From Candidatus Zixiibacteriota bacterium (GTDB taxonomy: Bacteria > Zixibacteria > MSB-5A5 > GN15 > FEB-12), in assembly GCA_040752815.1 (NCBI GenBank), contig JBFMGC010000026.1, positions 1 to 37,453 of the forward strand: DNA of 37,453 nt. Direction: 5' to 3'. The position numbers were made by a program, and so were the translations under genes. Positions 1 through 37,453 of the stretch are shown here, in pieces; within the stretch, counting starts at the first letter, position 1, and each line of letters begins with the position of its first letter. Below the pieces are notes generated by a model. That model was not told the origin of the DNA. It was given only the letters and a program-made list of their open reading frames with translations, and did no database searches.

Positions 1-21
1 GTAATTCTCCTATCTCCAATG

Positions 22-82
22 GCGTCAGGTCACCGCCCTATTACTCCCGGTCCCCGGGAGTGGCGGGCTAAGGGCCTGACGC
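22..82. repeat. Long interrupted hairpin at the left edge
   Basis: Three nested complementary segments are visible: GCGTCAGG (22-29) with CCTGACGC (75-82), CCGCC (33-37) with GGCGG (62-66), and CTCCCGG (44-50) with CCGGGAG (54-60). Together they form a roughly 60-nt bulged hairpin. No T-run follows, so a simple intrinsic terminator is unlikely. It could be a REP-like intergenic repeat or the end of a transcript coming from outside the window. The rest of 83-235 shows nothing firm. Confidence 0.5.
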
Positions 83-235
83 AACTCAAACCAAAACTTT
101 TGGGACAGCCTCTCCTGGTCTGCCCGTTCCATAGTACACGTTAACAGCTCCGAGGGGCAGATGAGGGCGTATGTTGCCCACACAATAGTCGGCTTGTAGT
201 TGATTACCCGGCATGGTCTGTATACTTTCCGCGCC

Positions 236-1405
236 ATGGACATAATCAAAGAAAAAATCGCGCAAGTGCCGGGTTTGCTCAAGGAACTCGATGTCGATCT
301 CTGGCTCGTCTTCGTGCGCGAGACCCCGGTGATGTGCGATCCCATCATCCCGCTGATTACCGGACTCGAGGCCACCTGGCAGTCGTTTTTCGCGTTTACT
401 CGCGAGGGCGAGGCAATAGCCCTGGTCGGCAACTTCGACAAGACCGACTATGAGCGCAGCGCACGTTTCACCGAGGTGCGCGCATATACAGCCGGTGTTA
501 AGGATGATATCAAATTGCTTCTCGGTTGCTTGCAGCCCACAAGTATCGCTGTCAACTATTCGCCTGATGATCCCTCGGCCGATGGCCTTACTCATGGTAT
601 GTTTTTGCTGCTGAAAGACTACCTGGAAGGAACCCCGTACGCCGACCGGCTGGTGTCTGCGCAGACTTTGTGCAGCAAGCTGCGGGCGCGGAAGACTGTC
701 GGCGAGATGTCCCGCTTGACCAGGGCAGCCGAATTGGCCGCCGCCGCTTGGGAGACGGCCAAGCAGCAGATTCGTGCTGGCATGTCCGAGAAGCAGATTG
801 CGCAACTGATCGATGATGAAATGGCCAAACTGGGCGGGAGACCATCGTTCGAGACGATCGTCAATGCCGGCAGTAAAACGGAGCCAGGCCATGGTCATCC
901 GACCGATGCGCGCATCGAGCCGGGAGATTTATTGCACCTGGATTTCGGAATCAGAATCGATAACTATTGCTCGGACCTGCAGCGTCTGCTCTATTTTCAG
1001 CGGAAAGGGGAGAGCCGTCCGCCGCAGGAGCTTATCGACGCTTTTTCTACCGTTCGCGACATCATTACCGCGACATCGAAGCTCTGCCGTCCGGGAGCGC
1101 AAGGTTTCGAGATTGACGCCGTGGCCCGACAGATGCTGAGAGACGACGGCTACGCCGCGTATCAACACGCGCTAGGTCATCAGTTAGGTCAAGCCGTACA
1201 CGATGGCGGCGCGCTGATCGGCCCGCAGTGGGAACGGTATGGCAAGACGCCCACGCTCGAGATTGAAGCCGGTTACGTTTTCACGCTTGAGTTGGAGATT
1301 ATGCTGGATGGAATCGGGTGTGTCGGCCTCGAGGAAGACATCGTTGTCACCGACCAGGGCGGGCGCTTTCTCTGTCAACGCCAGACTGAGTTGGAGGTGA
1401 GGTGA
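236..1405 (+). CDS. M24 family metallopeptidase (Xaa-Pro aminopeptidase/prolidase-like)
   Basis: This is a cytosolic dinuclear-metal aminopeptidase of the pita-bread fold, expected to release N-terminal residues next to proline or to cleave Xaa-Pro dipeptides. The N-terminal part (about residues 1-150) looks like a creatinase/prolidase N domain and the C-terminal part (about 155-385) is the M24 domain. All five metal ligands can be placed: two Asp in FGIRIDNYCSDLQ, His in HALGHQLG, Glu in FTLELEI and Glu in GLEEDI. The length of 389 residues is normal. The ATG at 236 is preferred over a TTG at 200, because homologous sequence begins near MDIIKEK. No signal peptide is seen. Its stop codon overlaps the start of the next gene by four bases, so the two are probably co-transcribed. 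Exact substrate specificity cannot be read from the sequence. Confidence 0.88.
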   Translation: MDIIKEKIAQVPGLLKELDVDLWLVFVRETPVMCDPIIPLITGLEATWQSFFAFTREGEAIALVGNFDKTDYERSARFTEVRAYTAGVKDDIKLLLGCLQPTSIAVNYSPDDPSADGLTHGMFLLLKDYLEGTPYADRLVSAQTLCSKLRARKTVGEMSRLTRAAELAAAAWETAKQQIRAGMSEKQIAQLIDDEMAKLGGRPSFETIVNAGSKTEPGHGHPTDARIEPGDLLHLDFGIRIDNYCSDLQRLLYFQRKGESRPPQELIDAFSTVRDIITATSKLCRPGAQGFEIDAVARQMLRDDGYAAYQHALGHQLGQAVHDGGALIGPQWERYGKTPTLEIEAGYVFTLELEIMLDGIGCVGLEEDIVVTDQGGRFLCQRQTELEVR

Positions 1406-2253
1406 AAAGAGCGGCTATCGCTCTGTTGGTTGCCGCTGTGGGTGCTAGTTGTACTCAGATGCCGAAGGCGCCTTCGGAGTCGCCGCTCGCTCGCGTATAT
1501 CCCCATGTCGCTTTCCCGACCGATCTGAAAGTCGAACAGAATCACCAGCGGCTGTCGCTCTCCTGGCGCAAGTCGGGGCAAGGGCCAATCGCCGGCTACT
1601 ACATCTATGCCAGTGACAGGCCGCTCACCGGCTACAACCCGAACGACAGCCTGTCTGCCGATATCAGTCCACTGAACTCCGTGCCGTTCCCGGGCGATAC
1701 CAACCCTGAGGACAGCGTCGAGAATTACGAAGTCTCCGAGCTCTCCAACGGAGTCAAGTACCACATTTCCATTCGAGCGGTTTATCCCGATCAGGTGGTC
1801 TCGCGCCCATCCAACGAGGTAATCGCGGTGTGCGGCGGGCGAGGTGAGATCGAACTGGCGGTTCGCTATTTTGGCAAGCCGGGTGGCTTTTCCTTCGAGC
1901 GCAATGAATATGTCGAGTATAATGCGCCTGATAATGACCTGTATTTCTTCTCGAAAGACAGCGTGGACTATCTGGCGTCGCCGCGACGCCTCGAAGGGTT
2001 CATCAGCGACACCCGCTTCCTGGTACTGCCGTTACGGGGCGAGTATGCCGATGTCGCCGCCCGGGTGAGAGAGACCAAACCGACGCCCACTGACGACCAG
2101 GTTGAGGTCACTGTCGGCGACTGGGTGCTTCTCAAGTGCGAACGAGGGACTCACGCGCTGGTACAGGTAAAGGAGCTCAGAGGGCTTGCCAGACAGCGTC
2201 GCGTAAAGCTGTTTTTTGCCTACTCAAGTTTCGTCGGTGAATTCTGGTTCTGA
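1402..2253 (+). CDS. Putative lipoprotein with a fibronectin type III-like domain
   Basis: The gene starts with GTG inside the stop of the M24 peptidase gene (GTGA overlap). The N terminus is a short basic and hydrophobic signal ending in VGASC at about residue 17, a plausible though not perfect lipobox (Gly rather than Leu at -3), which suggests lipid attachment in the envelope. Residues of about 40-140 carry a fibronectin type III-like pattern (LSLSWRKS, GYYIYASD, YEVSELSNGVKYHISIRAV). The remaining 140 residues are beta-rich and unrecognised. Translational coupling to a peptidase suggests shared expression, but no functional link can be shown. The gene ends three bases from the end of the opposite-strand dockerin gene. 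The precise function is unknown. Confidence 0.7.
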   Translation: MKRAAIALLVAAVGASCTQMPKAPSESPLARVYPHVAFPTDLKVEQNHQRLSLSWRKSGQGPIAGYYIYASDRPLTGYNPNDSLSADISPLNSVPFPGDTNPEDSVENYEVSELSNGVKYHISIRAVYPDQVVSRPSNEVIAVCGGRGEIELAVRYFGKPGGFSFERNEYVEYNAPDNDLYFFSKDSVDYLASPRRLEGFISDTRFLVLPLRGEYADVAARVRETKPTPTDDQVEVTVGDWVLLKCERGTHALVQVKELRGLARQRRVKLFFAYSSFVGEFWF

Positions 2254-2256
2254 GAG

Positions 2257-3198
2257 CTACTGGCCGGCGTCTTCGCATCTCCGCAGCGGCACGAAGTCAA
2301 TAAAGAGGTGGTCTATCAGAATGGTCACGTCGATAATCGAGATGTCCTGGAAGGTGGGATAGAGACCGCCCGACTGGTTGACATCGGCCTCTCTCAGGCA
2401 CTGCGGCGGGGTGATCGAGATGAACAGGTGATCGAGCAGAAGACTAATGTCGCCGATGGAAGGTTCATCGCCGCCCGTCCCGTTAATGTCACCCACCAGA
2501 CCTAAGCAGCATGGGGTCAAACTGATGAAGGCCGGGTCGGACGCCGGGGAGTAGTTGCCGGCGCCGGTTTCGGCCACAACTATGTAAGCGTAGCTTTTCA
2601 TAGTATCGACGGTACGATCCAAGTAGGATGGGCTGGTTTCACCCCGGTCGGTGCGGTCCCCGGCCGGGTTGTCGATCCGGAAAAACGAGCCGTTAGAGTT
2701 GCCGTCGCGGCGGTACACATGCCAGGTCGTGCCGGCCTCGGTAACCCAGTCGAGACGAACGGTTATCGGATCGATTCGCCGCGCTCGCAACGCCGCGGGC
2801 GGCCGCGGGAACGATGCCGTCGCCAGAGTGACATCCTCACGCTGGAAGGAGTTGGTTGGGATCGTCTTGTTAAGCAAGAATCGCTCCGACCGTTCAAGAT
2901 CGAAGAAGTAGTAGTGGTACGCCATCCCAGGGGCCTCGCCGACAAAGTTCTGGAAATCGTCATACCAGTGTCCGCCGTCATACCCCGCGCCGATACAGGA
3001 TTGAACGCGAATTTCCCTATCGACATTATTGATGAATCCGAGGAACATGATTCCGCCGTCGGGCGGCACCGACAGGTCGGAGCGGTGTACCTCGCCGAAA
3101 ATTGACCCCTGCGCCAGAATTGAATGGCTCGGCAACATCAGGCCTGCCGCGACGGCGAGGACCCGAAGGCCTCGTATGTGGATGGGATTTAAGCGCAT
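2257..3198 (-). CDS. Secreted protein with FN3-like and C-terminal dockerin-like domain
   Basis: The start is placed at the ATG at 3198, where the protein opens with a clear signal peptide (basic start, then LRVLAVAAGLMLPSHSILAQG). A longer frame to 3288 would put about 30 polar residues ahead of it. Residues of about 115-205 resemble a fibronectin type III domain (ALRARRIDPITVRLDWV, TWHVYRRDG, SYAYIVVAET). The last 75 residues hold two dockerin-type calcium-loop motifs, GDINGTGGDEPSIGDI and ADVNQSGG, each followed by a helix ending in LDHLF or IDHLF. Dockerins bind cohesin modules; in FCB candidate phyla such tails occur on many non-cellulosomal secreted proteins. The catalytic function, if any, is unknown. 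It is convergent with the preceding lipoprotein gene. Confidence 0.8.
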   Translation of the reverse strand: MRLNPIHIRGLRVLAVAAGLMLPSHSILAQGSIFGEVHRSDLSVPPDGGIMFLGFINNVDREIRVQSCIGAGYDGGHWYDDFQNFVGEAPGMAYHYYFFDLERSERFLLNKTIPTNSFQREDVTLATASFPRPPAALRARRIDPITVRLDWVTEAGTTWHVYRRDGNSNGSFFRIDNPAGDRTDRGETSPSYLDRTVDTMKSYAYIVVAETGAGNYSPASDPAFISLTPCCLGLVGDINGTGGDEPSIGDISLLLDHLFISITPPQCLREADVNQSGGLYPTFQDISIIDVTILIDHLFIDFVPLRRCEDAGQ

Positions 3199-3335
3199 GT
3201 GCCAGTTCCGGGGAGGGTTCGCCCGGCCATTATTATCGTCGGCCAGGCGGTGCGAATCGTTCAAGGCCGTCCAGAGCAACTCCCACATCTATAAATATAG
3301 TTAAACGTCCGGTGTTTGCAAGAGTCCCGAGGCGT

Positions 3336-3430
3336 CGGGCGGGGTCGCCCGGCGCGCACGAGAGGGGCGGGTCTTCGCAGGGGTGCTGCTACGCCGGGCG
3401 GGGTCGCCCGGCGCGCACGAGAGGGGCGGG
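3336..3430. repeat. Two exact 36-bp direct repeats
   Basis: An identical 36-bp unit occurs at 3336-3371 and 3395-3430, separated by 23 bp. Each unit begins with a small hairpin (CGGGCG, four bases, CGCCCG) and ends in GAGAGGGGCGGG. There are only two copies, and no constant-length series of spacers, so this is not a CRISPR array. Confidence 0.85.
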
Positions 3431-3444
3431 CACGTATGTTTGTG

Positions 3445-3622
3445 CTGTCGGGCGACCCTGCCCGACAGAAAGCTCCCTCAGATCGTGCGTCCTTTTGTCC
3501 GCCAACCACGGACCAAGAGACCTGGGCCCTGACGGCGGCGGGGAGTTTCGACGATAGTGCTGTCGGGCGACCCTGCCCGACAGGCTTTGACTTACGGGTG
3601 TCGGCCAGAGTCAGCCGACACC
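3445..3622. repeat. Three related short perfect hairpins
   Basis: CTGTCGGGC and GCCCGACAG pair around GACCCT at 3445-3468, and the same 24-bp hairpin recurs exactly at 3560-3583. A third variant, GGTGTCGGC and GCCGACACC around eight bases, lies at 3597-3622. The shared TGTCGG stem indicates one repeat family of the REP/intergenic hairpin kind. No T-runs follow, so termination is not the obvious role. Confidence 0.8.
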
Positions 3623-3881
3623 ACATCGAGGGTTTTTGAACACTCCCCTTTGGGGCGAATTCATCTCACAGCTCAGTCGCCTCCCGACGCCCCAAGTCTG
3701 TGCGAAGTTATCGGGCCGACGCACAATAAAGGTGCAGCGAGGGGCGACCCCTCCGCAGTCACCACCTGTAAGTCTATGACATTTGGAACCTTAGCGGTAT
3801 CGGCACGTAGCTTGATTGGCGGACTCTCGTGAAGAATACGATCGCAAACAGCATTGGGCGGCATTTAACGGAGTTTTGACT

Positions 3882-4565
3882 ATGAAATCCAACGTACGGC
3901 AATTCGCGATTGTGGCGATGACACTGGCGACGGTGTGGCCCTCAGTTACTACTGCCGGCTCACTTGCCGGGCGAACGCGCCTCGAAATCGGCGCCGGCTG
4001 GCGGCACCATCCGGAGCAGACCGCACGGGTATTCTACGTTGACGACCAGCGGATAGTCACGGCCACCGAGGGGGCGGTAGGCAGGCTCGGCCTCAGCTAC
4101 TGGAGCACCGAGGAACTTGCGTTTGCGGTAGACTATACTTTGCACGATGTGGAAGTCGACAACCGCATTGACAGTTATGGCTACTCCTACGACCATGCCT
4201 CGATAGTTCACTCGCTCATGTTCGGCATGCGGTTGTACTGGCCGCAGTCAAGGCCGTATGCGGCTATGCGACCGTACTTTTCGGCCGGCGCCGGGCCGTT
4301 CTTTGGCACGTCGCAGTACTGGTTTGACGACGAATGCGACTGTGACAGATATGGTTTCGCCAGTCACATGGTCGTTGCGGGAGCGCGGCTGGGCGGGGGG
4401 ATCGACTTCCTCATGGGTCGCAATTTCATGTTCGGCTTCAACGGCGGATATAATTTCGTAGAGGACTTCTCACGTCCGATAGGTGGCCGCTACGACTATA
4501 GCGGTTCGGATTTCGGGATGAGCGTCTCGTTCCTTTTCGGCGGCCGACGCATTCGCAGACTGTAG
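3882..4565 (+). CDS. Outer-membrane beta-barrel protein, function unknown
   Basis: The start at 3882 is chosen because GGAG lies about nine bases upstream and a signal peptide follows (MKSNVRQFAIVAMTLATVWPSVTTAGS). The mature protein of about 200 residues alternates polar and hydrophobic residues in strands typical of small 8-10 strand barrels (TRLEIGAGWRHH, AFAVDYTLHDVEVD, YSYDHASIVHSLMFGMRLY). It ends with strand-like FGMSVSFLFG, a few residues before the stop. It resembles OmpA-like or outer-membrane-protein beta-barrel families in general layout only. A short acidic Cys stretch (DDECDCD) sits in a predicted loop. No substrate can be suggested. It is convergent with the zinc-ribbon gene, with 22 bp between the two stops. 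Confidence 0.72.
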   Translation: MKSNVRQFAIVAMTLATVWPSVTTAGSLAGRTRLEIGAGWRHHPEQTARVFYVDDQRIVTATEGAVGRLGLSYWSTEELAFAVDYTLHDVEVDNRIDSYGYSYDHASIVHSLMFGMRLYWPQSRPYAAMRPYFSAGAGPFFGTSQYWFDDECDCDRYGFASHMVVAGARLGGGIDFLMGRNFMFGFNGGYNFVEDFSRPIGGRYDYSGSDFGMSVSFLFGGRRIRRL

Positions 4566-4587
4566 GTAATCGTTTGCGACCGTAGTC

Positions 4588-5034
4588 TCAATGCTCCGCT
4601 CCGCCCACTTTGGCTTTGTCCCAGTCCTCGCCAAGGATTATGCGGGCCTCGTGGTCAGCGTCGACCGCGAACTCCTGCGGCACAAACAAAGTAACCGCGC
4701 CACCAATCAGGCTCGGATACGAGGATGGCCCCGACTGACCGGTCGCTCCAAAGTGACCCGACTGGTCGCTCAGTACGGCCGGAATGTCTTTCGAGTGGAG
4801 CGCTCCAAGGACCATGTCGGCGTATTGAGTCGAGGTAAACCGGGCCAGTGGAATCCAGTTGTCATAGCTCTCCAACTCTTCAGGTTCGTCAGGCTCCTCC
4901 CAATCTTCCGGGGAACCGGTTTCGTCGAGTTCCTCCGGTTCGAGTGGCAGGACGGCTACCAGCTTTTCCTCGCAGTCAGGGCAGACGCTGACGGTGGGCA
5001 AGTACTCATAGCGACACCTGGGACAAAACGGCAT
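4588..5034 (-). CDS. Zinc-ribbon protein with DUF2007-like domain
   Basis: The protein has 148 residues. The N terminus has two CxxC knuckles (CPRC and CPDC, residues about 4-20), a compact zinc ribbon. A long acidic linker of Glu, Asp and Pro follows at about 30-58. The C-terminal half (STQYADMVLGALHSKDIPAVLSDQ, then VTLFVPQEFAVDADHEARIIL) matches the DUF2007 pattern, a small ferredoxin-like domain annotated as a putative signal-transducing domain. A good ribosome-binding site (AGGAAAGGA) precedes the ATG. It is cytosolic, with no signal peptide. The biological role of the family is not established; a regulatory or adaptor role is inference. Confidence 0.75.
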   Translation of the reverse strand: MPFCPRCRYEYLPTVSVCPDCEEKLVAVLPLEPEELDETGSPEDWEEPDEPEELESYDNWIPLARFTSTQYADMVLGALHSKDIPAVLSDQSGHFGATGQSGPSSYPSLIGGAVTLFVPQEFAVDADHEARIILGEDWDKAKVGGAEH

Positions 5035-5160
5035 AGGATGTCCTTTCCTGTGGCGGTTTCGGACGATCGTCGAGCCTATGTATACGGGGCACCTTTTCGA
5101 TAGTCAACAAGGACCATATCGGTCTCGGAAGGGTTGCACCCCGTCCAGGCATTACGTATG

Positions 5161-5180
5161 TTTGCTCCGAAGGGAGCAAA
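5161..5180 (+). promoter_or_regulatory. Hairpin covering the ribosome-binding site
   Basis: TTTGCTCC (5161-5168) and GGAGCAAA (5173-5180) form a perfect 8-bp stem with a GAAG loop, ending one base before the ATG at 5182. The Shine-Dalgarno segment AAGGGAG lies in the loop and 3' arm, so folding would hide it. This could modulate translation of the downstream amidohydrolase gene. It could also be chance or a coding remnant if the start lies upstream. Confidence 0.5.
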
Positions 5181-5181
5181 G

Positions 5182-5976
5182 ATGAAAGTAGGCTACATTC
5201 AGTTTGAGCCGGTTCTGGGTGATGTCGCGCACAACATTGGCACGCTCGACACAATGATCGCTCAGGCCGACGGCGCCGAACTGCTGGTCCTGCCGGAGCT
5301 GTGCAGTACCGGGTATCGATTCGAGTCTCGACAGCAGGCCTGGGACCTGTCGGAGACCACGAAAAAAAGCCGCTTCGTGCGATTTCTGACGTCGGTTTGC
5401 GCCAAACGGGCAACGCACATCGTAGCCGGGTTTGACGAACGCGAGGGCGACAAGCTCTACAATACGGCGGTCCTGGTTGGCCCGAACGGCCTTATAGGGA
5501 AGTACCGCAAGCTGCACTTGTTCATGGATGAGAAGGACATTTTTGAGCCGGGTAATTTCGGGTTGCCGGTGTTCAATATCGGTCCGTGTACGATAGGCAT
5601 GGTGATTTGTTTCGACTGGCAGTTTCCGGAGGTCTGGAGAGTGCTGGCGCTCAAGGGAGCAGACATAATCTGCCACCCATCCAATCTTGTCCTCCCCGGC
5701 CTCTGCCAGAAGGCGCTGCCGGTGCACGCGGTTTGTAACCGCGTGTTTGTGATTACGGCCAATCGTATCGGGACTGAACGCGATTTGACATTCACCGGTC
5801 TGTCGACCATCGCCGACCCAAAGTCAAACGTGCTCGTCCAGGCATCGCCTGACCGGGCGGAAGTCGGCCTGGTTGACATTGATATCGCTCTTGCCCGCAA
5901 CAAGCGGCCCACCCCGAAAAACCATGTGTTTGACGACCGACGGCCGGATGAGTATCGGCTGCTGGTCGAGAGCTGA
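5182..5976 (+). CDS. Carbon-nitrogen hydrolase (nitrilase superfamily amidase)
   Basis: This 264-residue cytosolic enzyme hydrolyses a non-peptide C-N bond (an amide, N-carbamyl or omega-amide substrate). The Glu-Lys-Cys triad is plain: E39 in VLPELCSTGY, K110 in YRKLHLF and C143 in VICFDWQFPE. The length is that of single-domain nitrilase-family amidases. The start at 5182 begins exactly at the usual first strand (MKVGYIQFEP). An upstream start at 5134 would add residues with no family match. The protein is close in style to omega-amidase and N-carbamoylputrescine amidase branches, but the substrate cannot be assigned. The gene is divergent from the zinc-ribbon gene and followed by the DUF899 gene after 71 bp. 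A stem-loop overlaps its ribosome-binding site. Confidence 0.9.
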   Translation: MKVGYIQFEPVLGDVAHNIGTLDTMIAQADGAELLVLPELCSTGYRFESRQQAWDLSETTKKSRFVRFLTSVCAKRATHIVAGFDEREGDKLYNTAVLVGPNGLIGKYRKLHLFMDEKDIFEPGNFGLPVFNIGPCTIGMVICFDWQFPEVWRVLALKGADIICHPSNLVLPGLCQKALPVHAVCNRVFVITANRIGTERDLTFTGLSTIADPKSNVLVQASPDRAEVGLVDIDIALARNKRPTPKNHVFDDRRPDEYRLLVES

Positions 5977-6047
5977 TTTGATTGTGCAAACGAATGGTAC
6001 AGGTATTCTCGTAGCATATCTCAAAACGATTCGATACGGAGGCCCAA

Positions 6048-6779
6048 ATGGCAAAGAAGACCAAGTCCATCAGCAAGGCGAAGAAGAAGCCCGCGCGCGC
6101 AGCGAAGAAAGTTGTGAAGTCAAAAGCCGTCAAAACTGCCGGCAGAGGAAAGTCTTCGGCCCGGTCCGCAAAGCCGACCGCGCGCAAAGTATCCAAACCC
6201 AAACCCAAAACCATGACTGTCGCGCAGCGTATAGTTGCGTTGGAAGAGAAGATCCAGAACGACAAGAAAGAGCTGGCCGCTCTGCGCAAGGCACAATCTC
6301 CAGAAGAGATCGCCGATTATGTACTCAAGGCGCATGACGGCTCACAGATCCGGTTATCGGAGATGTTCGGCGCTCACACGGATATGATCCTGGTCCACAA
6401 CATGGGGAAGGGGTGCCGGTATTGCACGCTATGGGCCGATGGTTTTACGGGGTTCACGAAGCATCTGGAAAACCGCGCAGCGTTTGTCGTGGTCTCCAAG
6501 GACCCGTTTGATATCCAGCGGGACTTTTACAACAGCCGCGGTTGGAATTTCCGAATGTATTCCAGTCACGGCACCACGTTCAACCGTGACGTGAGTTTCG
6601 AAACCGAAACCGGCGGCCAGATGCCGGGGGTGTCGGCGTTCTACAAAGATGATAACGGCCGGATATTCAGAACCGCCTATGCCTACTTTGGTCCGGGCGA
6701 TGATTTCTGCGCGGTCTGGCCGATGCTGGACCTGTTGAAAACGGGGCCGGACGGCTGGGAGCCGCAGTATAGTTACTAA
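6048..6779 (+). CDS. DUF899-family thioredoxin-like protein with histone-like N-terminal tail
   Basis: Residues of about 85-243 match the DUF899 family, predicted thioredoxin-like proteins. Key features are HNMGKGCRYCTLWADGF with a CxxC pair, FVVVSKDPFDIQRDFYNSRGW, and a C-terminal FGPGDDFCAVWPMLDLL. The first 55 residues are an extremely Lys/Ala/Ser-rich tail with KKPARAAKK-type repeats, like bacterial histone H1-like or AlgP tails, followed by a short coiled-coil segment (about 58-82, VAQRIVALEEKIQNDKKELAAL). Such a tail is likely to bind nucleic acid or polyanions. A strong GGAGG site precedes the ATG. A weak promoter-like pair (TTGTGC, 16 bp, TATTCT at 6004-6009) lies upstream. The function of DUF899 is not established; redox chemistry is inference. 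Confidence 0.82.
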   Translation: MAKKTKSISKAKKKPARAAKKVVKSKAVKTAGRGKSSARSAKPTARKVSKPKPKTMTVAQRIVALEEKIQNDKKELAALRKAQSPEEIADYVLKAHDGSQIRLSEMFGAHTDMILVHNMGKGCRYCTLWADGFTGFTKHLENRAAFVVVSKDPFDIQRDFYNSRGWNFRMYSSHGTTFNRDVSFETETGGQMPGVSAFYKDDNGRIFRTAYAYFGPGDDFCAVWPMLDLLKTGPDGWEPQYSY

Positions 6780-6817
6780 CTGGCTCGGCGGGCGCTGAAT
6801 TGGCAGTTGATTGATGG

Positions 6818-6839
6818 GTGCGGTCCAATCGGACTGCAC
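6818..6839. terminator. Hairpin between convergent DUF899 gene and tRNA-Arg
   Basis: GTGCGGTCC (6818-6826) pairs with GGACTGCAC (6831-6839) around AATC, nine pairs with one G-U. It lies 38 bp after the DUF899 stop and 26 bp beyond the 3' end of the opposite-strand tRNA. The position suits a bidirectional transcript end, but no U-run is present on either strand. Confidence 0.4.
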
Positions 6840-6864
6840 GCGCAGTGGGGATCGCGTCATTCAA

Positions 6865-6938
6865 TACCCCCGGCAGGACTCGAACCTGCTACCCTCTGCT
6901 TAGAAGGCAGATGCTCTATCCAGTTGAGCTACGGGGGC
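6865..6938 (-). tRNA. tRNA-Arg (anticodon TCT)
   Basis: On the minus strand the sequence folds as a full cloverleaf of 74 nt. The acceptor GCCCCCG pairs with CGGGGGT (G1-U72 wobble), with discriminator A. The D-arm is GCTCAACTGGATAGAGC. The anticodon stem is TCTGC/GCAGA with loop CTTCTAA, giving anticodon TCT, which reads AGA/AGG arginine codons. The variable loop is short, and the T-arm is GCAGG TTCGAGT CCTGC. CCA is not encoded (TTG follows), so it must be added after transcription. Confidence 0.95.
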
Positions 6939-6998
6939 GTTGGCTGATGGCGCGACCTGATCATGGCCAACCGCCCTTCTGATCAGGACTACCAACCT

Positions 6999-7027
6999 AT
7001 TATAGGATTCTTCCCGCGTGTCGGGAA
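6999..7027 (-). promoter_or_regulatory. Possible promoter of tRNA-Arg
   Basis: On the minus strand a perfect TATAAT (6999-7004) lies 17 bp downstream of TTCCCG (7022-7027). Only three of six -35 bases match consensus, but the -10 is ideal. Transcription would begin about 54 nt ahead of the tRNA 5' end, which is normal for a processed tRNA precursor. Confidence 0.45.
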
Positions 7028-7038
7028 ACAAGTTTTTT
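7011..7038 (+). promoter_or_regulatory. Hairpin plus T-run upstream of hemC
   Basis: TTCCCG (7011-7016) and CGGGAA (7022-7027) form a 6-bp stem with loop CGTGT, followed five bases later by six Ts (7033-7038). It lies 73 bp before the hemC start and resembles a weak intrinsic terminator or attenuator on the plus strand. It overlaps the -35 side of the proposed minus-strand tRNA promoter, so its role is uncertain. Confidence 0.3.
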
Positions 7039-7110
7039 GCCGCCCTTGCCGGATTCGAACTTCCCCGAATTCCCTTGTGTGGGCAGCAGCGGTCCGGTTT
7101 TTTTCTGGAA

Positions 7111-8025
7111 GTGACCTCAAGGCGGCTCATAATCGGTTCCCGAGGCTCCGACCTCGCGCTTATCCAGGCCGGTATCGTACAGACGGCACTGCAGAATGCT
7201 TGCGGGTTACGAAGCGAAATCAAGGTAATCAGAACCGAAGGAGATCATCGCGAGCATCTGGGGTTTGACCAAATGGAAGGCAGGGGGTTCTTCACCAAAG
7301 AACTTGAAGACGCCCTTTTGGACCAGTCTATAGATTTAGCAGTGCACTCACTCAAAGACCTTCCTACTACCCAGCCCGACGGGCTGGTAATAGGCGCGGT
7401 CGGATTCCGAGCCGACCGTCGGGAATTGCTCCTGATGCTGCCCGGTGTGAGAATGGGCACAGGTGTGCTTCCGATTCGGTCTGGGGGAAGGATCGGCACA
7501 AGTTCAACCCGCAGGAAAGCGCAGATCGCATATGATAACCTAACACTTCAGATATTGGACCTGCGCGGCAATGTACCGACTCGGATCCGAAAGCTCCGCG
7601 ATGGCCAATACGACGCAATTATCATCGCCGCCGCCGGGGTCGAGCGGCTGGGGCTTGATATGACTAATCTGGACACCACTCTTCTCGACTTGGAGGACTT
7701 TGTTCCCGCGCCGGGCCAAGGTGTGCTTGCGATTGAGATTCGGAACGACGACCACGATCTTGCGTCGGCCGTGGCGAAGTTAAATTCGCCGCCTGTGGAA
7801 ACCGAAATTAGCGCTGAGCGCGGGCTCCTCAAGAGGTTTGGGGCTGGATGCTCGCTTCCGCTGGGAGCGTTTGCGGTTGGCAGTGACACCGGGATAAGGC
7901 TGGTGGCTGTGCTCGGCACCGGTAATGGTAAAACATGGGGTGGCCTGAAAAGAGTCGATGTCACCGCTGGTTCGGTTGAGGAAGTCGTGAAATCTGCCTT
8001 TGCAGCGCTGACTCGCGGTGACTGA
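7111..8025 (+). CDS. hemC: Hydroxymethylbilane synthase (porphobilinogen deaminase)
   Basis: HemC joins four porphobilinogen molecules into hydroxymethylbilane in cytosolic tetrapyrrole synthesis. Visible landmarks are IIGSRGSDLAL near the N terminus, the catalytic Asp83 in LAVHSLKDLPT, the substrate-binding GTSSTRRKAQI (129-139), DLRGNVPTRI (150-159), and Cys247 in RFGAGCSLPLG, the attachment point of the dipyrromethane cofactor. A GTG at 7111 gives 304 residues, the usual length, with the family starting at once (RRLIIGSRGS). An in-frame GTG at 7018 would add 31 unrelated residues. No strong ribosome-binding site is seen. hemL follows after 14 bp, so the two are an operon; other hem genes are not in the window. 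Confidence 0.95.
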   Translation: MTSRRLIIGSRGSDLALIQAGIVQTALQNACGLRSEIKVIRTEGDHREHLGFDQMEGRGFFTKELEDALLDQSIDLAVHSLKDLPTTQPDGLVIGAVGFRADRRELLLMLPGVRMGTGVLPIRSGGRIGTSSTRRKAQIAYDNLTLQILDLRGNVPTRIRKLRDGQYDAIIIAAAGVERLGLDMTNLDTTLLDLEDFVPAPGQGVLAIEIRNDDHDLASAVAKLNSPPVETEISAERGLLKRFGAGCSLPLGAFAVGSDTGIRLVAVLGTGNGKTWGGLKRVDVTAGSVEEVVKSAFAALTRGD

Positions 8026-8039
8026 GAGAACGGTACTGC

Positions 8040-9365
8040 ATGATAGACAAGAAGATGACCACCAGAAAATCTGAGCAGCTCTATCGACTGGCGTGCGACG
8101 TGACACCAGGGGGTGTCAACTCACCGGTGCGGGCGTACAAATCAGTCGGCGGAACGCCTCGGATAATCGCGAGGGGAGAAGGAGCGTATCTCTACGATGT
8201 CGACGGCAACCGCTATATCGACTTCTGCGGTTCCTGGGGGCCGCTGATACTCGGCCATGCCGACCCGGACGTTGTGGCCGCGGTCAAGGCGCAGGTCGAT
8301 AAAGGGCTTACCTATGGTGCGTCGACTGAGTTGGAATACCAGCTCGCAGACTTCGTTGTCTCGCACGTTGAGCCGGTCGAGAAGATTCGCTTTGTATCGT
8401 CGGGCACAGAAGCGGCTATGTCGGCGATACGGGTTGCCCGCGGATTTACAGGACGCGATCTGATTCTCAAATTCGAGGGTTGCTATCACGGCCACGCTGA
8501 TCATATGCTCGTAAAGGCGGGCTCAGGACTGGCGACATTCGGACAGCCGTCGTCGGCAGGCGTGCCCGTATCTTTTACACAACACACTACTGTATTGCCT
8601 CTCGATGACGAATCGGCACTGTCTGACTTCTTTCGGAGTCAAGGAGACAAAGTCGCCGCGGTCATTATCGAAGGCGTTCCTGCCAACCATGGCCTGCTGA
8701 TCCAGCGGCGCGAATTCATGCACACGCTGCGGAATCTATGCGACAAATATGGCGCGCTGCTCATTTTCGACGAAGTCATCACCGGCTTACGACTGGGGCT
8801 TGGCGGTGCTGCGGCGTACTATGGTATCAAACCGGACCTGCTCACATTTGGTAAGATTATCGGCGGCGGAATGCCGGTTGGAGCATTCGGCGGACGGGCG
8901 GATGTCATGAGCGTCCTCTCACCAGAGGGGCCGGTCTATCAAGCAGGGACCCTATCGGGGAACCCGGTGGCGATGGCAGCCGGTCTTGCGACGCTCAGGA
9001 AGTTGGCGGACGGGCGAGTGTACGAACAGCTTGAATCGGTTTCGTCGGTGTTCGTGGATGAGCTAAATCGCGGCCTGAAACCGCTCGGTGGACAGGTGGT
9101 GCGGATTGGGTCCGTTTTCTGGATTATGTTTCAGCCTGATTTGCCGCGCGCAGCGCATGAGGTACTACCAGATGGCATCGCTCGTTTCAATCGTGTGCAC
9201 CGGGCGGTTCTCGATTCAGGCGTGTACCTGCCGCCGTCGGGATACGAGGTCTGTTTTATCTCATCGGCCCACACGACTCAGATGTTAAAGACTGCGGCAG
9301 ACACAACCGTCGAAGCGGTAGGTCGAAACCCCTGCGGTTTCGACATTCCTCACAGCGCGCCTTGA
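8040..9365 (+). CDS. hemL: Glutamate-1-semialdehyde 2,1-aminomutase
   Basis: This PLP enzyme converts glutamate-1-semialdehyde to 5-aminolevulinate in the C5 pathway. Landmarks are TPGGVNSPVRAYKSVGG (22-38), FVSSGTEAAMSAIRVAR (118-134), FEGCYHGHAD (145-154), the PLP-binding LIFDEVITGLR (241-251) and Lys272 in LTFGKIIGGGMPVGAF, which forms the Schiff base. Length is 441 residues. The start could also be the ATG at 8055. The final 15 codons (from Val427, GTA at 9318) coincide exactly with the left part of a 106-bp inverted-repeat element, so the C-terminal tail GRNPCGFDIPHSAP is repeat-derived rather than family sequence. All catalytic regions precede it, so the enzyme should be functional. It is co-transcribed with hemC. 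Confidence 0.95.
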   Translation: MIDKKMTTRKSEQLYRLACDVTPGGVNSPVRAYKSVGGTPRIIARGEGAYLYDVDGNRYIDFCGSWGPLILGHADPDVVAAVKAQVDKGLTYGASTELEYQLADFVVSHVEPVEKIRFVSSGTEAAMSAIRVARGFTGRDLILKFEGCYHGHADHMLVKAGSGLATFGQPSSAGVPVSFTQHTTVLPLDDESALSDFFRSQGDKVAAVIIEGVPANHGLLIQRREFMHTLRNLCDKYGALLIFDEVITGLRLGLGGAAAYYGIKPDLLTFGKIIGGGMPVGAFGGRADVMSVLSPEGPVYQAGTLSGNPVAMAAGLATLRKLADGRVYEQLESVSSVFVDELNRGLKPLGGQVVRIGSVFWIMFQPDLPRAAHEVLPDGIARFNRVHRAVLDSGVYLPPSGYEVCFISSAHTTQMLKTAADTTVEAVGRNPCGFDIPHSAP

Positions 9366-9423
9366 ACATAATGTCAAAACCACGTCTCACGCTTACGCGC
9401 TCGACTCAGGGGTTTTGACCTAC
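9318..9423 (+). mobile_element. 106-bp inverted-repeat element inserted in the 3' end of hemL
   Basis: The ends GTAGGTCGAAACCCCTG (9318-9334) and CAGGGGTTTTGACCTAC (9407-9423) are inverted repeats matching at 16 of 17 positions. Inside, GGTTTCGACAT (9336-9346) and ATGTCAAAACC (9371-9381) form a second pair. Each end is also locally self-complementary (GTCGAAACC with GGTTTCGAC). A second, same-orientation copy lies at 23936-24030 and a lone end at 22870. It has the size and build of a MITE or a BIME-like palindromic unit; it encodes nothing itself. No target-site duplication is evident. Confidence 0.75.
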
Positions 9424-9438
9424 TAACCAAGGTTGGAT

Positions 9439-9461
9439 GGCAGGACCGCAGGGGTCCTGCC
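9439..9461. repeat. GGCAGGACC hairpin repeat
   Basis: GGCAGGACC (9439-9447) and GGTCCTGCC (9453-9461) form a perfect 9-bp stem with a 5-nt loop, followed by CTACG. The same pattern (GGCAG stem and trailing CTACG) occurs at 24480-24534, and a shorter relative at 24051-24070. It ends 20 bp before the start of the next gene. Confidence 0.65.
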
Positions 9462-9481
9462 CTACGGTAGTACGAGGGTCT

Positions 9482-10231
9482 ATGTCGTTTATGGAATTCT
9501 CGGATCAGAACGGAATCGCCACGCTGACGCTCGCACGCGGCAATGTGAACGCCATGAACGAAGAAATGGTCGATCACCTCATTGAGAGGTTTCAACGACT
9601 GAGCGATTATTCCAACACGCACGCGGTTGTGCTCACCGGACAAGGGAGCTTCTTCTCGTTCGGGCTCGACGTGCCGGAGTTATACGACTATTCGTCAGCC
9701 GATTTCACGCGTTTCCTGTCCAAGTTCACAGACCTGTATCTGCGCATCTTCGAATTTCCAAAGCCACTGATTGCGGCGATCAACGGCCATGCCGTGGCGG
9801 GCGGGTTCATGCTCGCGATGCCGTGCGACTATCGCATCATGGCCACCGGCAAGGCGAAGATATCTCTGAACGAGATCACGTTCGGGTCATCGGTGTTTGC
9901 CGGATCGATTGAGATTCTAAAGTGTGTCACTGGGCATCGTAACGCGGAAGTGTTCGCGCTGGGTGGGAAGATGTATTCTGCAGAAGAGGCCAAATCACTT
10001 GGCCTAGTGGACGAGGTTGTGCAACGTGAGAGCGTTCTTTCGCGCGCTCTTGAGATAGCCGGCGAAATGGCTGCCCGCGACCTGGTCGCTTACGGTGCGA
10101 TTAAGAAACTGCTTCGCGGACCCGTAGTCGATCAGATCAGACGTACCGAGGCCGACTCGATACGTCGGTTTGTCGAAATTTGGTATTTGCCGTCGACTCG
10201 CGAGAAGACGAAGGGGATAGTGATAAGATAG
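9482..10231 (+). CDS. Enoyl-CoA hydratase/isomerase family protein
   Basis: This is a crotonase-fold protein of 249 residues, probably acting on an acyl-CoA in beta-oxidation or a related route. The oxyanion-hole signature is clear: FGLDVPEL (60-67) and NGHAVAGGFMLAMPCDYRI (101-119). Glu131 in SLNEITFG sits where the first catalytic glutamate of hydratases lies, and Glu156 (GHRNAEVFALGG) is a candidate for the second. The usual Gly-rich PGxGGTQRL loop is replaced by SSVFAGSIEIL, so hydratase, isomerase or another activity is open. The start at ATG 9482 is chosen because the frame before it runs into a hairpin repeat; ATG 9491 is an alternative. The gene stands alone, without other fatty-acid genes nearby. 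Confidence 0.82.
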   Translation: MSFMEFSDQNGIATLTLARGNVNAMNEEMVDHLIERFQRLSDYSNTHAVVLTGQGSFFSFGLDVPELYDYSSADFTRFLSKFTDLYLRIFEFPKPLIAAINGHAVAGGFMLAMPCDYRIMATGKAKISLNEITFGSSVFAGSIEILKCVTGHRNAEVFALGGKMYSAEEAKSLGLVDEVVQRESVLSRALEIAGEMAARDLVAYGAIKKLLRGPVVDQIRRTEADSIRRFVEIWYLPSTREKTKGIVIR

Positions 10232-10354
10232 CAAAACTACGAAACATTTGAGACCTTTCTGCCCCCTCTGGATTCAAAGGACATCGGAAGAATAATTGCG
10301 TTCCCCTCAAAATGTGATTGCGCCGATTCAAAGAGCCACCAATCTTTAAACAGT

Positions 10355-11884
10355 ATGAAGACAAGTGCAGTTATTGTCGCTCCTCGTGCTTATCCAACTG
10401 AAGCGAGGGAATTCCTCGAACAATCATACTCGAGTTTGGTTGTTACCAACCAAGAACTGAGTCGGCAACTCGTTAGCTTTCAAGCGAATAAAGCGACCCC
10501 CTTCTTCCGATGGTTCAAGTACAAGGAGGGTTTTTCTAGGCCCCTCATCGAATATATCATAAGCAGGCTTTGTCCCGAACCGGGCGTATTGCTGGACCCA
10601 TTCGCGGGTGCAGGATCAGCACTGTTGGCAGCACGTGCGCTAGGTTGGAAAGGCGTGGGGATAGAACTCCTGCCAGTCGGGATCTATGCATTGCGCGCCC
10701 GATTGGCTGCAGAGGGCATAGACGAACACACGTTTTGTGAGGCCGTGAAGTGTATTAGAACGGACTTCTTGTCGAAGCGTGCTTCCGGCAGTCGTGCATT
10801 TGAGCATGTGACCATAACGCAAGGGGCCTTTCCTGATGACACCGAAAGACAGCTCCATTCATATCTGGAGTTTGTGAGGTCTCATTACTCGGATGACCGG
10901 GTTCGCACACTACTTGAATTTGCTGCCTATTCTATCCTGGAATCGATAAGTTACACGCGAAAGGACGGACAGTACCTGCGATGGGATAGAAGATCGGGTC
11001 GATCGAATGGTTCTAACGGCTTCGACAAGGGGGCGATTCTTTCGTTTAGAACTGCAATCGAACGTCAGCTCAATTTGATGTGTGAGGACCTTTGTATTAC
11101 TCCTTCTGATTTGTTTGATACAACGGGAGAGAGCAGTGGATTGAACGGTCCTGAAATAGAGATATATGAAGACACGTGTCTGACCAAACTGCGCGACCTG
11201 AGAGCTCGCAGCGTAGACCTTATTCTAACCTCTCCACCTTACTGCAACCGATATGACTATACTAGAACCTATGCACTGGAGCTTGTTTTCTTGGGTGCTG
11301 GGGAGGAACGGATTCGAGAACTGCGACAGGCTATGCTCTCATGTACGGTGGAGAATCGCGAGAAGATCGAGCAGTTGGAAGCATTCTACCGGGACAGACA
11401 CGCTCTTCCGTTATTTGAGGCCGCCAAGGTCGCGTTTGAGGGGCAAGCGGCGCTCCACGAAGTGATCGATATTCTTGAGGAAGAACGAAGGTGCGGTCAG
11501 CTTAACAATCCTGGCATTGTCCGTATGGTGAGAAACTACTTCCTAGAAATGTCGCTTGTTATTCATGAATGTTCTCGTGTAATGAAGCCAGGCGCCTACT
11601 TTGTTATGGTCAACGACAACGTGAGCTACAACGGGCAAGTTGTACCGGTTGACCTCATCTTGTCCGAAATTGCGCGCAAAGCCGGTCTGGAAGTACAGGT
11701 AATCTGGAAGCTGGTTAAGGGAAAAGGAAACAGCAGCCAGCAGATGGGTAGACACGGGAGGCAGGAAGTGCGGAAGTGTGTCTATGTCTGGCGGAAGCCT
11801 ACAAAGAAATCAACCAGTCTGCCAGAGCTGAAGCCTGCTTCTCCGAAGTTAAGTTCGCCGCGAAATCGAGCGTTCCGTTCTTGA
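10355..11884 (+). CDS. Type II DNA methyltransferase (amino-group, TSPPY type)
   Basis: This 509-residue S-adenosylmethionine-dependent methyltransferase of N4-cytosine/N6-adenine type would protect host DNA from the adjacent endonuclease. Motif I is LLDPFAGAGSALLAA (79-93), preceded by a motif X-like FRWFKYKEGFSRPLIEYII (51-69) and followed by GVGIELLPVG. The catalytic motif IV TSPPYCNRYDY lies at about 292-302. Between them is a 200-residue segment likely to hold target recognition, giving an X-I-TRD-IV order. The natural domain seems to end near CVYVWRKP; the last 29 residues are read from DNA that overlaps the 3' end of the opposite-strand endonuclease gene. Base composition is lower in GC than its neighbours, consistent with acquisition. 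No strong ribosome-binding site is seen. Confidence 0.9.
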   Translation: MKTSAVIVAPRAYPTEAREFLEQSYSSLVVTNQELSRQLVSFQANKATPFFRWFKYKEGFSRPLIEYIISRLCPEPGVLLDPFAGAGSALLAARALGWKGVGIELLPVGIYALRARLAAEGIDEHTFCEAVKCIRTDFLSKRASGSRAFEHVTITQGAFPDDTERQLHSYLEFVRSHYSDDRVRTLLEFAAYSILESISYTRKDGQYLRWDRRSGRSNGSNGFDKGAILSFRTAIERQLNLMCEDLCITPSDLFDTTGESSGLNGPEIEIYEDTCLTKLRDLRARSVDLILTSPPYCNRYDYTRTYALELVFLGAGEERIRELRQAMLSCTVENREKIEQLEAFYRDRHALPLFEAAKVAFEGQAALHEVIDILEEERRCGQLNNPGIVRMVRNYFLEMSLVIHECSRVMKPGAYFVMVNDNVSYNGQVVPVDLILSEIARKAGLEVQVIWKLVKGKGNSSQQMGRHGRQEVRKCVYVWRKPTKKSTSLPELKPASPKLSSPRNRAFRS

Positions 11885-12698
11885 CTTCCTCGAAGATCTC
11901 TTTAGCCATCGCGATTTCGATAGCGACCCCTGCGAAGAACAACTTGGGGCACGTCTTCCCAGCAAAGGCCTCTCGTACTCGTTGTAGCGCTTTGCTAGCG
12001 GTCTTCCAATGCTCGTCCGCTCCGGCAGGATCAATACCTCCTTTGATCTCGCCAATGGCCAGGAAGTTGGCGGCGGTATTCACTAGGATCTTTGTCGGGG
12101 TTTCGTCTGACTGACTCATAAGGAGTATTACATCGATGTTCTTTCCGATGAACTTCGGCGTTCTGTCGAATGCAATCAGACGTTTCTCCCATTGAATCGA
12201 CTGGGTCTTTCCAGTGTCGCTGGACTCCACGACGGGGCGCACGCCGGCTTTCGTCAATCGATCCTTGAGGAGTTGCGTTACTTGTGCTTGCGCTGAAGAA
12301 CCAGTCCAATTACGCATCGCACCACCAAGCGAGTCGCCTGCGGTGAGAAGAAATCGGAACAAGATTTGCCGTCCCAGTTCTCCTTTTGTAGAAGCGATTT
12401 CGTCAATTGCGGCGCGTGCGATATCTTTCAACTGACGTTTGTTTAGATGTCCTTGAGCCTTTGTCGAGAGGCCGGCGCATGAGAGCACGACACTGGTAAG
12501 CGACGGGTCTCTAAGTATTTCCTCGGCGGTAGCAGCGCGGTTCAGCTTTCGCTCGATCTCAAGCGCTTCTTTTACGACCAGTCCCGCTCTCGTCATCTTC
12601 TCGGTTGCCTGGATGATGAAACCTCGCGTGGTTTCCCTCGGTGCGGTCACAAGATCGTTCGGGTCTTTAACTACCCTGTTAAAATGGCTGGCTCCCAT
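11799..12698 (-). CDS. Type II restriction endonuclease, AvaI/BsoBI-like
   Basis: A 299-residue nuclease. The segment AIGEIKGGIDPAGADEHWKT (214-232) carries the E-x-K half of a PD-(D/E)xK site. Asp189 (KNIDVILL), Glu217, Lys219 and His230 have the same spacings (28, 2 and 11 residues) as the BsoBI active-site residues recalled as D212, E240, K242 and H253. The family cuts CYCGRG, so this specificity is predicted. The start at ATG 12698 has an AAGGTAAAGAGC leader directly after the sdhB stop, with 14 bp between; a longer frame would run back into sdhB. It therefore reads as the fourth gene of the sdh operon. Its 3' end overlaps the convergent methyltransferase gene by 86 bp. Confidence 0.88.
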   Translation of the reverse strand: MGASHFNRVVKDPNDLVTAPRETTRGFIIQATEKMTRAGLVVKEALEIERKLNRAATAEEILRDPSLTSVVLSCAGLSTKAQGHLNKRQLKDIARAAIDEIASTKGELGRQILFRFLLTAGDSLGGAMRNWTGSSAQAQVTQLLKDRLTKAGVRPVVESSDTGKTQSIQWEKRLIAFDRTPKFIGKNIDVILLMSQSDETPTKILVNTAANFLAIGEIKGGIDPAGADEHWKTASKALQRVREAFAGKTCPKLFFAGVAIEIAMAKEIFEEVKNGTLDFAANLTSEKQASALADWLISL

Positions 12699-12712
12699 GC
12701 TCTTTACCTTGC

Positions 12713-13458
12713 CTACTTCGTCGTCGTGGCCGCCCGGAAGAACTCGCGGTTCATTTTGGCGATCATCGAAACGCTGATTTCTTTCGGGCAGACCGCCTCG
12801 CACTCATACTGATTGGTGCAGCCGCCGAAGCCCTCGATATCCGTCTGCGCGACCATCGCCCGCACCCGCTTCTCGCGCTCCACACGGCCCTGGGGCAAAT
12901 ACGCAAACTGCGACACTTTCGCCGCCACGAACAGCATCGCTGAGGCATTCTTGCAGGCCGCCACACAGGCGCCGCAGCCAATACATGCCGCCGCGTCCAT
13001 CGCCTTGTCGGCGTCCGGTTTCGGGATGGGAATGGCGTTGCCGTCGGGTGCGCCGCCGGCGTTGATCGAAATAAACCCGCCCGCTGCCATGATCCGGTCG
13101 AACGCCGTGCGATCTACCACCAGGTCCTTGATAACGGGGAACGCCCTCGCGCGGAACGGCTCAATATAAATCGTGTCGCCGTCTTTGAAATGCCGCATGT
13201 GGAGCTGACAGGTGGTGGTGGCGTGTTCTTTTCCGTGAGGAACCCCGTCGATAACAAGAGAGCAGGCGCCGCAGATACCCTCGCGGCAGTCATGGTCGAA
13301 GTGGATCGGGTCATCACCCTTCTTGATCAGGTCTTCGTTAACGACATCGAGCATCTCGAGAAATGACATATGCTCGTGGATATCAGTCGCCGTATATGTC
13401 ACTAGCCGCCCTTTGTGCTGGGCGTTTTTCTGACGCCAGACTTTGAGTGTGAGGTTCA

Positions 13459-13459
<1 letters not shown>
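12713..13459 (-). CDS. sdhB: Succinate dehydrogenase/fumarate reductase iron-sulfur subunit
   Basis: SdhB carries electrons from the flavoprotein to the membrane heme subunit through three iron-sulfur clusters. The 2Fe-2S ligands lie in [15 protein letters not shown] with a later [10 protein letters not shown]. The 4Fe-4S and 3Fe-4S ligands lie in [15 protein letters not shown] and in the [15 protein letters not shown] segment. Length is 248 residues. The ATG at 13459 shares its A with the final base of the sdhA stop (TAATG), indicating translational coupling. The [19 protein letters not shown] form is typical of the Bacteroidetes/Wolinella type with a diheme cytochrome b rather than the E. 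coli type. The restriction endonuclease gene follows after 14 bp on the same strand. Confidence 0.95.
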
Positions 13460-15372
<1,913 letters not shown>

Positions 15373-15373
15373 G

Positions 15374-16099
15374 TTACTTTCCTCCAACCACTAACTGAGT
15401 ACAGCCGGTGAGCACGGCCGCGGGGATCGAGGCATATCCGAGAAACAGTAGTACGCTCGCAACCCAGGCCAGGCGGTTCAGCCTCACCTGCCACTTTTCG
15501 GTGTTCAACCCGAGCGACTGAAACATGCTCGCCACACCGTGCGACAGGTGGTAGCTCAGCAGGCCGACCGCGAGCAGATAGAAGATCGATACCACCGGGC
15601 TCGAGAAACCGATTACCACCATGCCGTAGACATCGGGCCGACCGAGCGGATCGGTCAGCGTCGCGAACTCAGGATTCGTGACTCGCACAGTAAAGTGCAG
15701 AAGGTGGTAGATCACAAACACGAGGATGATGAGGCCGGTCCAGATCATCGTGCGCGAGGCCAGACTGGCTTTGACTGTCTGTTCGTTCTGATATCCGATC
15801 GGCCGCGCCGCCCAGTTTTCGAGTTTCAGTTTGATCCCGAACCAGATGTGGATCACAAACGCCGCCAGCAGGAAAAGTCGGATCGCCCAGAGCAGCGGTC
15901 CGAGTGACTGGAGCTTTTCGGCATAGCTGTTCATCTGGTCCTGGCTGATAAACACCTGCAGGTTGCCGAGCATGTGGCCGACAACAAAGCCGAATGCGAC
16001 AATGCCGGAAACCGCCATCAGGAATTTCTGGCCGATGCTGGCGTTCAACAGGTGGGCGGAGAAGGAAGTGGGTGGTTTGCTCGTGACGGTAATATTCAT
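15374..16099 (-). CDS. sdhC: Succinate dehydrogenase cytochrome b subunit (b558-type, diheme)
   Basis: This 241-residue membrane anchor has about five hydrophobic helices, near residues 29-50, 70-95, 120-142, 160-185 and 210-233. Histidines suited to two b hemes are visible in [32 protein letters not shown] and [14 protein letters not shown]. The single long subunit replacing SdhC plus SdhD is the Bacteroidetes/Wolinella-type arrangement (order C-A-B). It passes electrons between the iron-sulfur subunit and the quinone pool. It is the first gene of the operon, preceded by a purine-rich GAAAGGGAAAGGGC site and a good sigma-70-like promoter about 27 bp upstream. Confidence 0.93.
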
Positions 16100-16125
16100 G
16101 CCCTTTCCCTTTCAATGTTCCGCCG

Positions 16126-16154
16126 AGTATAGGCCGCAAGGGCGGGGCAGTCAA
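16126..16154 (-). promoter_or_regulatory. Promoter of the sdh operon
   Basis: On the minus strand TTGACT (16149-16154) and TATACT (16126-16131) are separated by exactly 17 bp, each matching sigma-70 consensus at five of six bases. Transcription should start near 16119, giving a leader of about 20 nt before sdhC. It would drive sdhC, sdhA, sdhB and, by position, the restriction endonuclease. Confidence 0.78.
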
Positions 16155-16314
16155 ATGAAATAATTCACAAGGAGTTGTGCCCGGTCGGCGAGGCGTTATT
16201 CAGCCGTCGAAAATCGTCGGAGTCGGCCGCCGATGTCGCCTGTATAAGGCTAAGTCGCTGTGGGATCGAATGCAACAGATGGACGGCGCGTCTCGCCGAG
16301 GTAGCTTATTCAGT

Positions 16315-16343
16315 TTGACAGGCGCGACGCCAGCGGATATTTT
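16315..16343 (+). promoter_or_regulatory. Promoter of the 16.4-kb secreted protein gene
   Basis: TTGACA (16315-16320) and TATTTT (16338-16343) are separated by 17 bp. Transcription would start near 16350, giving a leader of about 55 nt to the ATG at 16405. It lies in the 305-bp gap between two divergent genes; no other feature was found between this promoter and the sdh promoter. Confidence 0.7.
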
Positions 16344-16404
16344 GTGCGGTCGTCCTTAGACAGATATAAAGGAAACTAAATCCATTTTGCGGCAGGAGTA
16401 GAAT

Positions 16405-16992
16405 ATGATTCAAAAGAAATCACTGGTCATGGTGTTTGTGATCGTCGCCGCCTGCGCGGTCTCGACCCCGGGCCAGACCACGATCACGCTTGGTCTGTCC
16501 GGGCCGGGCGCGGTCAACGACAGCACCATCAAAGCCGGGCAGCCGGTCTCAGTGGATGTTTACTGGGAGAGCAAGGATGTCGATATCCGCGGCTTCACGA
16601 CCGGTTTCAGGGTTTACTCGCCGACCATCAAAGCGATTGTGCACGTGGCCGACAGCGGCAAGGGGATCAACCCGGCCGGCGATCTGAAAGCTCATGGCGG
16701 CTGGGAAGGCACAAACACCTGGGATTTCAGCGGCATTAGGGTCATTCCCACCGACTGGGACGGCACCCTACCGGACACGATCGGCTTCGGCGGTGCGCGG
16801 GCCAAGGTCGCGGAGAGCGCACACCCTCGCAAGAAGGTGCTTTCGTGGACCATGCTCGTGCCGACAACTGGGCAGATTCTTGTCGATTCGACCTTCTTCC
16901 GCCCCAGCAACATCTGGGCGGTGGCGCTTACTGCCGGCAAGGAAGTTAGGCCTCTTTGGAACGGGCCGTACAAATTCTCTGTTATCGAATAG
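16405..16992 (+). CDS. Secreted protein of unknown function (cohesin-like beta-sandwich style)
   Basis: This 195-residue protein has an obvious signal peptide (MIQKKSLVMVFVIVAACAVSTPGQT) and a good AGGAG site. The mature part is beta-rich: TITLGLSGPGAVNDSTIKAGQPVSVDVYW, then GFTTGFRVYSP and VLSWTMLVP. The pattern of an N-terminal strand, a stretch on interest-weighted conventions such as GxPVxVDVY, and a later GF(R/T) strand resembles cohesin-like secreted proteins common in FCB candidate phyla. No catalytic motif or cysteine pair is present. Its own promoter and terminator make it a single-gene transcript. A partnership with the dockerin protein at 2257-3198 is possible but is only an inference. 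Confidence 0.65.
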   Translation: MIQKKSLVMVFVIVAACAVSTPGQTTITLGLSGPGAVNDSTIKAGQPVSVDVYWESKDVDIRGFTTGFRVYSPTIKAIVHVADSGKGINPAGDLKAHGGWEGTNTWDFSGIRVIPTDWDGTLPDTIGFGGARAKVAESAHPRKKVLSWTMLVPTTGQILVDSTFFRPSNIWAVALTAGKEVRPLWNGPYKFSVIE

Positions 16993-17000
16993 ACTGACTC

Positions 17001-17029
17001 GAGGCCCGCTAGGCGGCGGGCCTCTTTGT
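17001..17029 (+). terminator. Rho-independent terminator
   Basis: GAGGCCCGC (17001-17009) pairs perfectly with GCGGGCCTC (17016-17024) around a 6-nt loop and is followed by TTTGT. It lies eight bases after the stop of the secreted protein gene, an ideal location. Confidence 0.85.
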
Positions 17030-17048
17030 CGTTAGTACCCTCCGAGTC

Positions 17049-17861
17049 ATGCTTCAATTCTGGCGCTCTTTTGTGATTGCGTCCGCCTGCCATATGGCAT
17101 CCCCTGCCGCCGAGCAGGTCGACACCACGAATACTGATTCGGCTCGGGCTCTGCTCGTCGCCGAGCCGGCACCGGCGGATTCAGCCTCGTCTGCGCATAT
17201 CGTGATGAGCATCGGCACCCTCACAGTGGAAAACCTGTCTCTCAGCGATACGCTCGACGTAATTATCGATGCGCACGGCGTCGATCCGGCGGGCTGCCAG
17301 CTCAAAATCGCGGTCGATGGCAGCCTGATCGATATCGTGAAGATCCTTCCCGGTGAACTGATAGATTCGTGCGACTGGGATATGTTCGATGCGCGCCCGC
17401 TTACACGATCGGACAGCGCTGCCGGGCCGAGAGAGGTCTGGCAAATTGTCGCCCTGGCCCAGGGAGCATCGACACAACAAGCCCCGAAATGCTATGCCTT
17501 TGACCGTCCCGCAACTCTGGCGCAAGTGGTTCTATCGAGTGCTCACGCGACGAATGTCAACGACACGGCGGCGGCAATCTTCTTCTACTGGGAGTCGTGC
17601 CGGGACAACGTCATCTCCGACCGCCAGGGTGCATCGCTCTTGATCTCGGACACCGTTGTCGACCGGATTACTGTTGCACACGAAACCTCCGAGAGCGGTT
17701 TTCCCACTCGCCGCGGCACGCCTGACGAGTGCGTCAGCCCCCGCGCTGCCGCTCCGCCGCGCCGGTTGGTCGCTTTTCGAAACGGCGGAGTTGTTTTCAA
17801 GCTCGCGGTTGATACCAGCGACAAGGATTCAGCGTCAGTTCAGTATCGGCAGATTGACTAG
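17049..17861 (+). CDS. Secreted cohesin-like protein, function unknown
   Basis: The 270-residue protein begins with a modest hydrophobic segment (LQFWRSFVIASACHMASPAAE) that may be a signal peptide. A cohesin-like pattern follows from about residue 53: IGTLTVENLSLSDTLDVII, then VKILPGELIDSCDWDMFDARP, WQIVALAQ, ATLAQVVLSSA, and AIFFYWESCRDNVISDRQGASLLIS. The SCxWxxFxxR, RxVAxA and FFWxxCxDNxxS pattern recurs in secreted proteins of Zixibacteria-like genomes; this is recalled resemblance, not a search result. The first hydrophobic segment is short, so the start is uncertain, and no strong ribosome-binding site is seen. It lies just past the terminator of the preceding gene. The C-terminal 60 residues are Arg/Pro-rich then beta-like. 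From 17862 to 18057 nothing else is evident. Confidence 0.6.
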   Translation: MLQFWRSFVIASACHMASPAAEQVDTTNTDSARALLVAEPAPADSASSAHIVMSIGTLTVENLSLSDTLDVIIDAHGVDPAGCQLKIAVDGSLIDIVKILPGELIDSCDWDMFDARPLTRSDSAAGPREVWQIVALAQGASTQQAPKCYAFDRPATLAQVVLSSAHATNVNDTAAAIFFYWESCRDNVISDRQGASLLISDTVVDRITVAHETSESGFPTRRGTPDECVSPRAAAPPRRLVAFRNGGVVFKLAVDTSDKDSASVQYRQID

Positions 17862-18057
17862 CTCATTCTCTGTTGGAGTCGACCGAGTGGCGTATCCTTC
17901 AGGGCCGATTCTCGAGTGTCCCAGGGCCCAGCCTGCCTCGCATTCTGTCCGCGGTCGAAGAGTGATTCCGTGCGAGGTGGATGATGACGCCCGTCACCCA
18001 CGCCAGAGTCGAATGCAGGGACATTGTTTTGCAGGCGTAAGTCTGTGACCAGTCACC

Positions 18058-20646
18058 CTACATGATTATCACCAGCTTGCCGATCTGGACATTGCCGCGG
18101 TCGTCCTCCACCACCCAGTAGTACAACCCCGTCACCACGAGCTGCATGTTGCGATTAATCAGATCCCACGTCGCATGATTAGCCAAATAGTCCTCCGGGT
18201 CGACATCATGCTTCAGTTCGCGGATCAGGTCGCCGTCGAGCGAGAAGATGCTGATCGTGCATCTGGGCGGCAGATTGGCAAAGTGAATCAACCGCGTCTT
18301 GTCCTCGGGCAGATGCCACCTGAGGATCGCCTCGTAACCCAGCTCGCGATAGTCGCCGTCAAGGCGATACGGATTGGGATACACGAATACCCCCAACCCC
18401 TGCTCTTTAATGACCTCGGATGATGGCAGCGGATAGACTGCCTTGGGAAGGTTGGCTGGATCGCCCTCGACACCGGATAATCCAAGGCCGGGATAGCCAT
18501 AATCGAACGCAGTAACGTTCACGTAGTATACCTGTGTGGGCAGAATATTGTCGAAGACATACTCGTATTCATAGTATTTGAAATACCCTTCCGGCGTGAA
18601 GTACGTGGTGTCATCCGGATCGGTATAGTAAATCCTCATCGAGTCAGGGTCCGTATATGCAGGTTTCACCGCATTCGGATAGACCTTTCTAATCCCGGTG
18701 TTGGCGTTGATCGGGTCGTTGGCGAGGATCGAGCGGTTGGGGCCGCACGGCTCGAAATAGAATACGGCATCGTCGCCTTTCGGCCCGCCGGGGACTATCA
18801 GCGGATTGTCCCGATGATACGGTTCCGGGCGCCAGGTGGTATCGTTGCAACTGTCCGCGTGCATGCAGCGTAGTTGTTCCAGCGTGTACGGGGTCGGGTA
18901 GCAGACGAAACTGCGGCGCTCTTTGTTCCAAATCCAGCGGTTGTAGTTTTCGTGATCGTACGTTGTCACCAGGGAGAAACTGGTCGGGCGGGAATCGTAT
19001 GCGAGATACACCGAGTAGCCTTCAAAATCATTCCGATGCAGAAACGGGTCGATCGAGTTCTCGGTTGCCGCGCCGTTCCAGACCAGGCGTATCTTGCCGG
19101 TCTCAGGGTACACTCGCATGGCCGGAATGGTGTCGCCGCGCGGGCTAACGAGACGAGTTGTCGACGGATTTGGCGGGGGGAACGCTCCGCGGAAATCGGG
19201 CACGCCGTCGCCCTTACGCCAGACCGTGTCAACCGCGCCGTACTCCCACCGGCATGCGATATAGTTCGTATCCGGATCGGCACTGCTGTCGACCAGCGTG
19301 TCACACAGCCAGACGGAATCCCGGTCGAGATCACAAACGGTGAATTCTCCGGCGTAGCCGTCGAAGTCGGTATCGACACCGGGATTATCATAAATCCACT
19401 CCGCCCACAGGGCGTTGCGGGCCAGAAGCTCGAAGTACACTCGCTCATACCAGCCGTAAGGGTTGTCGGGTAGAAAACGGTGAATCTGGTTATGACGATG
19501 GAAACTCATCGCCGCGACAAAGGCAGTGGTAAACTGTAGGGTCTGGCCGGGATCGAGACCAAAGGGTCCGATTGAAATAAGATAGCGCGGGTCGAGACCG
19601 GTGTTCACCGAATCAATCCACGTATCCGGCGGCTGGACCCAGGTGGCATCGAAAGAGCGCATCGTCGCCTGGTACGCCTGATCGTAGTCGCGCTCCCCGT
19701 TGCTGAGGAAATGGTACCACTCTTCTTCAGTTTGGGGTGTGCCCATTAGGCCCGAGGCGAGAGGCCGATAAGTCGCCCGCGCTTGTGGACCGAAGTCATG
19801 ATAGGGATCCCAGCGCCAGCCGGTGGCCCACCAGTTGAAGGTTACATTCATCGAGTCGCGCGGAGCGCGGATGAACTTAATACCGGTGATATCAAGAACG
19901 TGAGTCTCAGGTTGTATCCGCCGCATGTTGCCGTCGTTGTCGGCGGTCCAGGCGATGTTCACCTGTTCCGTGTCGACCGGGCATTTCGCGTCCAGATAGA
20001 CAGCCGGGTAACGCTCCAGGAAACCAACCATGTCGTCGCGGACACCGCCTGTGTCAAGCCCCGGCAAAGTGGTGGAGACGTCTCCGTCGGCGTAGATGCC
20101 GATGAATATCTGGCGCAGGCGTTCGGTGCCAATGTTTTTCACGGAGTAGTCGAACAACACGATGTCCTGGGAGTACTCGTATCCCCATGATCGGGACCTT
20201 TCAGTAACCTCGACATTCAGCGGATGATAACCACAGTCGGTACAGGTGTCATAATAGACAGCGATGCAGTCATGATGGGCGGCGGTGCTGTCGTACCAGG
20301 GGAGGCTGGGATCGAGGCTTGAGCGTACGATGATTCTTCCGCGTGGAGCAACAGCGGGCTCAAACCAGGATTGCGCCAGCGTATCCTCCCCCTGGATGGC
20401 GCCGATCACCAGCCATCCGGCAGCCAGGTACTCCTTGTATGACCCCTTGGGGTAAATCGCCGGGCCGAATCCGCCGCTATTGCCAACTGATAGAACGAGC
20501 CTCCCAAGGCCGTGTGAATCACCATCCCACTGAGGATCGCCCTCGTCCTGCGAGCCCAGAGCGCCCGGCATCCGCGCACCAGAACCTTCGGCATTTATAA
20601 GATGGGCCGAAAGCGCCAGCGCTATAACCATCAGCCAAACTCGCAT
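18058..20646 (-). CDS. Large secreted protein with T9SS-type C-terminal sorting domain
   Basis: The 862-residue protein starts at ATG 20646, after a GGAGG site and directly at a signal peptide (MRVWLMVIALALSAHLINAEG). The body is acidic and aromatic-rich, with many Asp/Tyr/Trp residues (DTCTDCGYHPLNVEV, DYSVKNIGTERL, DTDFDGYAGEFTVCDLDRDS), and resembles surface proteins of FCB lineages annotated only as hypothetical. The last 110 residues contain VYPNPYRLDGDY and a beta-sandwich (ISIFSLDGDLIREL, GLYYWVVEDDRGNVQIGKLVII) matching type A T9SS sorting/FlgD-Ig-like domains. It is therefore a likely outer-membrane-exported cargo, cleaved or anchored by a PorU-type sortase like the one at 27-31 kb. 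Molecular function is unknown. Confidence 0.75.
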   Translation of the reverse strand: MRVWLMVIALALSAHLINAEGSGARMPGALGSQDEGDPQWDGDSHGLGRLVLSVGNSGGFGPAIYPKGSYKEYLAAGWLVIGAIQGEDTLAQSWFEPAVAPRGRIIVRSSLDPSLPWYDSTAAHHDCIAVYYDTCTDCGYHPLNVEVTERSRSWGYEYSQDIVLFDYSVKNIGTERLRQIFIGIYADGDVSTTLPGLDTGGVRDDMVGFLERYPAVYLDAKCPVDTEQVNIAWTADNDGNMRRIQPETHVLDITGIKFIRAPRDSMNVTFNWWATGWRWDPYHDFGPQARATYRPLASGLMGTPQTEEEWYHFLSNGERDYDQAYQATMRSFDATWVQPPDTWIDSVNTGLDPRYLISIGPFGLDPGQTLQFTTAFVAAMSFHRHNQIHRFLPDNPYGWYERVYFELLARNALWAEWIYDNPGVDTDFDGYAGEFTVCDLDRDSVWLCDTLVDSSADPDTNYIACRWEYGAVDTVWRKGDGVPDFRGAFPPPNPSTTRLVSPRGDTIPAMRVYPETGKIRLVWNGAATENSIDPFLHRNDFEGYSVYLAYDSRPTSFSLVTTYDHENYNRWIWNKERRSFVCYPTPYTLEQLRCMHADSCNDTTWRPEPYHRDNPLIVPGGPKGDDAVFYFEPCGPNRSILANDPINANTGIRKVYPNAVKPAYTDPDSMRIYYTDPDDTTYFTPEGYFKYYEYEYVFDNILPTQVYYVNVTAFDYGYPGLGLSGVEGDPANLPKAVYPLPSSEVIKEQGLGVFVYPNPYRLDGDYRELGYEAILRWHLPEDKTRLIHFANLPPRCTISIFSLDGDLIRELKHDVDPEDYLANHATWDLINRNMQLVVTGLYYWVVEDDRGNVQIGKLVIIM

Positions 20647-20666
20647 CGCACCATACCTCCCGCCAC

Positions 20667-20695
20667 AATCTAACCGACCAGACTCATGTGGTAAA
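20667..20695 (-). promoter_or_regulatory. Weak promoter candidate for the large secreted protein
   Basis: On the minus strand TTTACC (20690-20695) and TAGATT (20667-20672) are 17 bp apart, each four of six to consensus. Spacing and distance to the start (20646) fit, but the boxes are mediocre. Confidence 0.3.
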
Positions 20696-20804
20696 GCGAA
20701 AAACCGCCCGCCCACGTTACCTATTGACACTAACGCCCAATCCCGTTTCTTGGGCCGAATAAGAACGGTTTTGGACATGTTTCAACGGAGATCAATGACA
20801 ACCT

Positions 20805-21998
20805 ATGCGTTTGTATGAATTCGAAGGTAAACGACTCTTCAAACAGTTTGGTATCCCCATTCCCGACGGCGAATTGGCATCGACGCCCGACCAGGCGGCC
20901 GAGGCAGCGACCGTGATTGGCCCGTCGGCGTTGAAGTCGCAGGTACTCACCGGCGGGCGCGGCAAGGCCGGGGGAATCAAGATCGCAGATAACGTGGACA
21001 GTGCGCGCCGACTGGCGACTGATCTGTTCAAACTCACGATCAAGGGTTTTCCAGTCGAACGGCTTCTGATCGAACCGAAACTCGACATCGCCCGCGAGTA
21101 TTACATTGGCGTGACTATCGACCGCGCCAACTACAAGATCGTGGTTATCGCGTCCGGTGAGGGCGGGATGGATATCGAGGAAACCGCCGCCAAACATCCG
21201 GACAAAATCGTTCGAAAGTCATACTCGATTGTTGAACCGCTCTATGGATTCGATGCTTTGGGTATCGCCAAGAAAATCGGCATCCCGGCCGAGCTGACCA
21301 AGCAGGCGACAGCGATCATCCAGAATCTGTACCGCCTGTTCAAGGCGTACGATGCCAAGATGGCGGAGATTAACCCGCTCGTCCTCACCAAAGACGGCAA
21401 GTTGATCGCCGCGGATTCGCGCATCTCGCTCGATGACGACGCGCTGTTCCGCCACCCCGATCTGAAAGAGCAGGGGATCGAGAAACGCCACGAAGAGGGC
21501 GAGTTGACCCCGCGCGAGCGGCAGGCGACCGAGTGGGACATCCCGTATCTCGACCTCGACGGTGATATCGGCATGTTCCCCGGTGGCGCTGGTTTCGGCA
21601 TCATGGGGAACGATTTCATTCACTACTACGGCGGCAGGCCGGCCAATTTCATGGATTCCGGCGGCGGGCCATCGCCTGAGAATATCGCTCGCATGTTGGT
21701 GCTGCTCGACGAGAACCCGAATGTCAAGGCGATATTTGGGGCGCGGTTCGGCGGGATCAGCCGGTGTGATGATTTCGCCAAGGGCGTGATCATGTTCCTC
21801 AAGAACCACGGGTTGTCCAAGCCGATGGTCGTTCGCATGACCGGCAACATGTGGCAGGAAGGGGTTCGTTTGTTCGACGAAGCCAAAAAGGAGAATCCCC
21901 GTCTGATGGAGAAGATCGAATTTCATGGTATCGAAACGCCGATCGAAGAAATCTCCAAACGGGCGGTCGAGCTGGCCCGGATCGAGAGGGGGCGGTAA
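20805..21998 (+). CDS. sucC: Succinate-CoA ligase subunit beta
   Basis: SucC with SucD interconverts succinyl-CoA and succinate with synthesis of ATP or GTP in the TCA cycle. The ATP-grasp start MRLYEFEGKRLFKQFGIPIPDG is textbook. VLTGGRGKAGGIKIA (about 46-60) is the nucleotide-binding loop, and AEINPLVLTKDGKLIAADSRISLDDDALFRH (about 187-217) the metal-binding and subunit-contact region. The final domain has FMDSGGGPSPENIARML and IFGARFGGISRCDDFAKG. Length 397 is normal. The stop overlaps the sucD ATG by one base (TAATG). The GGAG upstream is about 16 bp away, further than usual. A TTGACA at 20724-20729 has no good -10 partner. Confidence 0.96.
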   Translation: MRLYEFEGKRLFKQFGIPIPDGELASTPDQAAEAATVIGPSALKSQVLTGGRGKAGGIKIADNVDSARRLATDLFKLTIKGFPVERLLIEPKLDIAREYYIGVTIDRANYKIVVIASGEGGMDIEETAAKHPDKIVRKSYSIVEPLYGFDALGIAKKIGIPAELTKQATAIIQNLYRLFKAYDAKMAEINPLVLTKDGKLIAADSRISLDDDALFRHPDLKEQGIEKRHEEGELTPRERQATEWDIPYLDLDGDIGMFPGGAGFGIMGNDFIHYYGGRPANFMDSGGGPSPENIARMLVLLDENPNVKAIFGARFGGISRCDDFAKGVIMFLKNHGLSKPMVVRMTGNMWQEGVRLFDEAKKENPRLMEKIEFHGIETPIEEISKRAVELARIERGR

Positions 21999-22864
21999 TG
22001 GCTATTCTTGTAGACAAGAAGAGTAAAGTGATCGTGCAGGGGATCACCGGCGGAGCGGGGAAGTTTCATTGCGAGCGGATGATTGCGTACGGCACAAACA
22101 TTGTCGGCGGCACATCGCCTGGCAAAGGCGGCCAGAAAGTGCTCGACAAGCCGGTATTCGACACGGTCGAGGAAGCGGTCATGTCGACTGGCGCGGATAC
22201 ATCGGTGATATTCCTGCCGGCGCAGTTTGTCAAAGAAGCGACTATCGAGGCGATCCGCGCGGGAATCAAATTCCTCGTGGTGGTGCCGGAGCATATTCCG
22301 ATTCATGATATGTTGGTCGTGCGCGAGGAGGCGGTCAAATACGACGCAACTGTGATCGGCGGCAACACGGCGGGGATTATCACGCCGGGCGAGGCGAATC
22401 TCGGCATCATGCCGGATATCGCGTTCACGCCGGGGCGGGTCGGCACGGTGTCGCGCTCCGGATCGATCACCTACTATGTGGCGGACACGCTCACCCGCAC
22501 CGGCTACGGTGAAACCACCTGTGTGGGGCTGGGCGGCGATCCGGTACTCGGCTCAACCTTTGCCGAAATCCTCTGGAAGTTCGAGCAGGACGACAAGACC
22601 AAAGCGGTGGTGATGACTGGCGAGATCGGCGGTGTCTATGAAGAACAGGCGTGCGACACGATTCGCAAGATGAAAACGCCGGTCTTGGCGATGATCGGCG
22701 GTATTTATGCGCCCCCCGGCAAACGGATGGGCCACGCGGGGGCGATTGTCGAAGGCCGCATGGGCACCGCGCAGGAGAAACTCGACGCCCTCGCCGCCGC
22801 CGGCGCCCACCCGTGCAAGACGTTTGAGGATATACCGCGGACGCTGAGGAAGTTGGGGGTGTGA
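21998..22864 (+). CDS. sucD: Succinate-CoA ligase subunit alpha
   Basis: The alpha subunit binds CoA and carries the phosphohistidine. The CoA/Rossmann region is [23 protein letters not shown] (12-34). [17 protein letters not shown] is the usual central motif, and the active-site His lies in [20 protein letters not shown] near residue 247. Length is 288 residues, normal. The start is fixed at 21998 by the TAATG overlap with sucC; longer frames reach back into sucC. It is translationally coupled to sucC. Together with the nearby sdh operon it covers two successive TCA-cycle steps, although the loci are separate transcripts. Confidence 0.96.
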
Positions 22865-22869
22865 GCATC

Positions 22870-22893
22870 GTAGGTCGAAACCCCTGAGCCTAC
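22870..22893. repeat. Lone end of the inverted-repeat element
   Basis: GTAGGTCGAAACCCCTGAG (22870-22888) matches the inverted right end of the 9318-9423 element at 18 of 19 positions, and its first 17 bases equal that element's left end exactly. CCTAC follows at once, giving a minimal GTAGG...CCTAC palindrome. No second end is found within the next 100 bp, so it is a truncated or solo copy, six bases after the sucD stop. Confidence 0.6.
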
Positions 22894-22932
22894 CCGCCGT
22901 GGCGCGGTCTCCACATTCTGCTCAAGTTTGTA

Positions 22933-22980
22933 TTGACATCCACCTCTGCGATGCTGTAGCATGCTTGCGGAATAGCATCG
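22933..22980 (+). promoter_or_regulatory. Promoter with overlapping inverted repeat upstream of the GIY-YIG-like gene
   Basis: TTGACA (22933-22938) and TAGCAT (22957-22962) are 18 bp apart, a good sigma-70-like promoter. CGATGCT (22949-22955) and AGCATCG (22974-22980) form a perfect 7-bp inverted repeat flanking the -10 box and likely start site (about 22970), as an operator would. The leader to the ATG at 23012 is about 42 nt. Confidence 0.55.
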
Positions 22981-23011
22981 TCAAAGACACGCTCGTAACA
23001 AGAAGCAGAAG

Positions 23012-23455
23012 ATGATCGCGGCAACTCACGGCAAGGTGTTTTGGCAGAAACTAAAGGACAAATCCATTCTCAGGAAACAGGGTTGTTACGTTTTTGCCCT
23101 TCGGGCTGGAAAGGGTGCTACACCATGGTACGTTGGGAAGTCAGGAAAGTCGTTCCAACAGGAATGTTTCGCTGCGCATAAGTTGGTTAAGTATAGCCAG
23201 GCACTATTCGCAGGGAAGCAGGGCGCACCGGTACTCTTCTTTGTAGCGTTGCCGGGCAAGAAGAACAAGATTGCGGTTCGGGTTATATATGAAATCGAGA
23301 CCTATCTGATTCAGACCGCAAAGGTAGCCAACCCGAAGTTGCTGAACAAGAGCCAATCGAAACCTCCCAAATGGGGAATCGCACACGTAGTCAGAGGCGG
23401 GAAAGGGAAGCGAAACAAGACTGATGTGGCCTTCTGCAATATGCTCAGTCTCTAA
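23012..23455 (+). CDS. GIY-YIG-like small protein
   Basis: This 147-residue protein has a layout like a single GIY-YIG nuclease domain. QGCYVFALRAGKGATPWYVGKSGKS (about 23-47) holds the GCY and YVG strands spaced as in the family, with GKS following. A Glu in VIYEIETYLIQTAK (about 89-102) could be the metal-binding glutamate. The C terminus is basic (GGKGKRNKTD). There is no signal peptide or extra domain. GIY-YIG proteins cut or nick DNA, but many small members lack proven activity. It has its own promoter and is followed after about 50 bp by a Cys-rich gene. Base composition is lower in GC than the flanking sucCD, suggesting recent acquisition. The family assignment is motif-based and moderately sure. 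Confidence 0.6.
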   Translation: MIAATHGKVFWQKLKDKSILRKQGCYVFALRAGKGATPWYVGKSGKSFQQECFAAHKLVKYSQALFAGKQGAPVLFFVALPGKKNKIAVRVIYEIETYLIQTAKVANPKLLNKSQSKPPKWGIAHVVRGGKGKRNKTDVAFCNMLSL

Positions 23456-23506
23456 CGCTTGTTGCTCGCCGATTCAAGCGAGTTGAGATTCTGGACAGGA
23501 ATAAGA

Positions 23507-23848
23507 ATGGCAGAAAAGTCACAACCGTTTCCGTGCGAGCTCGACGGCCATTGCCCGTATGAATACGATCAGAATACGGATCGAGACATAGAGGGAATGC
23601 CGTTACTCAATAATGATCCCAGAGGTTGCCCGAAGTATGGGCATGTGTGTCCGATGTTCATGGAAGAGTGTGGCCTTACGGCCGAGGGTTTGAATATTCG
23701 AGCTACGGTGCACTGCTTCCAGGTAATGGGCAGACTCACGATGGACGAGCAGAAAAAGGTGGCATTCTTACTGCTCTTCGAGAAGTACCGAGCCATATTA
23801 CAGAGATACCCCGAGTCGGATTACCCTCAGTACTACGACAGAATGTAG
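23507..23848 (+). CDS. Small Cys-rich protein, function unknown
   Basis: The 113-residue protein starts at MAEKSQPF (ATG 23507, after an ACAGGAAT segment). The frame before it at 23459 shows no family sense. Cysteines occur in CELDGHCPYEY, RGCPKYGHVCPMFMEECGL and VHCF, a spacing compatible with metal or iron-sulfur binding. A helical C-terminal half follows (DEQKKVAFLLLFEKYRAILQRYP). No signal peptide is seen and the family is not recognised. It lies 51 bp downstream of the GIY-YIG-like gene on the same strand and may share its promoter. Two hairpins follow its stop. Confidence 0.6.
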   Translation: MAEKSQPFPCELDGHCPYEYDQNTDRDIEGMPLLNNDPRGCPKYGHVCPMFMEECGLTAEGLNIRATVHCFQVMGRLTMDEQKKVAFLLLFEKYRAILQRYPESDYPQYYDRM

Positions 23849-23895
23849 GACCGGTGGTCCACCTGCTTGCCGGGTGCCCCACCGCTTGCGGTGGG
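23848..23895. repeat. Pair of perfect hairpins after the Cys-rich gene
   Basis: GGACC (23848-23852) pairs with GGTCC (23856-23860), and CCCACCGC (23878-23885) with GCGGTGGG (23888-23895) across TT. They lie directly at the stop codon. Neither has a T-run, so they may be an intergenic repeat or a weak, non-canonical terminator. Confidence 0.5.
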
Positions 23896-23935
23896 TTGAG
23901 ATTGCTCTACAAGTGGGTAGCCTAATTGGATAATC

Positions 23936-24030
23936 GTAGGTCTGACCCCCTGTGGTTTCGACATCCCACATCGAACTGTCAAAACCGCACCGCCCGCCCA
24001 ATGGCTTTTAGCTCAGGGGTTTGATCCTAC
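23936..24030 (+). mobile_element. Second copy (95 bp) of the inverted-repeat element
   Basis: The left end GTAGGTCTGACCCCCTG (23936-23952) and right end CAGGGGTTTGATCCTAC (24014-24030) are diverged inverted repeats. The interior repeats the order of the hemL copy: GGTTTCGACAT at the left, TGTCAAAACC in the middle, and CTCAGGGG before the right end. Orientation is the same as the 9318 copy. It does not overlap a gene. Confidence 0.7.
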
Positions 24031-24050
24031 ATTTCTCGAGAGGTAAAGGG

Positions 24051-24070
24051 GGCAGACGAGGACGTCTGCC
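24051..24070. repeat. GGCAGACG hairpin
   Basis: GGCAGACG (24051-24058) and CGTCTGCC (24063-24070) form a perfect 8-bp stem with an AGGA loop. The GGCAG stem base relates it to the hairpins at 9439 and 24480. It lies about 60 bp ahead of the alkyltransferase-like gene. Confidence 0.55.
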
Positions 24071-24131
24071 GCCCACCTACCTACCGCAAAACGTGATTGT
24101 CTATATACACCTGCCTTTGTATCCTCCCACC

Positions 24132-24452
24132 ATGCCGTCCACATTTCATCAGCGCACAATCGCCGTCCTCAAGCGAGTCCGGCGCGGGAAAGTGGTCACG
24201 TACGGACAGGTCGCCGCGATGGCGGGCAATCCGCTCGCCGCACGGCAGGTAGTGCGAACGCTCAATACGGCATCGGAGAAAGAGAAACTCCCCTGGCATC
24301 GGGTGATCAATAGTCAGGGGAAGATATCTCTCAAGCCGGGGCAGGGGTACGAACTGCAGAAGAAGCTGCTGCAAAAAGAGGGCGTGAAATTCGGGAGGGG
24401 TGGGCAAATCGATCTCAAGAAATACCAGTGGGTGCCGCGCAGGCGGAAGTGA
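24132..24452 (+). CDS. Alkyltransferase-like protein (ATL, MGMT family)
   Basis: This 106-residue protein has the DNA-binding domain of O6-alkylguanine-DNA alkyltransferase: VLKRVRRGKVVTYGQVAAMAG (13-33), the arginine finger region ARQVVRTLN, and LPWHRVINSQGKIS (56-69). In true alkyltransferases the motif is PCHR with a reactive Cys; here it is PWHR, the mark of ATL proteins. These bind O6-alkylguanine and recruit nucleotide-excision repair without transferring the alkyl group. The start at ATG 24132 begins at the family start (MPSTFHQRTIAVL); the longer frame runs through repeats. No partner gene is adjacent. Confidence 0.9.
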   Translation: MPSTFHQRTIAVLKRVRRGKVVTYGQVAAMAGNPLAARQVVRTLNTASEKEKLPWHRVINSQGKISLKPGQGYELQKKLLQKEGVKFGRGGQIDLKKYQWVPRRRK

Positions 24453-24479
24453 GCAGTGGCTCGCTGTTCCTCTTGCGGT

Positions 24480-24534
24480 GGCAGAACCGCTACGTCCCGA
24501 GTCCGCTTAGCGCGGACCGGGCTTGGGTTCTGCC
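24480..24534. repeat. Compound hairpin repeat (GGCAGAACC ... GGTTCTGCC)
   Basis: Outer arms GGCAGAACC (24480-24488) and GGTTCTGCC (24526-24534) pair perfectly. Between them GTCCGC (24501-24506) and GCGGAC (24512-24517) form an inner hairpin. CTACG follows the outer arm, as at 9462. It overlaps only a spurious frame, 27 bp after the ATL stop. Confidence 0.65.
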
Positions 24535-24575
24535 CTACGATTTACAGAAGTTGATCTGTGAATCGCGGTTGATTT

Positions 24576-24590
24576 TCTGCATGATGCAGA
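24576..24590. promoter_or_regulatory. 15-bp palindrome upstream of tryptophanase gene
   Basis: TCTGCAT, one G, ATGCAGA is a perfect odd palindrome at 24576-24590, about 145 bp before the tryptophanase start. It has the form of a dimeric regulator site. A weak -10-like TATAAC (24711-24716) nearer the gene lacks a good -35, so the link is tentative. Nothing else is evident in 24535-24733. Confidence 0.35.
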
Positions 24591-24733
24591 GTAGATTATT
24601 GTCATGTGGGCATTACGGTACGATTGTCGCCACTTAGCGCTGGAATACCATCGCCGCCGAGTCAAAAATCATACCTGAGAGTATCTCCTGATCCGTTGTC
24701 TGGCCGACTGTATAACCCGGAAAGGAGATACCG

Positions 24734-26134
24734 ATGAACAAAACCCGCCAGCCCGCAGAACCATACCGCATAAAAGCAGTAGAGGCGATCAAGCTCCGCA
24801 GCCGCCACGAGCGCGAGCGGCTGATCGCCGAGGCTAACTACAATCTCTTTAAGATCGACGCCCAGGATATCTATATCGACTTGCTGACCGACTCCGGCAC
24901 CGGTGCGATGTCCAACAAACAGTGGGCGGCGCTCATGCTCGGCGATGAATCGTATGCCGGAGCGATCTCGTTCCGCAAATTCGAAAATACGGTCAGGGGA
25001 CTTTGCGGGAAACGGTTCGTGATCCCCTGCCATCAGGGGAGAGTCGCGGAGAATCTGGTGTTCTCGAACCTCATGAAAAAGGGCCAGTTTGTTCCGAACA
25101 ACACGCATTTCGACACCACCCGCGGCAACTGTCTCCACAAAGGCGGCATCCCGATCGACTTGCCTTGCCCGGAGAGCAAGTCCGATGAACCGCTCCCCTT
25201 CAAGGGCAACATGGATGTCGACCGTCTGGAGTCGTTTGTCAAAGAAAACGGCGCGGACCAGATCGCTATGGTGATAATGACGGTCACAAACAACTCGGCC
25301 GGCGGCCAGCCGGTGTCGATGGCCAACATCCATGAGGTGTCTGAAATCTGTCACCGCTACGGCATACTGTTCTACTTCGACTGCGCCCGGTTTGCAGAGA
25401 ATTGCTATTTCATCAAGCGCGACGAGCCCGGTTATGCTGGCAAGAGCATTCGCGAAATAGCAATGGAGATGTTTTCCTACTGCGACGGCGCGATGATGTC
25501 GGCCAAGAAAGACGGTCTGGCAAATATCGGTGGGTTTATTACGCTCGATGATGAGGATGCGTACGAACGCCTCACTCAACATCTGATCCTGATCGAGGGA
25601 TTCCCGACCTATGGCGGTTTGGCGGGACGTGATTTGGAGATTGTGGCAGTGGGTCTCGAAGAGGTGCTTGATTTCGAGTATCTCGATTTCCGCATAGAGC
25701 AGGTGCGGTATTTCGGTGATCAGATCAAAGCGGCCGGCCTGCCGATAATCGAGCCTACCGGCGGCCATGCCGTGTTTGTCGATGCCGGCCGGTTTCTCCT
25801 GCACATACCGGCGGGCCAGTTTCCCGGGCAATCCCTTTCGGTTGAGTTTTATATCGAGGGTGGAATCAGGGTTGTCGAAATCGGCAGCCTGATGTTCGGC
25901 GGGGTCGATACGAATAGCGGCAAGGAGTATCTCGCTCCGAGAGAACTCGTCCGGATGTGCCTTCCGCGGCGGGTCTATACCAATTCGCATATCGACTATG
26001 TCGCCGACACCGCTGCGCGAATTGGCGCGCGCAAGAACCGGCTCAAGGGGTACCGGGTGACACGCCAATCTCAGTTCCTTCGTCACTTCACTTGTGATCT
26101 GGCCGTATGCGACGTACAGAGGGTCAAAGCGTGA
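24734..26134 (+). CDS. tnaA: Tryptophanase (beta-eliminating lyase family)
   Basis: This PLP enzyme, 466 residues, would cleave tryptophan to indole, pyruvate and ammonia. Family landmarks are PYRIKAVEAIKL (10-21), IDLLTDSGTGAMS (48-60), GDESYAGAISF (70-80), CHQGRVAEN (99-107), NNSAGGQPVSMAN (186-198), FDCARFAENCYFIK (215-228) and Lys259 in MMSAKKDGLANIGG, the Schiff-base lysine. Tryptophanase is favoured over tyrosine phenol-lyase by HFDTTRG with Asp at 127 and by GIRVVEIGS, where phenol-lyases have an arginine (MERG) that binds the phenol. A strong AAAGGAG site precedes the ATG. The stop overlaps the following lipoprotein gene by four bases (GTGA). No leader peptide like tnaC was identified. 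Cytosolic. Confidence 0.9.
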   Translation: MNKTRQPAEPYRIKAVEAIKLRSRHERERLIAEANYNLFKIDAQDIYIDLLTDSGTGAMSNKQWAALMLGDESYAGAISFRKFENTVRGLCGKRFVIPCHQGRVAENLVFSNLMKKGQFVPNNTHFDTTRGNCLHKGGIPIDLPCPESKSDEPLPFKGNMDVDRLESFVKENGADQIAMVIMTVTNNSAGGQPVSMANIHEVSEICHRYGILFYFDCARFAENCYFIKRDEPGYAGKSIREIAMEMFSYCDGAMMSAKKDGLANIGGFITLDDEDAYERLTQHLILIEGFPTYGGLAGRDLEIVAVGLEEVLDFEYLDFRIEQVRYFGDQIKAAGLPIIEPTGGHAVFVDAGRFLLHIPAGQFPGQSLSVEFYIEGGIRVVEIGSLMFGGVDTNSGKEYLAPRELVRMCLPRRVYTNSHIDYVADTAARIGARKNRLKGYRVTRQSQFLRHFTCDLAVCDVQRVKA

Positions 26135-26733
26135 CGGGATTCGTGCGGGCGACGATTCTTCTAATTGCGCTGACCGTCGTTACGATTCTCAGCACCTGTA
26201 GCGCGGTTCATATTCGGACCGGCCCACCCACCGATGCGGAGGCCACACAGCGGTCCGAAGATCAGGGGCGACGGTTCCGCACTGAATGGGCGGACCGACT
26301 CCAGAGAACTGATCCGATCAATCAGGCGGAGATGCTTCGCGTGTTCCTCGACAGCACCACCACACGGTTCATCCGGTTCGGACGCCAGATTAACGACTGG
26401 TGGCGCGAGGAAAGCAAGCGACGGGGGGTGCAGGTGCCGATCGAGCAGGTTCGGGCCGCGGTGGAGCGCTCCAGCCAGATTGATCTCCCACTTCTCGACG
26501 CGTATGAGGACGTGCTCGAATACGGTGTAACCTTGATAAAAGAAGCCCGCTTTTTCGATTCACCGGCCCAGGAGAGGCTTGTCCAGTACCGCGACTTGTA
26601 CCTGGAAACGTACAGCGCCGTGTTTTATCCCAACGGTACCCGGGAGGAGTTTGACCTCCAGCTTCAGGGGCTCGAATCCCGCACTCAGCAGGCGAGCCGC
26701 GACCTGGAAGCAGAACTAGCGCGTTACCGTTAG
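26131..26733 (+). CDS. Putative lipoprotein, function unknown
   Basis: The start is taken as GTG 26131, overlapping the tryptophanase stop by four bases; an ATG at 26107 is the alternative. The N terminus is hydrophobic (FVRATILLIALTVVTILST) and ends at a Cys (LSTCSA) that fits a lipobox. The rest is charged and mostly helical (EDQGRRFRTEWADRLQR, RQINDWWREESKRRGVQ, EEFDLQLQGLESRTQQASRDLEAEL), with a probable coiled coil at the C terminus. The family is not recognised. Translational coupling to tryptophanase is an odd pairing of a cytosolic enzyme with an envelope protein. Confidence 0.65.
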   Translation: MTGFVRATILLIALTVVTILSTCSAVHIRTGPPTDAEATQRSEDQGRRFRTEWADRLQRTDPINQAEMLRVFLDSTTTRFIRFGRQINDWWREESKRRGVQVPIEQVRAAVERSSQIDLPLLDAYEDVLEYGVTLIKEARFFDSPAQERLVQYRDLYLETYSAVFYPNGTREEFDLQLQGLESRTQQASRDLEAELARYR

Positions 26734-26925
26734 TCGGCGGCCAACCGGTGATTTGCAAGAAGTTGCGGCCGCCTTGCGCCGGCGTCTTCACCGGAGGCCC
26801 CAATCGGCCCACCATAAGCACAAGAACCACAAGCAGATGAGGCCCCTGTTGCAGTCTGACGCCGCTCGGCGGGGATTTACGGCGAGGATATTGCTGTTTT
26901 CCGGTCGCGGCAACCGGTCTCAGGG
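26734..26925. other. Spacer between lipoprotein gene and secretion locus
   Basis: About 190 bp with no recognisable gene. GGTTGCCGCGACC-like complementarity (CCGGTCGCGG near 26901 with CAACCGGTCT near 26911) is only partial. The promoter and leader of the next gene begin at 26926. Confidence 0.4.
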
Positions 26926-26954
26926 TTGACAGATTGCCGGGAACTTGATATAAT
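26926..26954 (+). promoter_or_regulatory. Consensus sigma-70-type promoter of the T9SS-like locus
   Basis: Perfect TTGACA (26926-26931) and perfect TATAAT (26949-26954) with the optimal 17-bp spacing. Transcription should start near 26961, leaving an unusually long leader of about 152 nt before the ATG at 27113. It is the strongest promoter seen in the window. Confidence 0.88.
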
Positions 26955-26992
26955 AACGCGGTTTATACTGACTGAGAGGAGATCGATCTATA

Positions 26993-27111
26993 GCACTACG
27001 GTTAACGCTTTTTTGATTTGGTAGTTGAAAGAAGCTTTTAAAGGGTTTTGCAGTTAGCCCGCAAACCGTAGTTGCAGATCGACTCGGTTCCAGGGCTGGG
27101 TTTTATCCCAG
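26993..27111 (+). promoter_or_regulatory. Structured 5' leader of the PorU-like gene
   Basis: ACTACGGTT (26995-27003) pairs perfectly with AACCGTAGT (27064-27072); the stem extends by GC/GC (26993-26994 with 27074-27075) across a one-base bulge. It closes a loop of about 60 nt containing CTTTTTTG and AAGCTTTT. A second stem, CTGGG (27096-27100) with CCCAG (27107-27111), ends one base before the ATG, where no clear ribosome-binding site is seen. I do not recognise a known riboswitch class. A regulatory RNA role is inferred from length and structure. Confidence 0.5.
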
Positions 27112-27112
27112 T

Positions 27113-30100
27113 ATGGATTCTCATCGGTATAGTACCCCTATCCTGTTTCTGGCAGTTATAAGCCTTCCAGCAACTCTCTGGGGAGCGGACCCTAATCTTA
27201 GGGTGATCAATTCCACCGAACAAGGCTTCCGGTTTGTCTACGACTTCGGCCCGGCGTTGGATGCTGCAGAGGCTGCCAGTTCCGAGGTAGCCGCGTCCGA
27301 GTTGGTCGAAACAGTCCAACTGGCTGTTCCGCCCGGCTCGGAGGCCCGGTTGCTGTCAGCGACTGGAATCGGCGAGTCGCTGTCGGACGTTGTCGCACCG
27401 GATTCAAGTTATCGGATGAGCGGGCTGGCCGAGGTATCGCGGCCGGTGCTCACTCGTGGACGGCAGACAGTCGGCGTTAGAATCAGCCCGTATACCAATG
27501 GCCTGACCTACCGACAGGTGGAGGTGGAGGTCGGGTTTGACCGCACGCGCGCTGCGGCTGCACTCAGTCGTGAGGAAGATCCCGTATTCGAACGAATATG
27601 GGCGTCATCTTTGGCGAACTACGATGTCGCCAGGTCCTGGCCGCGTGAGGACCGCAAGCTGACGGCAATCTCTGCTGCGATGTCTACCGACTCTCACGAG
27701 AATCTGACAGCCGCGTCTGCCTGGTACAAGATCCCGGTCACCCAGACCGGCTTGGTACGAGTTACGGGCGCCCAGCTTGAAGCGGCGGGGATTTCGCTTT
27801 CCGGGCTTCGGTCCGATTCGATTCGCATCTTCAATGCCGGCGGCCTGCCCAACTCAGTGGACAATTTCGAGCCGAGGCCGGAATTCACTGAGATCTCGCT
27901 AATGGTTCTGGACGGCGGCGACGGAGAATTCGGGCGGAACGATCAGCTCCTGTTTTTTGGTGAGGCTCCCAATCGTTGGCTGTATTCCCCGACCGGCACG
28001 CCTCGCTGGGTGAACAACGTTTACACCACCACCAACATTTACTGGCTCGCGGTGTCAGGTAGTTTTTCCACAGCCCCAAGGCGCATGGTTCAGGTGCTCG
28101 GCGCTCCGACCGGCGCACCCGTTTATGACACATATCGCGCAAGGGTGCATATCGAGCAGGATAATCTGATCGGCACCGAGCCCGACGGTAATGTCTGGGA
28201 TTTCTACAACTGGTATTGGAGCAATCAGACGTCGGTTGCATTTCAGGTGGCGACGCCCGGAGCTATCGAATCTGATTCGACCCATATCTATGTATCGGGG
28301 CGCACCAACCGCAATATCGACGTAACAGTGAATGGTGTGCCGGCGTCGGAGATTGACTGCAACAGCTCTGAGTGCCGGTTTTACACGAGAGCGCTAAGAG
28401 GAGGGGCCGCCCAGTCCAATCAGACCAGTTTGGTGCTGACGCCTATCTCGGCGCGGATTCCCCCGTTTTTGGACTATGTGGAGATGACCTATTCAAGTCG
28501 GATAGTGCCGGCGAACAACCGACTCGACTTTGTGATGGAGGGTATCGACGGTGACGTGGATATTCGGGTGGTCGACGCCTTCAGCTCTACGCCGACAATT
28601 CTCGACATTTCGGATCCGCTGCATCCTGAGATCATCGCCGGGTATGATCGCAGCGGTGGGTATGTCACATTTCGCGGTCATGTATCTACGGACAGTGCCA
28701 ACCGCTTCTATTGCGGCATCGTGAGCCTGGCGGTACCGTCGGCGCCGCTAGCCCGAGTGGATTTCACGGACCTTCGCGCCGGGTACAAGCAGACCGACCT
28801 GATTATCGTGGCCACTTCCTCGCTGGCCGGAAGCCTGGACGAGTATATAGCATACCGTCAGGGCCAGGGAGTGGTGATACAGGTTGTCGACATCGCAGAT
28901 ATCATTGACAACTTTTCGTACGGCCTCTACGATCCGACGGCGATCCGCGATTTTCTCAAGTTCGCGTATGAGAATTATTCGGCTCCGGCGCCATCCGGTG
29001 TGCTATTTGTCGGCGACGCGACGTATGATTATCTGGATCGTTTGGGCACCGGCACAACCAACCTGGTTCCGTCGTATGTTCGTCCCGGCGACCGGACGTA
29101 CAGCGACGACAACTACGTCTACTTCGGCGAGTTCGGCATCCTCGATGAGGATCGCGACCGTGGTTATGACATGATGACAGCTCGCTGGCCGGTGCGATCG
29201 GCGTCCGAGATAAATACAATAGTCGCCAAAGCCAGGGAATACGAATCCCCGGCGACTTTCGGCGCCTGGCGCACGCGGATAACGCTGGTCGCCGACGACG
29301 AGCACGCGGCCGAGCGCCACAACGAGTTGTTTCACACCCGGGACACCGAAACGCTCGAGCGGGTGTACGTGCCCCGCACGCTGAACCGGCAGAAGATCTA
29401 TCTCTGGGATTACCCGTTCGTGAATCGCGAGAAGCCCGGCGCGAATGAGGCCATACTCCGTGCGTTCAACGAGGGCACGCTGATCGTCAATTATGTCGGG
29501 CACGGCAACCCGGATGTCTGGGCGCACGAGCGTGTCCTGCAGCGGGCGGGAGATCTCCCGCTGCTGCGTAACTCTGGCCGGCTGCCGCTAGTGTATGCGG
29601 CGTCGTGTGATATTGGGTTCTTCGATGATCCCCAAAGCGAGGGTATGGGCGAGGGCTTTCTGGAAATGCGCGAGGGCGGGGCGGTGGGAGTGATCTCGGC
29701 AACTCGACTTGTATACGCCGCTGATAATGCCCAGTTCAATCGCGCCGTTTACGCGCAGCTTTTTGCGAATCCGGATCTATCGATCAGCGAGGCGCTGTTT
29801 GCCGCTAAGGTGCAGCGGCAGTATCCCAACCCGTTCGACACGATTCCGCGCCGGGTGGACAATGACCGCGCCTACAGTTTTCTCGGTGATCCCTGCCTTC
29901 GGCTGGGGCTTCCCCGCTACCGTATCGAATTCACGACCCAACCCGACAGCCTGGTGGCTCTGCAGACTTCGCGCCTGAGCGGGCGAATCACCGATCAGTC
30001 CGGCTTGCCTTTCAACGGCGATGGGGTGCTTTATGTCGATGTCTATGACTCCGATCGGCAGCGCTCGTATCATCTGCCGGACGACACCAATATGACACGT

Positions 30101-30970
30101 TACGCGGTCACAGGTCCAACGATTTTTCGTGGCACCGCGTCGATTGACGATGGCCAGTTTGATATGCAGTTCATTACGCCGGTTGATGTCGGCTACCGCG
30201 GTGTCAGCGCCAGAGTGTCGGTGTATGCTGTCCTGGGAAGCGTGGATGCTGTCGGAATGGTGGACAGTATCGCGGTGAGTGAGAGGCAAGGGACCGCCCA
30301 GGATATGCAAGGGCCGCAGATCGAATACGGTTCGGTTAAACGCGGCCTGATTCGCGACGGTGACTTTATTGACCGCGCCGACAGCCTGGTGATACGGCTG
30401 GCGGATGTCTCAGGAATAAACCTGGTTGGGGGGATCGGCCACGGTATCAGCCTGGTAATCGACGACCGCGCCGAAGAGGCGATATATCTGACCGACCTGT
30501 TCCAGTACGAACGTGACAGCCACACGTCCGGCAGCCTGATGTTCGCCCTATCCGGATTCGAAAGCGGTCGTCACCGCTTCAATATCAAAGCCTGGGACAA
30601 CGTGAACAACGTCTCGTCGGCCGAGTTTACCGCCGAGATCGGCGGAGGCGCCGGACTGGCAGTAAGAGATTTACTCAACCATCCCAACCCGATGCAGCAA
30701 CTGACGATCTTTTATTTTGAGTTGACTGAAGCGGTCGAGGAATTGAAAGTCTCCGTTTACACGCTATCCGGTAAGTACATCTGGAGCACGAGCCGATATG
30801 ATCTTCAGGCCGATCGATATCCGAATGAGACGGTCGAGATTGTCTGGGACGGCCGTGACAACGAGGGGGATCGGGTCGGCACGGGGGTGTATATCTATCG
30901 CCTGTCCGCTCTTTCGGCCGGGCAGGGCGGCGAGGCCGAGGAATTCGGCAAACTGGTAGTTTTGAACTGA
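27113..30970 (+). CDS. PorU-like C25 (gingipain-type) peptidase, T9SS sortase homologue
   Basis: This 1285-residue exported protein starts with a signal peptide (YSTPILFLAVISLPATLWGAD). The C25 domain lies at about 555-930: DLIIVATSSLAGSLDEYIAYRQGQG, YDPTAIRDFLKFAYENY, GVLFVGDATYDYLDR, then the catalytic His797 in VNYVGHGNPDVWAHE and Cys832 in YAASCDIGFF. The order and long N-terminal beta-rich region match PorU, which in Bacteroidetes cuts off cargo sorting domains and attaches cargo to the surface. The C terminus (NHPNPMQQL, LKVSVYTLSGKYIW, GTGVYIYRL, KLVVLN) is itself a sorting-type/FlgD-Ig domain, as in PorU. It heads a probable operon with the PorV-like gene 46 bp downstream. Whether it is a sortase or a cargo protease is not proven. 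Confidence 0.85.
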   Translation: MDSHRYSTPILFLAVISLPATLWGADPNLRVINSTEQGFRFVYDFGPALDAAEAASSEVAASELVETVQLAVPPGSEARLLSATGIGESLSDVVAPDSSYRMSGLAEVSRPVLTRGRQTVGVRISPYTNGLTYRQVEVEVGFDRTRAAAALSREEDPVFERIWASSLANYDVARSWPREDRKLTAISAAMSTDSHENLTAASAWYKIPVTQTGLVRVTGAQLEAAGISLSGLRSDSIRIFNAGGLPNSVDNFEPRPEFTEISLMVLDGGDGEFGRNDQLLFFGEAPNRWLYSPTGTPRWVNNVYTTTNIYWLAVSGSFSTAPRRMVQVLGAPTGAPVYDTYRARVHIEQDNLIGTEPDGNVWDFYNWYWSNQTSVAFQVATPGAIESDSTHIYVSGRTNRNIDVTVNGVPASEIDCNSSECRFYTRALRGGAAQSNQTSLVLTPISARIPPFLDYVEMTYSSRIVPANNRLDFVMEGIDGDVDIRVVDAFSSTPTILDISDPLHPEIIAGYDRSGGYVTFRGHVSTDSANRFYCGIVSLAVPSAPLARVDFTDLRAGYKQTDLIIVATSSLAGSLDEYIAYRQGQGVVIQVVDIADIIDNFSYGLYDPTAIRDFLKFAYENYSAPAPSGVLFVGDATYDYLDRLGTGTTNLVPSYVRPGDRTYSDDNYVYFGEFGILDEDRDRGYDMMTARWPVRSASEINTIVAKAREYESPATFGAWRTRITLVADDEHAAERHNELFHTRDTETLERVYVPRTLNRQKIYLWDYPFVNREKPGANEAILRAFNEGTLIVNYVGHGNPDVWAHERVLQRAGDLPLLRNSGRLPLVYAASCDIGFFDDPQSEGMGEGFLEMREGGAVGVISATRLVYAADNAQFNRAVYAQLFANPDLSISEALFAAKVQRQYPNPFDTIPRRVDNDRAYSFLGDPCLRLGLPRYRIEFTTQPDSLVALQTSRLSGRITDQSGLPFNGDGVLYVDVYDSDRQRSYHLPDDTNMTRYAVTGPTIFRGTASIDDGQFDMQFITPVDVGYRGVSARVSVYAVLGSVDAVGMVDSIAVSERQGTAQDMQGPQIEYGSVKRGLIRDGDFIDRADSLVIRLADVSGINLVGGIGHGISLVIDDRAEEAIYLTDLFQYERDSHTSGSLMFALSGFESGRHRFNIKAWDNVNNVSSAEFTAEIGGGAGLAVRDLLNHPNPMQQLTIFYFELTEAVEELKVSVYTLSGKYIWSTSRYDLQADRYPNETVEIVWDGRDNEGDRVGTGVYIYRLSALSAGQGGEAEEFGKLVVLN

Positions 30971-31016
30971 TTGCGATGACAACATCTGTAACTTTATATT
31001 CCTGGAGTATCTCTTG

Positions 31017-33740
31017 ATGAACATGCGAAAACAGCTTCTGGTGGCGGCAGCCGTACTTCTCGGTCTGATTCCGGTCTCGGATGCCCTGGCCAACATCTCC
31101 AATGCGGCGGTGCTGTTTCTTAGGATAGCGCCGGGGTCGCGCGCCGCCGGTATGGGCGAGGCCTACGTGGCGATTGCCGATGATGCGACCGCAACGCACT
31201 GGAATCCGGCAGGTCTGGGCAGCTATCCGCTTTCGGATACCTGGATCGAAGCCGAGATCCCCGCGGCCTATCGCCCGCTGAAGGGCTTTGCACCGCTGAG
31301 TACCGGAGGCGACCACAATTACCTCGACTACGATATCTGGGCGATCACACCCCAGGGATTGATTCGCTATGATAACAAACGCTGGAACACCGACGAGGTC
31401 TTCAGCACCCGCACCGACGAAACCCTCGAGCAGATCGTCAAGAATTACTTCCGTATCGACGATCCGGCCCGCCTCGAGGCCATGATCGAACGGGTGGCGG
31501 CTCTCAATAATCGAGGCGGCTACGACGTGATCGAAGCGTTGCGCGATACTATCGTGGCATCGATTCCGGAAACATACGATACCCGGGAGACTGTCCTGCA
31601 GGATATGGATTCGCTCCTGGTTTGTTATCGCCGCTGCCTGGTGAACTGGGATCGAGTCCAGGAGGTCCGCGACCGTCTCAAGGAAGGGCTGAAAGACGGT
31701 GCGCTCAATGATACCGAGTGTGATCGGGTTGCCGTATCGCTTGAACGCACGCGCAACCGCTTTCTCCCCGAGGAGCTGCGGGTACCGTATAGCGCCCTGT
31801 TCAGCGGCGAGCCGACAGCGGTAGCGTCCAACGGCGACGTGCTGCTGGTTGGGTCGGCCGACGGCCTTGCCAGCTTCAACGGTCGTTACTGGACTCTGGT
31901 GAAGAGCCAGGCCGGTGAGAAGATAGGCGAAATCACTTCGCTGCACACGGTGGGCGAGGCGATAATCGTGGGAATGTCCGACGGAATCGGTGTGTTCCGC
32001 GGTGCGACGGTCAGCCCGCTTACCAACAGCGCGGCGACTTTGCCGGACGGATCGGTCGATGCTATCGGAGGCAGCGCTCTGACCGATCTCTACGCCGTAG
32101 TGGCAGGCGACGTTTATCGTTTCAACGGCATGCAGTGGACCGGCACAACCAGCTACACGGTAGCGGTGGATGACTCGCTCGACAAAATCGCGGCCCGCTT
32201 CTCTATCTACGGATCAGCCGCAGACAAGGAGCGCTTTATAGAGAAATATCGCGACTTGCAGACGGCTACCATGGCGCCCGCGGAAACGCCTGTTGTTCTG
32301 GACTCGGCTCCGACAGCCTCAATAGATACGACGGTAATCCCCGCGGTCGACTCGACCATGCCGCCCGCCGAGCAGCCCGGTGACACTGTTGTTGCGCCTG
32401 CCTCCGGAATTGCCGGAATCGACACACCATTCCATCCGGGTGCGGAAATTCGCGTACCGATCGCAGCCAGCGTCAAAGGGAAGGTCCGCGCGATTTTTGT
32501 CGATGTCAATCACCGTCTCTGGCTCGGCACCGACCACGGCATATTCTACTTCGACGGCAGCCGGTGGCAGACGCCGGGCTACTCGCAGTACACGATTGCG
32601 TCTGGGGAGACGCTGGACACGATCGCGTCTCGCCGCTCCGGCCTGACAATCGATGAGCTCGACATGTACAAGAAGGTGTTGAGGGAGATAAACGATCTGG
32701 ATGGCGAACCCCAGGAGGGCGCCACTATCAAAGTCTACACTAACCCGGCGGCCCACTCGGTAAACGCCATTGGCGGCGACGGACGCACGGTGTATTTCGC
32801 CACTGAAGACGGTCTGATCGAATTCGACGGCCGCAACTGGTCGCGCACCGGACTAAGGGGTCTGACTCGCGACAACATTGTCGGGGTCAGTCTATTGGGA
32901 AGCGAAAGCTGGCTGGCCAGTAACGAGAAGCTGGTCATCAAGGGGCGAGGCCACTCCGAGATCTCGGTCATGCACGTGAACTGGCTGCCGGAACTGGCGA
33001 GCGATCTGTACTACGAGTTTCTGTCGGTGGCAGGCAACAAAGAAGGCTGGGGGACATTCGGCGGCAGCATCACGTTCATCAGCTACGGTAAGTTCCAGAG
33101 AACCAACGAAACCGGCCAGGAACTCGGTGAGTTCGAATCGTTCGATATCGCCGGAGCGATTTCATACGGTACGTCGCTGACTAACAAGCTCAAGGGCGGG
33201 GTATCGGTCAAGGTCATCTACTCGCGCCTCTCGGATCAGGGTGCGGGCGCCGAGAAGGGCAGTGGCACCGCCACCGGGTTCGCTCTTGATCTCGGACTGC
33301 TGTACCACATGACTCCGCGGCTCACGTGGGGTCTGGCGCTGACCAACCTCGGTCCGGAGATGTCATATATCGACGCCGACCAGTCCGACGATCTCCCGCG
33401 CAACCTGGCGATAGGTGTGGCATATCGACTCCTCCGTTCTGAGTATACCAGCCTTATAGCTACTGTCGAGGCAAACAAACTAATGGTCGGACTCGATGGC
33501 AAAACGAGCAAGGAAATCAAAGAATCGATATTCAACGGCGGGATTGAGTTCACCTACGCCAACCTGTTCGCGGCCCGCGCAGGCTATATTTACGATCAGG
33601 AAGGTGAGATCAAAACTCCGACGATTGGATTCGGTCTGTCACCCTTCACGTGGGGTGAGTTCGATTTTGCTTACATCCCGAGTCAGAAGGACTTTTCGCT
33701 GGCCAACACGCTGCGCATTTCATTGCGCTTGATTCTGTAG
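31017..33740 (+). CDS. PorV-like outer-membrane protein interrupted by propeller and LysM-like repeats
   Basis: A 907-residue protein with signal peptide (MRKQLLVAAAVLLGLIPVSDALA) and a PorV/UPF0164-type N terminus (AAVLFLRIAPGSRAAGMGEAYVAIADDATATHWNPAGLG, cited as motif at about 28-68). Barrel strands resume near residue 658 (SDLYYEFLSVAG, WGTFGGSITFISYG) and run to the end. Between about 95 and 655 is an insertion. It contains propeller-like blades such as ITPQGLIRYDNKRW, DGLASFNGRYWTL, HGIFYFDGSRWQ and DGLIEFDGRNW. It also has three LysM-like segments, TRTDETLEQIVKNYF, SYTVAVDDSLDKIAARF and QYTIASGETLDTIASRR. PorV normally has about 400 residues and shuttles T9SS cargo. The start is ATG 31017 (TGGAG upstream); TTG 31014 and ATG 31023 are alternatives. 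Confidence 0.8.
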   Translation: MNMRKQLLVAAAVLLGLIPVSDALANISNAAVLFLRIAPGSRAAGMGEAYVAIADDATATHWNPAGLGSYPLSDTWIEAEIPAAYRPLKGFAPLSTGGDHNYLDYDIWAITPQGLIRYDNKRWNTDEVFSTRTDETLEQIVKNYFRIDDPARLEAMIERVAALNNRGGYDVIEALRDTIVASIPETYDTRETVLQDMDSLLVCYRRCLVNWDRVQEVRDRLKEGLKDGALNDTECDRVAVSLERTRNRFLPEELRVPYSALFSGEPTAVASNGDVLLVGSADGLASFNGRYWTLVKSQAGEKIGEITSLHTVGEAIIVGMSDGIGVFRGATVSPLTNSAATLPDGSVDAIGGSALTDLYAVVAGDVYRFNGMQWTGTTSYTVAVDDSLDKIAARFSIYGSAADKERFIEKYRDLQTATMAPAETPVVLDSAPTASIDTTVIPAVDSTMPPAEQPGDTVVAPASGIAGIDTPFHPGAEIRVPIAASVKGKVRAIFVDVNHRLWLGTDHGIFYFDGSRWQTPGYSQYTIASGETLDTIASRRSGLTIDELDMYKKVLREINDLDGEPQEGATIKVYTNPAAHSVNAIGGDGRTVYFATEDGLIEFDGRNWSRTGLRGLTRDNIVGVSLLGSESWLASNEKLVIKGRGHSEISVMHVNWLPELASDLYYEFLSVAGNKEGWGTFGGSITFISYGKFQRTNETGQELGEFESFDIAGAISYGTSLTNKLKGGVSVKVIYSRLSDQGAGAEKGSGTATGFALDLGLLYHMTPRLTWGLALTNLGPEMSYIDADQSDDLPRNLAIGVAYRLLRSEYTSLIATVEANKLMVGLDGKTSKEIKESIFNGGIEFTYANLFAARAGYIYDQEGEIKTPTIGFGLSPFTWGEFDFAYIPSQKDFSLANTLRISLRLIL

Positions 33741-33749
33741 GGCAGGCAG

Positions 33750-36700
33750 ATGCACTCAGTCATTGGAAGATTACGCGGTCGGCTTCTTCTCGCCGGACTG
33801 TCGACTATTCTCACAGCTGCACCCGCCGTCTGGTGTGACGGCGGGAAACTGCTTAACCCGTCGAAATCGGCGCTCGATTCGACTACGACGCCCAACACCG
33901 TACGCCGCCGGTGCCTTACGCCCGATGGCAACGGGCGTCGGCTGATCGAGGCGGTGGGAGAGAAGTGGAAGTTACCCGTAGGAGCGCAATCAGCGGACTT
34001 TGACACCACCATCCACTGCCTGGTGCTGCGCTTCGACTTCCAGTACGAGACTGTCGATGACCCCAACACCACCGGCCGCGGGCACATGAATATGTCTCGT
34101 CCGCTCGATACACTCACTGACGAGGAATACATCGCACGCGTGGGGCACCTGATTGATCCGCCGCCGCATGACTCCCTTTTTTTCGATGCCCACATGAGGG
34201 CGCTCAACCGATATTGGGAGACGGTTTCTGGGGGACAAATACATCTGAGTTGGGATATCTTTCCGCGGGAACGCGATTCGGTTTACGAACTTCCGCACCC
34301 GATGAGCTATTATGGCAAGTGTGACTTCGCCGATGTAGTGGAGGGCCTCGAGGCGTACTTTGTCGACTGCATCACGCTGGCCGACACTACCGATCCTGAA
34401 ATCGACTTTTCCGCATACGATGCGTTCTTCCTGTTCCATGCCGGTTCTGATGCGCAGAACGATATCGGTTTCCCCACGACGTGCGCCGATCTTTTCAGCG
34501 GTTACATCAAGTTCGCCGGCGAAGTGTCAGTGGACAGCGGCGCCCACGGGGTTAGTACTGCGCTGATGATGCCCGAGACTACGGTCCAGGATGGCCGAGC
34601 CACCGCGCTCAATGCGGTCATGGCGCATGAATTCGGGCATCAACTGGGGCTGATCGATCTTTACAACACCGAGAACTTCTTCACCCAGGTCGGTGACTTC
34701 TCCCTGATGGATAACAACGGCTTCGGCACCGGAATCGACTTTGGCTGGCCGGCCGGAAAGGTCTTCGGCGCCATTCCGCTTTTGCCGGACGCCTGGTCGC
34801 GGGCGTACCTAGGTGTCGATGACGTTGTCGATTTCCGCCGCGACACCGCCGACGTGCAGCTGGTTGCCGCCGAGATGATGACCGACCCCGGCCTGCGCAT
34901 CGCCCGCCTGCCAATCACCGAAAACGAGTTTTACCTGGTCGAGAACCGCCTCGAAGAAGTTGACAAGCACACCACCTATGTTCTGGCCGACCAGGAGACC
35001 AGTGTCATTCAGGGACCGGTCGACTCTACCCGTGCGTTCACCGGGGAGTACGATTTCCTCATGCCGGGCTCGGGCGTTTTGATACTTCACGTCGATGAAG
35101 AAGTGGCGGCGCTCGACTATGACGGCGACGGCCTCAACAATTTTGAGGACAACGATGCCCAGTGGCACCGCGACGAGCGCAAGTTCGTGCGCCTGGTCGA
35201 GGCGGATGGACTCGTGCATTTCGGCGGAAACTACTATGCCGGGTTCGGCAATTCGGGGGACCTGTTCCGCGACGATCGCAAAGACGAGTTCACTCCGAAC
35301 ACTAATCCGGCTACAGTCGACAACTCCGGCAACCAGACGCACTTTTTCGTCGAACAGATTGAGAGACTTCCCGGGCCGAGCGGACGTGATGACCGGCAGG
35401 TCCGGTTCGATTTCGAGATCGACCGCCAGGCGGACGGCTTTCCGGTCAGAGCGGGCTCACCACAGTTGCAGCTGGCGCCGATTGCGGATGATGTCGATGG
35501 CGACGGATATCCGGAGATCATCATGGCGGCCGATCGCTTTCTGTCGGTGGTGACTGCCGCGGGGAAGAATTTCATCAGGACTCCTGACAACTGCCCCACC
35601 TGTCCGGTGATCTACGATTCGGCGGCGTCATCTGTGAATCGTGGCACCGGAATAAATCCGGCTGCCGCGTACGCGGTTCCGGTTTACGCCATTGCGCCGG
35701 CGCCGATTACCAGCGGACCTGTGGCCGGCAGCGTCCCGGCCCTGGACGATGAAAGACTTGTGGCAATCGGCCATCCTCATCCGAATCCGCTTTTCGCTCC
35801 GGTATTCGGGATAGTTTCATTGTACCGTGCGGACGATGCCAATGCCGATGCCCGCGCTGACCTCGCCGACTCGCTTCGCACGATCGGCTGGCCGGTGATG
35901 CTCTCATTCGGTGATTCGATTCTTTATGCGCTCACGACAACCAACGAACTGAGTCGCTGGTATCTGCCCAATCGTGTCGCAGCGACCCGCGCTTTTGGCG
36001 GGAATGTCCTGATACATGGTTCTTGCCGCTCGGGAAATGATCTGGTGCTGCTGGCCAGCGACACACTTTCCGGCGCGGATGATTCCTCGTGGGTGTATTA
36101 TGTCGACGAAAGCCCCGGGAGTTTCTCTCTTAGCGTAGATACATTCGGCCTCTCCGGCCTCTATATCTGGGGGCCGATCTCGGTTGATATGAATCGCGAC
36201 GGCATACAGGAAATTGCCGTGTGCACTCCCGACGGCAGCGTGGCCATGATCAGCATCGACACCACCAGCGGCGGGTCGAACTTCTCCATGCTCAGCGAAC
36301 GCAGGCTGGACCGGTTCATTCTGACGTCGCCGTCGGCGGGGGATATCGATCTCGACGGCTACCCCGAACTGATCATCGGCGGGCGGAACGAAGTGCTGGC
36401 GTTCAACCAGGAGCTGATCCTCAAGTCGGATTATCCGCTGGAGGTTGACGATCGCTTTCCCGACGCCGCCATAATTGCTGCCCCGCTGGTTGCTGATATC
36501 GCCTCGGGGGGACGCCCGGAGCTGGTGTTCGCATCGAGCCGGGGCAACGTCTATGCGTTCGCTGATCGCCTCAGTTACGGCTTCCCGCTTTCGAGCGGGG
36601 AACAGCGGCAGTTCGTCTCGGGCACGACTCCAGTCAGTTTCCACGACGCCTCCGGCGGCAAGATCGGCTGGCTGGGCGGCGACGGCTGGTTCTATGTGTG

Positions 36701-37097
36701 GGAGGCCGATACCGACACCATTACCGATTTTTGGCCCATGAACGGCGCCGATCCGGGCGGCTCCTTTGTATTTGATGCCGGCAAGCTCCCGTCGATCTCG
36801 CCCCCGACCATGGCCTTTGATGACTCGAAGTTCTACAATTACCCCAACCCGGTGCGGGATGGACAGACGACTATTCGCTATTATCTCGGCGATGATGCTA
36901 ATTCGGTCAAGCTGAACATCTACGATCTGTCCGGGCGGAGGATAACCCAGCTCGATGGTCGTGGGCGCGGCGGAACGGACAACGAGGTAGTCTGGGATTG
37001 TTCAGGTGTCACCGCGGGCGTGTACAGGTGCGTTATCGAGGTCAACTACTCGGGAGCCACCGAGTCGGCGTTCACAGATATTGCGATTATCAGATGA
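33750..37097 (+). CDS. Secreted M6-type metalloprotease with FG-GAP-like repeats and T9SS sorting domain
   Basis: The protein has 1115 residues with an N-terminal signal segment (RLLLAGLSTILTAAPAVWC). The zinc site is HEFGH at 293-297 within VMAHEFGHQLGLIDLYN, and FSLMDNNGFGTG follows, as in immune-inhibitor-A-like M6 peptidases. Calcium-type or FG-GAP/VCBS-like repeats occur at about 580-930 (ADDVDGDGYPEIIMA, VDMNRDGIQEIAV, GDIDLDGYPELIIGG), suggesting a propeller. The end is a clear type A sorting domain: FYNYPNPVRDGQTTIRYYL, LNIYDLSGRRITQL, GVYRCVIEV. It is thus probable T9SS cargo, encoded nine bp after the PorV-like gene, likely in the same operon as the PorU-like peptidase. Its stop overlaps the next gene by four bases (ATGA). 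Confidence 0.88.
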   Translation: MHSVIGRLRGRLLLAGLSTILTAAPAVWCDGGKLLNPSKSALDSTTTPNTVRRRCLTPDGNGRRLIEAVGEKWKLPVGAQSADFDTTIHCLVLRFDFQYETVDDPNTTGRGHMNMSRPLDTLTDEEYIARVGHLIDPPPHDSLFFDAHMRALNRYWETVSGGQIHLSWDIFPRERDSVYELPHPMSYYGKCDFADVVEGLEAYFVDCITLADTTDPEIDFSAYDAFFLFHAGSDAQNDIGFPTTCADLFSGYIKFAGEVSVDSGAHGVSTALMMPETTVQDGRATALNAVMAHEFGHQLGLIDLYNTENFFTQVGDFSLMDNNGFGTGIDFGWPAGKVFGAIPLLPDAWSRAYLGVDDVVDFRRDTADVQLVAAEMMTDPGLRIARLPITENEFYLVENRLEEVDKHTTYVLADQETSVIQGPVDSTRAFTGEYDFLMPGSGVLILHVDEEVAALDYDGDGLNNFEDNDAQWHRDERKFVRLVEADGLVHFGGNYYAGFGNSGDLFRDDRKDEFTPNTNPATVDNSGNQTHFFVEQIERLPGPSGRDDRQVRFDFEIDRQADGFPVRAGSPQLQLAPIADDVDGDGYPEIIMAADRFLSVVTAAGKNFIRTPDNCPTCPVIYDSAASSVNRGTGINPAAAYAVPVYAIAPAPITSGPVAGSVPALDDERLVAIGHPHPNPLFAPVFGIVSLYRADDANADARADLADSLRTIGWPVMLSFGDSILYALTTTNELSRWYLPNRVAATRAFGGNVLIHGSCRSGNDLVLLASDTLSGADDSSWVYYVDESPGSFSLSVDTFGLSGLYIWGPISVDMNRDGIQEIAVCTPDGSVAMISIDTTSGGSNFSMLSERRLDRFILTSPSAGDIDLDGYPELIIGGRNEVLAFNQELILKSDYPLEVDDRFPDAAIIAAPLVADIASGGRPELVFASSRGNVYAFADRLSYGFPLSSGEQRQFVSGTTPVSFHDASGGKIGWLGGDGWFYVWEADTDTITDFWPMNGADPGGSFVFDAGKLPSISPPTMAFDDSKFYNYPNPVRDGQTTIRYYLGDDANSVKLNIYDLSGRRITQLDGRGRGGTDNEVVWDCSGVTAGVYRCVIEVNYSGATESAFTDIAIIR

Positions 37098-37453
37098 AAG
37101 TGGCTGGGATGAAACGATCAACCGGACTTATACTCGCGTTAGGGCTTGCGGCAACGTGGCTGTGGGTGGCCGATGCCTCGGCGGTGGAACTGCAGCCATC
37201 GCCGATCGCCTGGAGTTTGCACCGCGTTAAGTTCGCAGAGGGGTCACCACACGTCGGAGGCCAATCTGCAGGAGACAACCCGTCTCCCTGCGAGAGCGGG
37301 CAGACCACCACGGGCGAACCGTCGGACATGAAGTCACCTTTCAAAGCGTTCATCCTTTCTGCGGTGCTGCCGGGGGCCGGGCAGTATTATATGGGGAGCC
37401 GAATCAAGCCGATTCTCTTCCTCGGGGCGGAGGCCGCCGCCTGGGGCTTTCAT
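37094..37453 (+). CDS. Membrane protein, DUF5683-like, cut by the window end
   Basis: An open frame of 120 codons starts at ATG 37094 inside the stop of the metalloprotease gene (ATGA) and runs off the right edge; ATG 37109 is an alternative start. It begins with a signal-like segment (STGLILALGLAATWLWVADASA) and, after a polar stretch, has SPFKAFILSAVLPGAGQYYMGSRIKPILFLGAEAAAWGF. This hydrophobic SxxLPGxGQxYxG pattern is characteristic of DUF5683-type small membrane proteins. The C terminus is missing. Overlap with the protease gene suggests it belongs to the same transcript. Confidence 0.65.
   Translation, partial: MKVAGMKRSTGLILALGLAATWLWVADASAVELQPSPIAWSLHRVKFAEGSPHVGGQSAGDNPSPCESGQTTTGEPSDMKSPFKAFILSAVLPGAGQYYMGSRIKPILFLGAEAAAWGFH

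Follow-up and report, generated by a model that had tools for sequence, protein, structure and literature searches.

A covarying leader RNA with mutually exclusive helices upstream of porU in Zixibacteria: a putative attenuator-type regulator of a type IX secretion operon

Comparison of orthologous sequences showed that the presumed leader of the sortase gene porU in a Candidatus Zixiibacteriota genome has four helices, namely P0, P1, P3 and a pseudoknot (PK), which are partly exclusive of one another, and that this leader is dedicated to porU. We judge it rather probable that the leader of the porU operon acts in cis as an attenuator-type RNA, in which the helices 1:2 (P1), 2:3 (PK) and 3:4 (P3 or a terminator) would exclude one another. 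The window referred to below is the whole stretch of DNA that was analyzed (37,453 nt; contig JBFMGC010000026.1), and the coordinates of its features are collected in Table 1.

Table 1. Features of the porU leader region, in coordinates of the window
Feature	Position	Strand	Remarks
Promoter TTGACA-17-TATAAT	26926..26954	+	12/12 consensus matches; GGAACTT within spacer
P0 5' strand	26961..26976	+	first ~12-16 nt of leader; pairs with porU codons 3-7
Shine-Dalgarno-like AGGAG	26977..26981	+	GGAGG in most orthologues; followed by AUA 8 nt on
Strand 1 (P1 5' strand)	26983..27003	+	lower UCGAUCU and GCA, upper CUACGGUU
P1 variable loop	27004..27055	+	little conserved, 0.33 bits per column
Strand 2, AGCCC-GCA-AACCG	27056..27068	+	AACCG common to P1 top (with strand 1) and pseudoknot (with strand 3)
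P1 3' strand	27064..27082	+	AACCGUAG, UGC, AGAUCGA
Strand 3, CGGUU-CCA-GGGCU	27085..27097	+	pseudoknot partner of strand 2; terminal CU also base of P3
P3 hairpin, CUGGG-UUUUAU-CCCAG	27096..27111	+	abuts porU AUG; same position as terminator-like hairpin in related families
porU (type IX secretion sortase, peptidase C25)	27113..30970	+	NF033707, 669.6 bits vs cut-off 420; PF01364
P0 3' strand, CUCAUCGGUAUA	27120..27131	+	within porU codons 3-7

The perfect promoter pointed out by an earlier sequence-only reading was recovered, with TTGACA at 26926-26931 and TATAAT at 26949-26954 separated by a 17-nt spacer; chance alone would give 0.4 promoter-like sites of any quality in the region. The presumed transcription start at ~26961 gives a leader of 152 nt up to the porU ATG at 27113, in agreement with the length proposed earlier. 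A comparable promoter at a near-constant distance upstream of porU was present in most of the orthologues fetched, and it was very similar in families f1 (the family of the window), f2 and f4 of the same order. Of the families of the class, only f1 and f4 kept the GGAACTT of the spacer (26940-26946), in the form TTGAC-N9-GGAACTT-TATA. The motif is similar to the -35 element of ECF-type promoters and might serve as a second promoter or a regulator site.

The gene behind the leader, previously called PorU-like, was identified as porU by the curated model NF033707. Its start codon is credible, since the N-terminus is signal-peptide-like and could be aligned with those of orthologues. Genes for a PorV/PorQ-family protein and then for an M6-like protein, whose type IX sorting tail is weak, follow on the 3' side. 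In the former (31014-33740, 908 aa), the PorV/PorQ match was confined to the C-terminal third, and LysM and PorV2 gave weak matches in mid-protein and near the N-terminus, respectively, making it an unusual composite protein of the type IX secretion system (T9SS). The latter (33750-37097) matched the model of a T9SS-dependent inactivated M6-like metalloprotease below its cut-off, and contains FG-GAP repeats besides the sorting tail. A tryptophanase/tyrosine phenol-lyase-like gene (24734-26134) is located two genes upstream of porU. Unusual porU starts, reflecting sequencing errors or shifted starts, were observed in relatives: L076 (G004) had no in-frame ATG, GTG or TTG, L067 (G014) had its aligned GTG followed shortly by a stop, and L078 (G020) had AAG at the ATG position and a GTG in the P3 loop.

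The folding energy of 26962-27130 was -65.2 kcal/mol, compared with -41.1 +/- 3.9 kcal/mol in dinucleotide shuffles (z = -6.3). As claimed beforehand, a perfect 9-bp long-range stem was found, in which ACUACGGUU (26995-27003) pairs with AACCGUAGU (27064-27072), and the MFE fold extended it by GCA:UGC, UCGAUCU:AGAUCGA and GAG:CUC. P1 is thus a long stem with a lower part of the UAUAG:CUAUA type and an upper CUACGGUU:AACCGUAG part. The second hairpin said to abut the start codon was also observed (P3), with CUGGG (27096-27100) pairing with CCCAG (27107-27111) one nucleotide before the ATG. The sequence-only reading had overlooked the AGGAG site, the helix between the 5' end and the coding region (P0) and the pseudoknot. 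PK is a two-part helix, GGCCCnnnAACCG:CGGUUnnnGGGCC, that competes with the top of P1 and with the base of the AUG-abutting hairpin. Because AACCG is common to PK and P1, and CC/CU to PK and P3, the P1 top, PK and P3 cannot all be complete at once.

Over 90 porU upstream regions were fetched from relatives, and a structure proposed by eye was tested on a MAFFT alignment (A1) of 26 f1 leaders. With the pseudoknot included, 86.5% of the cells paired and 14 pairs had changed on both sides. Double-change cells numbered 48, compared with a mean of 17.8 after shuffling, and none of 500 shuffles reached the observed value, related leaders being not independent of one another. A slid-structure control gave only 31-42% pairing, and the nested version of the structure gave the same outcome as the pseudoknotted one. 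Covariation and conservation among orthologous leaders, which the sequence-only reading had named as the check on its proposal, were therefore found, with compensatory changes in every helix. In a realigned set of about 47-48 leaders (covariance model R1), 17 pairs showed double changes; this realignment was fitted to the structure and hence biased towards it. RNAalifold recovered only the P1 top and P3 from the raw alignment; the remaining parts (P0, lower P1 and the pseudoknot) were assigned manually before being tested against controls.

For P0, 93% of the cells were paired and 4-5 pairs showed double changes. When partners were swapped, none of 20000 permutations reached the mean pairing energy observed for own partners. 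Its leader side was UUUAUACAG in most leaders and its porU side a conserved UGUAUAA (Leu-Tyr-Lys in many), a usual pair that the window replaces by UAUACUGA:UCGGUAUA. In P3, 92-95% of the cells were paired. PK, whose strands were hand-chosen, had a mean energy of -15.4 kcal/mol; own partners fitted better than swapped ones, and just 5 of 20000 permutations were as good. The PK pair AGCCC:GGGCU of the window corresponds to GGCCC:GGGCC and GGCUC:GAGCC in relatives, and the C-to-U change of the window in PK was matched by a G-to-A change in P3, indicating a three-way covariation. In G028, G009 and G063, the P1 top was lost and PK was kept. The mutually exclusive helices that characterize a transcription attenuator were accordingly observed, with AACCG in both P1 and PK and CU(CC) in both PK and P3, all of them covarying.

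PorU was present in 127 of 132 sampled genomes of the phylum. The R1 search gave exactly one match each in 43 of 80 genomes of the order, upstream of porU wherever coordinates were compared. Extended to the whole phylum, it gave one further, weak match (G089, E = 0.005), which belongs to another order and again lies just upstream of porU. Elsewhere in the class, inspection showed that the promoter, the purine tract, UAU[AC]G and a G[UC]UAA-type P1 strand recur in most families; with a simple motif search, 71 of 85 leaders could be found. Across families, P1 strands paired at -18.4 kcal/mol with their own partner versus -13.7 kcal/mol with a partner from another family. Leaders of f3, f5, f7 and f19 were divergent or poorly aligned, and no clear leader was seen upstream of porU in G030, G038 and G041.

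The long-range helix at the 5' end would also suit a leader that chiefly sets mRNA stability or yields a small RNA, since the 5'-terminal nucleotides would be shielded from decay, and the ~150-nt RNA of some relatives is bounded by the promoter and a terminator-like hairpin. The tight linkage to porU, the AUG directly after P3 and the pairing with porU codons argue for action in cis instead, and we regard this explanation as very improbable.

A search of the whole window against Rfam 15 at the gathering threshold, a check that had also been proposed beforehand, returned only a tRNA and no family for the leader. At a low threshold the leader gave chance matches alone, and 20 upstream regions of distant relatives gave nothing meaningful. 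Among the papers searched, none connected a leader RNA to type IX secretion, and none dealt with leader RNAs of the T9SS or of Zixibacteria. The earlier suggestion of an undescribed cis-regulatory RNA controlling a secretion locus is thus supported by conservation, by position in front of a gene assigned to PorU by NF033707, and by the lack of an Rfam match. The best reading is that the leader would be a new cis-acting RNA, attenuator-like in its working. It appears to fall outside the known riboswitch and attenuator families because it has no conserved leader peptide, no conserved aptamer core and, in the window, no U-run.

The same switching helices could be triggered by a small molecule or an RNA-binding protein that stabilizes P1 or PK, as in a riboswitch or a protein-sensing leader. 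A pseudoknot combined with alternative helices is riboswitch-like, some relatives have terminator-like platforms whose U-run is lost in f1, and both the P1 strands and the purine tract at the 5' end show conservation. However, conservation sits in the helix strands and the 5' tract, whereas the P1 loop lacks aptamer-like conservation (Table 1); no conserved aptamer core of a metabolite riboswitch was found there, which disfavors a classical aptamer. Besides the missing Rfam match, there is a single target gene per genome, whereas metabolite riboswitches usually serve several. We therefore consider a ligand or protein trigger rather unlikely. A general, many-target riboswitch was rejected, given one copy per genome.

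With regard to the output of the attenuator-type leader, a G+C-rich hairpin followed by a U-run was absent between the promoter and porU in the window. Such a hairpin with a U-run was observed between P1 and porU in 27 of 29 leaders of f2, f4, f7-f10, f12 and f14 (~10 expected from shuffles), and in f1 in 10 of 31 leaders versus 9.1 expected, which is background. The leaders of f15/f16 (L184, L189, L190, L192 and L193) had an ordinary GGAGG by the porU ATG and no clear terminator, and the 5' part of the leader was kept; this arrangement is a third type of output. In L170 and L175 of f7 (G088 and G087, respectively), it may be the leader's own 5' part that closes the U-run hairpin before the ATG (GCCGGGAAGG:CCUUUUCGGC-U6), and P1 itself could be the terminator.

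We then masked the 5' site and strand 1 in silico, mimicking a bound 30S subunit; only nested structures were considered, the pseudoknot being unscorable by the program. In f1, masking lowered P(3:4) from 0.92 to 0.56, compared with 0.83 when strand 2 was shuffled, and 18 of 20 leaders fell below their own shuffled mean. In the window, P(3:4) decreased from 0.83 to 0.27 and the 2:3 (PK) helix appeared in the MFE fold. The response was strong in most f2 members and absent in G001, G033, f12, G056, G059 and G089, indicating that the switching ladder is not uniform; the shuffled control of f12 was invalid, as the shuffle cuts into a long hairpin.

As the covariation shows, strand 2 has two alternative partners, strand 1 (P1 top) and strand 3 (PK), and so has strand 3, namely strand 2 (PK) and strand 4 (P3). 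We propose the following mechanism. When P1 forms, strand 3 would be free of strand 2, and P3 or the terminator would close, thereby turning porU off. If strand 1 is occupied while it leaves the polymerase, strands 2 and 3 would pair as PK, P3 would open, and porU would be on. Where the counterpart of P3 is a terminator-like stem followed by a U-run, as in several related families, the outcome is probably premature termination. In the family of the window, the U-run would have been lost, and P3 and P0 flank and would hide the AUG, probably resulting in translational control.

The occupant of strand 1 may be a ribosomal subunit. The AGGAG site is located 16 nt from the mRNA 5' end and ~130 nt from the porU AUG, is partly paired via GAG:CUC at the base of P1 in the MFE fold, and is followed by AUA at 26990-26992 (AUA or AUC in most orthologues). 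The distance from the 5' GGAGG to AUA/AUC was 7-10 nt (centre to codon) in most leaders, which equals the range of real starts in the window's genome, where Shine-Dalgarno usage was measured on about 437 kb. A subunit at the 5' GGAGG could bind once the 5' end emerges, ahead of strand 2 synthesis, and its footprint would cover strand 1. Because of this spacing and this footprint, we infer that a ribosomal subunit is the most likely trigger, at a probability clearly below even, with a protein or a ligand as the alternative. However, the A/C alternation in AUA/AUC is explained by P1 pairing (columns 39-144) and so cannot count as separate evidence for a start codon. A short translated leader peptide with regulatory codons was not found either: the frames after the 5' Shine-Dalgarno-like site were unconserved and had no AUG, and early in-frame stops after this site were common outside f1 and not kept in f1. 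A leader peptide starting at AUA/AUC was therefore rejected, since f1 does not keep the frames and the A/C choice tracks P1 pairing.

At the porU AUG of the window there was no Shine-Dalgarno sequence, despite a canonical 16S tail (ending GGATCACCTCCTTTCT and carrying CCUCCU) and its use by part of the genes, so the missing ribosome-binding site noted by the earlier reading stands. The 5' GGAGG could then be porU's own Shine-Dalgarno, moved beside the AUG by the folded leader. Split ribosome-binding sites of this kind are those of phage T4 genes 38 and 25 (PMC3014915) and E. coli thrS (PMC3936740), and in the window's family the conserved GGAGG is immediately followed by P1, and P3 ends right before an AUG devoid of its own site. 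Nevertheless, spacing between the two in the folded leader was no tighter than in shuffled sequences, and the argument from a tighter spacing was dropped. Moreover, f15/f16 keep the 5' purine tract despite a normal Shine-Dalgarno at the AUG, and P0 would need to open. We consequently regard a split site as improbable. Returning to the attenuator-type reading, its most extended form, which we put forward as a speculative and unlikely whole, would be class-wide: a subunit at a dead-end initiation site (a strong Shine-Dalgarno with no AUG) at the mRNA 5' end would be the switch for a secretion operon, and one family would have made the terminator a translational lock by means of a helix between the 5' end and the coding region.

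Like the trp- and pyr-type attenuators of E. coli and other terminator/antiterminator leaders, the porU leader has a ladder of 1:2, 2:3 and 3:4 before the first gene, and its 3:4 hairpin is terminator-like in several families related to the window's. In contrast to them, it has no conserved leader peptide, its 2:3 helix can form as a pseudoknot, and the window's family has the AUG-abutting hairpin at the terminator position and a 5' end paired with the coding region. SAM-II and preQ1-II are pseudoknotted riboswitches with translational platforms. The porU leader likewise has a hairpin loop that forms a pseudoknot with a strand further downstream, close to the start codon, but its loop is large and unconserved, it has no Rfam match and a single target, and its pseudoknot does not involve a Shine-Dalgarno. 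In the T4 genes and thrS, structure likewise lies between the Shine-Dalgarno-like site and the AUG; this is one hairpin there, whereas ~130 nt and a pseudoknot intervene in the porU leader, and some relatives add a normal Shine-Dalgarno.

The known regulation of the T9SS is protein-based, through PorX/PorY/SigP. With a deeply conserved RNA switch for the sortase gene porU, this control would gain an RNA layer, and the annotation of uncultured GN15-type bacteria would gain a new RNA family. Such a switch would also offer a natural example of kinship between a terminator-type and a translational leader, in which the 5' end of an mRNA and its own coding sequence are joined by a strongly covarying helix.
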